From the NCBI GenBank assembly GCA_040752895.1, contig JBFMHN010000005.1:1-64000 (forward strand): a stretch of 64,000 bases of DNA, written 5' to 3'. A program made the translations under genes and the position numbers. Shown here one piece after another: positions 1 to 64,000 of the stretch. The notes beneath the pieces are model-generated. The model was given only the letters and a program-made list of their open reading frames with translations. It did no database searches and was not told the DNA's origin. Each line of letters begins with the position of its first letter. Position 1 is the first letter of the stretch. The stretch comes from Pseudomonadota bacterium. GTDB lineage: Bacteria; Pseudomonadota; Alphaproteobacteria; GCA-2746255.

Positions 1-125
1 GGCGTCACGGCGGTCTGCATCCCGAATTCCCAAGGCCTCGGCTGGTCCGCCATCGCATCCATCGAGACGCCAAAGCCAAGAAGCGCAAACGCTGTAAAGC
101 CAAGAAGTCGCCAACCGCAAGGCAT
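1..125 (-). CDS. coxB: Cytochrome c oxidase subunit II, N-terminal fragment (cut by window edge)
   Basis: Only the first ~41 codons are in the window. The reading starts at the ATG whose complement is at 123-125, preceded by an AGGGAGGA ribosome-binding site about 11 bases upstream and by an in-frame stop just before that. The peptide has a hydrophobic Sec-type signal followed by ADQPRPWEFGMQTAVT, which matches the mature N-terminus of CoxB proteins (periplasmic copper-binding CuA subunit of aa3 oxidase) just before the first transmembrane helix. The CuA domain lies outside the window. Divergent from tldD. Identification rests on a short stretch, so moderate confidence. Confidence 0.6.
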   Translation of the reverse strand, partial: MPCGWRLLGFTAFALLGFGVSMDAMADQPRPWEFGMQTAVT

Positions 126-457
126 GGGTCCCGGTCCTCCCTATAACCGATGGGTTTCAGGGGAACCAAACCGTTCCCCCGGTCCAAACACTTTGATCAA
201 CCTAGGCGCTGCCGAGATGGCTTGTGTCGCCCCCTACTGGCCGGCAGTTATAACAGAGTCTGCTTCTCGCGCAAAAAAGATTCACCTTGCCGAAGGCTCT
301 GAAAACCCAGCAGACTTAAGCTGCGCCGAGGGAGTACCCCGAGACCGGGAATGGGTTTTGGAAATGTTTCGAGATGGTCGCATTTCGGTCCTATTGCGCC
401 TGAATTTTTCCCGGATGCGAAGACCCGTCAGAACGCCAGTCAGAACGGAGGGCAAGG
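126..457. other. Divergent intergenic region between coxB and tldD
   Basis: About 330 bases without a supportable gene. One plus frame stays open through it but has no coding character: no ribosome-binding site, an odd composition, and it runs into tldD in another frame. It must hold the promoters for the two divergent neighbours. I could not assign convincing -35/-10 boxes, and I see no RNA gene or strong hairpin. Confidence 0.5.
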
Positions 458-1891
458 GTGGCCGAGCAGCCGACCACGGATGAACTTTTCTTCCGCCATG
501 CAGGCCTTGACCGGGCCCGCGTCACCCGCCTCGTGGACGACGCGCTCAAGGGTGCCGACGATGGCGAGCTTTTTCTTGAATTCCGCCAATCCGAAAGCCT
601 CGTCTTCGACGACGGCCGGCTAAAAAACGCCAGCTTCGATTCCTCGCACGGCTTCGGGCTGCGGGCGATCGCGGGCGAGGCCGCCGGCTATGCCCACGCC
701 TCGACCCTCGAGGAGACAGCGCTTGCCCGCGCGGCGGAGACTGTCAAGGCGGTCCGCGAAGGCAAGGGCGGCACGCTGCTGGCGGCGCCGGCACGCACGA
801 ACCGGCACCTGTATACCGACGCCAACCCGCTTGAGCGCGTTGACTTCACGCGCAAGGTGCAGCTGTTGGCCGAGATCGACGCCTACGCCCGCCAGAAGGA
901 CCCGCGCGTTCGCCAGGTCACGGCCTCGCTCGCCGGCGAGTGGCAGGCCGTCGAGATTCTCCGCGCCGGTGGCGAAAGCGCTAGCGATCTGCGCCCGCTT
1001 GTCCGTCTGAACGTCGCCATCGTCGTTGGCCAAGGCGAGCGGATGGAAGCCGGAAGCAGCGGCGCCGGCGGGCGCGCCGCCTACGACGCCTGGCTCGACC
1101 CGGCGCACTGGCGGGCAGAGGTGGACGAGGCCCTGCGCCAGGCCCTCGTCAATCTCGAATCCGTTCCCGCCCCGGCCGGCGAGATGCCGATCGTGCTGGG
1201 GCCGGGTTGGCCCGGCATCCTTCTGCACGAAGCGATCGGCCACGGCCTCGAGGGCGATTTCAACCGGAAGAAAACCTCCGCCTTTGCCGGCCTCATCGGG
1301 GAACGCATAGCGGCGGCAGGGGTCACCGTCGTCGACGACGGCACCCTCAAGAACCGCCGCGGCTCGCTCACCATCGACGACGAAGGTACGCCCACCGAAC
1401 GGACCGTCCTTATCGAGGACGGCATCCTCAAGGGCTACATGCAGGATCGCCAGAACGCCCGCCTGATGGGCATGCGGCCGACCGGCAACGGCCGGCGCGA
1501 AAGCTTCGCCCACAAGCCGATGCCGCGCATGACGAACACCTACATGCTGGCCGGCGACGCCCATCCGGAAGAAATTATCCGCTCGGTCAAGAAAGGGCTT
1601 TACGCCGTGAGCTTCGGCGGTGGCCAGGTCGACATCACGTCCGGCAAGTTCGTCTTCTCGGCGACCGAGGCCTATCGGATCGAGGACGGCCGCATCACCC
1701 GTCCGGTCAAAGGAGCGACCCTCATCGGCAACGGGCCCGACGTGCTTACCAGGGTCTCCCGGATCGGCAACGACTTGAAACTCGATCCCGGGATCGGCAC
1801 CTGCGGCAAGGAAGGCCAGGGAGTGCCGGTCGGTGTCGGCCAGCCGACGCTGCTCATCGACCACCTAACCGTCGGCGGCACGGCGGCGTAA
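458..1891 (+). CDS. tldD: TldD metalloprotease of the TldD/PmbA family
   Basis: 477 residues, the normal length for TldD. TldD pairs with PmbA/TldE in a heterodimeric zinc protease that degrades unfolded or modified peptides (microcin B17 maturation and CcdA turnover in E. coli). The zinc motif HEAIGH is visible at residues 257-262 and is followed by GLEGDFNRKK, typical of TldD rather than of PmbA, which lacks the metal site. The glycine-rich C-terminus (GNGPDVLTRVSRIGNDL, then CGKEGQGVPVGVGQPTLL) is also typical. The GTG start at 458 is chosen because GGAGG lies just upstream and the N-terminus fits. No pmbA is present here. Convergent with gshA, 45 bp between stops. Confidence 0.95.
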   Translation: MAEQPTTDELFFRHAGLDRARVTRLVDDALKGADDGELFLEFRQSESLVFDDGRLKNASFDSSHGFGLRAIAGEAAGYAHASTLEETALARAAETVKAVREGKGGTLLAAPARTNRHLYTDANPLERVDFTRKVQLLAEIDAYARQKDPRVRQVTASLAGEWQAVEILRAGGESASDLRPLVRLNVAIVVGQGERMEAGSSGAGGRAAYDAWLDPAHWRAEVDEALRQALVNLESVPAPAGEMPIVLGPGWPGILLHEAIGHGLEGDFNRKKTSAFAGLIGERIAAAGVTVVDDGTLKNRRGSLTIDDEGTPTERTVLIEDGILKGYMQDRQNARLMGMRPTGNGRRESFAHKPMPRMTNTYMLAGDAHPEEIIRSVKKGLYAVSFGGGQVDITSGKFVFSATEAYRIEDGRITRPVKGATLIGNGPDVLTRVSRIGNDLKLDPGIGTCGKEGQGVPVGVGQPTLLIDHLTVGGTAA

Positions 1892-1936
1892 GCGATGCCG
1901 GGCGTTGCGGAAGGCGTTGGCTGCGGGCGGCCAGGC

Positions 1937-3304
1937 TTAATAGGCGCAGACGTCGTAGATCGGCTCGATCCGGCCGCCCCATTCCCGGGCATAACGATCG
2001 AGAAGGCGTTCGGCCAGTGTCACGCCGGCGGCCGCTACCTCATCTAAGGGGGTGAGGAAGTGGCTTTCGTCCCTGCCGCACGCATCCAAACGGGCGCGGC
2101 GCTTGAGGCCGGCCCGGGCGATCGCCAAAGCGTCGAGGGCGACCGCCTGCACCGTTCGCCCGTGAATTGCAGCTTTGAGCGCCTGCTTCGGCACTTCCTC
2201 GCGCAACGCGCGCTGCTCCGCGATCCCCCAGCCCTTCACGAGATCGAGCGCGGCGCGCTGGGCCTCGCCGTCATAGAGAAGCCCCACCCAAAAGGCGGGC
2301 AGCGCACACAGGAAAGGTCCCGGACCAGCACCTGCCCCGCGCATCTCGAGGAAATGCTTCAGCCGCACGTCGGGAAAGGCGGTCGTTAGATGGTCCGCCC
2401 AGTCGCCAAGCGTCGGCGACTCCCCCGGCAGGGCGGGAAGCTTGCCGGCGAGAAAGTCGCGGAAGCTTTGCCCGGAGGCGTCGAGATAGTTGCCGTCGCG
2501 GTAGACGAAATACATCGGCACGTCGAGCATATAATCCACATAGCGCTCGAACCCCATGCCGGGATCGAAGACAAAGGGCAGCAGCCCGCAACGGTCGGGG
2601 TCGGTGTGCGCCCAGACGTGGGAGCGGTAGCTCAAATACCCGCTGGGCTTGCCTTCGACGAAGGGGGAGTTTGCAAAGAGCGCCGTCACCACCGGCTGCA
2701 GCGCCATGGAGATGCGGAATTTTTCCACCATGTCCGCTTCGGACCCGAAGTCGAGATTGACCTGCACCGTGCAGGTGCGCAGCATCATGTCGAGCCCGAG
2801 CGCGCCTTTCTTCGGCATGTAGGCGCGCATGATGCGGTAGCGCGCCTTCGGCATCCACGGCATCTCGGCGCGGGACCCTTTCGGCAGGAACCCCAGATTG
2901 AGAAGCCCGAGGTTCAAGGAATCGATCACGGCCCGCAATTGTGCGCGGTGCTCGGCCACCTCGACGCACGTCTCGTGCAGCGTCGTCAGCGGCTCGCCGG
3001 AAAGCTCGAACTGCCCTCCCGGCTCCAGCGTGATGGACCCAAAGCCGGGCTTGGCGAGCGCAATCGGATTGTCCGCCTCCACAACCAACTCCCAGCCGAA
3101 TTGCCGCATGCCCTCGAGAACGGCGCGGATGCCGTCCGGTCCCTCGTAGGGCGCCGGCGTGAGGTCGCGCTTGCGGAACACGAACTTCTCGTGCTCCGTC
3201 CCGATCCGCCAAAGGTGCGGTGGCTTGCAGCCGGCGGCCAGGTCTTCGACGAGTTGCGACTTATGGGTGACGACGACGTCCGAGCCGATCGGTGGTGCGC
3301 TCAT
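1937..3304 (-). CDS. gshA: Glutamate–cysteine ligase, proteobacterial/plant type
   Basis: ATP-dependent joining of L-glutamate and L-cysteine, the first step of glutathione synthesis, in the cytoplasm. The 455-residue protein belongs to the alphaproteobacterial/plant GCL family (often called EgtA/GshA type 2). It has the N-terminal RIGTEHEKF motif, SITLEPGGQFELSG, the TCTVQVNLDFGSE core, and FLEMRGAG near residue 330. The start is ATG at 3304, which overlaps the rsmE stop as ATGA; an upstream in-frame ATG at 3370 would extend deep into rsmE and is less likely. It is probably translated with rsmE from one transcript. Confidence 0.95.
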   Translation of the reverse strand: MSAPPIGSDVVVTHKSQLVEDLAAGCKPPHLWRIGTEHEKFVFRKRDLTPAPYEGPDGIRAVLEGMRQFGWELVVEADNPIALAKPGFGSITLEPGGQFELSGEPLTTLHETCVEVAEHRAQLRAVIDSLNLGLLNLGFLPKGSRAEMPWMPKARYRIMRAYMPKKGALGLDMMLRTCTVQVNLDFGSEADMVEKFRISMALQPVVTALFANSPFVEGKPSGYLSYRSHVWAHTDPDRCGLLPFVFDPGMGFERYVDYMLDVPMYFVYRDGNYLDASGQSFRDFLAGKLPALPGESPTLGDWADHLTTAFPDVRLKHFLEMRGAGAGPGPFLCALPAFWVGLLYDGEAQRAALDLVKGWGIAEQRALREEVPKQALKAAIHGRTVQAVALDALAIARAGLKRRARLDACGRDESHFLTPLDEVAAAGVTLAERLLDRYAREWGGRIEPIYDVCAY

Positions 3305-4086
3305 GGCCTTGGCATCTTTAGGTTTCCTTGTGTCGCGTCTGCGGCCCGAAAGGCCGGCCGCGACTGCCAATCGCCGAGCGCCGCCTGCCAGCAGGTAAGC
3401 GCGGCGATCGCAGCCGTGTCGGCGCGCAGGACGCGGGGGCCCAAACTTGCCGACGTAACAAAGGGAAGCCCGCGAAGGGCGTCAAGCTCATCTTTCGCGA
3501 AGCCCCCTTCCGGACCGGTCAGCAAGGCCCAGGAAGGCGTCGGCTTCGCTTCGCGGAGCGCCTCCAGGATCGGCGGGCCGCTTCCGGTTTCATCGCAAAG
3601 AAGAAGACGGCGCGTTTCCGGCCACCCGGCGAGCGCCTTGAAGAGCGGCTCCGCCGCGCAGAGTTCCGGCACGCAGAGGCGACCCGTTTGTTCGGCCGCC
3701 TCGATCGCCTGGGCGCGCAGCCGTTCAAGGTTGACGCGCCTCACGACCGTCCGTTCCGTCATCACCGGCTTGAGAAGTGCCACGCCAAGCTCGGTCGCCT
3801 TCTCGACCAGCGTGTCGATGCGCCCCCCCTTGATGGGCGCGAACAGCAGCCAAAGGTCGGGCACCTTCGTTTGCGCGCACCTGCGGCGTTCCAGAAGAAC
3901 CGTCGTTCGCTTCTTGGCCAAGGCTTCGATCCTGCCCTCCCACTCGCCGTCGAGGCCGTTGAAAAGGCGGAGACGATCGCCCGGTGCGAGGCGCATGACA
4001 TGACTCAAATAATGGGTTTGCCCAGGTCCCAGTTCGAGGACCCGGTTTTCTTCCAGCCTTTCCTCGACGAACAGGCGGATGGCCAT
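3301..4086 (-). CDS. rsmE: 16S rRNA (uracil-1498-N3)-methyltransferase
   Basis: SAM-dependent methylation of U1498 in helix 44 of 16S rRNA. 261 residues, slightly longer than the usual ~245. It shows the SPOUT knot signatures: VEKATELGV, EQTGRL, the SAM loop LLTGPEGGF and the C-terminal LGPRVLRADTA. The N-terminal PUA-like part has the family feature HYLSHVMRL. The start ATG is divergent from ubiA 56 bp away, and the gene precedes gshA with a 4-base overlap, so the two are likely one operon. Confidence 0.96.
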   Translation of the reverse strand: MAIRLFVEERLEENRVLELGPGQTHYLSHVMRLAPGDRLRLFNGLDGEWEGRIEALAKKRTTVLLERRRCAQTKVPDLWLLFAPIKGGRIDTLVEKATELGVALLKPVMTERTVVRRVNLERLRAQAIEAAEQTGRLCVPELCAAEPLFKALAGWPETRRLLLCDETGSGPPILEALREAKPTPSWALLTGPEGGFAKDELDALRGLPFVTSASLGPRVLRADTAAIAALTCWQAALGDWQSRPAFRAADATQGNLKMPRP

Positions 4087-4142
4087 GGGCGTGCTTTCGT
4101 CCGACCTTGAGAAGTGTCAACGGAACGACTAGACCTTAGCCG

Positions 4143-5063
4143 ATGACGGGCCCCGTCAAAACCGCCGCGACGGATACCTCGGCCGATGGCTGGGTGGATC
4201 GCTTCGCGCCCGCCGCCCTCCGCCCCTATCTGAAGCTCGCGCGGCTCGACCGCCCGGTCGGCATCTGGCTGCTTTTCCTGCCCTGCGCCTTCGGCGTGAC
4301 GATCGCCTCGCCCGCCTGGCCGGACCCTTTCCTGCTTTTCCTCTTCGCGATGGGCGCCGTCCTCATGCGGAGCGCCGGTTGCACCTTGAACGACATCGTG
4401 GACCGCGACATCGACCGGCAAGTCGCGCGCACGCGAAACCGGCCCCTGCCTTCCGGCGCGGTTTCCCTGGCCAACGCGTATTTTTTCCTAGGCGGGCTGC
4501 TGCTGGCAAGCTTTGGCGTGCTGCTTTGCTTCAACCGCTTCACGGTTCTGCTCGGGCTTGCCTCCCTCGTCCTCGTCGTTCTCTACCCGTTTGCGAAGCG
4601 CTATACAGATTGGCCGCAAGCCATCCTCGGGCTTACCTTTAATTGGGGAGCGTTTTTGGGTTGGACGGCGGTGAAGGGAGGCCTCGACCTTGCCGCCTTC
4701 GCCCTTTACGCCGGCGCCTTCTTCTGGACGCTCGGCTACGACACGATCTACGCCTGCCAGGACAAAGCGGACGACCTGCGGATCGGGGTCCGCTCGACGG
4801 CCCTCTTGCTCAAGGAAAGGGCGCGGGTTTTTCTGTTGTTTGCCTACGGCGCCGCCGTTCTTTTCTTCGCCGGCGCCGGCTGGCTGGCGGGCCTTGCCTG
4901 GCCCTTCTACGCGGGCCTTGTCGGCCTCGCCGCGCAACTGCTCTGGCAGGCGGCAGGCGTAAGGACCGCCGAGCCGGCCGACTGCCTCAGGAAATTCCGA
5001 TCGAACGCGTGGGCGGGCCTGCTGCTGGCAGCCGCGCTCCTCGCCGCCAAGGCCTTTCCGTAG
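4143..5063 (+). CDS. ubiA: 4-hydroxybenzoate polyprenyltransferase
   Basis: Integral membrane prenyltransferase that attaches the polyprenyl tail to 4-hydroxybenzoate in ubiquinone synthesis. 306 residues with eight or nine hydrophobic helices. The first Asp-rich motif is NDIVDRDIDRQVARTRNRP (around residue 83) and the second is DTIYACQDKADDLRIGVRS (around residue 200); both bind the Mg-diphosphate. A short polar head (about 20 residues) precedes helix 1. Stands alone on the plus strand, with the acyl-CoA dehydrogenase gene ending 7 bp beyond on the other strand. Confidence 0.96.
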   Translation: MTGPVKTAATDTSADGWVDRFAPAALRPYLKLARLDRPVGIWLLFLPCAFGVTIASPAWPDPFLLFLFAMGAVLMRSAGCTLNDIVDRDIDRQVARTRNRPLPSGAVSLANAYFFLGGLLLASFGVLLCFNRFTVLLGLASLVLVVLYPFAKRYTDWPQAILGLTFNWGAFLGWTAVKGGLDLAAFALYAGAFFWTLGYDTIYACQDKADDLRIGVRSTALLLKERARVFLLFAYGAAVLFFAGAGWLAGLAWPFYAGLVGLAAQLLWQAAGVRTAEPADCLRKFRSNAWAGLLLAAALLAAKAFP

Positions 5064-5069
5064 AAACCC

Positions 5070-6224
5070 TCAATACGGCACGGCGATGCGCCCGATGCGC
5101 TCGCGGGCGATGATGATCTTCTGGATCTGGGCGGTGCCGTCGCCGATTTCGAGGCCAAGCACGTCGCGCAGGCGCTGCTGGTGGGCCGTCTCCTTCGAAT
5201 AGCCGTAATGGCCGTGCAGCAGCAGGCATTGGTGCAAAATGTCGAAGGAAAGCTTCGGCGCCCACCATTTGCACATCGCGGCTTCCGCCGTGTGCGGCAA
5301 GCCCTGGTCGCACAGCCAAAGCGTCTTGTAGCAAAGCAGCCGGCAGGCCTCGAACAGCGCCTCCGCCTCGGCCAGGGGAAAGGTGACGCCTTCGAATTTC
5401 GCCAATGGCGCGCCGAACGCCTCGCGCTCCTGCACGTAGGCCCACGTCTCGTCGAGGGAGGCGCGCGTAGCACCCAGGCATTGCAGCCCGATGAGCGCGC
5501 GGCTGAAATCGAAGCCCCGCATGATCTGGGAGAAGCCCGCGTTCTCTTCGCCGAGCAGCGCGTCCCCCTCGACCCGAACGTCGTCGAAGAAGAGCGAGCC
5601 GCGCCCGACGATGGCGGAGCCCACGTCCTCGAAGCGGGTGCGGGTGACGCCTTCCCGGTCGAGTTCGACGAGGAAGGCGGAAATCCCCTTGGCGCCCGCC
5701 TCCTCGCGCCCGGTGCGGCCGAAGACGATGGCGATGTCCGCCTGGTCGGCGGCCGAGATCGAGGTCTTCTCGCCGTTCAGGACATAGCCGTTGCCGTCGC
5801 GCCGAACCTTCAGCTTGAGCCTCGCCGCGTCCGAGCCGACGCCGGGTTCTGTTAAGCCGAGCGCGATCAGCGCTTCGCCGCGGGCGATCCTCGGCACCCA
5901 TTTCCCGACCACCCGCGGTTGCCCATGCCGGGCGAGCAAGCCGCCGAGCAGGGCGCCAAGCAGGGGCAGATAGGAAAGGTTGAAGTCGCCGGTGGCAATC
6001 GCCTCCGTGATCAGGCCGCAGGTCACCGCATCGGCCCCCATGCCGCCCAAGTCCTCCGGCAGGTTGGGGGTCACCATGCCGAGCGCCCCCATCTCGCGGA
6101 CAAGCGCGCGGTCGAAACGGCCTTCCTTCTCGCGCCGCATATAGTCCGGCAGCAACCGTTCGCGCGCGAATTTTAGGACGCTTTCACGGAGCGCCTCCTG
6201 TTCCTCGCTAAATCGAAAGTCCAC
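5070..6224 (-). CDS. Acyl-CoA dehydrogenase with Asp at the usual catalytic Glu position (AliB-like?)
   Basis: FAD-dependent alpha,beta-dehydrogenation of an acyl-CoA; 384 residues, typical ACAD length. ACAD signatures are present: GLTEPGVGSDAARL in the FAD/substrate region, the beta domain, and the C-terminal four-helix bundle. At the position where most ACADs have the catalytic Glu (motif YEGT) it reads GDGT, with Asp at residue 362. An Asp base is known from dehydrogenases acting on cyclohexane/cyclohexene-carboxyl-CoA, which fits the nearby badI, but a similar motif may occur in other branches. The start is 19 bp downstream of the second ACAD gene's stop, so the pair is co-transcribed from the promoter near 7471-7499. 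Function by context: ring- or branched-acyl-CoA oxidation, possibly a cyclohexanecarboxyl-CoA dehydrogenase. Exact substrate unknown. Confidence 0.85.
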   Translation of the reverse strand: MDFRFSEEQEALRESVLKFARERLLPDYMRREKEGRFDRALVREMGALGMVTPNLPEDLGGMGADAVTCGLITEAIATGDFNLSYLPLLGALLGGLLARHGQPRVVGKWVPRIARGEALIALGLTEPGVGSDAARLKLKVRRDGNGYVLNGEKTSISAADQADIAIVFGRTGREEAGAKGISAFLVELDREGVTRTRFEDVGSAIVGRGSLFFDDVRVEGDALLGEENAGFSQIMRGFDFSRALIGLQCLGATRASLDETWAYVQEREAFGAPLAKFEGVTFPLAEAEALFEACRLLCYKTLWLCDQGLPHTAEAAMCKWWAPKLSFDILHQCLLLHGHYGYSKETAHQQRLRDVLGLEIGDGTAQIQKIIIARERIGRIAVPY

Positions 6225-6243
6225 CGGTTTCCCCCGATCCCCG

Positions 6244-7398
6244 TCAGCCTTCGGCCTCGCGGATCATGGCCTTGGCGATGACGAGCTGCTGAATCTGCGA
6301 GGTGCCTTCGTAAATGCGGAAGAGCCGCACGTCCCGGTAGAATCGCTCGACCGGGTATTCCGCGATGTAGCCGGAACCGCCGTGAATCTGCACCGCGCGG
6401 TCGGCGACGCGCCCGACCATCTCGCTCGCGAAGTATTTGCAGCAGGCAGCTTCCGTGCTGATCTTTTCGCCGTCATCCCGGCGCCTGGCCGCGTCCAGCA
6501 CCATGGATTTTGCGGCGTACGCCTCGGTCCGGCTGTCGGCCAGCATCGCCTGGACGAGTTGGAAATTGGCAATCCGCTCGCCGAACTGTTTGCGTTCGAT
6601 GGCGTAAGCCAGAGACTCCGCGATCAGGCGCTCGGCGACGCCGACGCAGACGGCGGAGATGTGGATGCGCCCGCGATCGAGCACCTTCATCGCCGTCTTG
6701 AAACCCATTCCTTCCTTGCCCCCGATCAGGGCGGACGCCGGCACCCGGCAATCCTCGAAGATGACGTCGCAGACGTGCGCGCCCTGCTGGCCTATCTTCT
6801 TGTAGGGCTTGCTGATGGAAATGCCCGCCAGATCGCGATCGACGATGAAGGCGGAAACCCCTTTGGCGCCCTTCGTCGCAGGGTCGGTCCGCGCCATCAG
6901 GGTGAAGGCCTTGGCGTGAGGGGCGTTCGTGATGAAGCGCTTCGTCCCGTTGACAACATACACATCGCCGTCACGGATGGCCGTCGTGCGCAGGGAAGCC
7001 GCGTCGGAACCGGAATCCGGTTCGGTCAGCGCGAAAGAGATGATCGTCTCGCCGGAGGCGATCTTGGGAAGGTATTTCCGTTTCTGTTCCTCGGTGCCGT
7101 CCATGACGATGCCTTGCGAACCAATGCCGATATTCGTGCCGATGACGGAGCGGAAGGCGGGCGAGGCGCGGCAGAGCTCGAACAGGACCCGCACTTCTTC
7201 CGTCGTCGTCAAGCCGATGCCGCCATAGGCCTCCGGCACCGTCAGGCCGAACAGGCCAAGCTCACGCATTTCCTCGATGATTTTCGATGGCACGACGTCT
7301 TCTTCCGAGACGCGGGCCTCGGCGGGGATCAACCGCTCGTTGACGAAGCGGTGGATGGTGTCGAGAAACTGTCGAAACGTGTCGGGATCGAGGGCCAC
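6244..7398 (-). CDS. Acyl-CoA dehydrogenase (canonical Glu)
   Basis: 384-residue ACAD, first gene of a two-gene minus-strand operon. Motifs: FALTEPDSGSDAASL near residue 130, NGTKRFITNA near residue 160, the arginine-rich ERKQFGERI, QIHGGSGYIAEYPVER, and the catalytic IYEGTSQIQ with Glu at residue 364. This is the short/medium-chain type. It transfers electrons to ETF. Transcribed away from the OYE-type reductase gene, sharing a 141-bp divergent region that contains the proposed TetR operator. Role inferred from neighbours: one of the two dehydrogenation steps in the alicyclic/branched CoA pathway. Confidence 0.9.
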   Translation of the reverse strand: MALDPDTFRQFLDTIHRFVNERLIPAEARVSEEDVVPSKIIEEMRELGLFGLTVPEAYGGIGLTTTEEVRVLFELCRASPAFRSVIGTNIGIGSQGIVMDGTEEQKRKYLPKIASGETIISFALTEPDSGSDAASLRTTAIRDGDVYVVNGTKRFITNAPHAKAFTLMARTDPATKGAKGVSAFIVDRDLAGISISKPYKKIGQQGAHVCDVIFEDCRVPASALIGGKEGMGFKTAMKVLDRGRIHISAVCVGVAERLIAESLAYAIERKQFGERIANFQLVQAMLADSRTEAYAAKSMVLDAARRRDDGEKISTEAACCKYFASEMVGRVADRAVQIHGGSGYIAEYPVERFYRDVRLFRIYEGTSQIQQLVIAKAMIREAEG

Positions 7399-7470
7399 GG
7401 TTCATTCCTTCAGGTTTTTCGGGCCGGAGTTCTTGGCCACCCGGCGGCGGAGTTTCCGTATGGTGGGAGT

Positions 7471-7499
7471 ATGATAGATTGACAGGGCCTCAATTTCAA
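7471..7499 (-). promoter_or_regulatory. Sigma70-type promoter for the acyl-CoA dehydrogenase pair
   Basis: Read on the minus strand: -35 TTGAAA (complement of 7494-7499), 17-base spacer, -10 TATCAT (complement of 7471-7476). Both boxes match the consensus at 5 of 6 positions. It lies about 75 bp before the ATG at 7398. The proposed operator adjoins its -35 box. Confidence 0.55.
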
Positions 7500-7508
7500 C
7501 CTTACGTT
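7479..7508 (+). promoter_or_regulatory. Probable promoter for the OYE-type reductase gene
   Basis: A perfect -35 TTGACA at 7479-7484, followed after 17-18 bases by a weak -10 (TACGTT around 7503-7508). The -10 lies inside the proposed operator, which would allow repression. It interleaves back to back with the minus-strand promoter. Confidence 0.4.
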
Positions 7509-7517
7509 AGTTAGAAT
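7501..7517 (+). promoter_or_regulatory. Proposed TetR operator, copy 1
   Basis: CTTACGTTAGTTAGAAT. It matches CTAATGCTAGTTAGAAT at 12062-12078 at 14 of 17 positions. Both copies lie in divergent promoter regions of the same catabolic locus, 4.5 kb apart, and both are AT-rich islands in a GC-rich genome. The inferred binder is the TetR protein encoded at 12106. The boundaries are those of the shared block, not measured. Confidence 0.5.
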
Positions 7518-7539
7518 TTAGGAGTTAAATTCTTTCCCG

Positions 7540-9564
7540 ATGCCCTACCCTCACCTGCTCAAACCCCTCGATCTGGGCTTCCGCACCCTCAGGAACCGGG
7601 TCGTCATGGGCTCCATGCATATGCGGCTCGAGGGCGAGGCGAACGGCTTCGCGAAGCTTGCCGCCTTCTATGCCGAACGCGCGCGCGCCGAGGTCGGCCT
7701 CATCGTGAGCGGCGGCTTCGCCCCCAACCCGGAAGGCGTCCTCGGCCCCGGCTGCGGCAAGTTGACGACAGCGGAAGAAGTCGCCGAGCACCGCAAGGTG
7801 ACGGATGCCGTCCATGGGAAAGGCGGCGTCATCTGCCTCCAGATTCTCCACCCCGGCCGCTATTCCCAACTCGACCATGCCTTGGCGCCCTCGGCCATCC
7901 GCTCGCCGATCAGCAAGGTGACGCCGAAGGCGATGACGGAAGAGGACATCGAAAAGACCATCCAGGACTTCGCGGATTGCGCCGTGCTCGCCCGCAAAGC
8001 CGGCTATGACGGGGTCGAGATCATGGGCTCGGAGGGTTACCTCATCAACCAGTTCACGACCCGCCACGTGAACCGCCGCGAGGACCGCTGGGGGGGTGGC
8101 ATCGAAAACCGCATCCGCTTCCCGATCGAGATCATGAAGCGCACGCGCAAAGCGGTCGGCGACGATTTCATCATCATTTACCGGCTTTCCATGATCGACC
8201 TCGTCGAGGACGGCAACACCCAGGAAGAAATCATCTTCCAGGGCAAGGCGGTCGCGGCGGCGGGCGCTACCATCCTCAATTCCGGCATCGGCTGGCACGA
8301 GGCGCGGATTCCGACAATCGCCCACATGGTGCCGCGCGCCGCCTTCGTCGAGGTAACGGCGAACGTCAAGAAAGCGCTTGCGATTCCGGTCGTGGCGACG
8401 AACCGGATCAACACGCCGGAAGTGGCCGAACGCGTTCTGGCGAAGGGATGGGCGGACCTTGTTTCGATGGCCCGCCCCTTCCTCGCCGACCCTGAATTCG
8501 TGCGGAAGGCCAGGGAAGGACGTGCCGACGAAATCAACACCTGCATCGCCTGCAACGAAGCCTGCCTCGACTACATCTTCACCGAACGCCCGGCCTCCTG
8601 CCTCGTCAACCCGCGTGCCGGCCGCGAGCTTGAATTCGAGATCCGTCCGGCCGAGGCAATCAAGAAGATCGCCGTGGTCGGCGCCGGACCGGCCGGCCTG
8701 GCTTTCGCCATCACGGCGGCCGAACGCGGCCACAAGGTGACGCTGTTCGAAGCCGGGTCGGAAATCGGCGGACAACTCAATCTCGCCGCCCGCATTCCCG
8801 GCAAGGAGGAATTCCACGAGACGCTTCGCTATTACCGAAAGATGCTCGCCAAGCACGGCGTGAATGTCCGGCTGAACACGCCGGCCACGTCCGGGGAACT
8901 GCTTTCCGGCAACTACGTCGAGGTGATCCTTTCCACCGGCGTCAAGGCGCGACGGCCGGCCATCTCCGGCATCGATCACCCGATGGTCGTCTCCTACGAA
9001 GACGCCATCTTGCACCCCGGTAAGATCGGCCGGCGCGTCGCCGTCATCGGCGCCGGCGGCATCGGCTTCGACGTTGCCGAATGCCTCTCGACCCCGGAAG
9101 GGCCTTCCGAAAGCCAGAACGTGGACGTCTTTCTGGGCGCATGGGGCGTCGACAGGAAGGTCGCGGCGGCGGGCGGCCTTAGGAAACCCGAGGCGGAGAA
9201 AATTCCGCGCGAGATCTACCTTCTCCAGCGCAAGGCAACACCCCACGGCAAAGGCCTTGGCCGCTCAACCGGCTGGATTCACCGGCTCACGCTGCAAAAG
9301 CGCGGCATCCATATGCTGGGCGGCGTGGCGTACCGCAAGATTGACGATCGCGGCCTGCACATCGCCACCGCCGACGGCGCGGAGAAGGTTCTCGAGGTGG
9401 ACAACGTCGTCCTCTGCGCCGGGCAGGAACCGAATCGCGAACTGCACGGCGCGTTGACGAAGGCGGGCGTTTCCTCGCACCTGATCGGCGGTGCCGAAGA
9501 GGCGCTCGAGCTTGACGCGCGGCGGGCGATCGACCTCGGCACGCGGCTCGCCGCCCGCCTCTAG
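7540..9564 (+). CDS. OYE-family FMN/Fe-S/FAD reductase (2,4-dienoyl-CoA reductase/FadH-like)
   Basis: 674 residues with the three-part architecture of FadH, trimethylamine dehydrogenase and BaiCD-type enzymes. Residues 1-330 are an FMN TIM barrel (LQILHPGRYSQ, YDGVEIMGSEGYLINQF, TRHVNRREDRWGG). The [4Fe-4S] cluster follows (CIACNEAC, then CLVNP). After that come FAD/NAD(P) Rossmann domains (GAGPAGLAFAITAAERGH near residue 385 and VIGAGGIGFDVAE near 505). These enzymes use NAD(P)H to reduce conjugated enoyl or dienoyl thioesters, or run in reverse on steroid-like substrates. ATG at 7540; AGGAG lies about 15 bases upstream, rather far. Divergent from the dehydrogenase pair and under the proposed operator. 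Likely reduces a dienoyl intermediate of the ring/branched acid pathway; exact substrate unknown. Confidence 0.88.
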   Translation: MPYPHLLKPLDLGFRTLRNRVVMGSMHMRLEGEANGFAKLAAFYAERARAEVGLIVSGGFAPNPEGVLGPGCGKLTTAEEVAEHRKVTDAVHGKGGVICLQILHPGRYSQLDHALAPSAIRSPISKVTPKAMTEEDIEKTIQDFADCAVLARKAGYDGVEIMGSEGYLINQFTTRHVNRREDRWGGGIENRIRFPIEIMKRTRKAVGDDFIIIYRLSMIDLVEDGNTQEEIIFQGKAVAAAGATILNSGIGWHEARIPTIAHMVPRAAFVEVTANVKKALAIPVVATNRINTPEVAERVLAKGWADLVSMARPFLADPEFVRKAREGRADEINTCIACNEACLDYIFTERPASCLVNPRAGRELEFEIRPAEAIKKIAVVGAGPAGLAFAITAAERGHKVTLFEAGSEIGGQLNLAARIPGKEEFHETLRYYRKMLAKHGVNVRLNTPATSGELLSGNYVEVILSTGVKARRPAISGIDHPMVVSYEDAILHPGKIGRRVAVIGAGGIGFDVAECLSTPEGPSESQNVDVFLGAWGVDRKVAAAGGLRKPEAEKIPREIYLLQRKATPHGKGLGRSTGWIHRLTLQKRGIHMLGGVAYRKIDDRGLHIATADGAEKVLEVDNVVLCAGQEPNRELHGALTKAGVSSHLIGGAEEALELDARRAIDLGTRLAARL

Positions 9565-9690
9565 GCCCCTTCCCGCAAAGGCAAGGGCAGCGAAAGCGGA
9601 CGGCTGGAGGAGCTCATAGAAAATTAACACAAACGCACAAAAGCCGACGACGCCCAACGGGCCCGATCGGTCAACACATGGAGGGTACCG

Positions 9691-11109
9691 ATGTCACAGG
9701 AAAGAAAAGCCGAATGGCTGAATCGCTATAGGCCCGACGACGAGGGCCTGCGTTTCATGAACCTGGCCTATACCGGCAACTTCACGGACTTGCCGCCGGT
9801 GCCGGACGGAATCCTTGGCGACCGCCTGATGCGTCAACGCATGAAAACGAAGATCATGGAGCCCCTGAGCGAAGCCGACGTGCTGCGCGACGAATTCACG
9901 ATCAACGAAATCAACGATTTCAACAACTACATCGCCTGGTGCCTGTGGGACATGGTCGTGCTGCGGGCGACGGAAGGCGTTTCCGGCATGATCCCGCGGC
10001 AGGAATACGAAATCCTCGCCTTCGCACAGTGCTTTTACCGCTACCCGGAAATCATGCGCGCCATCCATCGCGAGATCGGCACCCGGGGCGTCATGGAAAT
10101 CGGCGCCGGCGCCCGCAAGGAAATCGGCACGAAGATCAACTGCGTGCACGATTTCTGCATCGGCAGCGTCGCCTTCGGGATGGGGCGCTGCGCCCTGCTG
10201 GCCCTGGAGGCGATCGAACCCCGCGACTACGTCGAGGAAAGCGCGACGATGCTGAAATTCATGCAGCGCGTCTTATGGGCAAAACGGCAGGACGGCTATA
10301 TCTTCAACTCCCAGAACCGCTACCGCTGCGCGATTCACGACCAGGCCATCCTCGATAAATTGCTGGCCGAATGCGAAGACGTTCGCGACGACAAGGAAAA
10401 ATACGACGCCTTCGTGGCTTTCAACGCGGCGGCCGAACTGCTGGCCTTCTTCGACCACTACGACTGCCGACTGGGCGCCGGGGACACCGGTCCCTACCCG
10501 TTGCCCGACGGGCGAATCCTGCTTGTTCGCGATCTTTTCGTGAATGAGGAAATCTATCACTGGAGCGACGTCTGCGAAGAGTTGCCTTACTGCTATTCCT
10601 TTGCCATCGTGATCAATCCGACGGCCCTCGGACTCCGGGAGATCCGCGTCAACGATATCGGCACCACCTTCACCAACCCGAAAAACTACATTGCGGGCAT
10701 CGAGGGCGGCGCCATCTTCTTCCGGGAGAAGTGGGATACCCCGATGGGAGAAATACATCCGCTGCCCATCCGGGCGATCGGCCCCCATCTGGAAAAAATC
10801 CGCGGGGCCATCCTCCGGATGTACCAGAAGACGGCCCGGATGTCGCGGCGGGAACTGATCTTGAACGGGATCCACACCTATTTTGTCGGTTTCCTTCTCC
10901 CGCATCTGCGCAAGGCCGGCCTCTATGACTACGCCTGCCGCGAGCTGAACATCTGGGAAATCGACCAGCGCATCGCAAACTACTACTACGAAATCCCGAA
11001 GCGGAATTTCGCCCAGACCGTCATCCCGCAGAAGATTTTTTCGGGCACGGGGTATCTTCCGTTCCCGGATCACGCGGACCCGAAAGCGTCAAAATATTTC
11101 TGGCACTAG
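9691..11109 (+). CDS. Conserved-looking protein of unknown function, 472 residues
   Basis: I do not recognise this family. It is a clear gene: GGAGG sits 8 bases before the ATG, the codon use matches its neighbours, and the frame is open for 472 codons. The product is soluble, with no signal peptide or membrane helix, rich in Tyr, Phe and Trp, and has 11 cysteines (84, 114, 151, 156, 167, 213, 227, 259, 295, 301, 416). Eye-catching segments are KINCVHDFCIGSVAFGMGRC (149-168), AFFDHYDCRLGAGDTGPY (252-269), EEIYHWSDVCEELPYCYSF (286-304) and MSRRELILNGIHTYFVGF (384-401). None is a known nucleotide, flavin or metal motif that I can name. It lies between the OYE-type reductase (126 bp upstream, same strand) and badI (14 bp away, convergent), so it probably belongs to the same pathway. 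It could be an enzyme or a structural/scaffold protein. Confidence 0.8.
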   Translation: MSQERKAEWLNRYRPDDEGLRFMNLAYTGNFTDLPPVPDGILGDRLMRQRMKTKIMEPLSEADVLRDEFTINEINDFNNYIAWCLWDMVVLRATEGVSGMIPRQEYEILAFAQCFYRYPEIMRAIHREIGTRGVMEIGAGARKEIGTKINCVHDFCIGSVAFGMGRCALLALEAIEPRDYVEESATMLKFMQRVLWAKRQDGYIFNSQNRYRCAIHDQAILDKLLAECEDVRDDKEKYDAFVAFNAAAELLAFFDHYDCRLGAGDTGPYPLPDGRILLVRDLFVNEEIYHWSDVCEELPYCYSFAIVINPTALGLREIRVNDIGTTFTNPKNYIAGIEGGAIFFREKWDTPMGEIHPLPIRAIGPHLEKIRGAILRMYQKTARMSRRELILNGIHTYFVGFLLPHLRKAGLYDYACRELNIWEIDQRIANYYYEIPKRNFAQTVIPQKIFSGTGYLPFPDHADPKASKYFWH

Positions 11110-11123
11110 GAGAACGCGCCGCG

Positions 11124-11906
11124 CTACTTCACGAACTTGCGGAAATCCGGCTTCCGTTTTTCGAGGAAGGCATTGACCCCTTCCTGGGATTCCGCGGTGC
11201 CGTAGTAAAGAGCGAGCGCCTGCATGCCCAGACCCGCGATGCCGCCGATATGATCGGTGTCCGCGTTGAGGGAACGCTTCGCAATGGCGAGCGCGGTTGG
11301 GCTCTTGTCGAGGATTTCGGCGCACCACTTGTCCACTTCCTCGTCCAGTTTCTCGTGGAGCACGACGACGTTCACGAGTCCCATGGCGAGCGCTTCCGCT
11401 GCCGTGTAGCGGCGGCAGAGATACCAGATCTCGCGCGCCTTCTTTTCGCCGACGACCCGGGCAAGGTAGGCCGTGCCGTAGCCGGGGTCGACCGAGCCCA
11501 TCTTGGGACCGACCTGGCCGAACTGGGCCTTCTCGGAGGCGATCGTGAGGTCGCAGAGCGTGGCGAGCACGTTGCCGCCGCCGATCGCATAGCCCTGAAC
11601 GCGGGCGATGACCGGCTTCGGCGCGACGCGGATCGCATGCTGCAACGCCTCGATCGGCATGCCGATCATGCCTTTACCCTCGTAGCTCCCTTCATGGCCG
11701 GACTGGTCGCCGCCGGAACAGAAAGACTTCTCGCCGGCGCCGGCCAGCACGATCACGCCCACCGCCTTGTCCCAGCTTGCCTCGGTGAAGGCGTCGAGCA
11801 GTTCTTCGACGGTCGCGGCACGAAAGGCGTTCATCCTCTCGGGCCGGTTGATGGTGATCCGCGCCACCCCACCCTTCACCTCGTAGAGCAAATCCTGGTA
11901 CGTCAT
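11124..11906 (-). CDS. badI: 2-ketocyclohexanecarboxyl-CoA hydrolase (BadI-type ring-opening hydrolase)
   Basis: Crotonase-superfamily protein of 260 residues, the same length as Rhodopseudomonas palustris BadI, which hydrolytically opens 2-ketocyclohexane-1-carboxyl-CoA to pimelyl-CoA. Recalled BadI/MenB signatures are all present: AFRAATVEEL, FCSGGDQSGHEG (62-73), ARVQGYAIGGGNVLATLCDL (101-120), FGQVGPKMGSVDPGYGTAYLAR (129-150), GEKKAREIWYLCRRYTAAEA, and the C-terminal EKRKPDFRKFVK. The resemblance to BadI is stronger than to MenB, which is longer and acts in menaquinone synthesis; no other men gene is here. Transcribed alone, divergently from the TetR gene, from a promoter at 12077-12105 overlapped by the proposed operator. 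It marks the locus as alicyclic-ring catabolism. The real substrate may be a substituted ring. Confidence 0.85.
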   Translation of the reverse strand: MTYQDLLYEVKGGVARITINRPERMNAFRAATVEELLDAFTEASWDKAVGVIVLAGAGEKSFCSGGDQSGHEGSYEGKGMIGMPIEALQHAIRVAPKPVIARVQGYAIGGGNVLATLCDLTIASEKAQFGQVGPKMGSVDPGYGTAYLARVVGEKKAREIWYLCRRYTAAEALAMGLVNVVVLHEKLDEEVDKWCAEILDKSPTALAIAKRSLNADTDHIGGIAGLGMQALALYYGTAESQEGVNAFLEKRKPDFRKFVK

Positions 11907-11975
11907 CGTCTTCGTCCTCCCGGGTTGATTCGCCTATTCCACTGCGCTTGCCGCCATGCCCTTCGCTTGCGGCAC

Positions 11976-12014
11976 GGCCTTGGCCGCGGTTGCCGCGAAG
12001 GCCCCGGTTTTTTT
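11976..12014 (+). terminator. Intrinsic terminator-like hairpin with T7 tract
   Basis: GGCCTT (11976-11981) pairs with AAGGCC (11998-12003), and CGCGG (11985-11989) with CCGCG (11993-11997) around a TTG loop, with a 3-base bulge. The T7 run is at 12008-12014. The orientation would stop plus-strand transcripts before the tetR promoter. The nearest plus-strand gene upstream ends at 11109, so such a transcript would run antisense through badI. Confidence 0.45.
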
Positions 12015-12034
12015 ACCGCAGGCAAGAAGCTGCC

Positions 12035-12064
12035 TTGACAGGTCTCGCCCCTATGGCCTAGCTA
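12035..12064 (+). promoter_or_regulatory. Probable promoter of the tetR–carboxylase operon
   Basis: A perfect -35 TTGACA at 12035-12040. The -10 is weak (TAGCTA at 12059-12064 with an 18-base spacer, or GCTAAT at 12061-12066 with a longer one). The proposed operator begins within the -10, consistent with autorepression. About 42 bases of leader precede the tetR ATG. Confidence 0.45.
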
Positions 12065-12078
12065 ATGCTAGTTAGAAT
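12062..12078 (+). promoter_or_regulatory. Proposed TetR operator, copy 2
   Basis: CTAATGCTAGTTAGAAT, followed by a second TAGTTAGAA at 12081-12089, so TAGTTAGAA occurs twice with a 12-base period (12069 and 12081), which places both on the same helix face with a partial-turn offset. Shared with 7501-7517. It overlaps both the badI -10 and the tetR -10. Confidence 0.55.
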
Positions 12079-12105
12079 ATTAGTTAGAAAAGAGGCCCTT
12101 GGCAA
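12077..12105 (-). promoter_or_regulatory. Sigma70-type promoter of badI
   Basis: On the minus strand: -35 TTGCCA (complement of 12100-12105), exactly 17 bases, -10 TAATAT (complement of 12077-12082). It is the best promoter in this divergent region. It leaves a long leader (about 165 bases) before the badI ATG at 11906. Confidence 0.55.
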
Positions 12106-12765
12106 ATGAAAGCCTCGCCCGAGACCGACGACCGGACCAAGCCCAAATCCGTCATCTCGCGCCGCGAAATCCTCGACGCCGCGGCCGCTCTTTTCCGCGC
12201 CAAGGGCTATTACGCGACGACGCTGCGCGACATCGCCTCGGCCGTCGGCATGAAGGCGGGCAGCGTTTACTACCACTTCGATTCGAAGGAACAGATTCTG
12301 GAGGAAGTGCTCGATATCGGCATCCAGGCCGTCTTCGATGCCGTCCGCGACGGCGTCGAAAAGCTGCCGGCCGGCACCCCTTGGCGCGAGCGCTTTTGCG
12401 TCGCCCTCGAGGCCCACCTGACCGCCCTTCTCAAGCTCGGGGATTACACCTCGGCCAATATCCGCGTCTTCGGGCAGGCGCCCAAGTCCATCCAAGAGCG
12501 GCACCTGCGCGTCCGGCGTTCCTACGAGGCGTACTGGAAGGACTTCTATCAACGGGCCAGGACGGCGGGCGAGATCCGCGAAAATCTGAACCTGACGGCG
12601 CTACGTCTGCTCGCTTTCGGAGGGATGAATTGGGCAATCGAATGGTATAAACCTAACAAAGGGGCGATCGAAAAATTAGCGAAGGCATACGCGGACATTC
12701 TTTTCGACGGCGCCCATCCGGTAAAATCCGCCAGCCAGCCCACGCCCAGCTACCGAACGGATTGA
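12106..12765 (+). CDS. TetR/AcrR-family regulator, KstR2-like
   Basis: 219 residues. An N-terminal helix-turn-helix spans about residues 18-65 (REILDAAAALFRAKGYYATT, then LRDIASAVGMKAGSVYYHFDSKEQIL). The ligand-binding C-terminal half ends in FGGMNWAIEWYKPNKGAIEK, a Trp/Tyr-Pro pattern I associate with KstR2, which senses a steroid-ring acyl-CoA. The likely ligand is therefore an acyl-CoA intermediate of this pathway. First gene of the operon, 6 bp before the carboxylase beta gene; it probably represses itself, badI and the genes near 7.5 kb through the TAGTTAGAA elements. Ligand and sites are inferred. Confidence 0.9.
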   Translation: MKASPETDDRTKPKSVISRREILDAAAALFRAKGYYATTLRDIASAVGMKAGSVYYHFDSKEQILEEVLDIGIQAVFDAVRDGVEKLPAGTPWRERFCVALEAHLTALLKLGDYTSANIRVFGQAPKSIQERHLRVRRSYEAYWKDFYQRARTAGEIRENLNLTALRLLAFGGMNWAIEWYKPNKGAIEKLAKAYADILFDGAHPVKSASQPTPSYRTD

Positions 12766-12771
12766 AAGACG

Positions 12772-14373
12772 ATGGCAAGAATCGAATCGAAACTTGATAC
12801 GCGCTCGGAGGAATTCCAGAAGAACCGCGCCGACTACGAAGCCATGTTGCAGACCTTGCGCGAACGGCAGGCCTACGCGGTGGCCGGCGGACGCGACAAG
12901 CAGATCGCGCGCAACCACACCCGCGGCAAGTTCCTGCCCCGCGAACGCATCGACATGCTGGTCGATCCGCATACGGCCTTCCTGGAGTTTTCGACTCTTG
13001 CCGCCTGGGGGAAATACAACAACGCCGCCCAAAGCGCGACCGTCGTCACCGGCATCGGTATCGTTTCCGGCGTCCCGTGCGTGATCATCGCGAACGACCC
13101 CACCGTGAAGGGCGGCACCTTCTTCCCGGAAACGGTGACGAAGCACATCCGCGCCCAAGAAATCGCGCTCCAGCAGAAATTGCCCGTCATCTACCTCGTG
13201 GACAGTGGCGGCGCCTTCCTGCCCCACCAGGACGAAGTGTTCTCGGGCGCCCGGCATTTCGGCCACACCTTCTACTTGCAGGCCCGGCTTTCGGCCCAAG
13301 GGTTGACGCAGCTGGCGGCCGTCTTCGGCGGTTCGACGGCAGGCGGCGCCTACATCCCCGCCCTTGCCGACTATGTCGTCATGGTCAAGGGCCAGGCCCG
13401 CATCCATCTGGGCGGCCCCCAGATCGTGAAGGCCGCCATCAAGGAAATCGTGGATCCGGAGAAACTGGGCGGGGCTGTCATGCACACGCGCATCTCCGGC
13501 GTTTCCGACGACTACGCGGAGAGCGAGCCGGATGCCCTGTCGAAGCTGCGCGTCGCCGTCGCCGGGCTGAACTGGCAATTCAAGACGTACGCCAAGATCA
13601 AGACGCCGAAACCGCCGCTTTACGACGCCGAGGAATTGCTCGGCATCGTGCCGAAAGACCGCAAGCAGGTCTTCAACATGTACGAGGTCATCGCCCGTCT
13701 CGTGGACGACAGCGATTTCGAGGCATTCAAGCCGCATTTCGGCGAAGAGCTGCTGTGCGGGATTTCCTATATCCACGGCTATCCCGTCGGCATCCTCGCG
13801 AACAACGGCATTCTTTTTTCGGAGTGCGCGCTGAAGGGCGCCCACTTCATCGAGAAATGCTGCCAGCGAAACATTCCGCTGCTTTTCCTCCACAACATCA
13901 CCGGCTTCATGGTCGGCTCGAAGGCCGAGGAAGGCGGCATCGCGAAGCACAGCTCGAAGCTGGTCTATGCGGTCGCCAACGCCCGCGTTCCGAAATATTC
14001 CGTCATCCTCGCCAGTTCCTGCGGCGCCGGCAATTACGGCATGTGCGGCGCCGGCCTGATGCCAAACTTCCTTTTCACCTGGCCGACGGGCTACATCGCG
14101 ACGATGTCCGGTGACACCGCCGTCGTCGTCATGACGGAGGTGAAGAAGGCGGGCATCGGCGGCGACAAGGTAACGGAGGAAGAGCTCGCCGAAATCGCCC
14201 GGCAGACGCAGGCGCTTTACGCCGAACAGGCGGACCCCTATCACATCACGGCGCGGCTTTGGGACGACGGCCTGATCGAACCCACGAAGACCCGCGACGT
14301 GCTGGGGCTTTGCCTGTCGCTTGGCGCCACGCTCGAACCGGAGACGGGCTATCACCCCGTCTACCGGATGTAG
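12772..14373 (+). CDS. Biotin-dependent acyl-CoA carboxylase, carboxyltransferase (beta) subunit
   Basis: 533 residues, the size of methylcrotonyl-CoA (MccB/LiuB) and geranyl-CoA (AtuC) carboxylase beta subunits. It transfers CO2 from biotin to the gamma carbon of an alpha,beta-unsaturated, beta-methyl acyl-CoA. Seen: DPTVKGGTFFPETVTKHIRAQ, LVDSGGAFLPHQDEVF, GGSTAGGAYIPA, and the C-terminal GAGNYGMCGAGLMPNFLFTWP. It departs from typical MccB in the acyl-CoA pocket: GGPQIVKAAIKEIVDPEKLGG where MccB usually has GGPPLVKAATGE. That departure hints at a different substrate. The partner alpha subunit is two genes downstream. It is less like PccB or AccD. Confidence 0.9.
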   Translation: MARIESKLDTRSEEFQKNRADYEAMLQTLRERQAYAVAGGRDKQIARNHTRGKFLPRERIDMLVDPHTAFLEFSTLAAWGKYNNAAQSATVVTGIGIVSGVPCVIIANDPTVKGGTFFPETVTKHIRAQEIALQQKLPVIYLVDSGGAFLPHQDEVFSGARHFGHTFYLQARLSAQGLTQLAAVFGGSTAGGAYIPALADYVVMVKGQARIHLGGPQIVKAAIKEIVDPEKLGGAVMHTRISGVSDDYAESEPDALSKLRVAVAGLNWQFKTYAKIKTPKPPLYDAEELLGIVPKDRKQVFNMYEVIARLVDDSDFEAFKPHFGEELLCGISYIHGYPVGILANNGILFSECALKGAHFIEKCCQRNIPLLFLHNITGFMVGSKAEEGGIAKHSSKLVYAVANARVPKYSVILASSCGAGNYGMCGAGLMPNFLFTWPTGYIATMSGDTAVVVMTEVKKAGIGGDKVTEEELAEIARQTQALYAEQADPYHITARLWDDGLIEPTKTRDVLGLCLSLGATLEPETGYHPVYRM

Positions 14374-14396
14374 GCCTTGACCGAAGATCAACGAAC

Positions 14397-15187
14397 ATGA
14401 CTTTCGAAACGATCAGACTGGCGACGGACGACCGAGGCGTTTGCCGGCTGACCCTGGCCCGGCCGGACGTTCACAACGCGATGAACGCCGAGATGATTGC
14501 CGAGTTGCGAAGAGCGGCCGACGCCATCGCGAAGGACGCCGATATCCGCCTCGTCGTGCTGACGGGTGAAGGAAAAAGCTTTTGTGCCGGCGGCGACTTG
14601 CGCTGGATGCAGGGGAACGTCGCGAAGGCGCGCGAGGAACGCGTCCGGGAAGCGGGCGAGCTGGCCGATATGCTCGGCGCGCTCGACCGGCTGCCGAAGC
14701 CCCTCATCGGGCGCGTCAACGGGCCGGCCTATGGCGGCGGCGCCGGCCTGATCGCCGTCTGCGACCTCGCCATCGGCGTTGCCCCGGCGCGTTTCGGTCT
14801 AACCGAGGTGCGGCTCGGCCTGGTGCCGGCAACGATCTCGCCTTACGTCGTTCGGCGGATGGGGCCGGCCAATGCGCGGAAAGTTTTCTTCAGCGGGCGG
14901 CTCTTTTCGGCCGAAGAGGCGAAGGCGCTTGGCCTGCTCAGCGCCGTCGTCGCGCCCGACCAGCTCGACGCCGCGGTGGAGGCGGAGGTCGCGGCCCATC
15001 TCGAGGCCGCGCCGGGCGCCGTCGCCGCGACGAAGCGGCTTGTCCATTACGTCGCTTCCCACGGCGCCGATGAAAACCGCGCCCATACGCTCGCCGCGCT
15101 TGCCGACGCCTGGGAAACCGCGGAAGGCAAGGAAGGCATCCAGACCTTCCTCGAAAAGAAAACCCCGTGGTGGAGGAAAGCCAAATC

Positions 15188-15191
<4 letters not shown>
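14397..15191 (+). CDS. Enoyl-CoA hydratase (methylglutaconyl/isohexenylglutaconyl-CoA hydratase-like)
   Basis: 264-residue crotonase. Motifs: RPDVHNAMNAEM, SFCAGGDLRWMQ (oxyanion hole), GRVNGPAYGGGAGLIAVCDLAI, and GLTEVRLGLVPATISPYVVRRMG with the Glu needed for hydration. The DLRWM pattern is shared with LiuC/AtuE-type hydratases that act right after methylcrotonyl- or geranyl-CoA carboxylation, and the position between the two carboxylase subunits is the same as in liu/atu operons. The start is ATG at 14397; a longer reading reaching into the upstream gene lacks support. The stop overlaps the next start as ATGA. Confidence 0.88.
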
Positions 15192-17203
<2,012 letters not shown>

Positions 17204-17225
17204 CCGGCCTGCGGGACATGGCGAA

Positions 17226-18377
17226 ATGAAATCGATCTATCAGACGGAAGAGCTTGAGCTTTTCCGGGAGCAGATCCGCCGCTTCGTCCAGGAAGAGGTC
17301 GAACCCCATGGCGAGAAATGGGAAGAGGAAGGCAAGGTCCCCCGCGACGTCCTCCGCAAGATGGGGCGTTTGGGCTTTTTCGGCATCACCTACCCGGAAA
17401 AGTACGGCGGCGCCGGCCTCAACACGCTGGCGACCGCCGTTTTCGCCGAAGAGCTTGGCCGTTCGACCTTCGGCGGCTTCACCGCCACCGTCCTCGTCCA
17501 TACGGACATGGGCTCGCCCCATCTCGCGAACGCCGGCTCGGAGGTCCAGCTTGAGAAGTACATGCCGCGAATCACGAAGGGCGAGATCATCACCGCAATC
17601 GCGGTGACGGAACCGGACGCCGGCTCGGACGTCGCCGGCATCAAGACCCGCGCTATGCGCGACGGGAATTTCTACGTGCTGAACGGCACCAAGATGTTCA
17701 TCACGAACGGCGTGCACGGAGACCTTTTCTTCACGGCGGCGCGGACGGACCCCCGCGCGAAAGGCTCGCGCGGTCTTTCGATGTTCATCGTCGAGAAGGG
17801 CACGCCCGGATTTCGGGTCGGCCGTCCGCTGAAGAAGCAGGGCTGGCTCTGTTCCGACACCGCCGAGCTCATCTTCGAGGACTGCCGCGTGCCGGCGGAG
17901 AATCTGCTGGGCGAGGAAAACAAGGGCTTCTACGCCGTCATGAAAAATTTCCAGAACGAACGCACCGTGCTCGGCGCCATGTGCATCGGCTCCTGCGACA
18001 AGGCGCTGGAGCTTACCCTCGACTACGTGACGACGCGGCGCGCCTTCGGCGGCGTGCTGTTCGACCTTCAGGCGATCCGGCAACGGTTGGCGGCGCTTGC
18101 CTCCAAGGTCGAGGCGGGGCGCCAGCTCGTCTACCACGCCGCCTGGCTCGATGCGCAAGGGAGCGATTGCGTGAAGGAAGTTTCGATGGTGAAGGCCTTC
18201 TGCGGCGAGCTCGTGAACGAGGTCATGTACGCCTGCCAGCAGTTCCATGGCGGCGCCGGCTATTTGCGCGAAACGCCGATCGAACGCATGGTTCGCGACG
18301 CCCGCATCCTTTCGATCGGCGGCGGGGCGACGGAAGTGATGCTTGAAGAAGTCGCCAAGCGACTGGTCGCGAATTAG
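17226..18377 (+). CDS. Acyl-CoA dehydrogenase of the isovaleryl/long-chain catalytic type
   Basis: 383-residue ACAD. AVTEPDAGSDVAGI (127-139), NGTKMFITNG and FHGGAGYLRETPIER are typical. The usual YEGT site reads GGGA (Gly at residue 366), so the standard catalytic Glu is absent. Instead Glu245 in NFQNERTVLGA lines up with the helix-G base used by isovaleryl-CoA and long-chain acyl-CoA dehydrogenases, which act on branched substrates. With the carboxylase operon this suggests an AtuD/LiuA-like step forming a beta-methyl enoyl-CoA. Starts 22 bp after the carboxylase alpha stop. Confidence 0.9.
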   Translation: MKSIYQTEELELFREQIRRFVQEEVEPHGEKWEEEGKVPRDVLRKMGRLGFFGITYPEKYGGAGLNTLATAVFAEELGRSTFGGFTATVLVHTDMGSPHLANAGSEVQLEKYMPRITKGEIITAIAVTEPDAGSDVAGIKTRAMRDGNFYVLNGTKMFITNGVHGDLFFTAARTDPRAKGSRGLSMFIVEKGTPGFRVGRPLKKQGWLCSDTAELIFEDCRVPAENLLGEENKGFYAVMKNFQNERTVLGAMCIGSCDKALELTLDYVTTRRAFGGVLFDLQAIRQRLAALASKVEAGRQLVYHAAWLDAQGSDCVKEVSMVKAFCGELVNEVMYACQQFHGGAGYLRETPIERMVRDARILSIGGGATEVMLEEVAKRLVAN

Positions 18378-18387
18378 GGAGCCTTAC

Positions 18388-19266
18388 GTGTCGAACGCCA
18401 CATCCGAAAAAGACGTCTGGAGCATTGGGCAGTCCGACGAGGAGCTGCGCGGCGTCCCCACCGTTTACCGGGACGGCCTCTTTGCGGGAAAAGTCGTGCT
18501 CGTCTCCGGCGCCGGTAGCGGACTTGGCCGCGGAATCGCGACCCTTTTCGCGAGACTCGGCGCCACCCTCGTCATCTGCGGGCGAGACGAGGGCCGCCTC
18601 GCCACCGCCACCCGTTTCTTCGAATCTTTGGGCGCCACGGTCCATGCCAAGACCCTGTCCATCCGCAAGCCCGATCAGGTCGAGTCGCTGATGGACGAGG
18701 TGTGGGACCGTTGCGGCCGGCTGGACGTTCTCGTCAACAACGCCGGCGGCCAATACCCCCAGGCGGCGATCGACTTCACGGACAAAGGGTGGAACGCCGT
18801 CATCGACACCAATCTGAACGGCACCTGGTACATGATGCAGCGCGCGGCGCGGCGCTGGCGCGACAAGGGCCAGCCGGGCAACATCGTCAACATCGTCGCC
18901 ATCTTCGAACGCGGCATGCCGGGCATCGCCCACACCGGCGCGGCGCGGGCCGCGGTGACCAACCTTTCGCAATCCATGGCCATCGAATGGGCGCCCTACA
19001 ACATTCGCGTCAACTGCGTCGCCCCCGGCACCGTCGCGACGCCCGGCTTCCGGCAATACCCGCCGGAGGGCCTGGCCAGCTTCGAGCAATGCAACGTCCA
19101 GCTTCACCCCGGCGACATCCACGACGTCGCCCAGGCGGTCGTTTATCTCGCCGCCGATTCCGGGAAGTTCATCACCGGAGACACCGTCCACGTGGACGGC
19201 GGCCAACGCCTGTGGGGAGAGAACTGGCCGGCCGGAAAGCCGGATTACTTCAAGGTCGGGGTCTAG
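18388..19266 (+). CDS. Short-chain dehydrogenase/reductase of the dienoyl/enoyl-CoA reductase type
   Basis: 292 residues from GTG 18388, chosen because AGGGAG lies just upstream and an earlier ATG (18343) falls inside the preceding gene. Rossmann motif VSGAGSGLGRGIA and NNAGG are clear. The classical YxxxK catalytic pair is missing: the region reads AHTGAARAAVTNLSQSMA, the pattern of peroxisomal trans-2-enoyl-CoA reductase (PECR) and 2,4-dienoyl-CoA reductase (DECR), which act on CoA thioesters. So it is probably an NADPH-dependent enoyl- or dienoyl-CoA reductase rather than a BadH-type alcohol dehydrogenase. In the operon, 5 bp before the thioesterase. Confidence 0.87.
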   Translation: MSNATSEKDVWSIGQSDEELRGVPTVYRDGLFAGKVVLVSGAGSGLGRGIATLFARLGATLVICGRDEGRLATATRFFESLGATVHAKTLSIRKPDQVESLMDEVWDRCGRLDVLVNNAGGQYPQAAIDFTDKGWNAVIDTNLNGTWYMMQRAARRWRDKGQPGNIVNIVAIFERGMPGIAHTGAARAAVTNLSQSMAIEWAPYNIRVNCVAPGTVATPGFRQYPPEGLASFEQCNVQLHPGDIHDVAQAVVYLAADSGKFITGDTVHVDGGQRLWGENWPAGKPDYFKVGV

Positions 19267-19270
19267 GGCG

Positions 19271-19678
19271 TTGAACAAGATCCAGGAGGCGAACGGCCCC
19301 TTCCAGAAGCTTGTCGGCTATGAGTATATCGGCGAAAACGAAAACGGCCTCGTGCTTCGGCTCGACGTCGAGGAAAAGCATATGGGGTCTCGCGGCAGGC
19401 TGCACGGGGGGCTTGTCGCGACGCTTCTCGACGCGGTCGGCGGCAGTACCTTCTACAGGAAGGTCGGCGACGTGGAACGCGTCGTCACGGTCAACCTCTC
19501 CATCAACTATCTGGGATCGGTGCGCGAAGGATGCCTCATCGCCGAAAGCGAAATCCGCTATAGCGGAAAATCCATCGGTTACGCTTCGATGACCTTACGC
19601 GAAGGATCGCGCGAGGGACCGGTGCTGGCCACCGCCCAGGGCGTCTTTCGACTCTACCGCAGGACCGATGCCGCTTAA
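19271..19678 (+). CDS. Hotdog-fold acyl-CoA thioesterase (PaaI family)
   Basis: 135 residues, one hotdog domain. HMGSRGRLHGGLVATLLDAVGG carries the family's HGG and the acidic residue in the following helix that activates water, and VTVNLSINYLGSVREGCLIAES is the central strand pair. It starts at TTG 19271, with GGCG-type spacing to the upstream stop and no better in-frame ATG. The 3' end overlaps the CoA-transferase start by 11 bp. Probable role: releasing CoA from dead-end or end-product thioesters of the operon's pathway. Confidence 0.85.
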   Translation: MNKIQEANGPFQKLVGYEYIGENENGLVLRLDVEEKHMGSRGRLHGGLVATLLDAVGGSTFYRKVGDVERVVTVNLSINYLGSVREGCLIAESEIRYSGKSIGYASMTLREGSREGPVLATAQGVFRLYRRTDAA

Positions 19679-20798
19679 CGCCCTTTCCGGAAGGCGGGTC
19701 CTCGACCTTTCGCAATACCTCCCCGGGCCTTACGCCACGCGCATGCTCGCCGATTTGGGCGCCCGCGTGCTCAAGATCGAGCCGTTGGCGGGCGACCCCA
19801 TGCGGACGCTGCCGCCCCTCGACGCGGACGGCGTCTCGCTTCCCTACAAGGCCATCAACCGCAACAAGGCAACGCTTCGTCTGGACCTGAAGACGGCGGC
19901 GGGCCGGGAGGCGTTCGAACGCCTGCTGCGGTCGGCCGACGTGCTGCTCGAATCCTTCCGGCCCGGCGTCCTGGCCCGGCTTGGCTTCCCGAAGGACCGC
20001 GTCCGGGAAATCGCCCCCCGCCTCGTCCATTGCGCGCTGACCGGCTATGGGCAGGATGGGCCAATGACGGCCACGCCGGGCCACGACGCGACCTACATGG
20101 CGCTGATGGGAGGGCTTGCCGCCTCCGGCACCGAAGCCGGCCCCGTCCTCGCCTTCCCGCCGGTCGCCGACCACGCCGCAGCCCTGCACGCCGCCCTTTG
20201 CATCCTGGCCGCGCTGTTGGCCCGCGAGAACACGGGCCGCGGCGCCTTCCTCGATGTCAGCATCGCCGAGGCGGTCCTGCCCTGGCAGCAATTCGCCCTA
20301 AGCGCCGCCGACCTGGAAGGCACCGATATCGCCAGACGGTGCCATACCTTGAACGGCGGCGCTGCCTGCTACCAGGTCTACGCGACGAAAGACGGCCGGT
20401 TCGCCGTCCTGGGCGCCATCGAGGAAAAATTCTGGCGGAATTTCTGCGCGGCGGCCGGCCGGCCGGACTGGGTATCCAGGCAGTCCGAGCCTTTGCCCCA
20501 GGAGGCCCTGATCGCCGAGCTGCGGGCCTGCTTCGCTTCGGCCACCTTAGCCGAATGGGAGGCGAGACTGGCCGACGCGGAGTGCTGCTTTCAGGCGGTG
20601 ACGCCGGCCGGCGCGCTTGCCGCACACCCCCAGATCCGCGCCCGCGGCTTCCTGCAAAAGGCGACGCAGGACGGCCGGACCTTCACCGAGGTCCTGTTCC
20701 CCGCCCGCGCCGACGGGCAGGCGCCAAAAGCGCGCAAGGCGTGGCGGGAGATCGGCCTCGAAGACGCCTTCCGCGCCTGGGAGACGGAAGCGCCATAA
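19668..20798 (+). CDS. CaiB/BaiF (class III) CoA-transferase
   Basis: 376 residues. The family signature is complete: LDLSQYLPGPYATRMLADLGARVLKIE, NRNKATLRLDLK, the FRPGVLARLGF segment, LTGYGQDGP, and GHDATYMALMGG with the catalytic Asp. Members are formyl-CoA/carnitine/benzylsuccinate/bile-acid CoA-transferases and alpha-methylacyl-CoA racemases. The racemase subtype is possible, since the protein is at the racemase length. No CoA ligase is in the window, so this enzyme may activate the free acid substrate by CoA transfer from a downstream thioester. Confidence 0.9.
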   Translation: MPLNALSGRRVLDLSQYLPGPYATRMLADLGARVLKIEPLAGDPMRTLPPLDADGVSLPYKAINRNKATLRLDLKTAAGREAFERLLRSADVLLESFRPGVLARLGFPKDRVREIAPRLVHCALTGYGQDGPMTATPGHDATYMALMGGLAASGTEAGPVLAFPPVADHAAALHAALCILAALLARENTGRGAFLDVSIAEAVLPWQQFALSAADLEGTDIARRCHTLNGGAACYQVYATKDGRFAVLGAIEEKFWRNFCAAAGRPDWVSRQSEPLPQEALIAELRACFASATLAEWEARLADAECCFQAVTPAGALAAHPQIRARGFLQKATQDGRTFTEVLFPARADGQAPKARKAWREIGLEDAFRAWETEAP

Positions 20799-20814
20799 AA
20801 TTAAGGAAAGCGGC

Positions 20815-21990
20815 ATGACGGAAAAACCCGGAGTCGAACCCTTCACGATTCACGTCGAGGACGCCGTCCTTAGGGACCTGAAGGCGCGGCTTGAGCGGAC
20901 GCGCTGGCCCGGCGCGCCGGAAGGCGCGGGGTGGGAATCCGGCACGCCGCTTGCCTATCTCAAGGAACTTCTCGACTACTGGGCCCACGCCTACGACTGG
21001 CGGCAAGCGGAGGCCCGGCTCAACCGCTTCGATCACTTCCACGCCCGCGTGGGCGGCGAGCGCATCCATTTCGTGTACGAAAAGGGCAGCGGGACGCAGG
21101 CGCTGCCGCTTGTCCTCACCCACGGCTGGCCGGGCTCCTTCTTCGAATTCATGGGCGTCCTCGAGCCGCTTGCCCACCCGGAGCGTTTCGGCGGCGAGGT
21201 GGAGGATGCCTTCGACGTCGTCATACCCTCGCTGCCCGGTTACGGTTTTTCCTCGATCCCGAAGCGCGCGCTGGGCCCGCGCCCGACGGCGGCGCTCTGG
21301 AAAGAGCTGATGACGGAACGGCTCGGCTATCCGAAATTCGGCGCCCAGGGCGGCGACTGGGGTGCCTTCGTCACCTCGTGGCTGGCCGCCGACCATGGCG
21401 CGCACCTCCTCGGCATTCACTTGAACCGCCTTGGCATCGACACCGGACCGGAGGTCGCATCACCCCCCCTCACCAAGGAAGAAAAGGCCTGGATCGCGGC
21501 CGTCCGCGCCTCGCGGACGGAGGTCGCCGCCTATAGCCTGCAACACACCACCCGGCCGCAAAGCCTGGGCTACGGCCTGACCGATTCGCCGGCCGGCCTC
21601 GCCGGCTGGATCGTCGAAAAGTTCCATGCCTGGAGCGACATCGGCCCCGGTCTCGAATCCGTTTACACGAAGGACCAGCTGCTCACCAACCTGATGATCT
21701 ACTGGGTGACGGGCACGATCAATTCCGCCAACTGGTTCTACCGCGCGGTTCACTTGGGCAAGGAACGCCGGCTGCCGAAGGGAAAGCGAATCACGGTGCC
21801 GACCGGCTTTGCCCATTTCCCGGTTGACCTGCATGCCCAGCCGCCGCGGGCCTGGTGGGAGCGCGCCTATAACCTCGTGCACTGGACGGAAATGAAAAAA
21901 GGCGGCCATTTCGCCGCTCTCGAACAGCCCGAAGCGTTGGTTCGGGACATCCGGGCCTTCTTCCGCCCGCTCCGCGAAAGGAGCGGCTGA
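20815..21990 (+). CDS. Epoxide hydrolase (microsomal/juvenile-hormone type, EHN domain)
   Basis: 391 residues. The N-terminal EHN domain (about 1-110, PFTIHVEDAVLRDLKARLERTRWP) precedes an alpha/beta hydrolase core. HGWPGSFFEF gives the oxyanion hole, GGDWGAFVTSW (about residues 178-188) the nucleophilic Asp, and KKGGHFAALEQPE the catalytic His. It adds water to an epoxide without cofactor. ATG 20815 follows AAGGAAAG. Last gene of the operon that starts at tetR. An epoxide hydrolase in a pathway of CoA thioesters is unusual and may point to an epoxidised terpenoid or an epoxy-type intermediate; alternatively it detoxifies. Confidence 0.9.
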   Translation: MTEKPGVEPFTIHVEDAVLRDLKARLERTRWPGAPEGAGWESGTPLAYLKELLDYWAHAYDWRQAEARLNRFDHFHARVGGERIHFVYEKGSGTQALPLVLTHGWPGSFFEFMGVLEPLAHPERFGGEVEDAFDVVIPSLPGYGFSSIPKRALGPRPTAALWKELMTERLGYPKFGAQGGDWGAFVTSWLAADHGAHLLGIHLNRLGIDTGPEVASPPLTKEEKAWIAAVRASRTEVAAYSLQHTTRPQSLGYGLTDSPAGLAGWIVEKFHAWSDIGPGLESVYTKDQLLTNLMIYWVTGTINSANWFYRAVHLGKERRLPKGKRITVPTGFAHFPVDLHAQPPRAWWERAYNLVHWTEMKKGGHFAALEQPEALVRDIRAFFRPLRERSG

Positions 21991-22070
21991 AACCCTTTGT
22001 TAACCGCATTTTAAAGACCTTCCGCGCAAGGATAGGGGCGAAAACACCCAAGGAGTTCGCCCTTTTTCGG

Positions 22071-23270
22071 ATGGTTATCCTTCGACATGCCCTCATCGCG
22101 CTGACCTACACGGCGATCGCCATCGCCCTTGCCGTTACGCTTCCCTATGGTTTCCCCGACATCGCGCCGGGCGATGCGCTGATCATCGGCGGGCTTTTCC
22201 TGGTGACGGCCGCGCTCCTCCACGAAGTGCTCGCCCGTTTCGAACGCGACGCGGTGACGACGGCCCAGCTTGTCGCCATGGAGGCGTTTCGCGACGAGAT
22301 GGCCGAGGAAGTCCACCGCGCGCGGCAGGAAGTCCGTCATGTCCACGCTCTCGTAGAAGAAACGCAAGGCAAGTCGCCGCAGAAGATCGGCGACATCGTC
22401 GCCGAAGTCCGTGTCCTGCAAAAGCTTGTCGAACAGTTTTCGGGAAAACACGCCACCGCCCTCGACCGGGAAGCGGCGAAACCGGCCGAGAAGCCCTTCC
22501 CCCGCCCCGGCGAGACGGCCACCCCGATCCGCATGTCGCCGGACGCCGTCCTCGCCCTGGTGGAGGACGCCCTGCGCCGGGATCGGATCGACCTTTTCCT
22601 CCAGCCCGTCGTTTCGCTGCCGCAGCGCCAGCCGAAATTCTATGAGGCGTTTTCGCGCATCCGCGCGGACGACGGCTCCTTTCTGACACCGGACCTTTAC
22701 CTGAAGATCGCCGAGCAGGAAAGGCTGATCACGCCGATCGATAACCTGCTGCTGTTCCGCTGCGTCCAGATCGTGCGCAGCCAGCGCAACAAGGCGCGCT
22801 TTGGTTTCTTCGTCAACATCTCGAAACACACCCTTGCCGACCGCGCTTTCTTCCGGGAATTTATCGATTTCATGGAGGCAAACGCCGAACTCGCGCCCCA
22901 TCTCATCTTCGAATTCGCGCAAGCCGACCTTCCTCTCCAGCGGCCCGAGATCGCAAGCGAGCTTCAGCGTCTTGCCAAGCTTGGCTTCCGCTTCGGGATC
23001 GACCAGGTGACGAAGCTCGACTTCGATCTGGACATGCTGCACGCGCGGCGCTTCAAGTTCGTCAAAATCGACATCGAGACGCTGCTTGCGGAAAAGCGCG
23101 AGAAGGGCCACCCGAATGCGATCAAGGCCATCCGGGATTCCTTCTTCCGGAATGGCATCGACCTCATCGTCGAGAAAATCGAAGACGAGGCAACCCTGAT
23201 CGACCTTCTGGAAGACTCGATCGATTACGGCCAGGGCTACCTGTTCGGAGAACCGAAGCTCCGCCGCTAG
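22071..23270 (+). CDS. TipF-like membrane EAL-domain protein, probably not a phosphodiesterase
   Basis: 399 residues. Two transmembrane helices (about 7-25 and 34-53), a charged coiled-coil (about 55-125), a Pro-rich linker, and an EAL domain (about 155-399). The layout matches Caulobacter TipF, a c-di-GMP-binding flagellar assembly factor. The EAL motif reads EAF (191-194), Asn249 and Glu281 are kept, but the DD metal pair is D311-Q312; K332, D334 and Q388 remain. The loss of the second Asp suggests binding without hydrolysis. It lies alone between the epoxide hydrolase and a HAD gene. TipF identity is a guess from architecture. Confidence 0.75.
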   Translation: MVILRHALIALTYTAIAIALAVTLPYGFPDIAPGDALIIGGLFLVTAALLHEVLARFERDAVTTAQLVAMEAFRDEMAEEVHRARQEVRHVHALVEETQGKSPQKIGDIVAEVRVLQKLVEQFSGKHATALDREAAKPAEKPFPRPGETATPIRMSPDAVLALVEDALRRDRIDLFLQPVVSLPQRQPKFYEAFSRIRADDGSFLTPDLYLKIAEQERLITPIDNLLLFRCVQIVRSQRNKARFGFFVNISKHTLADRAFFREFIDFMEANAELAPHLIFEFAQADLPLQRPEIASELQRLAKLGFRFGIDQVTKLDFDLDMLHARRFKFVKIDIETLLAEKREKGHPNAIKAIRDSFFRNGIDLIVEKIEDEATLIDLLEDSIDYGQGYLFGEPKLRR

Positions 23271-23333
23271 CATCCTTGTCTTTTCTTTCCACGGCAGCCG
23301 TGGCAGAAGGGGTGGGTCCATCAGGTGCCCCCC

Positions 23334-24212
23334 ATGACCCTTCGCTTTGCTTCCGGTATCCGCGGTCTTTCCGAATCCTACGCCGGCGTCATCCTCGACC
23401 TGTGGGGTGTCGTCCACGACGGCTTCAAGCCTTACCCCGGCGCCGTCCACGCGCTTACCCAGCTGAAGGCGGCCGGCAAGCTAACTCTTTTGCTTTCGAA
23501 CGCGCCACGGCGCAAGGCAGTGCTGGCCGAGAAGCTGGAGAAGATGGGTATCCCGCCGACGCTCTACGGTGCCGTCCATTCCTCCGGCGAGGAAGCCTGG
23601 CAGGCGCTGCGGACGCGGACGGACCCCTGGCACGCGAAACTCGGCCGGGCCTGTCTCCATCTCGGGCCGGCGCGCGACCGTAACATGCTGGAGGGGCTCG
23701 ACCTGCGAGAGGTGAAAACGCCGGAGACGGCCGATTTCATCCTGAACACCGGCACCGACCGCGACGCGGAGACGCTCGCCGATTACGAGAACCTCCTCGC
23801 GCGCGGCGCAAAGGCGGGGGTGCCGATGGTCTGCGCGAACCCCGACCGCGAGGTGCTGCGCGGGAAAAAACGCATCCTCTGCGCCGGTGCGCTCGCCGCC
23901 CGCTACGAAGCTCTGGGCGGAGACGTGCGCTACCATGGCAAGCCGGACCCGGCGGTGTTCGCCCACGCCATGCGGATGCTGGACCTTGCCGATCGCCGCG
24001 CCGTCCTCGTCATCGGCGATTCGCTTGCCACCGATATCCAGGGTGCGACGCGCGCCGGGCTCGATTCCGTGCTGGTGACGGGCGGCCTGCACGCCGACGA
24101 GCTTGGCCTCGCCGGCCTGCGCGAGACGCTTCCCGACCCGGGCCGCGTTGCCGCCCTTCTCGAACGCGAAGGCTTCCACCCGATCGCCGTCATCCCCAGC
24201 CTGGTTTGGTAA
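23334..24212 (+). CDS. HAD-superfamily class IIA hydrolase-like protein (TIGR01459-type)
   Basis: 292 residues. The first HAD motif reads ILDLWGVVHDG: the nucleophile Asp22 is present, but the second Asp of DxD is Trp24, as in the alphaproteobacterial TIGR01459 subfamily. LLSNAPRR is motif II, KPDPAVFAHA motif III, and VIGDSLATDIQGATRAGLDSVLV motif IV. The C2 cap is of the NagD type. Function unknown; the altered motif I speaks against a simple phosphatase. ATG at 23334 chosen; a GTG nine bases upstream is equally in frame. Confidence 0.85.
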   Translation: MTLRFASGIRGLSESYAGVILDLWGVVHDGFKPYPGAVHALTQLKAAGKLTLLLSNAPRRKAVLAEKLEKMGIPPTLYGAVHSSGEEAWQALRTRTDPWHAKLGRACLHLGPARDRNMLEGLDLREVKTPETADFILNTGTDRDAETLADYENLLARGAKAGVPMVCANPDREVLRGKKRILCAGALAARYEALGGDVRYHGKPDPAVFAHAMRMLDLADRRAVLVIGDSLATDIQGATRAGLDSVLVTGGLHADELGLAGLRETLPDPGRVAALLEREGFHPIAVIPSLVW

Positions 24213-24240
24213 AAGACCCGGGCGGGATTCCTTGCGCCCT

Positions 24241-24660
24241 CTACTTGACGAAGAGAAGCGGCACGTAGGGCACGCCGATTTCGGCCAGCATGGCGATCTC
24301 CGCCCCGATCGAGACCAGGAAGGCCGCGGTGCGAATCCACGGGATGCCGAAGATATGAACGATAGCCTGGACGAGTCGCGCCACGACGAAGATCATCGCC
24401 CCCATCTGGGTCGTCTCGCTCGAGACGCCGAACATCGTTCCGGCGACAATGATGGCGAAGGGAACGAGATTCTCCATCAGGTTGAGATGGGCGCGCTCGG
24501 CGCGGCCCACCCAAGCCGGAAGGGGCGCGTCGTCCGCCGTCGGGTGCCCGGCGACGCGCCGGATTCCCCATGTCTGAATTTTACCGACGACGGGTATCAT
24601 CGCCATGACAATGGCGAGGACCGCAAGCTGCAACAGACAGATAAATTCGACGGGAGCCAT
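24241..24660 (-). CDS. MAPEG-family membrane protein
   Basis: 139 residues with four hydrophobic helices. The loop between helices 1 and 2 has RAERAHLNLMENLVPFAI, the MAPEG hallmark (glutathione/eicosanoid metabolism in eukaryotes; unclear in bacteria). ATG at 24660 has GGAGGG seven bases upstream; a longer frame to 24756 has no such site. Separate from mutT (151-bp gap). May use glutathione, whose synthesis gene gshA is in this window, but no operon link. Confidence 0.85.
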   Translation of the reverse strand: MAPVEFICLLQLAVLAIVMAMIPVVGKIQTWGIRRVAGHPTADDAPLPAWVGRAERAHLNLMENLVPFAIIVAGTMFGVSSETTQMGAMIFVVARLVQAIVHIFGIPWIRTAAFLVSIGAEIAMLAEIGVPYVPLLFVK

Positions 24661-24811
24661 CGTGTATCCCTCCAATGGTTTTAAAAAAAACCGGCAAACC
24701 TCTCCAGGTGCGATTCGCCCCCGATGAAGATGGCAGCAAGCTGCCGGGCCGGGCAACCCCCTTGCGGCGCGTGCCTTTCGGCCCTTTCAACCAGGGCCTT
24801 GGATTCCACCT

Positions 24812-25252
24812 TCATAACAGGGCCTTGAGCCTTGCGATGAGCGGCCCATCCGCCGGCGGCATCGGGTAATCTTGCAGCCTATCGGGGCGGACCCAACGGA
24901 TGGCCTGGCCTTCCCTCGGGCTCGGCTCGCCTTGCCATTCGCGGCAAAGATAGAGCGGCATGAGAAGCCGGAAATCGCCGTAGGCGTGGGAGGCGAAGGT
25001 AAGCGGCGCCAGGGCGGGCATGGCGACTTGGATCCCGAGTTCCTCGGCAAGTTCGCGCGCAAGCGCTGCCTCGGGCGATTCGCCCGCCTTCACCTTGCCG
25101 CCTGGAAATTCCCACAAACCCGCGAAAGGCCGCCCCGCGGGGCGGCGGGCGAGAAGGACGCGGCCTTCCCTGTCCACCAGCGCCGCTGCCACCACCAGCA
25201 CGAGCGGGTGCGCGTCAGCTTCGGTAGTCGGCGTTGATGTCGATATAGCCAT
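24812..25252 (-). CDS. mutT: 8-oxo-dGTP diphosphatase, Nudix family
   Basis: 146 residues. The Nudix box GGKVKAGESPEAALARELAEELGI is complete and follows GLWEFPGGK, as in MutT. It hydrolyses oxidised dGTP to the monophosphate and so prevents A-to-C transversions. The start lies 38 bp inside the end of argJ, in a different frame; the argJ–mutT order is common in alphaproteobacteria. Confidence 0.93.
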   Translation of the reverse strand: MAISTSTPTTEADAHPLVLVVAAALVDREGRVLLARRPAGRPFAGLWEFPGGKVKAGESPEAALARELAEELGIQVAMPALAPLTFASHAYGDFRLLMPLYLCREWQGEPSPREGQAIRWVRPDRLQDYPMPPADGPLIARLKALL

Positions 25253-26456
25253 GGGTCAAGTCGCAGGTCCAAACCGTGGCGCTTCCCCGGCCAACGCCGA
25301 CATCCACCGCGATTTCGATCGCGCGCCCCTTCATGTGCCGGGCGACGGGCCCTTCCCGGTAATTCGGATCGCGCGCGCCTTTCTTCGTGATTTTTGCACC
25401 CCCGATCCGGATGTCGAGCTTCTCCTGGTTGACCCGCTCGCCCGATTTGCCGACCGCCATCACGATCCGCCCCCAATTCGCGTCCTCGCCGGCAATGGCG
25501 GTCTTGACAAGGGGCGAGTTCGCGATCGCAAGGCCGATGATGCGCGCCGCCTTCTCGGAAGCGGCTCCCGAGACGGTGATGCGGACGAATTTTTTTGCAC
25601 CTTCGCCGTCCCGCACGACCTGCTGGGCAAGATCAACCATGACCGCCTGAAGCGCCTTCCGAAAATCGGCGAGGTGCGGGTCGGAGGCCGCGCCGACGGG
25701 CGGGTGCGGATCGGCCCGCCCGGTGGCGCAGAAAAAGACGCTATCGCTCGTCGAGGTGTCGCTGTCCACGGTAATGGAATTGAAGGACCGCGCGTTCGCC
25801 TCGCTCAGCAATTTCCGCAAAACCGGAGCCGGTATCTTGGCGTCCGTGAACAGGAAAGCCAGCATCGTCGCCATGTTCGGCGCGATCATGCCGGAGCCCT
25901 TCGCGATTCCGTTGATCGAAACCGGGGTCTTGCCGATCCGCGTGCGGGCGCAGGCCGCCTTTGGAAAGGTGTCCGTCGTCCGGATCGCCTCGGCCGCCGC
26001 CCGCCAGGCGGTGGGCCGCAACCGCTTGGCAAGATCGGGAAGCCCCGCCTCGATGCGGGCGACCGGCAACGGCTCTCCGATGACGCCGGTCGAGGCAAGC
26101 AGGATTTCTTTCTCAGAGCAGCCAAGCGCCTTCGCCGCGGCGGCCGCCGTACGAAGAACCGCCCGACGGCCGGCTTCGCCGGTGAAGGCGTTGGCGTTGC
26201 CGGAATTAACGACGATGGCCCGCGCCTGGCCTGCGCGCACGCGCTTGCGGCACCATTCGACCGGGGCAGACGCCGTCTTCGAACGCGTGAAGGCGCCGGC
26301 AACCGTCGTCCCGGGTGCCAGCTCGACGCCCAGGAGGTCGGTCCGCCCATGGTAACGGATACCGCAGGCCGCGGCACTCAGGCGCACGCCCGGGATGGGC
26401 CCAAGCTTGGGAAACCCTTTTGGCGCCAGCGGCGAACGTTTCAATTTCCCGGCCAT
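25215..26456 (-). CDS. argJ: Glutamate N-acetyltransferase/amino-acid acetyltransferase
   Basis: 413 residues. Transfers acetyl from N-acetylornithine to glutamate (arginine cycle). The precursor self-cleaves before the nucleophilic Thr in LLASTGVIGEPLP; the downstream GSGMIAPNMATMLAFLFTDA motif and NSGNANAFTG are typical. A monofunctional or bifunctional activity cannot be told from sequence. Divergent from secA across about 260 bp. Confidence 0.95.
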   Translation of the reverse strand: MAGKLKRSPLAPKGFPKLGPIPGVRLSAAACGIRYHGRTDLLGVELAPGTTVAGAFTRSKTASAPVEWCRKRVRAGQARAIVVNSGNANAFTGEAGRRAVLRTAAAAAKALGCSEKEILLASTGVIGEPLPVARIEAGLPDLAKRLRPTAWRAAAEAIRTTDTFPKAACARTRIGKTPVSINGIAKGSGMIAPNMATMLAFLFTDAKIPAPVLRKLLSEANARSFNSITVDSDTSTSDSVFFCATGRADPHPPVGAASDPHLADFRKALQAVMVDLAQQVVRDGEGAKKFVRITVSGAASEKAARIIGLAIANSPLVKTAIAGEDANWGRIVMAVGKSGERVNQEKLDIRIGGAKITKKGARDPNYREGPVARHMKGRAIEIAVDVGVGRGSATVWTCDLTHGYIDINADYRS

Positions 26457-26634
26457 ATTTTCTTCTTCCCGGCCATGTCGGTGTCGGCAATGACGGTTGA
26501 AAAAAGCCGGCGGACGGGGGTTTTACGCATCTTCGCCCGGCGGCACCCGGCATCCTACAGATCGCGCCGCCAAGGACAAGAGCGGAAAGTGGCCATCCCT
26601 TTGGGATTCCCGCCGGTTGCGCCAGCCCTGCCCG

Positions 26635-26663
26635 TTGACAGGCCAAGCCGCGCGCCCTATTTC
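26635..26663 (+). promoter_or_regulatory. Sigma70-type promoter for secA
   Basis: A perfect TTGACA at 26635-26640, exactly 17 bases, then TATTTC at 26658-26663 (4 of 6 with the consensus -10). It lies 53 bp before the secA ATG in the only sizeable gap upstream. Confidence 0.5.
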
Positions 26664-26715
26664 TCGGGGTGAATCGCGCACGCAATCCGTTTCCCTTCCG
26701 ATCGAGAGAACCCGC

Positions 26716-29463
26716 ATGATCGGCGCCCTCGCCCGACAATTCCTTGGTTCGACAAACGACCGCTTCCTTCGCAAGCTGAAGCCGCTCGTTAACGCCATCA
26801 ACGCCGAGGAAGAAACGCTCGCAGCACTTTCCGATGCGGAGTTGCGGGCGCGCACGCCCTGGTTCCGGGAACGCCTAGCCAAAGGCGAGCCGCTCGACGA
26901 CCTGCTCGTCGAGGCTTTCGCCACCGTACGGGAGGCCGCGAAGCGCACCCTGGGCCAGCGCCACTTCGACGTCCAGCTCATCGGCGGCATCGTTCTCCAC
27001 CGCGGCATGATCGCGGAAATGAAAACGGGCGAAGGCAAGACGCTGGTCGCAACCCTGCCAGTCTATCTCAACGCGCTGCCGGGCAAGGGCGTCCATGTCG
27101 TCACCGTCAACGATTACCTGGCCAAACGCGACGCGGAATGGATGGGGCAGATTTACCGCTTCCTGGGTCTCGAAGTCGGGTGCATCGTCCACGAGCGAAG
27201 CGACGCCGAACGCAAGGCCGCCTACGCCGCCGACGTGACCTACGGCACGAACAACGAATTCGGCTTTGACTATCTGCGCGACAACATGAAGTACCGGCTT
27301 GAGGACATGGCCCAGCGGCCCTTCCACTACGCCATCGTCGACGAGGTGGACAGCATCCTGATCGACGAAGCGCGCACGCCGCTCATCATTTCCGGGTCGG
27401 CCGAGGACAGCTCCGAGTTCTATCGGATGGCGGACGCGCTGATCCCGAAGCTTTCCGAAGAAGACTACGAGAAGGACGAGAAGGCGCGCGCCGTGTCCCT
27501 GACGGAACAGGGCGTCGAAAAGGTTGAACAATGGCTCATCGAGGCCGGCCGGATCGAGAAAGGCGCTTCGCTTTACGACATCCGAAACGTTGGCCTCGTC
27601 CACCATATGAACCAAGCCCTGCGGGCGCACAAACTTTTTTCCCGCGACACGGACTACATCGTCAAGGACGACCGCATCGTCATCATCGATGAATTCACCG
27701 GGCGCATGATGGAAGGGCGGCGTTTTTCCGACGGCCTGCACCAGGCCCTGGAAGCGAAGGAAGGCGTGCGCATCCAAAACGAGAACCAGACGCTCGCCTC
27801 GATCACCTTTCAGAACTATTTCCGGCTTTATCCGAAACTCGCCGGCATGACCGGGACGGCGATGACGGAGGCCTCCGAATTCGGCGACATCTACAAACTG
27901 CGCGTCGTGGATATCCCGACCAACGTCCCCTGCACCCGCATCGACGACGACGACGACATCTACCGGCGAGAGGCCGAGAAATATTCGGCGATTCTCGACC
28001 TGATCGAGGACTGCCAGCAACGCGGCCAGCCGGTGCTGGTTGGCACCATCAGCATCGAGAAGTCCGAGACGCTTGCCGGGCTACTCAAGAAACGGAAGAT
28101 CAAGCACCAGGTCCTGAACGCCCGCTACCACGAGAAGGAAGCCCATATCATCGCCCAGGCCGGCCGGCCCGGGGCCGTCACCATCGCCACCAACATGGCG
28201 GGCCGGGGCACGGACATCCAGCTCGGCGGCACCCTCGACATGTGGCTTGCCGACGCGCTTTCCGACATCACCGACGCGGCGGCGCGGGCGAAAAAGACGG
28301 AAGAGATCCACGCAAAGCACGCCGAATACAAGGCGCAGGCGTCCGCCGCCGGCGGGCTTTACGTCATCGGCACGGAACGCCACGAAAGCCGCCGGATCGA
28401 CAACCAGCTTCGCGGCCGGTCCGGCCGGCAGGGCGACCCGGGCGCTTCGAAATTCTTCCTTTCCCTGGAAGACGACCTCATGCGGATCTTCGGGTCCGAA
28501 CGCATGGGTGGCATGCTGGAACGGTTGGGGCTGCCAGAAAACGAGGCGATCACCCACCCCTGGGTCAACAAGGCAATCGAGAAGGCCCAACAAAAAGTCG
28601 AGGCCCGGAACTTCGACATCCGGAAAAACCTGCTTCGTTTCGACGACGTGATGAACGATCAGCGGAAAGCCATTTACGAGCAGCGGCGCGAGTTGATGCA
28701 GGCCGACGACGTCTCCGAAATGGTCGAAGGCATGCGCCAGGATGTCATCGACGACATTGTACGCCGCACGATCCCGGAATCCGCCTACCCCGAACAATGG
28801 GACGCCAAAGGCCTGCACGAGGAAGCCCGCAGGCTGCTGGCGCTCGACCTTCCCATCGACGAATGGGTCAAGGAAGAAGGGATCGCGGACGCCGAGATTC
28901 GCACCCGCCTTGCGGACGCCTCAAACCGCAAGATAGCGGAGAAGTTTGCGACCTATGGGCCGGAAATCTTCCGAACCGCCCAAAAGAGCGTTCTCTTGCA
29001 GTTGCTCGACCAGACGTGGAAGGACCATCTGTTGACGCTTGACCATCTGCGCCAAGGCATCAGTCTCCGCGCCTATGGCCAGCGCGACCCCTTGAACGAA
29101 TATAAACGCGAGGCGTTCGGTCTTTTCGAGGACATGCTGGAAAAACTTCGGGAAACCGTCACCGGGGTATTGAGCCATCTCGAGGTGCAGGTTGCCTCCG
29201 CCAAGGAAATCGAGATCCCGCGAAAATCCATACCGATGCAGGAAGGGCGGACCGACCCTGCCTTCGGCCAACGGCCGCCGACGGCGTTGCCCGGCCGACG
29301 GCCGACGGAACCTGCCCTGGCGGCTTCGCCGGCCCGTCGCCGCGAAGCGGCAGCCGTCCAGGACCCGAACGATCCGGCCACCTGGGGACGGGTGCAGCGG
29401 AACGCGCCTTGTCCATGCGGGTCGGGGAAAAAATACAAACACTGCCACGGGCGCGGCGCTTAA
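26716..29463 (+). CDS. secA: Preprotein translocase ATPase SecA
   Basis: 915 residues. Motor of Sec-dependent export across the inner membrane. Visible: Walker A MKTGEGKT (around residue 105), [16 protein letters not shown] (Walker B region), the preprotein cross-linking domain, NMAGRGTDI and [11 protein letters not shown] of the second nucleotide-binding fold, a variable Pro/Ala-rich linker, and the C-terminal zinc motif [17 protein letters not shown] 26716 is chosen because [12 protein letters not shown] is the conserved N-terminus; the open frame extends further upstream without homology. Confidence 0.97.
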
Positions 29464-29492
29464 GGCCGCGGGCCAAGGCAGGGCCACAGGCC

Positions 29493-30449
29493 CTAGCCCG
29501 GGTCCCGCCTGCCCATGGCAAGAAACTTCTCGCGGCGGCGGGCGCGCAGCGTGCCGCCCTCGATCTTCGCCAGTGCGCTCAGTTCCTTCTCGATGACGCT
29601 CCCCACCGCGTGGATGATCTGGCGGGGCTGGCGGTGAGCGCCGCCCAAGGGCTCCAGCACGATCTTGTCGATGAGGCCGAGCTTGAAGATATCCTGGGCG
29701 GTGAGCTTCAAGGCCTCCGAGGCCTCCTTCGTCGCCTCCCCGCTTCGCCACAAAATGGAGGCGCACCCTTCCGGGGAGATCACGGAATAGATCGCGTGTT
29801 CCAGCATGAACACCCGATCGGCGGCGGCGATAGCGAGCGCGCCACCCGACCCCCCCTCGCCGATCACAACGCTTAGGAAAGGCACGCGCACATCAAGCCC
29901 CACTTCGATGCACCGCGCGATCGCCTCGGCCTGGCCGCGTTCCTCCGCGTCCACACCCGGATAGGCGCCGGGCGTATCCACGAAGCTCAGCACCGGAAGC
30001 TTGAAGCGATCAGCCAGACGGAACAGGCGCTGCGCCTTCCGGTACCCCTCGGGCCGGGCCATGCCGAAATTGTGGCGAACGCGGGAGTCGGTGTCCGAAC
30101 CCTTCTCGTGGCCAAGAACGACCACGGAACGGCCACGGAACCGCCCGAGACCGCCGAGGATCGCCGGGTCGTCGCCATAGAGCCGGTCGCCAGCCAAGGG
30201 CGTCCACTCCGTCAGCAAGCCGTTCAGGTAATCGGAAAGGCGCGGGCGTTGCGGATGGCGCGCAACCTGAACCTTTTGCCAAGGCGAAAGTTTTGCATAA
30301 ATCTGTTGGTAGAGCCGATCGATCCTGGCCTGAAGCTTCGCGATTTCCTCGGAGACGTTGACGCCATCACCGCCGGTGCGATGGCGCAACACCTCGATCG
30401 TTCCTTCCAGCTCGGCGATCGGCTTCTCGAAATCGAGAAAATGTTGCAT
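29493..30449 (-). CDS. accA: Acetyl-CoA carboxylase carboxyltransferase subunit alpha
   Basis: 318 residues, normal length. With AccD it moves CO2 from biotin to acetyl-CoA to give malonyl-CoA for fatty-acid synthesis. The N-terminal FLDFEKPIAELE coil, GRSVVVLGHEKG, FGMARPEGYRKAQRL, FVDTPGAYPGVDAEERGQAEAIA and GEGGSGGALAI are characteristic. Ends 30 bp from the end of secA on the other strand. Confidence 0.97.
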   Translation of the reverse strand: MQHFLDFEKPIAELEGTIEVLRHRTGGDGVNVSEEIAKLQARIDRLYQQIYAKLSPWQKVQVARHPQRPRLSDYLNGLLTEWTPLAGDRLYGDDPAILGGLGRFRGRSVVVLGHEKGSDTDSRVRHNFGMARPEGYRKAQRLFRLADRFKLPVLSFVDTPGAYPGVDAEERGQAEAIARCIEVGLDVRVPFLSVVIGEGGSGGALAIAAADRVFMLEHAIYSVISPEGCASILWRSGEATKEASEALKLTAQDIFKLGLIDKIVLEPLGGAHRQPRQIIHAVGSVIEKELSALAKIEGGTLRARRREKFLAMGRRDPG

Positions 30450-30531
30450 GGGGTTATCCTAGCACGCAGCGGCGCGTGCGACCGAGAAGGATTCGCCGCA
30501 CGTCGGAAAGCGGCTCAAAAATCGGCGGCGC

Positions 30532-31521
30532 CTAGTCCGCCGTCCCGCGAGTGTCAATTTGCTCCGCCTTCGTTACGAGAACCTGCGCCTGCTTGATCGA
30601 GGCTATGTCGATCAGCTTGCCGTCGAGCGCCACGGCGCCCTGACCTTCTTTTTGCGCCTGCGCCATCGCCTCGAGGATGCGTTTCGCTTTCGTCACTTCC
30701 TTCTCGGAAGGACTGAAGACTTCGTTTGCGATCGGGATTTGGGAGGGGTGGATCGCCCATTTGCCCTCGCAACCGAGAACCGCGGCGCGGCCGGCTTGCG
30801 CGCGGTAGCCGGCGGAGTCCGAGAAATCGCCGAAGGGGCCATCCACCGGCCGCAGGCCATTGGCGCGGGCCGCCACCACCAGGCGGGCGATCGCGTAATG
30901 CCACATGTCGCCCCAATGCACCTCGCGCTTGCCCTGATCGTCCGGGTCGGTGAGCACGACGTAGTTCGGGTTGGGGCCGCCGATGTTGGTCGTCTTCGCC
31001 TTCGTCGAGGCGGCGTAGTCGGCAACCCCGAAATGGAGCGATTCGTTCCGCGGGCTGGCGGCCGCGATCGCATCCACGTTCATCATGCCGAGCGCGGTTT
31101 CGATGATAAGCTCGAACCCGATGCGCTTCTTGTATCCTTTCGCCTGTTCGATCTGCGTCACCAGCATGTCCACGGCGTAGACATCCGCCGCAGTACCGAC
31201 CTTCGGAATCATGATGAGGTCGAGCTTGTCGCCCGCCTGTTCGACGACGTCAACGACGTCGCGGTACATGTAGTGCGTATCGAGACCGTTGATGCGGACG
31301 GCGACCGTCTTTCCGCTCCAGTCGATGTCGTTCAGCGCCTGGACAATGTTTTTCCGCGCCTGCGGCTTGTCGTTCGGCGCCACCGCGTCCTCAAGGTCCA
31401 GGAAGATGACGTCGGCCGCCCCCTTCGCCGCCTTTTCGAAGAATTTCGGCGAACTGCCGGGAACGGCAAGCTCGCTGCGGTTTAGACGGGGGGTGGCTTC
31501 CTCGACGATCGTAAAACTCAT
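30532..31521 (-). CDS. mcl1: L-malyl-CoA/beta-methylmalyl-CoA lyase-like protein (CitE family)
   Basis: 329 residues, a TIM-barrel CitE-type lyase. VPGSSPKFFEKAAKGAADVIFLDLEDAV, VRINGLDTHYMYRDVVDVVE, IMIPKVGTAADVYAVD, FELIIETALG, and GPFGDFSDSAGYRAQAGRAAVLGCEGKWAIHPSQI all fit Mcl1 of the ethylmalonyl-CoA pathway and the serine cycle. It cleaves malyl-CoA to glyoxylate and acetyl-CoA, or methylmalyl-CoA to glyoxylate and propionyl-CoA. Other CitE-like relatives (malyl-CoA thioesterase) look similar, so the exact reaction is open. The propionyl-CoA product would enter through mutB at 43.1 kb. Separate gene with 82-bp and 116-bp gaps. Confidence 0.82.
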   Translation of the reverse strand: MSFTIVEEATPRLNRSELAVPGSSPKFFEKAAKGAADVIFLDLEDAVAPNDKPQARKNIVQALNDIDWSGKTVAVRINGLDTHYMYRDVVDVVEQAGDKLDLIMIPKVGTAADVYAVDMLVTQIEQAKGYKKRIGFELIIETALGMMNVDAIAAASPRNESLHFGVADYAASTKAKTTNIGGPNPNYVVLTDPDDQGKREVHWGDMWHYAIARLVVAARANGLRPVDGPFGDFSDSAGYRAQAGRAAVLGCEGKWAIHPSQIPIANEVFSPSEKEVTKAKRILEAMAQAQKEGQGAVALDGKLIDIASIKQAQVLVTKAEQIDTRGTAD

Positions 31522-31637
31522 GAAATCCTCGTTCGGTTGGCAAAATATTGCCGGCGGCGGGCGACTGGCACCCTTGAAGAAGTCGGATTGATTCCGCCCT
31601 TGAGAGAGAAAGTCAACTCCGGGCGTGGAATGTGCGG

Positions 31638-32549
31638 CTAACGAGGGTTTGCCAGCGGGTGGTGTTCATCCACCAGACGCTTCAGCCGCTCGCGCAGGAC
31701 GTGGGTGTAAATCTGGGTCGTCGCGATGTCGGCATGCCCCAGCATCCGCTGAACGCTGCGCAGGTCCGCGCCGTTGGCGAGCAAATGGCTGGCGAAGGCG
31801 TGCCGAAGGACGTGGGGCGAAACCTTCGCTGGATCAATTCCGGCCGTTACCGCCAGGCTTTTCAGACGCTGGAGAAAACGCTGCCGCGTCAGGTGCCCGG
31901 CCTTCGCACGGGAAGGAAACAGCCATTTCGATTCTTCTCCTTCGGCCAGGCTGGCCTTGCGCACACCCCGCCAGGCCTCAAGCGCTGCGGCGGCCGGCGC
32001 GCCCAGAGGGACCATCCGCTCCTTTTCCCCCTTGCCGCGCACGACGAGAAACCGCTTGTCGCCGGCGACCGCCGAGAGAGGAAGCGCGACCAGCTCCGAG
32101 ACCCGAAGCCCGGTCGCGTAAAGAATTTCGAGCAGGGCCTGGGTGCGAAGACCCTTGAAGCCCCCTTCGCGGCGCGCCGCGTCGAGCAGGCGCTCGACCT
32201 CCGCCTCGCTCAGATATTTCGGCAGATGTCGGGGAAGCTTCGGGCTGTCGATGGCGGCGCTGGGGTCCTCGGCGCGAATCCCTTCCGCATAGAGAAACCG
32301 GTAGAACTGGCGAAGCGCCGAAAGCTTGCGGGCGACCGTGCGCGACGAAAATCCCGCTTTGTCGAGCTTTTGCAAATAGGCGCGCAACGCTTCGCTCGTC
32401 GCCGCCTCAAGGCGTTCGCCGCGATGGGCAAGGAACTGACTGAAATTCCCGATGTCCCGGGCATACGCCTCAAGCGTGTTCTTCGCCGCCCCCCGCTCGG
32501 CGAGCAGCATTTCGAGAAAGCTTTCCACGGCGCGGGTGGAAACCGACAT
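31638..32549 (-). CDS. xerD: Site-specific tyrosine recombinase XerD
   Basis: 303 residues. Resolves chromosome dimers at dif with XerC. The N-terminal SAM-like domain (1-105) precedes the catalytic domain, with Arg149 (ATGLRVSEL), Lys173, HVLR (His246/Arg249), His272 and nucleophile Tyr281. Start ATG at 32549, four bases after the upstream stop; the longer frame is not supported. The neighbourhood (xerD, hypothetical, aroK) is the common alphaproteobacterial housekeeping arrangement, so it is not a mobile-element integrase. Confidence 0.94.
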   Translation of the reverse strand: MSVSTRAVESFLEMLLAERGAAKNTLEAYARDIGNFSQFLAHRGERLEAATSEALRAYLQKLDKAGFSSRTVARKLSALRQFYRFLYAEGIRAEDPSAAIDSPKLPRHLPKYLSEAEVERLLDAARREGGFKGLRTQALLEILYATGLRVSELVALPLSAVAGDKRFLVVRGKGEKERMVPLGAPAAAALEAWRGVRKASLAEGEESKWLFPSRAKAGHLTRQRFLQRLKSLAVTAGIDPAKVSPHVLRHAFASHLLANGADLRSVQRMLGHADIATTQIYTHVLRERLKRLVDEHHPLANPR

Positions 32550-32553
32550 GGCG

Positions 32554-34266
32554 TCAGGGCTCCCCAAGGAGGCTTGCCTCAAGCGCCAGCGCGCGGGCAT
32601 CGCGATCGAGCCCGACCGCCCGCAGGGCGAGAACGGCCGCCTCAAGCGTGACGGCACTAGCCGCCGCCGGCCCCCGTTCGCCCAGGCTCAGCAAGGTCAG
32701 CAACACCGTCTCCCCCAGCCGGCCGGCCGCCGAGGCTTCGGCCAGCCCATGCCGGATGGCGGCCGACGGCACGACCGCCGTCGTTTGCGGCGCCTCGTCC
32801 ACAAGCTGCGCCCATTCGGCCCCGCTCACCGTCTCGCCCATCGCCGTCAGAAGACCGAAAAGGCGCGCCGCTTCCGCCTTACCTGCCGCCCCCTCTGGCC
32901 GCCCGGCTAGCCAGGCATCGAGACGGTCCGCTTCAAGGCTCATCCCCTCTGCCTGCCCGGCAAGCTGCACGTATGGCGAGAGCCGGTCTCGAGCCTTCTC
33001 GGCCGCGGCAGTCGCGAACGCCTCGCGGCGGGCGAGGTCGAGCCAGGTAGCGGCCTCCTCCCACCGACCACCAAGCAACAACGCCTGGCCCGCCGCCGCG
33101 GCAAACCAGGCCAGCTCGGGCGTGGGCGTCAACGAGTCGAGCACAGGCAGGTTGATCCGCACGCTCGTCCCGTAAAGGGCGCCGGTGGGGTCGGCCACGC
33201 TGGCCGCTTGCCAGGCGCGTTCGAGCAGGCGGGCCTTGATCTCGGGCGAGGACGCCGCCCGCGCCGCCTGATAGAGCAGGGCGCGCGAAGACGGATCTTG
33301 CATCGCCGCGTCCCCGGCCGCCGCGATCGCCTCGGCGGGAAAAGAGACCGCCCCGTAAAGGGCTGCCAGGTCTTCGGTCGCAAGGCTGCCGATCGCCTCG
33401 GCCCGCTCGCCCGCCACCTGTCGGAGCGCCATCGGCGCGTTCCCGTTCCCGGCCAGCAGGCGGAGGGAGGCGGCGTGGGTTGCCGTGCCGGCGTCCGGCG
33501 GCACCTCTCGTTTGGCGGCAGCGATCATGACGACCTCAAGTGGCGAAGGTTCCGGCAGGCTGGCAATCGCCACATCTTCCCGGCCGAGAATCGCCCCGAT
33601 CAACTGGAAGAAAACGGGCTTCGTCTTTTCCGGCATCTCCCCGAGAAGCGCGAGGCCAAGTTCGACCGCCTCCGTCTCCCCGGCAAGCGATTCGCAAAAA
33701 ACCAGCATTCTCTGCCAATGCGCCCCCGGATAATCGCGGATTCGATTTCGCACCTCCTGGCAAGCCGTCTCCGTCTGGCCGACAAGGAAAAGACTCTCGA
33801 CGATGACGATCGCCATGGATTCGTCCAGTGCGGCGGCGGGAACGATCTGCGCAAGCGCCAGAACGGCTTCGGTCTCGCCCATCGCGGCCAGGCGCTCGAA
33901 ACGCAGCGGCAGCAGGTTGGCTTGCAGAACGCCATCGCCCGGCGCCGTCGCCATCGAAAGCAAGAGGCGGCGCTGCAGGGAACGCAGGACGCGGGAGGGC
34001 GCGGCGGCCGGCAATTTCGGCAACAGCTGCTCAACAAGCTTGCGATCCGTCCCTTCCCACATGCCGACCCCGAAGCCGCCCGCCGCATCGTCGAGCAGGC
34101 CGACGGAATTCGGATCCACCATCTCGAGGGGCGTCACGTCCACCGGAACGGCAAGCGTTTCCGTTTCTTCGGTCGGCTCCGCCGCCAAAGCAACCGGAAA
34201 AAGCCCAAGCGCGAAGACGGTCGAAAGGAAAAGCGGGAACTTCAGTCTATTTCGGAAGACGATCAT
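32554..34266 (-). CDS. Exported helical-repeat protein of unknown function
   Basis: 570 residues from ATG 34266. The N-terminus is a Sec signal (FPLFLSTVFALGLFPVALA, cleavage near AAEPTEE). The mature part is Ala/Leu-rich and looks all-helical, with short repeated helix pairs (for example LPLRFERLAAMGETEAVLALAQ; GQTETACQEVRNRI; GGRWEEAATWLDLARREA), suggesting a TPR/SEL1-like solenoid without a clear consensus. Such a gene sits between xerD and aroK in many alphaproteobacteria, in my recollection. Function unknown; a periplasmic scaffold is a reasonable guess. Overlaps the 52-residue gene by 20 bp and is 4 bp from xerD, so the three are probably one operon. Confidence 0.8.
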   Translation of the reverse strand: MIVFRNRLKFPLFLSTVFALGLFPVALAAEPTEETETLAVPVDVTPLEMVDPNSVGLLDDAAGGFGVGMWEGTDRKLVEQLLPKLPAAAPSRVLRSLQRRLLLSMATAPGDGVLQANLLPLRFERLAAMGETEAVLALAQIVPAAALDESMAIVIVESLFLVGQTETACQEVRNRIRDYPGAHWQRMLVFCESLAGETEAVELGLALLGEMPEKTKPVFFQLIGAILGREDVAIASLPEPSPLEVVMIAAAKREVPPDAGTATHAASLRLLAGNGNAPMALRQVAGERAEAIGSLATEDLAALYGAVSFPAEAIAAAGDAAMQDPSSRALLYQAARAASSPEIKARLLERAWQAASVADPTGALYGTSVRINLPVLDSLTPTPELAWFAAAAGQALLLGGRWEEAATWLDLARREAFATAAAEKARDRLSPYVQLAGQAEGMSLEADRLDAWLAGRPEGAAGKAEAARLFGLLTAMGETVSGAEWAQLVDEAPQTTAVVPSAAIRHGLAEASAAGRLGETVLLTLLSLGERGPAAASAVTLEAAVLALRAVGLDRDARALALEASLLGEP

Positions 34267-34405
34267 CGGGCAGCACCTTTTCGACCGCAGCAGCAGGGGG
34301 CGGAATATCCCAGTTTGCAAGCACCACGAAACCACCAAGGACCACGAGGGCCAGCAACAGCAAAACAACCCGCGCGCTGCGATTCAAGACCGAGGACATG
34401 GCCAT
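34247..34405 (-). CDS. Small single-pass membrane protein
   Basis: 52 residues. ATG at 34405 is preceded by GGAGAACGGAAA; a second ATG follows two codons later. One transmembrane helix (about 12-32, VVLLLLALVVLGGFVVLANW) and a short Pro-rich tail ending LPDDRLPK. Overlaps the start of the exported repeat protein by 20 bp, suggesting translational coupling and a shared role at the membrane. Divergent from aroK. Function unknown. Confidence 0.65.
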   Translation of the reverse strand: MAMSSVLNRSARVVLLLLALVVLGGFVVLANWDIPPPAAAVEKVLPDDRLPK

Positions 34406-34569
34406 TTTCCGTTCTCCAGATTGCGGTGGTCGCCCCGCCGCCCAAGGGACGGCTTCCGCTGGCGGCGGGTTTTCGACCTGTGATAGGCTCCGTGCATGGC
34501 GATACTGCGACATCGTGCCTCTCATTTCAACGTCATCCATCGTTCCGGCGGCCCGGGTTCCCTGGGAAA

Positions 34570-35151
34570 ATGACGCGCAAAGATCCTGGCAACGGAAACC
34601 CGACGGTCGTGCTCATCGGCTTGATGGGGGTCGGAAAATCCTCGGTAGGCCGCCGCCTCGCGGCGCGTCTTGGGCTTCCTTTCCTAGACGCCGACGAAGA
34701 AATCGAAAAGGCGGCCGGTTCAACGATCGAAGAACTCTTTGAAACCTATGGCGAAGCGCATTTCCGCGAGGGCGAGCGGAAGGTGATGGCGCGCCTTTTG
34801 TCCGGCCCGCCCCACGTGCTGGCGGCGGGCGGCGGGGCGTTCCTCGACCCCGACACCCGAGCCGCCATCCAAGCCTGCGGGGTTTCTGTCTGGCTGAGGG
34901 GCGATCTTGACCTCCTGCTCGCTCGCATTCGCCGTCGCCCGGCCCGGCCTTTGCTAAAAGAGGGCGATCCGCGCGCCATTCTTACGAAGCTGATCGCGGT
35001 GCGCTACCCGATCTATGCCGAGGCCGACGTCGTGGTCGAGGTGAAAGACGAAGGGGTGGAAGCGACCGTCGACCAGGTGATCGCGGCCTTGGCCGAGTAC
35101 CGGAAAGATAGCCCCGTTGCCGCCTGGCGATCCGGCGTGCAATCGACATGA
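34570..35151 (+). CDS. aroK: Shikimate kinase
   Basis: 193 residues. Phosphorylates shikimate at O3 with ATP. P-loop GLMGVGKSS (about 17-25), the shikimate-binding DADEEIE, FREGERKV, the glycine loop AAGGGAFLD, and the lid RRRPARPLL. ATG 34570 follows GGGAAA; the open frame upstream is antisense to the exported protein. Overlaps aroB as ATGA. Confidence 0.95.
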   Translation: MTRKDPGNGNPTVVLIGLMGVGKSSVGRRLAARLGLPFLDADEEIEKAAGSTIEELFETYGEAHFREGERKVMARLLSGPPHVLAAGGGAFLDPDTRAAIQACGVSVWLRGDLDLLLARIRRRPARPLLKEGDPRAILTKLIAVRYPIYAEADVVVEVKDEGVEATVDQVIAALAEYRKDSPVAAWRSGVQST

Positions 35152-36272
35152 CCCCCCCCGCCCATCGCCCCGCCACCGTCCGGGTCGCCCTCGGCGAGCG
35201 GAGCTACGACATCCGTATCGGCCCCCACCTGCTGGCCGAGGCCGCCTATCACCTGCGGCCGTTTCTGAAAGAGGATCGCGTCTTCGTAGTAACCGACGAG
35301 CGGGTGGCAAGCCACCACCTGCGCCCTCTGGAGGACAGCCTGAAAGCCGCCGGGATTACGCCGTTTTCCATTGTCTTGCCCGCGGGCGAGGCAACCAAGA
35401 GCTTTGCGCATCTCGAACGCTTGCTCGATCGGTTGTTCGAGCACCGGATCGAGCGGCGGTCGCTTCTGATCGCTCTCGGCGGCGGCGTGATCGGAGATCT
35501 CGCCGGCTTCGCCGCCAGCGTCACGCTCCGCGGGGTCGATTTCGTACAGGCGCCCACGACGCTGCTCTCCCAAGTAGACAGCGCCGTCGGCGGCAAGACC
35601 GGGATAAACACGTCCCATGGCAAGAATCTGGTGGGAAGCTTCCACCAGCCGCGGCTTGTCCTTTCGGACATCGCGACGCTTAAGACCCTGCCGCGCCGGG
35701 AATTAATCGCCGGCTACGCCGAAGTCGTCAAATGCGGCCTCATCCGCGACGCCGCGTTCTTCGCCTGGCTGGAAGAAAACGGCGCGGCGGTTCTTGCCGG
35801 CCAGCCGGAACCGCTCACCAAGGCCATCGTGAAGGCTTGCGAAACGAAGGCGGCGATCGTGGCGGAGGACGAGCGGGAAGCCGGCGCGCGCGCGCTGCTC
35901 AACCTTGGCCACACCTTCGGCCATGCGCTGGAAGCGGCGAACGCTTTTGATTCTTCTTCCCTGCAGCACGGCGAGGCGGTTGCCGTCGGGTTAAACCTTG
36001 CTTTCGACTTCTCGGCCCGGCTCGGCCTGTGTTCGGCGGACGACGCCTTGCGCGTGCGCCGCCATCTGAAAGGTGCGGGCTTGCCCGTAACGCTGAAGGA
36101 AGCGGGCCGCGGCCGGTGGGACACGGCGACCCTGCTTGAGCGCATGGCGCAGGACAAGAAAGTCGCGGGGGGGCGAATCCGTTTCGTGCTGGCGCGGGGG
36201 ATCGGCCAGGCGTTCCTGACCGATGACGTCGCCATCGACGCGGTTGCGCGCTTTCTGGAAGAGGTCGCCTAG
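35148..36272 (+). CDS. aroB: 3-dehydroquinate synthase
   Basis: 374 residues. NAD- and metal-dependent cyclisation of DAHP to 3-dehydroquinate. Seen: LPAGEATKSFAHLERLLDRLFEHRIERRSLLIALGGGVIGDLAGFAA, PTTLLSQVDSAVGGKTGINTSHGKN, the metal residues in LIAGYAEVVKCG, NLGHTFGHALE and LQHGEAVAVG. Translationally coupled to aroK, followed directly by the CNNM gene. Confidence 0.96.
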   Translation: MTPPAHRPATVRVALGERSYDIRIGPHLLAEAAYHLRPFLKEDRVFVVTDERVASHHLRPLEDSLKAAGITPFSIVLPAGEATKSFAHLERLLDRLFEHRIERRSLLIALGGGVIGDLAGFAASVTLRGVDFVQAPTTLLSQVDSAVGGKTGINTSHGKNLVGSFHQPRLVLSDIATLKTLPRRELIAGYAEVVKCGLIRDAAFFAWLEENGAAVLAGQPEPLTKAIVKACETKAAIVAEDEREAGARALLNLGHTFGHALEAANAFDSSSLQHGEAVAVGLNLAFDFSARLGLCSADDALRVRRHLKGAGLPVTLKEAGRGRWDTATLLERMAQDKKVAGGRIRFVLARGIGQAFLTDDVAIDAVARFLEEVA

Positions 36273-37568
36273 ATGAATGAATTCGTGATTCTTTTGCTGG
36301 TCGCGATTCTCATTCTGCTCGTGCTTTCCGCCTTCTTTTCGGGCTCGGAAACGGCGCTTACCGCCGCCTCCCGCTTGCGGCTCTACCAGCTTGAACGAAC
36401 CGGCGACAAGCGCGCAAAGATCGTCAACCAGCTGCGCGAGCGGAAAGAAAACCTGATCGGCGCCCTCCTGCTCGGCAACAACTTGGTAAACATACTCGCT
36501 TCCTCCCTTGCGACCAGCCTCCTGATCGGCTGGTTCGGCGATACGGGCATCATCTATGCAACCCTCGCGATGACGACGCTGGTCCTCATCTTCGCCGAGG
36601 TGCTGCCGAAAACTTACGCCATCCACAACGCCACCCGGACCGCCCTTTGGGTGGCGCCCGCCGTGCGCTGGACCGTGCTCGGCTTGGCGCCGGCCGTGCA
36701 CGCCGTCGGGGCGGTCGTGAGGGGCATGCTTACGCTCTTGGGCGTCCGCATCGCGACCGACCGAAGCCTCGCCGCCACCACCGAGGAATTGCTGGGCGCA
36801 ATCGAGCTTCGCAAGGGTAAGGGCGCCACCGTGAAACAGGAACGCGCAATGCTTCGCAGCGTCCTCGATCTGGCGAGCGTTACCGTGGGCGAAATCCTGA
36901 TCCACCGCAAAAGCGTCTTCATGGTAAACGCCGACGACCCCCCCGAGGCGATCGTTTCCCAGGCCCTGTCCGGTCAGCACACGCGCATCCCGCTTTGGCG
37001 GGGGTCGCCGGAAAATATCGTCGGGATCGTGCACGCCAAGGCCCTGCTGAGCGCTATCCACGGACGCAAGGACAAACTCGAGGCTCTCGATATCCTGACG
37101 ATTGCGACGCCCCCTTGGTTCATCCCGGAATCGACGACGCTACTGTCCCAGCTGCAGGCGTTTCGGCGACGGCACGAGCACATGGCGTTGGTCGTGGATG
37201 AATACGGCGCGTTTTTGGGGATCGTTGCGCTGGAAGATATCCTCGAAGAAATTGTCGGCGAGATTTCCGACGAGCACGACACCGCCCTTCCCGGCATCCG
37301 GCGTCAGGCGGACGGCTCCATCGTGGTGCGGGGCATGACGACCATCCGCGATTTGAACCGGGAATTCGACTGGCGGTTGCCCGACGAGCCGGCGGTAACG
37401 ATCGCCGGTCTCTTGCTGCACGAGGCAAGGCAAATTCCCAACATCGGCCAGATTTTCGAATTCCACGGTTTCCGTTTCGAAGTCCTCAAGCGCTACCGGA
37501 ATCAGATCACCTCTATCCGCATCCTTTCGCCCACGGCGCGCACGCGGGAAAAAAAGGTGCCGGCGTAA
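36273..37568 (+). CDS. CNNM/CorC-family membrane protein with CBS pair
   Basis: 431 residues. The N-terminal DUF21/CNNM domain has three to four helices (LSAFFSGSETALTAASRLRL is the signature; GNNLVNILASSLATSL the second). Two CBS domains (about 200-320) follow, then the C-terminal CorC/HlyC domain (VRGMTTIRDLNREFDW). Relatives transport or regulate Mg2+/Co2+. Its ATG is the base after the aroB stop, so it is part of the aroKB operon. Confidence 0.9.
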   Translation: MNEFVILLLVAILILLVLSAFFSGSETALTAASRLRLYQLERTGDKRAKIVNQLRERKENLIGALLLGNNLVNILASSLATSLLIGWFGDTGIIYATLAMTTLVLIFAEVLPKTYAIHNATRTALWVAPAVRWTVLGLAPAVHAVGAVVRGMLTLLGVRIATDRSLAATTEELLGAIELRKGKGATVKQERAMLRSVLDLASVTVGEILIHRKSVFMVNADDPPEAIVSQALSGQHTRIPLWRGSPENIVGIVHAKALLSAIHGRKDKLEALDILTIATPPWFIPESTTLLSQLQAFRRRHEHMALVVDEYGAFLGIVALEDILEEIVGEISDEHDTALPGIRRQADGSIVVRGMTTIRDLNREFDWRLPDEPAVTIAGLLLHEARQIPNIGQIFEFHGFRFEVLKRYRNQITSIRILSPTARTREKKVPA

Positions 37569-37607
37569 GCCCCCCTTCCATCTCTCGGACAAAGACAGGA
37601 ACGCCCC

Positions 37608-38156
37608 ATGCCACTCTCGCCCGCGGTTTCAAGAAAGCGGATTCACACCCGACGCATTGAAATTCAGGGCTTTCAACGCGAGGACGGGCTGTGGGATATC
37701 GACGGCCATCTCACGGACACGAAAAGCTATGACTTCCCGAACCGTTACCGCGGCTCCGTTGCGGCCGGCGAGCCGCTCCACGACATGTCCATTCGCTTGA
37801 CGGTGGACGACGCCTTCGTCATTCGGAACGTCGAGGCGATCTCGGAAGCGACCCCCTTCGCGATCTGTCCAGAGGCGACGTCTTCCTATGAAAAACTGAT
37901 TGGCCTGCGGATCGCCCCTGGCTGGAGCCGCGAGCTGGGAAAGCGCATCGGCAAGGCAAGCGGTTGCACGCACCTGACCGCCCTCCTTCATGGCGCGGCC
38001 ACCGTCGCCTTTCAGACGATCTTCCCGCTCCGCCACCGGGAGACGCTGGAAGACCCCGGCGAGAAGAAGCCCCCCCTTCTCAACAGCTGCTATGCGTTCG
38101 CCTCGGACCGCGAGGTGGTCAAGGAGCGCTGGCCCCGTTTCTATACCGGTTCATAG
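37608..38156 (+). CDS. DUF2889-family protein
   Basis: 182 residues of the DUF2889 family: RKRIHTRRIEIQGFQREDGLWDIDGHLTDTKSY, then GEPLHDMSIRLTVDDAFVIRNVEA and GCTHLTALLHG. No catalytic motif I can name. Family members are common in proteobacteria and often sit near CoA or aromatic catabolism, but here it follows the CNNM gene by 39 bp. Its end overlaps the end of the ribbon-helix-helix gene on the other strand by 38 bp. Confidence 0.83.
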   Translation: MPLSPAVSRKRIHTRRIEIQGFQREDGLWDIDGHLTDTKSYDFPNRYRGSVAAGEPLHDMSIRLTVDDAFVIRNVEAISEATPFAICPEATSSYEKLIGLRIAPGWSRELGKRIGKASGCTHLTALLHGAATVAFQTIFPLRHRETLEDPGEKKPPLLNSCYAFASDREVVKERWPRFYTGS

Positions 38157-38469
38157 GCTGGCCGTTCCCTCCCCACGGGCGGGAAGCATAGCCATGCAGG
38201 GCTTGCAGCCGGCTGAGCGGGCCGTGACCGGCGGTCAGATGTCCGTCCTCGGTCGCCGCGATACGGTAATAAACGACAATGAAGGCACGCAAGGCGGCCG
38301 TCAGCGTCGATTCGTAGCGTTGGCTATCCACCTCGGTGCAGATTTCGTGCACCGTCCGGAGTTCCCTGTGGCAAATTTCCTCGAGCGCCGTCCACATGCT
38401 CGGCTCAAGGCGAATGCTCGTCCGGTGGCCGCCCACCGTTACGTTACGGTTAACCAAGGTACTCTTCAT
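38119..38469 (-). CDS. Ribbon-helix-helix DNA-binding protein
   Basis: 116 residues. The N-terminal region (residues 7-60, RNVTVGGHRTSIRLEPSMWTALEEICHRE then TVHEICTEVDSQ) has the pattern of the RHH_4 family: a beta strand followed by two helices, dimerising to bind DNA. The rest is unassigned. ATG 38469 with AAGGAG 9 bases upstream. The AT-rich leader holds two inverted repeats (38498-38512, 38545-38562) that may be its own operators. Confidence 0.85.
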   Translation of the reverse strand: MKSTLVNRNVTVGGHRTSIRLEPSMWTALEEICHRELRTVHEICTEVDSQRYESTLTAALRAFIVVYYRIAATEDGHLTAGHGPLSRLQALHGYASRPWGGNGQPMNRYRNGASAP

Positions 38470-38497
38470 TAGCCAACTCCTTTGCGCGTTTTTTCTT

Positions 38498-38512
38498 AGT
38501 TGATATGCAACT
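38498..38512. promoter_or_regulatory. Inverted repeat in the RHH leader
   Basis: AGTTG-ATATG-CAACT, perfect 5-bp arms, 29 bases before the RHH start codon. Possible autoregulatory site or small hairpin. Confidence 0.35.
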
Positions 38513-38544
38513 TATACGTGTTTGATTTATAGGATTACTCATTA

Positions 38545-38562
38545 CATGCTTGGTACAGCATG
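38545..38562. promoter_or_regulatory. Inverted repeat in the RHH upstream region
   Basis: CATGCT-TGGTAC-AGCATG, perfect 6-bp arms with a 6-base centre that is almost palindromic itself. Lies in the AT-rich 187-bp gap between the RHH and bolA genes, about 76 bp upstream of RHH. Candidate operator. Confidence 0.35.
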
Positions 38563-38656
38563 CTTAATATCAACCTAAAATTGTATAATAAATGGTTAAC
38601 ACTCGCTATAGGGGAGTGTCCAGAGGGACGATGGTTAAGGGTGGCGGCCTTGGAAA

Positions 38657-38974
38657 TCAGGCGGGTAGCGGACTGTCCGGGGCCTTTACCGCCTCGCACC
38701 CAGCCTCCGCCGGGGTCAACGCCTTGAGGCTCAGGGCATGAAGCGAGGCGGCGAATTCTTCCGCCAACGCCTGGTTGACGAGGTGATGGCGGGCCAGACG
38801 GGATTTTCCCTCGAAGACCTTCGAGACGATCTCGACCCGAAAATGGGTGCCGCCCCCGGGGCGGCTTCCAGCATGGCCCGCATGGCGGGCGGAATCGTCC
38901 AAAATGGTCAGCCGGAGCGGTCGGAAGGCGGCTTCGAGTAGACTTTGAAGGCGCGCCTGCGTGGAGGTGGGCAC
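38657..38974 (-). CDS. bolA: BolA-family protein
   Basis: 105 residues. BolA fold: LTILDDSARHAGH, then GTHFRVEIVSKVFEGKSRLARHHLVNQALAEE; the conserved His residues bind Fe-S together with monothiol glutaredoxin. Roles in iron-sulfur trafficking and stress response. Divergent from the J-domain gene, as commonly seen next to cobST in Rhodospirillales. Confidence 0.92.
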   Translation of the reverse strand: MPTSTQARLQSLLEAAFRPLRLTILDDSARHAGHAGSRPGGGTHFRVEIVSKVFEGKSRLARHHLVNQALAEEFAASLHALSLKALTPAEAGCEAVKAPDSPLPA

Positions 38975-39130
38975 GGGGGTTGCTCCTCTGCGTTTCCGTC
39001 GCCGATCCCTTTCGCTTAAGGCGCGGCCTCTCGCCCGTCAAGACGCCTTGACCCTTGCCGCCAACCGCGCCAGGAAAGCCGCCCGGGAAGGTCGCTTGTC
39101 AGGCCTTCCCGAACCCTCCATATTTTCCTA

Positions 39131-39703
39131 ATGAAAGGCCGAAGAAAATCCGGAATTGCCGCGCTGCACGCGGTGGAATCGGGGGGAAGGCGCCCGTGCG
39201 ATCAGGCGCGCTGTCCGGCGGTGGGCCTTTACCCGGCGCCGCGCGCCCGCGACGCGCTCGACAGCTACTACTGGTTCTGCCTCGATCACGTCCGCGCTTA
39301 TAACCGCGCCTGGAACTACTACGCCGGCATGACGGAGGCCGAGGTCGAAGCCATGACCCGCGCCGACACCGTTTGGCAGCGGCCTTCCTGGCCGCTGGGC
39401 GAGAGAGTGGCCAACCGCTTCCGCGAGGCGGACACCCTGCGGGCGGACCCTTTCGTCTTTTTCGAGCCGAACGGCAAGGAGGCCCGCGCCGCCCCGGCCG
39501 CCGGGGAAGAAACGGAGCAGACGAAGGCGCTCCGCCTGTTCGAGCTGACGGCGCCGACGACGCTGGAACGGATCAAGGAGCGCTACAAGTCGCTCGTGAA
39601 GCGTCACCATCCGGATATGCACGGCGGCGACCGGGCGGGCGAGGACCGGCTGAAGGAAATCAACCTTGCCTACCGGACGCTTTTGAACGCCTATTGCGCG
39701 TAA
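39131..39703 (+). CDS. J-domain (DnaJ-like) protein
   Basis: 190 residues. An N-terminal half with many conserved aromatics (SYYWFCLDHVRAYNRAWNYYAGM) precedes a C-terminal J domain (about 130-190) with the HPD motif in KRHHPDMHGGDRAGEDRLKEINLAYRTL. It would stimulate a DnaK-type ATPase. The 3' position of the J domain and the location just before cobS suggest help in assembling or remodelling the cobaltochelatase, but that is inference. Confidence 0.87.
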   Translation: MKGRRKSGIAALHAVESGGRRPCDQARCPAVGLYPAPRARDALDSYYWFCLDHVRAYNRAWNYYAGMTEAEVEAMTRADTVWQRPSWPLGERVANRFREADTLRADPFVFFEPNGKEARAAPAAGEETEQTKALRLFELTAPTTLERIKERYKSLVKRHHPDMHGGDRAGEDRLKEINLAYRTLLNAYCA

Positions 39704-39739
39704 AGCGGATGTCCTTATTTTGAACGAAGGAGAGTTTGG

Positions 39740-40750
39740 TTGACCCCCGCGACAGAGAAAACACCCAACACTTCGCCCGCCCATTCCACCCGGGTGCCCG
39801 ATATCAAGGTTTCGGTGCGACAGATTTTCGGCCTGGATACGGACATGGAGGTGCCGGCCTTCAGCACGCCGGAAGAACACGTGCCGGAAATCGACGAAGC
39901 CTACCGCTTCGACCCCGACACGACGCTCGCCATCCTGGCCGGCTTCGCCTACAACCGGCGCGTGATGATCCAGGGCTACCACGGCACCGGAAAGTCAACG
40001 CATATCGAGCAGGCGGCGGCGCGGCTGAATTGGCCATGCGTTCGCATTAATCTCGACAGCCACATCAGCCGCATCGACTTGATCGGCAAGGACGCCATCG
40101 TCCTTCGCGAGGGGAAACAGGTCACGGAATTCCGCGAGGGAATGCTGCCTTGGGCGCTTCAGAACCCGGTCGCTCTTGTCTTCGACGAGTATGACGCGGG
40201 CCGACCTGACGTCATGTTCGTCATTCAACGAGTCCTCGAAGTTGACGGCAAGATGACGCTGCTCGACCAAAACAAGGTCATTCACCCTCACCCGGCTTTC
40301 CGGCTGTTCGCGACAACGAACACGATCGGGCTTGGCGACACCACCGGGCTTTACCACGGCACCCAACAGATCAACCAGGGCCAGATGGATCGCTGGAACG
40401 TCGTGGCGACGCTGAACTACCTGGCGCCGGAGGCCGAGGAAAGCATTGTTCTCGCAAAGGTCCCTTCCTACGACAACGCGGAAGGCCGCAAGGCGGTCAA
40501 AGCGATGGTATCGGTCGCCAATCTGACTCGCGCCGGTTTCGTGAACGGGGACATCTCGACGGTCATGTCGCCGCGGACCATCATCACCTGGGCCGAGAAC
40601 GCACGAATCTTCGCCGATATCGGCTTCGCCTTCGAGGTTACTTTCCTTAACAAATGCGACGAGCTTGAGCGCAGCAACGTCGCCGAATACTACCAGCGTT
40701 GTTTCGGAACGGAGTTGAAGCGGACATCCGGCGGACCGACCCTCGTCTGA
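39740..40750 (+). CDS. cobS: Cobaltochelatase subunit CobS
   Basis: 336 residues. AAA+ ATPase of the aerobic CobNST chelatase, which inserts Co2+ into hydrogenobyrinic acid a,c-diamide in cobalamin synthesis. Walker [13 protein letters not shown], Walker [14 protein letters not shown], and [30 protein letters not shown] start at 39740 with GAAGGAGAG upstream and no suitable ATG. CobT follows after 6 bp. CobN is not in the window. Confidence 0.95.
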
Positions 40751-40756
40751 TCGCTT

Positions 40757-42667
40757 ATGGCCGAAGAACCGAACCTCGTGGAAGCCTTCCGCCGAGCCCT
40801 AGGCGCGGCGATGCGGGCGATTTCCGAAAAAGAGGAGGTCACCGTCCAGTTCGCCTCGGGCCCGCCGGCGATGGAAGGGTCAACGGCGCGGCTGCCGTTG
40901 CCCTCCCGCGATCTCCGCGGCTGGGAGGTGGCGAAGATCCGCGGTGAATCGGACTCGCTTGCCCTCCGCCTCCGCTACCACGATGCGAAACTGCACCGCC
41001 GCCTGGCGCCGGCCGGTGACGAGGCGCGGAGTGTGTTCGATGCCCTCGAACAGGCCCGCATCGAAGCGCTCGGCGCTAACCGGATGAAAGGGGTCGCCCA
41101 AAACCTGGCCGCCGCCATCGAGGATTACTGCTTGAATCGCGGCTTTGCGGTCATCGAAAAGCGCGAGCAGGCGCCGCTTGCCGATGCCGTGCGGTTTCTG
41201 GCGCGGGAGCATTTCACCGGCGAAGCGACCCCGAAATCCGGCCAAAAGATGCTGGGCTTCTGGCGCTCGACCATCGAATCGAAGGCGGGCCGGGACCTGC
41301 TCGCGCTTTCGAACACGCTTTACAACCAGGCCGCCTTCGCCAAGAAGGCCCGCCGCGTCCTCGTCGACTTGGGCCTAGCCGAGGCGATGAACGAGGAAGA
41401 AGAAGAGGGCGCGGAGGAAACACCGGAAAGCCAAACGGCCGAAGCCGGCCTTGCCGAGAAAGAGGAGGAAGGCGAGGGAGAAGAAGATTTTCTCCAAGCC
41501 TATGGCGAGCAGGAGGAGGGCACCGACGAAGCAACGGGCGAGCAGATGGGCGAGCCCGCCGAAGAGGAATTTTCCAGCGACCTCCGTCCGGGCGCCGATG
41601 AGGCGGCAGGCGAGCCCGGCCGGCCGCGCCCGCCCAGGGATACGGCGCCCCACGACGCGCCGGCTTACCGCCCCTACACGATGGCCTTCGACGAGATCGT
41701 CGCCGCCGAAAGCCTGTGCACGTCGGAAGAGCGCGCCCACCTTCGCAACCAGCTCGACCAGAAACTCGCTCAGCTGAAGGAGGGGGTTACGACGCAGCTC
41801 GCGAACCGCCTGCAACGGCTGCTGCAGGCAAAGCAGATCCGTTCCTGGGAATTCGATCTTGAGGAAGGTGTCCTCGATGCGGCGCGTCTGGCGCGCGTCG
41901 TCGTTAACCCGGCCTTCCCGATTTCCTTCAAGCAGGAAACCGAGACGAATTTCCGCGACACCGTGGTGTCGATCCTGATCGACAACTCCGGCTCGATGCG
42001 CGGACGGCCGATCACCGTCGCCGCCATGAGCGCCGAGGTGCTTTCCCGCACGCTTGAACGCTGCGGCGTAAAAACGGAAGTGCTTGGCTTCACGACGCGC
42101 ACCTGGAAAGGCGGCAAGTCCCGCGAGAAGTGGATCGCCGACAACAGCCCCGCGAATCCGGGCCGGCTCAACGACCTTCTGCACATCATCTACAAATCCG
42201 CGGAGGAGCCCTGGCGGCGGGCCCGGAACAATTTCGGGATCATGCTGAAGGAAGGGCTGCTGAAGGAAAACATCGACGGCGAAGCCCTGCTCTGGGCCCA
42301 CCAGCGCCTGATGGCAAGGCCCGAACAGCGCCGCATCCTGATGGTGATTTCGGATGGCGCGCCGGTCGACGATTCGACGCTCACCCACAACCCCGGCAAC
42401 TGCCTCGAACGCCACCTGCGGACCGTCATCGATTGGATCGAAACGCGTTCGGACGCTCAGCTCCTTGCGATCGGCATCGCCCACGACGTCACGCGCTATT
42501 ACCAGCGCGCCGTCACGATTTTCGACGCCGCCCAGCTGGGCGGCGCGATGGTCGAAAAACTGGCCGAGCTGTTCGAGGACGTCGCCGACTACACCACGCC
42601 GGTGCGCCGGCGGACCCAGCGCGCCCTGGCCGGCGAACGGGCGCGCGCCCGCCGCTTGCGCCTTTAG
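40757..42667 (+). CDS. cobT: Cobaltochelatase subunit CobT
   Basis: 636 residues. Partner of CobS. An N-terminal helical part, a strongly acidic low-complexity linker (about 210-300, Glu-rich), and a C-terminal von Willebrand A domain with the MIDAS sequence [11 protein letters not shown] (about 408-418). The C-terminus is Arg-rich. It forms the hexameric CobST ring that drives the CobN active site. Confidence 0.94.
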
Positions 42668-42702
42668 GAATGGGATAGGGTAAGGAAAGTCGGCGGGTCG
42701 GC

Positions 42703-42999
42703 CTAGCTTGCCGTCCGTACGCTTTGCGCCTTTGCGATCCGGTGCTTGATGCGGCGAACTTCCAGGCTAAGCCGCGAATCCGCCTGTTGCAGAAGGTAGA
42801 TGTCCAGCCCGCCGTTGCATTCGATGGTGCGGATGGCGCGCGTCGAAAGCCGGAGCCGGACCGCCTTGCCAAGCGCGTCGCTCATAAGCGAGGTCGCCTG
42901 CAGATTCGGCAGGAACCGCCGCCGGGTCTTGTTGTTTGCCTTGCTCACATTGTTTCCGGCGAGCGGGCGCTTGCCGGTGATTGCACAACGTCGCGCCAT
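42703..42999 (-). CDS. rpmB: Large ribosomal subunit protein bL28
   Basis: 98 residues. [34 protein letters not shown] is the conserved start, and the C-terminal half has [19 protein letters not shown]. It is the long, alphaproteobacterial type. Convergent with cobT (35-bp gap). Confidence 0.96.
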
Positions 43000-43139
43000 G
43001 GTCGATCCTTGAAGGTGGTTCTTCCGGGCCCTTACGAGCCTCGGGCGAAGGCGGTTCTATAGGGGATCAGGGCCGGTGCCGTCAAGACGGAAGGTCCGAA
43101 TTCCGGGCAAAAAGGGCCGCCATCCGCCTCAAAGCCCGT

Positions 43140-45290
43140 CTAGGCGGCGTGCTGCAATTGCCGGATCAGCCGCAGCACTTCCGGGGCGGCGGCGAGGATG
43201 CTGGTGCCGGGGCCAAAGATGGCGCCTACCCCCGCCTGGCGAAGGAAGTCGTGGTCTTTCGCCGGAATGACGCCGCCGCAGACAACAAGGATTTCCCGGT
43301 TACCATATTTTTTGATCTCTTCGATCAGCATCGGCACCAGCGTACGGTGACCGGCCGCCTGCGAGGAGACGCCGACAACGTGAACGTCGTTCTCGACCGC
43401 GATGCGGGCGGCTTCCTCCGGCGTCAGGAAAAGCGGACCGATATCCACTTCGAAGCCGAGATCGGCAAAGCCGGTCGCGATCACCTTGGCGCCGCGGTCA
43501 TGGCCATCCTGCCCCATCTTGGCGACCAGCATCCGGGGACGGCGGCCGGTTTCCGTGGCAAAGGCCTCAACCTCGGCGCGCACCTTCCGGAACGTCCCGT
43601 CCCCCTGATAGGCCCCTCCATAGACGCCGGTGACGCTGCGGCTTTCCGCCTGATAGCGCGAGAAGACCGCTTCAAGGGCCGAGGAAATCTCGCCGACCGT
43701 CGCCCGCGCCCTGACCGCCTCGATGGAAAGCGCGAGCAGATTCGCATCTCCCCTTGCCCCCTGCGTCAGCGCCTGCAAAGCGGCTTGGACGCCGGCTTCG
43801 TCGCGGGTCTTGCGAACCTGTTCGAGGCGGGCGAGCTGGCGGGCGCGCACGTCCGCGTTGTCGATGTCGAGAATGTCGAAACTTTTTTCCTCACCTTCCG
43901 GCTGGTACCGGTTGACGCCGACGATCACTTCCTCGCCGCGGTCGATGCGCGCCTGCCTGCGCGTCGCCGCCTCCTCGATCCTAAGCTTCGGCATGCCCGC
44001 AACGATCGCCTGGGTCATGCCGCCCATCGCTTCGACTTCGTCCATCAGCTTGCCCGCCGCCGCCACCACCGAAGCGGTGAGACTCTCCACGTAGTAACTG
44101 CCGGCCAAGGGGTCGACAACATGGGGAATACCCGTCTCCTCGGCCAGGATCAGCTGGGTGTTACGGGCGATGCGGGCGGAGAAGGGCGTGGGCAGCGCGA
44201 TCGCCTCGTCGAGCGCGTTCGTATGCAGGGACTGGGTGCCACCGAGGACGGCCGCCATCGCCTCGATCGTCGTGCGGACGACGTTGTTGTAGGGATCCTG
44301 CGCCGTGAGGCTGACGCCGGATGTCTGGCAATGGGTGCGAAGCGCGAGACTCATCGGATTCTTGGGGCGAAAGCCGCGCAGGAGGTCCGCCCAAAGGTAG
44401 CGGGCGGCCCGCATCTTGGCGATCTCCATGAAGAAGTTCATGCCGATCCCCCAGAAGAAGGAAAGGCGCGGCGCAAAATCGTCGATATCAAGCCCCTGCG
44501 AAAGCGCGGCGCGGACGTATTCGATGCCGTCGGCCAGCGTGAAGGCGAGCTCCTGCACGGCCGTCGCGCCCGCCTCTTGCATGTGGTAGCCGGAGATCGA
44601 GATCGAGTTGAACTTCGGCATGTGCTTCGCCGTATAGGCGATGATGTCGGCGACGATCCGCATGCTGGGTTCGGGGGGGTAGATATAGGTATTGCGGACC
44701 ATGAATTCTTTCAGGATGTCGTTCTGGATGGTCCCGGAAAGCTTGGCCTGGTCCACGCCCTGCTCCTCGGCGGCGACGATGTAACCCGCCAGCACGGGCA
44801 AGACGGCGCCGTTCATCGTCATCGAGACGCTCATCCGGTCGAGCGGAATACCGTCGAACAGGATCTTCATGTCCTCGACCGAATCGATCGCGACCCCGGC
44901 CTTGCCGATGTCGCCGACGACGCGGGGGTGATCCGAATCGTAGCCGCGGTGGGTGGCAAGGTCGAAGGCGACGGAAAGCCCCATCTGACCCGCCGCCAGG
45001 TTCTTGCGGTAGAACGCGTTCGAGGCTTCGGCGGTCGAGAAGCCGGCGTATTGGCGAATCGTCCACGGCCGGTTCGCGTACATCGTCGCCCGCGGTCCGC
45101 GCAGGTAAGGAGGCAAGCCGGGCAGCGTATCCAAGTGTTCGAGCTTCTCAAGGTCCGCCGCCGTATAGAGCGGCTTGATGGGGATCCCTTCCGGCGTCGC
45201 CCGGTCAAGCGCGCTCAAGGGCTCACCCTTCAATTCGAGAGCGGCAAGGTGCTGCCACTCGCCAAGCGTTTTTCTGGGGAATTTCACCAT
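43140..45290 (-). CDS. mutB: Methylmalonyl-CoA mutase, large (single-polypeptide) form
   Basis: 716 residues. Adenosylcobalamin-dependent rearrangement of (R)-methylmalonyl-CoA to succinyl-CoA. The substrate TIM barrel has [28 protein letters not shown] (Tyr/Arg of the active site) and [16 protein letters not shown]; the C-terminal B12 domain has [14 protein letters not shown] with the cobalt-ligating His near residue 597. It is the MCM rather than ethylmalonyl-CoA mutase type. Single gene, followed on the same strand by rpmB far downstream. It would use the B12 made with CobST and take propionyl-CoA-derived product. Confidence 0.94.
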
Positions 45291-45344
45291 TCGCCGCTGT
45301 CCCGATCCTTTGTAAAGCAGAAGTATAGCACGCAGAAAGGCAGG

Positions 45345-45938
45345 CTAAAGCGGGCGCCGTGCCCGCAGCGCCGTGCCAAGCGTGCCGTCGTCTAGGTAGT
45401 CAAGCTCGCCCCCGATCGGAACGCCATGGGCGAGACGCGAAACGGCCACACCGGACCCCTGCAGGCGATTGCTCAAATAGTGGACGGTGGTCTGGCCGTC
45501 CACGGTCGCGTTCATCGCCAAGATCACCTCGCGCACGTCCGGGGTTGTCGCCCGCGCGAGCAGGCCGGCCACCCGCAGATCCTCCGGGCCCACCCCATCA
45601 AGAGCCGACAGCACACCGCCCAGCACATGGTAGAGGCCATGGAACACCCGAGCCCGTTCCAGCGCCCACAGGTCGGCGACGTCCTCGACCACGCAAAGCA
45701 AATGGCGGTCGCGCGCCGGGTCCGCGCACACCCCGCACGGGTCCTTAAGATCGAGGTTGCCGCAGACCGAACATTCCGAAACCTTTTCCGAGGCGTCCGC
45801 CAGCGCCTTGATCAGGGGAGCAAGAAGGGATTCGCGATGGCGAAGAAGCTCGAGCGCAACGCGGCGCGCTGAACGGGGGCCCAAGCCGGGCAGCCGCCCC
45901 AGCAACCGGACGAGAGGATCGATCGCGGATTCGGGCAT
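45345..45938 (-). CDS. recR: Recombination protein RecR
   Basis: 197 residues. [20 protein letters not shown] (HhH), the C4 zinc finger [22 protein letters not shown], and the Toprim-like [11 protein letters not shown] and [17 protein letters not shown]. Acts with RecFO in gap repair. Ninth base after ybaB, conserved dnaX–ybaB–recR operon. Confidence 0.96.
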
Positions 45939-45947
45939 GGGATGCGG

Positions 45948-46271
45948 TCAGAAGGGAAGCGTGACGCCCGGCGGCAAGGAAAGCCCGCCGGCGATTTCCG
46001 ACATGCGTTTGCTGACCTCGGCCTCCGCCTTCACCTTGCCGTCGTTCCCGGCGGCCACCACCAGGTCTTCGAGAATGTCCGTCTCTTCCGGGTTGACGAG
46101 GGAGGGATCGATCGTCACCCGGCGCAGCGCCCCCTTCAGGTTCATTCGCACCTTCACCATGCCGCCGCCTGCTTGTCCCTCGACCTCGATTTCCTCGAAG
46201 GTCTTTTGCAGCGCCGCGATCTTCGCCTGCATTTCCTGGGCGGTCTTCATCATTTTGCCGAAGTTCTTCAT
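45948..46271 (-). CDS. ybaB: YbaB/EbfC nucleoid-associated protein
   Basis: 107 residues. MKNFGKMMKTAQEMQAKIAALQKTFEEIEVEGQAGGGMVKVRMNLKG is the family's dimer of helix and strands that clamps DNA. Starts in a 4-base overlap (ATGA) with the dnaX stop. Confidence 0.95.
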   Translation of the reverse strand: MKNFGKMMKTAQEMQAKIAALQKTFEEIEVEGQAGGGMVKVRMNLKGALRRVTIDPSLVNPEETDILEDLVVAAGNDGKVKAEAEVSKRMSEIAGGLSLPPGVTLPF

Positions 46272-48028
46272 GCCGGTTCGCCGTCCTTCCCTTCTGGCCC
46301 TTCCGACGAGCGGACGCCGGCCAATGAATCGTTCGTTCGCATGGCCTCGATCGTGGCCCCGGGAAACGCTTCCCTAACGGCGCGGACCAGGGGGTGTTTT
46401 TCCGCCGCCTCGCGGCGCGCCCGCTCCGCTGCCTCCGCCTGTTCGCGCAAGGTGGGCTCTCCCTCTTCCTTCGCAAGGCCCACGATCCAGCGCGCGCCCG
46501 TCCATTCCGAAAGCAGTTCGCCCAGACGGTTGGCGAGGTTCGCGGGCGCGTGCGGGCCAACCCGGAAGATAACACGGCCGGGCTCGAAGCGGACGAGGTG
46601 AACGTTGTTCATGAGGTGGGCGTGGAGCAACGGCTCGCGCTTTTCCCGAAAGAGATGGACAGCCTCAAGGAAACTCGTCGGCATCGGGGATTGCAAAACC
46701 GCACGCGGCGCCGGTTCCGGTTCGGGCGACGGGTTGGCGGCCAGCCTGCCTCGCGCCTCGCCCGAGGAAACGGGACCCATGGCCGGCGCGGTTGGGCGGG
46801 CGGGCGACGGGCCGGAGGCAGGGTTCCTTTGGCCGGCGCCATCCGGCGCGCCCGCCCCGGCAAGTCTGCTCACAAGATCGGCCGGCGCCGGCAGGTCGGA
46901 GGCATAGGCAAGACGGATCAGGATCATCTCCCCCGTCTGCACGGGCGAGACCGCCACCTTCGCCTCCTGGATCCCCTTCAGCAGCATCTGCCACGTGCGG
47001 GCGAGGGCCGCCATGCCAAGCTTCCCCGCCATCGCCGTGCCGCGGATGCGCTCGGCCTCCGGCACGCCAAAACTTTCCGCCGTTTTCGGCACAACCTTGA
47101 TCCGCGTCAACCAGTGGGTAAGCTCGAGCAAGTCCTGCAGCACGACGACGGGATCGGCGCCGGCGGCGTAGGCCTGCCCGAACTCGTCGAGGGCGGCGGC
47201 GATGTCACCCGCCATCACGGCGTCGAAAAGATCGAAAATGCGGGTGCGGTCGGCCAGGCCCAGCATTTCGCGGACGCTGTCGGCACGCACCGCGTCCGCC
47301 CCGAAGGCAAGGGCCTGGTCGAGCAGCGAAAGCCCATCGCGGACGGAGCCATCCGCGGCGCGCGCGATCAACTGCAACGCCAGCGCGTCGGCCTTTGCCC
47401 CCTCCTTCTCGACGATCGCGGCGAAGTGCTCGGCCAATTTTTCCGCCTCGACGCGGCGAAGGTCGAAGCGCTGGCAACGCGACAACACCGTCACCGGCAC
47501 CTTGCGCGTCTCGGTCGTGGCGAAGATGAACGTCACATGAGGCGGCGGTTCCTCCAGCGTCTTGAGAAGCGCGTTGAAGGCCTGCTGCGACAGCATGTGA
47601 ACTTCGTCAATGATATAGACCTTCGTGCGCGCAAGGACGGGCCGGTAGCGCACGCCGTCCAGAAGCTCGCGGATGTTGTCGACGCCGGTCCGGCTGGCGG
47701 CGTCCATTTCGAGGACGTCGACGTGGCTGCCTTCGGCGATGGCGAGGCAGTGTTCGCAGCGCCCGCAAGGCAACGCCGTCATTCCCCCCTGCCCGTCCGG
47801 CCCTACGCAATTCAAGGCCCGCGCCAGAATGCGGGCGGTCGTCGTCTTACCGACGCCGCGCACGCCGGTCAGCACGAAAGCGTGGGCGAGCCGGCCGCTT
47901 CGAATGGCATTGGCAAGCGTCTTGACCATCGCTTCCTGGCCGATCAACCCCTCGAAGGAGGTGGGCCGGTACTTGCGGGCAAGCACGCGATAGGAAGGGG
48001 CGTTGGCGTCTGGATCCGGCATCGGCAT
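46268..48028 (-). CDS. dnaX: DNA polymerase III subunits gamma/tau
   Basis: 586 residues. Clamp-loader ATPase. YRPTSFEGLIGQEAMVKTL, Walker A GVRGVGKTTTARIL, the zinc cysteines in CGRCEHC, Walker B VYIIDEVHMLS, sensor FATTETRKVPVTVLSRCQRFDL. The C-terminal tau region is Pro/Ala-rich. Any gamma-form frameshift signal is not obvious. SRP RNA lies just upstream on the same strand. Confidence 0.96.
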   Translation of the reverse strand: MPMPDPDANAPSYRVLARKYRPTSFEGLIGQEAMVKTLANAIRSGRLAHAFVLTGVRGVGKTTTARILARALNCVGPDGQGGMTALPCGRCEHCLAIAEGSHVDVLEMDAASRTGVDNIRELLDGVRYRPVLARTKVYIIDEVHMLSQQAFNALLKTLEEPPPHVTFIFATTETRKVPVTVLSRCQRFDLRRVEAEKLAEHFAAIVEKEGAKADALALQLIARAADGSVRDGLSLLDQALAFGADAVRADSVREMLGLADRTRIFDLFDAVMAGDIAAALDEFGQAYAAGADPVVVLQDLLELTHWLTRIKVVPKTAESFGVPEAERIRGTAMAGKLGMAALARTWQMLLKGIQEAKVAVSPVQTGEMILIRLAYASDLPAPADLVSRLAGAGAPDGAGQRNPASGPSPARPTAPAMGPVSSGEARGRLAANPSPEPEPAPRAVLQSPMPTSFLEAVHLFREKREPLLHAHLMNNVHLVRFEPGRVIFRVGPHAPANLANRLGELLSEWTGARWIVGLAKEEGEPTLREQAEAAERARREAAEKHPLVRAVREAFPGATIEAMRTNDSLAGVRSSEGPEGKDGEPA

Positions 48029-48053
48029 TTGAAAATCGGTGAAAAATTCGGGT

Positions 48054-48151
48054 GGGAGACCGGACGGGCGACCCGGGCCTAAACTCGTTACGGCTGCTTC
48101 CTTCCGGACCTGACCGGGTTGGCGAGCGATCCGTCCACCCGCCGACCTCCC
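48054..48151 (-). ncRNA. ffs: Signal recognition particle RNA (4.5S, small type)
   Basis: On the minus strand the RNA starts GGGAGGTCGG at 48151 and ends GGTCTCCC-like at about 48054; these ends pair. The conserved apical part reads GGTCAGGTCCGGAAGGAAGC followed by AGCCG, the SRP54/Ffh-binding domain with its GGAA tetraloop. About 98 nt. It lies upstream of dnaX, a known alphaproteobacterial arrangement. A T-rich run follows the 3' end. Confidence 0.95.
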
Positions 48152-48157
48152 AGCCGT

Positions 48158-48185
48158 ACTATATCAGCTTTTTCCCGCCTTTCAC
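48158..48185 (-). promoter_or_regulatory. Promoter of the SRP RNA
   Basis: On the minus strand, -10 TATAGT (complement of 48158-48163), six bases before the first RNA base, and -35 GTGAAA (complement of 48180-48185) with a 16-base spacer. Confidence 0.5.
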
Positions 48186-48276
48186 CCCTTCCCGCAAGGC
48201 CCGGCGACGGACCGGCAGGCGTGGCGAAAGGCGCCGGGTTTGCAAGCCGTTTTTCGGTGTGTCAGGCTTTGCCTCC

Positions 48277-49200
48277 ATGAAACACCGGATTCTTTATACC
48301 GCCGCCGGCCTCGACCGCGCCGCGGTCCGCCGAAGCGACACCAAGTGGATCGCCGAACAACTCCGCCGCCCGGAAACGCGCGTCCTTTCCGTCTGGCGGA
48401 ACGAAAGCCTGATCCTGGCGACGGAGCCGCCGGCCGCTGGCTGGCTTTCCCCCGCGGCAGCCGCCGGCGCGCTGCCCGGAATTCTCGACGAACCGGCGAT
48501 CGTCGCCTTCCTCGGCCTGCTCGACGGTATTGCCCATTTCGCCGTGGACGTCTCGCATCTTGACGACGCTCACTCTCTGGCCGAGGCGGGGGAGGCGCGT
48601 TTCGCGGATCTCCGGGCGATGGGTCCGCTCTTGCCGCCGGCCGAGGCCGGGCTTCTTGCCTACGCCCGCGGGCTGCTTCACTGGCACCGGCGGCACGGCT
48701 TCTGCGGGGTGTGCGGCGAGCGGACGGCAATCGCCGAGGCGGGCCATGTGCGGCGCTGCCGCAATCGGGCCTGCGGGGCCGAGCATTTCCCGCGCACCGA
48801 CCCCGCTGTCATCACCCTCGTCACCGGCGGCGACGCCTGCCTGCTGGGCCGTCAGAAAACCTGGCCCGAGGGCATGTATTCGACGCTGGCCGGCTTCGTC
48901 GAGCCCGGCGAAAGCCTCGAGGACGCCGTCGCCCGCGAGGTGTTCGAGGAAACCGGCGTTCGGGCTTCGAACGTCCGGTACTTCGCCTCGCAGCCGTGGC
49001 CGTTTCCCGCCTCGCTCATGATCGGCTTCCGGGCGGAGGCCGAGGCAGGCGCCGCGATCGACAGCAGGCTCGACGAGCTTGAGGACGTGCGCTGGTTCAC
49101 CCGCGCCGGCCTTCGCGACCGCGAGAAGACCGGGCATCGCCTTCCCTATCGCGGCGCGATCGCGCGGCACATGATCGAGGACTGGCTCGAAGAGGGTTAG
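48277..49200 (+). CDS. nudC: NADH pyrophosphatase / NAD-cap decapping Nudix hydrolase
   Basis: 307 residues. Zinc ribbon CGVCGERTAIAEAGHVRRCRNRAC, the Nudix box GFVEPGESLEDAVAREVFEETGV, and the downstream SQPWPFPASLMIGF that distinguishes NudC. Cleaves NADH and NAD-capped RNA. ATG 48277 begins the conserved product; an earlier in-frame start would read through the SRP RNA gene on the opposite strand. Confidence 0.94.
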   Translation: MKHRILYTAAGLDRAAVRRSDTKWIAEQLRRPETRVLSVWRNESLILATEPPAAGWLSPAAAAGALPGILDEPAIVAFLGLLDGIAHFAVDVSHLDDAHSLAEAGEARFADLRAMGPLLPPAEAGLLAYARGLLHWHRRHGFCGVCGERTAIAEAGHVRRCRNRACGAEHFPRTDPAVITLVTGGDACLLGRQKTWPEGMYSTLAGFVEPGESLEDAVAREVFEETGVRASNVRYFASQPWPFPASLMIGFRAEAEAGAAIDSRLDELEDVRWFTRAGLRDREKTGHRLPYRGAIARHMIEDWLEEG

Positions 49201-49204
49201 CCCT

Positions 49205-50074
49205 TCATAGGGTGTCGCGGAACGGGGCGGCCGGATAGACGCCCAGAATTTTTACCTCGCGCGAGATGAAGCCAAGCTCCTCAAAGGCGAGCTGGACGTT
49301 GGTTTCTTCCGGGTGACCCGCGATCTCGGCGTAGAACTGGGTCGAGGTGAAGTTGCCGTCAACCATGTAACTTTCCAGCTTCAGCATGTTCACCCCGTTC
49401 GTCGCAAACCCGCCGAGCGCCTTGTAAAGGGCGGCCGGCACGTTGCGTACGGAGAAGATAAAGCTCGTGATGACGAAACCGGCCTTGGGCGCGGGGTCGC
49501 GGGGTTCCTTGGCAAGCAGGACGAAGCGGGTCGTGTTGTGCAAGGAGTCCTCGAGGTCGCGCTTGAGGATGACAAGCCCGTAGATTTCCGCCGCCAACTC
49601 CGAGGCGATGGCGGCCTCGGCGGTGTCGCCGCGTTCGGCCACTTCGGCGGCGGCGGCGGCGGTATCGGCGGTGGCGACCGGAGAAAGGCCGAGTTCGCGG
49701 ATCGTCTTGCGGCACTGGGAAAGCGCCTGAACGTGGCTGTAGACGCGCCGGAGACCGCTGAGCACGGCCCCCTTCGGCGCCAGCAGGCAATGGCGGACGC
49801 GCTGGAAGTGTTCGCCCACGATATGCAGTGTCGAATGAGGGAATAGCAGGTGGATATCCGCCACCCGGCCGGCCTGGGAATTCTCGATCGGCAGCATGGC
49901 AAACCTGGCGTGGCCTTCCTCGACCGCCGCGAAGGCGTCCTCGAAGGAAGGACAGGCGAGCGGCGTCATCTCCGGATGCGCCGTCCGGCAAGCCAGGTCC
50001 GAATAGGCGCCTGCCATGCCCTGGAAAGCGATCGTCCTCGATGGGTCGGTGGTAGGCTCGGTCATCCCCGCCAT
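49205..50074 (-). CDS. pheA: Prephenate dehydratase
   Basis: 289 residues. Prephenate to phenylpyruvate. IAFQGMAGAYSDLA, LPIENSQAGRVAD, the catalytic NTTRF (Thr), then a C-terminal ACT domain binding phenylalanine (SFIFSVRNVPAALYKALGGFATNGVNMLKLESYMVDG). No chorismate mutase part. Second ATG at 50065 is better placed for the GAGG site, so the start may be three codons in. Follows kdsB by 41 bp. Confidence 0.95.
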   Translation of the reverse strand: MAGMTEPTTDPSRTIAFQGMAGAYSDLACRTAHPEMTPLACPSFEDAFAAVEEGHARFAMLPIENSQAGRVADIHLLFPHSTLHIVGEHFQRVRHCLLAPKGAVLSGLRRVYSHVQALSQCRKTIRELGLSPVATADTAAAAAEVAERGDTAEAAIASELAAEIYGLVILKRDLEDSLHNTTRFVLLAKEPRDPAPKAGFVITSFIFSVRNVPAALYKALGGFATNGVNMLKLESYMVDGNFTSTQFYAEIAGHPEETNVQLAFEELGFISREVKILGVYPAAPFRDTL

Positions 50075-50115
50075 GCCTCAAAACGCGTCGTCGTTCCGGA
50101 TTTAAGCGCGCGCGC

Positions 50116-50868
50116 CTATCTCAAGATGTCGCGAGCCCGGGCAAGATCGGCGGGAGTATCGACACCGATCGGAATCATGTCAACGAGCGCCACCCCGATC
50201 CGCATGCCGTCCTCAAGGGCGCGCAGCTGCTCCAGCGCTTCGCGCTTTTCGAGCGGCGTTTGCGGCAAACCTACGAAACGCTTCAGCGCCGCCCGGCGAA
50301 AGGCGTAAAGGCCGATGTGGTGGTAGTAAGGACCGCTGCCCGCCGGCACCGGGTTGCGGCTGAAGTAAAGGGCGTGCCCGATCCGTGCCCCCGCTCCCAG
50401 GCCCATCGCCACCTTGACGACGTTGCGATCGCCGATCTCGTCTTCCCGCTTGATTTCGGCGGCGACCGTGGCGATCGCAACGGTCGGTTCGGCCAACGGA
50501 TCAAGCGCGGCGCGGATCGCCTCCGGGGCGATGGTCGGCAGATCGCCCTGCAGGTTGACGACGACGTCGTGGCGTTCCTCGGGGTCGAGAAGGGAGACCG
50601 CCTCGAAGACGCGGTCCGAGCCGGAAGGGTGATCGGGGCGCGTCAGCACCCATTGGCCGCCGGCCCGCTCGATCGCCTCGCCGATGGCCGCTTCCGCACA
50701 GGCGACGACGACCCGGCCGATGCCCGCCGCCATCGCCCGCCGCCAGACATGGACGATCATCGGCTCGCCGTGGATGTCGGCGAGCGGCTTCGCCGGCAGC
50801 CGCGTCGCGCCAAGCCTTGCCGGAAGAACGACAATCGGATTCCATTGCGCCGTCATCGGGTAGTTCAA
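50116..50868 (-). CDS. kdsB: 3-deoxy-manno-octulosonate cytidylyltransferase
   Basis: 250 residues. Activates Kdo as CMP-Kdo for lipopolysaccharide inner core. VVLPARLGATRLPAKPLADIHGEPMI, THPSGSDR-type RPDHPSGSDRVFEA, and VNLQGDLP are diagnostic. It shows an LPS-bearing outer membrane. An inner ATG at 50856 could also start. Divergent from the cytochrome gene; this synteny with pheA is typical of alphaproteobacteria. Confidence 0.95.
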   Translation of the reverse strand: MNYPMTAQWNPIVVLPARLGATRLPAKPLADIHGEPMIVHVWRRAMAAGIGRVVVACAEAAIGEAIERAGGQWVLTRPDHPSGSDRVFEAVSLLDPEERHDVVVNLQGDLPTIAPEAIRAALDPLAEPTVAIATVAAEIKREDEIGDRNVVKVAMGLGAGARIGHALYFSRNPVPAGSGPYYHHIGLYAFRRAALKRFVGLPQTPLEKREALEQLRALEDGMRIGVALVDMIPIGVDTPADLARARDILR

Positions 50869-51041
50869 TCCTCTCCGCCCCTGGACCGGGGAACCCCACG
50901 ATAACGCGCGCCGATGGAGGCGTCATGGAATTTCCCATCTGGGGGTTGCCATGGGCCAGCCGGCCAACCGACCCGCCACCGGGGTTGGACGAGGCGCGGT
51001 GAAAACGGTAGTCTGGCGGCATCGTTAGAAGGAGAGAAAAA

Positions 51042-51578
51042 ATGTTCCGTTCGCGCCTTCCGCAGATTCTTGGGTCCGCCCTCCTCGCCGTCGTCTGGCT
51101 TGCCGCCTGCGACGATGCCGGCAAGCCGGGCGAGAAGGAACCCGGCGCCGAGGAGGCCGCCCAGATCGAAAACCTGCTGCAAACGTTCGAGCAGGACATC
51201 GCCAAGGAAGCGGCCGAGAAGGCGGGCGAGGCAACGGAGCGCGCCACCGAAACGGCCGCGGCACTGGAAGGCGACGCGGAAGCCGGCGCCAAGGTCTTCC
51301 GAAAGTGCGCCGTCTGCCACACGGCGGGCGCAGGCGACGGGCACAAGGTGGGCCCCAATCTCTGGAACATCGTCGGCCAGCCCAAAGGCGCGGCAGCAGG
51401 CTTCATCTATTCGAAGGCGATGGCGGAAGCCGGCGGCGACTGGACGGAAGCCGACCTCGACGCCTATCTGGCATCACCGAAGGCGTTCATCCCCGACAAC
51501 CGGATGGCCTTCGCCGGCATCCGGAAGGCGACCGACCGGGCCGATCTCATCGCTTATCTGAAAACCTTGAAGGATTAA
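51042..51578 (+). CDS. cycM: Membrane-anchored cytochrome c (CycM/c552-like) lipoprotein
   Basis: 178 residues. Signal ending in the lipobox LAAC (Cys23 acylated), a charged helical stalk (about 37-75), then a class I cytochrome c domain with haem motif CAVCH (89-93), GPNLWNIVG, and axial Met in NRMAFAGI. CycM normally uses an uncleaved signal anchor; a lipid anchor here does the same job. Carries electrons between bc1 and oxidase, matching coxB at the left edge. Confidence 0.9.
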   Translation: MFRSRLPQILGSALLAVVWLAACDDAGKPGEKEPGAEEAAQIENLLQTFEQDIAKEAAEKAGEATERATETAAALEGDAEAGAKVFRKCAVCHTAGAGDGHKVGPNLWNIVGQPKGAAAGFIYSKAMAEAGGDWTEADLDAYLASPKAFIPDNRMAFAGIRKATDRADLIAYLKTLKD

Positions 51579-51588
51579 GGGGGAACGC

Positions 51589-52374
51589 TTGGGCGACCCC
51601 TCTCCGGAAGACCTTCGCACGTTCGCGGAAAAGCTTGCCGGAAAAAGCGGCGCGATTCTTCGGCGCCATTTCCGAACCCCCATCGCCGTCGATGCGAAGG
51701 CGGACCGCAGCCCGGTCACCGTCGCCGACCGCGAAGCGGAAACCGCGCTCCGGCAGGCGATCGAAGAGGCGTTTCCCGATCACGGCATCCTCGGCGAGGA
51801 ATTCGGGGCAACCCGCGCCGGGGCGACTTACCTCTGGGTGCTCGACCCCATCGACGGCACCAAGGCCTTCATCACCGGCAAGCCGCTGTTCGGCACCCTG
51901 ATCGGCCTTCTCAAGAACGGCGAGCCCTGCCTCGGCGTCATCGATCAACCGATTTTGAACGAACGGTGGATAGGCATCCGCGGACGGCCGACCTTATTTA
52001 ATGGCAAGCCCGTGAAAACCAGGGCCTGCCCCGAACTTGGCCTCGCCGCCGCCTATTCGACAGCACCGGCCATGTTCGAGGGCAAAGACGAAACCGCGTA
52101 TCGGCGGCTGACGGAAAAGATGCGCTACGCGATGTTCGGCACGGATTGCTATGGCTACGGCCTGCTTGCCCTGGGCTTCGTCGACTTCATCGTCGAGGCG
52201 AAGTTGAAACCTCACGACTTCTGCCCGATCGTACCCATCGTCGAAGGGGCGGGCGGGCGGATGACCGACTGGGAAGGCAGGCCCTTGGGCCTTGCCTCGG
52301 ACGGGCGCGTCCTGGCGACCGGCGACCCCGCCCGGCACGCGCAGGCCCTTGCCATCTTGCAGGGAGGCGACTAG
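51589..52374 (+). CDS. hisN: Inositol-monophosphatase-family phosphatase, probably histidinol-phosphatase
   Basis: 261 residues. The metal motifs are complete: GEEFG, DPIDGTKAFITG (WVLDPIDGT), and the C-terminal PHDFCPIVPIVEGAGG. The KAFITGKP variant after DPIDGT and ADREAE are typical of the alphaproteobacterial HisN group. Starts at TTG 51589 with AAGGGGGA upstream, 10 bp after cycM. Other substrates (inositol phosphate, PAP) cannot be excluded. Confidence 0.85.
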   Translation: MGDPSPEDLRTFAEKLAGKSGAILRRHFRTPIAVDAKADRSPVTVADREAETALRQAIEEAFPDHGILGEEFGATRAGATYLWVLDPIDGTKAFITGKPLFGTLIGLLKNGEPCLGVIDQPILNERWIGIRGRPTLFNGKPVKTRACPELGLAAAYSTAPAMFEGKDETAYRRLTEKMRYAMFGTDCYGYGLLALGFVDFIVEAKLKPHDFCPIVPIVEGAGGRMTDWEGRPLGLASDGRVLATGDPARHAQALAILQGGD

Positions 52375-52379
52375 GGGCC

Positions 52380-54284
52380 ATGGCGTTTCCTTCCCCGCCC
52401 TGCAAATGCCGTTGCCTGCGACCGGGCCTGACCGCCCTCTGCTTGGCCGCTTTTCTTGCCGCTTCTCTTGCCGCCTTGGGGCGCGCACCTTCCGCCCTGG
52501 CCGAAGGCCCGGCGGACGGGCCGCGCCACGGGCTTTCGATGTATGGCGACCTGAAATACGGACCCGATTTCTCGCACTTCGACTACGTAAACCCCGAGGC
52601 GCCGAAGGGGGGCGACGTGCGGCTTGCCGAAATCGGCGGCTTCGACAGCCTCAACCCGCACATCCTAAAGGGAATGGCGGCGGCGGATTTGAACCTCACT
52701 ACCGACACGCTCATGAAAGGCTCGAGCGACGAGGCGTTTTCCGAATACGGCCTCCTGGCCGAAAGCGTGGAGATCGCCCCCGATCGCGCCTCCGTCACTT
52801 TCACCTTGCGCGCCATCGCGCGCTGGCACGACGGCACGCCGATCACGGCGGCGGATGTAGTCTTCTCCTTCGAGACCCTGAAGACGAAGGGCCACCCCCT
52901 TTACCGCGCCTACTACGCCGACGTGGTGTCGGCGGAAACGCTGGATGAGCGGCGGGTGCGTTTCCGCTTCCGCGACGGCAAGAACCGGGAACTGCCGCTT
53001 ATTCTGGGCCAGATGCCGATCGTTTCGAAGGCGTATTATGCGAAGGTGGATTTCGAAAAGACCACGCTGGAGCCGCCCTTGGGCAGCGGGCCCTACCGGA
53101 TCGAGGCCGTCGATCCCGGCCGTTCGATCGTCTACCGGCGCGTTGAGAATTATTGGGGGAAGGACCTGCCCGTGAATCGGGGCAGCTTCAACTTCGACCG
53201 CATCCGCCACGACTATTATCGGGACACCGTCATCGCCGTCGAAGCCTTCAAGGCCGGCGAATACGACATCCGTCAGGAGAACGTCGCGAAGAACTGGGCG
53301 ACAGCCTATGATTTCCCGGCGCTTGAGGCGGGCTACGTCCGCAAGGAGGAAATCCCGCACGAAATCCCGACCGGCATGCAGGCCTTCGTTTTCAACACGC
53401 GGCGCGCGATCTTCAAGGACCGGCGCGTGCGCGCGGCGCTCGCTTACGCCTTCGACTTCGAATGGACGAACCGGACTCTCTTCTATGGCGCCTACACCCG
53501 GACGAAAAGCTACTTCTCGAACTCCGAGCTCGCCTCCCGCGACCTGCCCTCCGCAGAAGAATTGAAGGTGCTGGAACCCTTTCGAGATCGGGTCCCGGAA
53601 GAAGTCTTCACGCAAACCTATCAGCCGCCCGCGACGGACGGCACCGGCGACATCCGCAAAAACCTGCGAGAGGCCTTCCGGCTGCTGCAAGAAGCGGGCT
53701 GGGTCGTCCGCGATCAAAAGCTGGTCAACGCCGAAACCAACGCGCCCTTCACCTTCGAAATCATGCTGGTTGACCCTTCCTTCGAGCGGGTCGTGCTGCC
53801 CTACGTGCGGAACCTGAAGCGGCTCGGCGTCGAAACCCGGGTCCGCACGGTGGACCCTTCCCAGTACCAGAACCGGCTGAACGAGTTTGATTTCGACATG
53901 ACGGTTGCCGTCTTCGGGCAATCGCTCTCGCCCGGCAACGAGCAGCGCGATTTCTGGTCGAGCGGGGCGGCGGAGACCCCGGGCAGCCGCAATTTGATCG
54001 GGGTCCGCGACCCGGTCGTGGACAGGCTCGCAGACCTCGTCATCAACGCGCCGACCCGGCAAAGCCTGATCGCCCGCACCCGGGCGCTGGACCGCGTGCT
54101 GCTATGGGGGAACTACGTCATCCCCCACTGGCACATCCGGCATTTCCGCGCCATCTATTGGGACCGCTTCGCCCGTCCCGAGAATCCGCCGAAATACGCG
54201 CTCGGCTTCAACGACTGGTGGATCGCGCCGGAGCACGACGCCCGGCTCCGCGAATACCGCAAAAAGCAACCGCCCAAGCCTTAA
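52380..54284 (+). CDS. yejA: Oligopeptide ABC transporter substrate-binding protein
   Basis: 634 residues with a long signal sequence (cleavage near residue 42, SALAEG). Family 5 solute-binding protein; HFDYVNPEAPKGGDVRLAEIGGFDSLNPHILKG, RWHDGTPITAADVVFSFETL and GSGPYRI are YejA-like. In E. coli YejABEF imports peptides including microcin C. First gene of the operon. Confidence 0.92.
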   Translation: MAFPSPPCKCRCLRPGLTALCLAAFLAASLAALGRAPSALAEGPADGPRHGLSMYGDLKYGPDFSHFDYVNPEAPKGGDVRLAEIGGFDSLNPHILKGMAAADLNLTTDTLMKGSSDEAFSEYGLLAESVEIAPDRASVTFTLRAIARWHDGTPITAADVVFSFETLKTKGHPLYRAYYADVVSAETLDERRVRFRFRDGKNRELPLILGQMPIVSKAYYAKVDFEKTTLEPPLGSGPYRIEAVDPGRSIVYRRVENYWGKDLPVNRGSFNFDRIRHDYYRDTVIAVEAFKAGEYDIRQENVAKNWATAYDFPALEAGYVRKEEIPHEIPTGMQAFVFNTRRAIFKDRRVRAALAYAFDFEWTNRTLFYGAYTRTKSYFSNSELASRDLPSAEELKVLEPFRDRVPEEVFTQTYQPPATDGTGDIRKNLREAFRLLQEAGWVVRDQKLVNAETNAPFTFEIMLVDPSFERVVLPYVRNLKRLGVETRVRTVDPSQYQNRLNEFDFDMTVAVFGQSLSPGNEQRDFWSSGAAETPGSRNLIGVRDPVVDRLADLVINAPTRQSLIARTRALDRVLLWGNYVIPHWHIRHFRAIYWDRFARPENPPKYALGFNDWWIAPEHDARLREYRKKQPPKP

Positions 54285-54290
54285 AGAATC

Positions 54291-55406
54291 ATGCTCGCCT
54301 ATATCCTCCGCCGGCTCCTGCTGATCGTCCCGACGCTGTTCGGGATCATGGTGATCAATTTCACCGTCGTGCAGGTCGCCCCCGGCGGGCCGGTCGAACG
54401 CCTGATCGCCCAGATCCAGGGGCTCGATGTCGAGGCGACCGCCCGGCTGGGAGGCTCGGGCCGGGGCGAGGTCCATCTCCGCGAGGGCGCGCGAGGGCGC
54501 GCCGCCGGCCAGAGCGCAGACAGCAAATACCGCGGCGCGCAAGGCTTGGACCCGGAATTCATCCGCCACATCGAGAAGCTCTATGGGTTCGACAAGCCCG
54601 CCCATGAGCGTTTCCTCGACATGCTTTCGGGCTATGCCCGTTTCGATTTTGGCGAGAGCTTCTTTCGCAACCGCTCCGTCGTTGACCTCGTGCTCGACAA
54701 GATGCCGGTCTCGATCTCGCTTGGGCTCTGGACGACGCTTCTCGTCTATCTGATCTCGATCCCCCTGGGTGTTGCGAAAGCGGTCCGGGACGGTTCCCCC
54801 TTCGACGTCTGGACGAGTTCCGTCGTCATCGTCGGCTATGCGATTCCGGGCTTTCTTTTCGCCATTCTGCTGATCGTGCTGTTCGCCGGCGGAAATTTCT
54901 TCGACCTCTTTCCCTTGCGGGGGCTGGTTTCCGACAACTGGCACGCGCTGGATTGGCCGCACCGCATCCTTGACTATTTCTGGCACATCGCGCTGCCGGT
55001 GATTTCGATGGTGATCGGCGGGTTCGCCAGCCTAACGATGCTGACGAAGAATTCCTTTCTCGAGGAGATCAACAAGCAATACGTCGTGACAGCGCGGGCG
55101 AAAGGCCTGACCGAACACCGCGTCCTCTATGGCCACGTCTTCCGCAACGCGATGCTGATCGTGATCGCGGGCTTTCCCGGCGCCTTCGTCGGCGTGCTTT
55201 TCACCGGCGCGCTTCTCATAGAAGTCATCTTTTCACTCGACGGCCTTGGCCTCCTCGGCTTCGAAGCCGCGATCAACCGCGACTACCCGGTCATGTTCGG
55301 CACGCTCTACTTCTTCACGCTGGTGGGCCTTCTCATGAACCTGCTGGGCGATCTGATGTACGTCGCCGTCGATCCCCGGATCGATTTCGAGACGCGCGAG
55401 GTCTAG
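54291..55406 (+). CDS. yejB: Peptide ABC transporter permease
   Basis: 371 residues, six helices. N-terminal [24 protein letters not shown], the ~50-residue periplasmic insert, and the C-terminal EAA loop [23 protein letters not shown]. The insert (about 45-85) has a short duplicated [12 protein letters not shown]-type stretch. 6 bp after yejA. Confidence 0.94.
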
Positions 55407-55408
55407 CC

Positions 55409-56454
55409 ATGCCCGAGGACCGTTTCTTCGGCGTCGCGATCACGCCCATGACCCGGCGAAGGATTCAGAACTTCCGCGCGAACCGGCGCGGGTTCTGGTC
55501 GCTCTGGATCTTCCTTCTGCTTTTTTTCCTGAGCCTCTTCGCGGAACTCGTCGCGAACGACCGGCCGCTGGCCGTTTATTACGCGGGCGGCTTCTACTTC
55601 CCGGTTCTGACGAGCTATAGCGAAACGACCTTCGGCGGCGATTTCGAGACGGCGGCGGACTACCGCGACCCCTACCTCGCCCAGCGCATCAACGAAAAGG
55701 GCTGGGCGCTGTGGCCGCTGGTCGAATATGGCCCCCGGACCATCAACTACGCCCTAGCCCAGCCGGCGCCGGCCCCACCTTCGGCCGAAAACTGGCTCGG
55801 CACGGACGACCAGGGCCGCGACGTCGTGGCGCGCGTCGTCTACGGCTTTCGGATTTCCGTCCTCTTCGGACTCGCCCTGACGCTCCTGAGTTCGGCATTC
55901 GGCGTCGCCGCCGGCGCCATCCAGGGGTATTTCGGCGGCTGGACGGACCTTCTCTTCCAGCGCTTCATCGAGATCTGGGCGGGGCTTCCGGTGCTGTTTC
56001 TGCTGATCATCCTGTCCAGCGTCGTCGAGCCGAATTTCTGGTGGCTCTTGGGCATCATGCTGCTGTTCAGCTGGATGGCGCTGGTCGGCGTCGTGCGCGC
56101 GGAATTCCTGCGCGCGCGGAACTTCGACTATGTGCGCGCCGCCCGCGCCCTTGGCGTGCGCAACCTGACGATCATGTTCCGCCACGTGCTGCCGAACGCG
56201 ATGGTGGCGACGCTTACCTTCCTTCCCTTTATCTTAAGCGGCGCCATCACGACGCTCACCTCGCTCGACTTCCTGGGATTTGGCCTGCCGCCGGGCTCGG
56301 CCTCGCTGGGCGAGCTTCTGGCCCAGGGCAAGGCCAACCTGCAGGCCCCCTGGCTTGGTATCAGCGGCTTCGTCGTGCTGGCCGTCATGCTGACGCTTCT
56401 CATCTTCGTGGGCGAAGCCGTGCGCGACGCCTTCGACCCAAGGAAAACCCGGCC

Positions 56455-56458
<4 letters not shown>
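55409..56458 (+). CDS. yejE: Peptide ABC transporter permease
   Basis: 349 residues. The N-terminal cytoplasmic RRRIQNFRANRRGFWSLWIF precedes a large periplasmic region typical of YejE, then the transmembrane part with the EAA loop DYVRAARALGVRNLTIMFRHVLPNAM. Its stop overlaps the yejF start as ATGA. Confidence 0.94.
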
Positions 56459-58062
<1,604 letters not shown>

Positions 58063-58105
58063 CCCCCGTTGCGCAAGCAAGCCCGCGCCCCTATAAGGCG
58101 CTGGC

Positions 58106-59908
58106 ATGACGGACCTCGCCCATATCCGCAACTTCGCGATCATCGCCCATATCGACCACGGGAAATCCACCCTGGCCGACCGCCTGATTCAACTGTGCGG
58201 CGGGCTGACCGAGCGCGAGCTGCGCGAGCAGGTGCTGGACACCATGGAGCTTGAGCGCGAACGCGGCATCACGATCAAGGCCCATGCCGTCCGCCTCAAC
58301 TACCGGGCGGACAATGGCGAGACTTACGAACTCAACCTCATGGACACGCCGGGCCACGTGGACTTCGCCTACGAGGTAAGCCGCTCGCTCGCCGCCTGCG
58401 AGGGCTCGCTCCTGGTGGTGGACGCCAGCCAGGGCGTCGAGGCGCAGACCCTTGCTAACGTCTACCAGGCGATCGAAAACAACCACGAGATCGTTCCCGT
58501 CCTCAACAAGATCGACCTGCCGGCGGCCGAGCCGGAGCGCGTGAAGACCCAGATTCGGGACGTCATCGGCCTTGACCCCGAAACCGCGCTCCCGGTCTCG
58601 GCCAAGACCGGTATCGGGGTGCACGAGGTGCTGGAAGCCATCGTCCACCGCCTGCCACAGCCCAAGGGAGACGCCGCCGCCCCCCTTTCGGCCCTTCTCG
58701 TGGACAGCTGGTACGACGCCTATCTCGGCGTCGTCATCTTGGTCCGCGTCATGGACGGCGAGGTCAAGACGGGCATGAAGGTCCGCATGCTGGCGACGGA
58801 CGTCACCTGCACGATTGACCGTGTCGGCGTCTTCACGCCGAAACCGGAAAAGATCGAAAGCCTAGGCCCCGGCGAGGTTGGCTTCGTCACGGCCGGCATC
58901 AAGGCGGTGGCCGATTGCCACATCGGCGATACGATCACCGAGGATCGCCGGCCGACGTCAAAACCCTTGCCCGGCTTTAAACCGAGCATCCCGGTCGTCT
59001 TCTGCGGCCTTTTCCCGATGGACGCCGCCGAGTTCGACCGCTTGCGGGAAAGCCTCGGCAAGCTCCGCCTGAACGACGCCAGCTTCGCGTTCGAACCGGA
59101 AACCTCGGCCGCGCTCGGCGTCGGTTTCCGCTGCGGCTTCCTCGGCCTTCTCCACATGGAGATCATCACGGAACGGCTTGAACGCGAGTTCGACCTCAAT
59201 CTCATCACGACGGCGCCCTCGGTCATCTACCGGGTGCACACGACGAACGGCGAGATGAAGGAGCTGCACAACCCCGCGGACCTGCCGGACCCGGTCAAGA
59301 TCGCGAAGATGGAAGAGCCCTGGATCAAGACGACGATTCTGGTCCCCGACGAATATCTCGGCGCCATCTTGCAATTGTGCACCGAGCGGCGCGGCGAACA
59401 GATCGAGCTCACCTACGCCGGGACCCGTGCGATGGTCGTCTACCGGCTGCCGTTGAACGAGATCGTTTACGACTTCTACGACCGGCTGAAGAGCGTGTCG
59501 CGGGGCTACGCCAGCTTCGATTACGTGATCGACGGCTACGTGGAGAGCGACCTCGTGAAGCTTTCCGTCATGGTGAACGGCGAGCCGGTGGACGCGCTCG
59601 CCACCATCGTCCACCGCTCGCACGCCGAAGCTCGCGGGCGCGGCATGTGCAAGCGGCTGAAGACGCTGATCCCCCGCCAGCTTTTCAAGGTGGCGCTGCA
59701 AGCGGCGATCGGCGGCAAGATCGTCGCGCGGGAGACGGTAAGCGCGATGCGGAAGGACGTGACGGCGAAGTGCTATGGCGGCGACGCGACGCGAAAACGC
59801 AAACTCCTGGAAAAGCAGAAGAAGGGGAAAAAGCGGATGCGCCAGTTCGGAAACGTCGAGATCCCCAAACGCGCCTTCCTCGAAGCGCTCAGGACCTCCG
59901 AGGACTGA
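58106..59908 (+). CDS. lepA: Elongation factor 4 (LepA)
   Basis: 600 residues. Ribosomal GTPase active in initiation and in back-translocation. G1 [15 protein letters not shown]2 [10 protein letters not shown]3 DTPGHVDF, G4 NKID, then EF-G-like domains and the LepA-specific C-terminus ending [27 protein letters not shown] 58106 is 43 bp after yejF. Confidence 0.97.
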
Positions 59909-60208
59909 TCAGCGGCGGAAGGCCCGGGCAAGCAGTACGCCCACCCCCCCGAAGACGACCCAGGCGGGCAGCAGCAGAAGCTGGAGGAAGCCATAGTCCC
60001 AGAGCCAGGGGTGCACGTAGCGCTGGACGATCGCCTGCAGGAAATTGAGGCTGCCGGCGTCGAGCTGGTACCAAAGCTCGCCCAGCGCCAGCGACTTGAA
60101 GGCATTCCCCATCACCCAGGGCTGCAACGCGCCGCCAAGGCTGAGCAGCGCTAGCACGATCAGCGCCCAACCGAGGACGCGCCCGGCTTGCCGGAAGCGG
60201 TGACGCAT
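59909..60208 (-). CDS. Small two-helix membrane protein
   Basis: 99 residues from ATG 60208. Two hydrophobic helices (about 10-28 and 74-95) flank a conserved-looking periplasmic core LGELWYQLDAGSLNFLQAIVQRYVHPWLWD. I recall similar unnamed proteins in alphaproteobacteria. Function unknown. Stop abuts lepA's stop; convergent. Confidence 0.72.
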   Translation of the reverse strand: MRHRFRQAGRVLGWALIVLALLSLGGALQPWVMGNAFKSLALGELWYQLDAGSLNFLQAIVQRYVHPWLWDYGFLQLLLLPAWVVFGGVGVLLARAFRR

Positions 60209-60331
60209 GTGGCCTTCCCTTGGCTGGCTGCCTTTGGTCCTCGCCGACTTTAAGCCTTCGCGCCGGCCTTGCAAGCGGGAAGCGGGGTCTTGCGCGCGAC
60301 CGGCGGATGGGCAATGGTGGCGGCCCTTGTC

Positions 60332-60424
60332 GGAGGGGTGGCCGAGCGGTTGAAGGCGCGCGCCTGGAAAGTGCGTATACGGTGATGAACCGTATCGAGG
60401 GTTCGAATCCCTCCCCCTCCGCCA
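60332..60424 (+). tRNA. tRNA-Ser (anticodon GGA)
   Basis: Acceptor GGAGGGG (60332-60338) pairs with CCCCTCC (60414-60420), then G and encoded CCA. D arm TGGCCGAGCGGTTGAAGGC, anticodon loop CTGGAAA with GGA at 60366-60368 (reads UCC), the long class II variable arm, and GGTTCGAATCC T arm. 93 nt including CCA. Confidence 0.97.
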
Positions 60425-60499
60425 TTTCTAGCCATTCGAACGTTCTCCGCGTGCGGACGCGCGGCTGAAATGCCAAGGAACCGCGCGGTTCGGGCGCGA

Positions 60500-60575
60500 A
60501 CCTCTGGACTGCGACGTCGGCACACTCGGCTCCGAGCGTTCTCTCTCCGCCCCTATTCTCTCGACCTCTGGACTG
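60500..60575. repeat. Pair of 12-bp direct repeats
   Basis: ACCTCTGGACTG at 60500-60511 and again at 60564-60575, 64 bp apart, in the gap between tRNA-Ser and the restriction genes. Meaning unknown; maybe a trace of rearrangement at the edge of the acquired segment. Confidence 0.5.
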
Positions 60576-60667
60576 AACCGGTGGCAGTACGGAGCCCTAA
60601 ATATAAGAAATCAAATCAGAAACGGCCGCTGACCTACCACCCGAATTGATATCCCATTTGCCGGGCG

Positions 60668-61582
60668 TCAGTCTTCCGAGAAGAAATCCTCGTCCAGGCG
60701 CTTGAACTCCAGCACACGGCTGGAACGCACCCCGACACCGTGTTCGACCATCAGCTCCGTCAGGCGGCGTCCGTCAATCAGGATCACACGCTGCGGAATG
60801 CGTGATGCGAACTCGACGGCCTGGGCGGAGAACGTCGAGGTCGTCACGAAGACGCCCTTTGACGCGCCGAGGCCGACCAGACTTCCGGTGAATGCCTGGA
60901 TCTCGGGCCGCCCGACCGCGCTTCCCGGGGCGTATCGTTTCGCTTGGACGTAGACGCGATCGAGACCGAGAACATCCTCGTTGATCACGCCGTCAACGCC
61001 CCCGTCGCCCGATTTGCCAAGTTGCTCGGACGCATTGCGATGAGAGCCCCCGTAGCCCATCGCCACCAGAAGTTCGACGATGACCTGTTCGAAGAAGCTC
61101 GGGCTGTTTTGAAGGATGCGGTCCAGCAGGTCTGCCCGAAGTGCAGCGTGGACAGCTTTGTATGCGGCTTCGACCACCTCCTCAGGCGTCGCGGACGGAG
61201 GCTCCGCTTCGGCCGCCGCGGTGACCGCCTCGGAATCGTCCCCACCCCGGTAGAAGTCGCGAAACGCGGGGATCGCAAGCAGATACTTGGTATCGAGGCT
61301 GGCGGGCGGATTGGACAGCACCTTCTGCCCCGCCGTTGTTATCGTGAAGCGCCCGCGCTTGGGGCTTTCCAGCAGTCCAGCCTTCGTCAGATAGAACTTT
61401 GCCCAATGGATGCGGTTGTGGAGAACGCGCTGTTTGCCGCTCGGCAGCATCTGGCCACGCTCTTCATCCGACAGGCCGAGTTTCGTCGCGATCTCTGCTT
61501 CGGCCAGCGGTACGGAGGTCTCGGCCTTGGCAGCCACCTCCAGAACCGGAAGCATGAGGGATTGATAGTCGGGGATGGCCAT
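60668..61582 (-). CDS. Mrr-type restriction endonuclease
   Basis: 304 residues. An N-terminal Mrr winged-helix domain (about 1-95, DEERGQMLPSGKQRVLHNRIHWAKFYLTKAGLLE) is followed by a C-terminal PD-(D/E)XK Mrr catalytic domain (about 165-285): DGGVDGVI gives the Asp and VYVQAKRY the QxK. Mrr proteins cut modified foreign DNA. The start codon overlaps the hsdR stop by one base (TAATG), so it is co-translated with the type I subunit. Lower GC than the rest of the window. Confidence 0.92.
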   Translation of the reverse strand: MAIPDYQSLMLPVLEVAAKAETSVPLAEAEIATKLGLSDEERGQMLPSGKQRVLHNRIHWAKFYLTKAGLLESPKRGRFTITTAGQKVLSNPPASLDTKYLLAIPAFRDFYRGGDDSEAVTAAAEAEPPSATPEEVVEAAYKAVHAALRADLLDRILQNSPSFFEQVIVELLVAMGYGGSHRNASEQLGKSGDGGVDGVINEDVLGLDRVYVQAKRYAPGSAVGRPEIQAFTGSLVGLGASKGVFVTTSTFSAQAVEFASRIPQRVILIDGRRLTELMVEHGVGVRSSRVLEFKRLDEDFFSED

Positions 61583-64000
61583 TATTCGATCGCCTCGTCG
61601 GCGGTGCTTTTAGCTCCCGCTGGAAGTCGAAGCTTGCGATAGGCCTCCGAGGAGAGCCAGCCTGTCACGACCTTCTGGAATGACTTATCGTTCATAAATC
61701 GGGCAAAGATCTCTTCATTCTGATCCATCCGTTCAACAAACAGAGCTTCCAGAAGATTCTTGAAGACCAACTCGAACTTGTCGCCGGGATTGACTGCTGC
61801 CGCTTGACGCAGCGCATTGTCGGATATTGCGGCCTCAACAATTTGATCGAAGAATAGCTGATCTGCCTGATTGAAGTCCGTGCCAAACCGATCGTTGACG
61901 ACATCAATCAAACGCGACAAGGGCACCGCTTCTTCGTGGAGAACGCCGCTTCCCACCTCGGATGGCCCATCGAGACGATTGGCTTGGCCGTCGCTCAGGC
62001 TGATCGAGCCTTCGCTGATTTTCTGAAGACGATAGTATTCTAGCCGGACTTCGTCATCGAATTGGTAGGACGGGCCGCTATCGCGCCTGGGCAGCTTGGA
62101 AGCCAGGTGGCGAAGGAACACGTAGAGGCGTTCTAGATCGGAATCCTGATAGGGAATTATCTGGCTCAGGAAACCATAAAGGCTGCCGAACGCCAGCATC
62201 TTTCCGCGCCACAACTCCGCTTCGTCCGGAGCTGAGCTCTGCAGATCCTTGAAGCGAGCAACAGCTGGATCTAGGGCAGCGTTCATCAGCTGATGATCGG
62301 ATGAACTCTGGCGCTGTTTCGGCTTGAAATAGACTGAACAGAACTTTTCCACATCGACGGCTTCGTAGACGCCGTCTGCATCCAGCTCGCTCTTGATTTG
62401 ATACATCCGCGCGGGGTCGACCTCATCGCCGATCTCCGCGCCCTCGAAGTAGGTCTTGAATGCTTCGCGGATTTCGTCTCGATCGTTGACGAAATCCAGA
62501 ACGAACGTGTCCTCCTTCAACGGGTGGATTCGATTGAGGCGCGATAGAGTCTGGACTGCCTGAATGCCTGCCAGTCTTCGATCTACATACATTGTATGAA
62601 GGAGCGGCTGATCAAAGCCGGTCTGATACTTCTCGGCAACCAGAAGGACCTGATACTCCTGCGTGGCAAAAATTTCCGGGAGCTCCTTCTCACGCACCCC
62701 AAGGTTCATGCCCTCTTCGGTGTAAGTCACGTCTTCAAGTTTGTCGTCCGTCACAACGCCGGAGAACGCGACCAATGACTTGATCGCGTAACCCTTTTCC
62801 TGAATGTAGCGGTCGAAACTCTGCTTATAGCGAACCGCCTCAAGGCGGGAGCCGGTTATCACCATGGCCTTCGCCCGGCCGCCAATCTTGTGCTGGGTGG
62901 CGGCATGAAAATGCTCGACCATTACCTCGGTCTTCTGCGCGATGTTGTGAGGATGAAGCTTCAGGAAACGTGCTAGCGCGCGCGCCGCCTTTTTCCGCTG
63001 CACGTTCGGATCGTCTTCGCTCGCCTTGAGTAGCCGGAAATAGGTGGCGTACGTGGTGTAGTGCTTAAGCACGTCGAGGATGAAGCCTTCCTCGATCGCC
63101 TGGCGCATCGTGTAGCGGTGCGCGGGCTTGCCGTCCTGGCCGCCGAACACCTTGAGCGTCTTGTGCTTGGGTGTGGCGGTGAACGCGAAGAAGCTGAGAT
63201 TCGCCTGCCGGCCGCGTTTGGCCATCGAGCGATATAGCTCCTCCATGTCCGTCTCATCGTTCTCGGCCATGTACTTCGCGGCCTCTTCGCGCAGGCCCTG
63301 GCCACCGAGAACCTCCTTGAGATCGGTCGCCGTCTCGCCCCCTTGAGAGCTGTGGGCCTCATCGATAATGACCGCGCACCGCCTCGATTTCAGCGTGGCG
63401 CTTTCCGCATCGTTTCGCTCCTCCGCCATCTTCGCAAGCTGGCGGGAGACAAACGGGAACTTCTGCAGCGTTGTGATGATAATCGGAACGGCGCTCTGAA
63501 GGGCTTCGGCCAGCTGGCGCGAGTCTTCATCGATCTTTTGCACGACCCCATGCTTGTGTTCAAACTGGTAGATCGTGTCCTGCAGCTGCTTGTCGAGCAC
63601 CACGCGATCGGTGATCACGATGACGCTGTCGAATACCCTCTCGTTGTTCGCATCGTGGAGCGAGGCTAGTCGGTGCGTCAGCCAGCCTATCGTGTTGCTC
63701 TTTCCGCTGCCGGCCGAATGCTCGATCAGGTAGTTGTTGCCGACACCATCCCGCCGTGCCTGATCGACAAGAACGCGAACCGCCTCCAGCTGATGGAAAC
63801 GCGGGAAAATCAAGGTCTCCTTCTTGACCTTTCTTCCCTGATCGTCCCGCTTCTCGTCGATCTGCATATGGATAAATCGCGCAAGCAGATCGAGCAGGCT
63901 GTCCCGCTGCAGCACCTCCTCCCAGAGATAAGCGGTGCGATAGCTCCGCCCCTTGGCGTCGGGTGGGTTGCCTGCGCCACCGTCGCACCCGCGATTGAAA
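61582..64000 (-). CDS. hsdR: Type I restriction enzyme R subunit, 5' end outside the window
   Basis: The frame is open to the window edge; at least 805 codons are visible. Near the edge it reads FNRGCDGGAGNPPDAKGRSY, followed by LWEEVLQRDSLLDLL. The SF2 motor has Walker A HSAGSGKSNTIGW, IDEAHSSQ (motif II) and AFTATPK (motif III), then the helicase second lobe (YQTGFDQPLLHTMYVDRRLAGIQAVQTLSRLNR) and a C-terminal helical domain for HsdM contact. The N-terminal nuclease domain lies beyond the edge. No hsdM or hsdS is in view. Base composition is visibly less GC-rich than the chromosome to the left, suggesting transfer. Confidence 0.93.
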   Translation of the reverse strand, partial: FNRGCDGGAGNPPDAKGRSYRTAYLWEEVLQRDSLLDLLARFIHMQIDEKRDDQGRKVKKETLIFPRFHQLEAVRVLVDQARRDGVGNNYLIEHSAGSGKSNTIGWLTHRLASLHDANNERVFDSVIVITDRVVLDKQLQDTIYQFEHKHGVVQKIDEDSRQLAEALQSAVPIIITTLQKFPFVSRQLAKMAEERNDAESATLKSRRCAVIIDEAHSSQGGETATDLKEVLGGQGLREEAAKYMAENDETDMEELYRSMAKRGRQANLSFFAFTATPKHKTLKVFGGQDGKPAHRYTMRQAIEEGFILDVLKHYTTYATYFRLLKASEDDPNVQRKKAARALARFLKLHPHNIAQKTEVMVEHFHAATQHKIGGRAKAMVITGSRLEAVRYKQSFDRYIQEKGYAIKSLVAFSGVVTDDKLEDVTYTEEGMNLGVREKELPEIFATQEYQVLLVAEKYQTGFDQPLLHTMYVDRRLAGIQAVQTLSRLNRIHPLKEDTFVLDFVNDRDEIREAFKTYFEGAEIGDEVDPARMYQIKSELDADGVYEAVDVEKFCSVYFKPKQRQSSSDHQLMNAALDPAVARFKDLQSSAPDEAELWRGKMLAFGSLYGFLSQIIPYQDSDLERLYVFLRHLASKLPRRDSGPSYQFDDEVRLEYYRLQKISEGSISLSDGQANRLDGPSEVGSGVLHEEAVPLSRLIDVVNDRFGTDFNQADQLFFDQIVEAAISDNALRQAAAVNPGDKFELVFKNLLEALFVERMDQNEEIFARFMNDKSFQKVVTGWLSSEAYRKLRLPAGAKSTADEAIE

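Follow-up and report, generated by a model that had tools for sequence, protein, structure and literature searches.

A putative acceptor subunit of a split small-molecule dikinase, encoded as an orphan in the ring-acid locus of an alphaproteobacterium

Three parts share the phosphorylation of phenols in phenylphosphate synthase, CreHI and HpeHI: an ATP-grasp part, a swivelling domain that carries a histidine, and a substrate domain (PMC12167813, PMC9618137, PMC6114531). In HpeHI (a 4-hydroxyacetophenone/acetovanillone dikinase), CreHI and PpsAB, the ATP-grasp component is separate and the swivel forms the C-terminal part of one chain with the substrate domain; rifampin phosphotransferase (RPH) follows the same three-part logic of ATP-grasp, swivel histidine and substrate binding. 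The system considered here, of which the 472-residue protein encoded at 9691..11109 (plus strand) is probably an acceptor (substrate) subunit, likewise combines a separate ATP-grasp component, a histidine swivel and a substrate domain in a catabolic gene setting, and by analogy small-molecule phosphorylation would be its likely reaction. Unlike the phenol kinases, however, it encodes the swivel separately or in a swivel-first fusion, uses an ATP-grasp protein similar to pyruvate phosphate dikinase (PPDK) that has a swivel of its own, includes an additional small protein (P192), and possesses a substrate domain in which no resemblance to proxies of theirs was detected; RPH, in turn, is a single chain rather than a split system. 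No published description of the acceptor family or of a dikinase-linked microcompartment was found in the open literature searched.

The gene lies in the window, a 64,000-nucleotide stretch of an alphaproteobacterial genome (G000), where it begins with an ATG at 9691, preceded by a few bases by the ribosome-binding site GGAGGG (9680..9690, plus strand), and ends with a stop codon at 11107-11109. Its coding status is beyond chance because full-length homologues exist at 60-80% identity and because comparison with the orthologue in the related genome G003 (80% identity) gives a dN of 0.124 and a dS of 1.23, a dN/dS of about 0.10 with dS near saturation, which places the gene, judged from these substitutions, under strong purifying selection. 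A sequence-only reading had described a real, strongly supported gene of no nameable family and without an export signal, a description that is borne out: the N-terminus appears hydrophilic by eye, and searches with the protein returned no family in Pfam at E<=1, none in NCBIfam at E<=0.001 and no PDB sequence at E<=10, while a 20-sequence family profile produced only a chance match in the PDB (E 0.76), and PHROGs gave a chance hit only. The same reading's proposal of an unnamed pathway enzyme or partner of a new type holds insofar as the gene is real and unnamed, and its product is probably part of an unusual catabolic enzyme.

Relatives that share 59-67% identity are found in Actinomycetota and in Alpha-, Beta- and Gammaproteobacteria; within the window's own class, matches were obtained in only 6 of 289 sampled genomes (that of the window and five others). 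One homologue (L029) comes from a MAG contig that bears the name Klebsiella pneumoniae, probably through mis-binning. The lead to function came from distant Rhodococcus relatives annotated as 'PEP-utilizing enzyme'. A survey of all homologue loci by ORF calling and reference BLAST, with Pfam for domains, revealed a stand-alone PEP-utilizer swivel of about 138 aa directly upstream of the homologue at all 28 loci outside the genus, separated by 13-80 bp in the 12 cases measured. The gene order is a DUF7064/7065 protein, a HAD hydrolase (at most loci), the swivel, the acceptor, P192 and a PPDK-like protein of about 835 aa, and annotated plasmid records agree with it. P192 is a winged-helix-like protein of about 192-195 aa without a Pfam match that usually follows the acceptor, with the PPDK-like gene after it, on contigs of sufficient length; either of the two is absent mainly at contig ends, the exceptions being L025 and L027. 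Fusions repeat this arrangement within single chains: a 793-aa protein of Rhodococcus opacus comprises the swivel (18-105), the acceptor (178-602) and P192 (607-788), a 577-aa protein of R. pyridinivorans combines the swivel with the acceptor, and G030 encodes acceptor and P192 as one chain of 717 aa. Taken together, fusion and adjacency make physical cooperation with a phosphohistidine swivel the simplest reading, and the role of acceptor subunit in a split dikinase for small molecules the most likely function; this function class is regarded as probable. The catalytic histidine context is kept both in the stand-alone swivels (GAPESHLGI) and in the swivels of the PPDK-like proteins (GG.(T/S)SHA), so that a two-histidine relay may be possible.

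This persistent association with swivel domains, by linkage and by fusion, also bears on the idea of a novel ring-acid enzyme that contains metal or flavin and has no relation to phosphotransfer, which the position of the gene in a ring-acid locus and its many cysteines might otherwise favor. The protein is rich in aromatic residues (F 5.3%, Y 5.3%, W 1.7%) and does contain the 11 cysteines counted earlier (84, 114, 151, 156, 167, 213, 228, 259, 295, 301 and 416), but the clustered segments that had been singled out do not form a conserved site: only C167, C213 and C295 are invariant across the 20-sequence family, C84 and C114 are confined to the orthologous pair of the window and G003, and the wider superfamily keeps none of them. 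Since no cysteine motif is conserved beyond the close family, the clusters do not represent a conserved metal site, and a cysteine-ligated metal cluster was rejected. Nothing suggests a bound metal or flavin, and such an enzyme, already largely refuted, is very hard to credit.

Comparison with stand-ins for the substrate domains of known dikinases yielded no detectable relationship. The acceptor profile did not match two proxies of the HpeH/RPH kind, the RPH-like one included, under conditions in which distant acceptor relatives gave E 3e-18 as a positive control; the HpeH-like proxies had been sought via NF006153, which returned mainly PEP synthases. AlphaFold models of the full protein (pLDDT 74.7) and of residues 200-472 (pLDDT 62.3) found no significant solved match with Foldseek and VIA-align, a result in which the absence of RPH from the lists proves nothing.

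Outside the genus, the split-dikinase system is frequently associated with microcompartments. BMC shell genes occur at about 20 of the 28 homologue loci, together with genes for aldehyde dehydrogenase, EutJ/FtsA-like and malate/lactate dehydrogenase proteins, and PF00936 was present in five of eight relatives tested, although none was found in the four genomes of the genus (G000-G003). At L031, L034, L013, L020, L032 and about 15 further loci, the split-dikinase operon adjoins a BMC locus whose content includes BMC-H, a fused BMC, EutN, EutJ-like, AldDH, MDH-like and Zn-ADH genes, a PucR-type regulator, HAD and DUF7064/7065. The main texts of two BMC surveys make no mention of a dikinase. In M. 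petroleiphilum PM1 (L079), the PPDK-like gene directly adjoins BMC shell genes and is about 24 kb from the swivel, acceptor and P192 genes, so that parts of the dikinase can be encoded at a distance.

Such separation is relevant to the window copy, as no swivel or ATP-grasp dikinase gene occurs within the window; in the family at large the ATP-grasp component is encoded with the acceptor, whereas the window copy would have access to one only in trans. Contig C1 of the same genome carries an operon (L005) with a swivel (3118-3528; PF00391 at 4e-9), an acceptor paralogue 66% identical to the window protein, P192 and a PPDK-like gene (5809-8316). The genome has four PF00391 sites, namely the stand-alone swivel and the split PPDK-like protein of C1 and frames of 986 aa (PPDK-like) and 789 aa, and P192 is present in a single copy. 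The C1 partner resembles PPDK over residues 6-625, its last 210 or so residues lack a Pfam match and, in contrast to pyruvate phosphate dikinase and PEP synthase, the PEP/pyruvate-binding C-terminal domain PF02896 was not detected in it; the acceptor is likewise unrelated to those enzymes by sequence search. Two side observations concern this operon. Directly after the PPDK-like gene (8377-8681) lies an internally deleted pseudogene of a third acceptor, in which an N-terminal portion broken by stops and frameshifts runs straight into the final codons (SKYFW). Adjoining the operon (8771-10012) is a gene, conserved in G003, for a 413-aa protein in which a methane-monooxygenase gamma-chain domain (PF02964) is fused to an EthD domain.

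Among the four related genomes on which co-occurrence can be judged, G000 and G003 each have one stand-alone swivel, one P192, one split PPDK-like gene and both acceptors, and G001 and G002 (91% and 88% complete, respectively) have no acceptor, stand-alone swivel, P192 or split PPDK-like gene. In the tree, the window protein and G003_C2 form one clade (100/100, stem 0.34), and G000_C1 and G003_C11 a second (99/99); the separation of the two acceptors thus predates the divergence of G000 and G003. That the window copy is a decaying duplicate was rejected in view of its dN/dS of about 0.10 and a divergence equal to that of the C1 pair. With G003_C2 it shares substitutions at about 20 family-invariant or near-invariant positions (Q23M, N84C, W155F, D309N, Y398F, M401F and others), which would be consistent with a changed substrate pocket. 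The long stem and these diagnostic changes, along with the orphan location, could also mean that the window copy no longer belongs to the dikinase and now acts as a stand-alone binding protein or as a ring-acid enzyme built on the old pocket, perhaps as a partner of the OYE-type reductase that it adjoins in both G000 and G003 in differing orders. This departure is rather unlikely, however, because the protein retains all superfamily-conserved residues (R166, R260, G267, P268, Y269, R280, W291 and others), its dN/dS is low, and acceptors of the window type occur only in genomes with the engine.

The surroundings of the gene do not resemble those of its homologues. The OYE/FadH-type flavin reductase gene (7540..9564, plus strand; present in all four genus members) shares the strand of the acceptor gene and ends 126 bp before it, and the stretch between them contains no terminator-like site. 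On the minus strand lie an acyl-CoA dehydrogenase (6244..7398), a cyclohexanecarboxyl-CoA (CHC-CoA) dehydrogenase-like gene (5070..6224; TIGR03207, 565 bits, just below the cut-off of 575) and, on the other side, a BadI-like 2-ketocyclohexanecarboxyl-CoA hydrolase (11124..11906; TIGR03210, 458 bits, just below 468). The acceptor follows the OYE gene in G000 and precedes it in G003, in both cases beside the CHC-CoA dehydrogenase pair; in G003, badI is about 14 kb away. The suspected tie to ring-acid degradation is supported in part. BadI and its pathway are genomic neighbors of the acceptor in this genus, but G001 and G002 retain the OYE and badI genes without it, the two standing close together in G001 (L063), which makes the acceptor an accessory of the ring-acid locus rather than a core step. 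Outside the genus, the expectation that homologues would sit near badI or carboxylase genes failed, since there is no general linkage to badI and they lie instead in the split-dikinase operon, often beside microcompartment genes. A link between the acceptor and the ring-acid pathway is a plausible proposal.

Further downstream, sequence searches point to a methylcrotonyl-CoA carboxylase-type operon of TetR regulator, carboxyltransferase, crotonase, biotin carboxylase and acyl-CoA dehydrogenase genes (12106..18377, plus strand), which resembles a liu-type (leucine) operon, is syntenic in G001 and G003, and is probably not part of the acceptor's system. These genes touch on the proposal that no stable phosphate ester is formed and that the dikinase activates its substrate for C-C bond formation, as in the prodigiosin ligase PigC, or for carboxylation, as in the Hpe pathway, where phosphorylation precedes a biotin carboxylase (PMC9618137). 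The PPDK-like parts do also match PigC/RedH profiles, and the relatives in G030 and R. pyridinivorans adjoin biotin carboxylase genes; the window carboxyltransferase, however, scores higher against methylcrotonyl-CoA carboxylase (584 bits) than against geranyl-CoA carboxylase (423 bits). As the carboxyltransferase-to-dehydrogenase genes at 12.7-18.4 kb resemble a leucine operon, they provide no argument for ketone carboxylation, and use of the neighboring biotin carboxylase for that purpose was rejected with the carboxyltransferase being MCC-beta-like. Activation of this kind is accordingly given a low probability. In their own right, the distant relatives at L042 and L037, with PPDK-like and biotin-carboxylase genes (in G030 also a PYC_OADA-type gene), suggest a phosphorylation-then-carboxylation pathway.

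The explanation we favor, with reasonable though incomplete confidence, takes the window protein to be the acceptor subunit in a split phosphotransferase of the dikinase type, a second head that probably uses the C1 engine; such use in trans is likely. Family membership, gene context, fusion, the single engine, co-occurrence and purifying selection are read from the sequences, and the phosphotransfer activity, the use of the C1 engine and the substrate are inferred. The PPDK-like ATP-grasp protein would phosphorylate the histidine of the swivelling domain, which would then dock on the acceptor subunit, where a small organic substrate with a hydroxyl (or enol) group would take the phosphate, for an overall reaction, by analogy to phenylphosphate synthase and HpeHI, of ATP + ROH + H2O -> RO-P + AMP + Pi. 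The window gene would thus represent a second, diverged acceptor that has come to lie in a ring-acid locus and probably borrows the single C1 engine. Its substrate may differ from that of the first acceptor and could be alicyclic or enone-type, handled together with the neighboring OYE reductase; that it is a ring compound is a guess from gene location. Whether regarded as a whole the system constitutes a new class of small-molecule dikinases with exchangeable heads, marked by an acceptor not detectably related to the rifampin/phenol-kinase domain, by one engine with two acceptors, and by a role as a hitherto undescribed BMC signature enzyme in most relatives, is a more tentative proposition, somewhat short of an even chance. 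These observations provide a testable function for a family named in neither Pfam nor NCBIfam, extend small-molecule dikinases beyond the layout of the phenol kinases, and suggest a modular use of one engine with several heads, while a type of microcompartment without a known aldehyde source gains a candidate for its signature enzyme.
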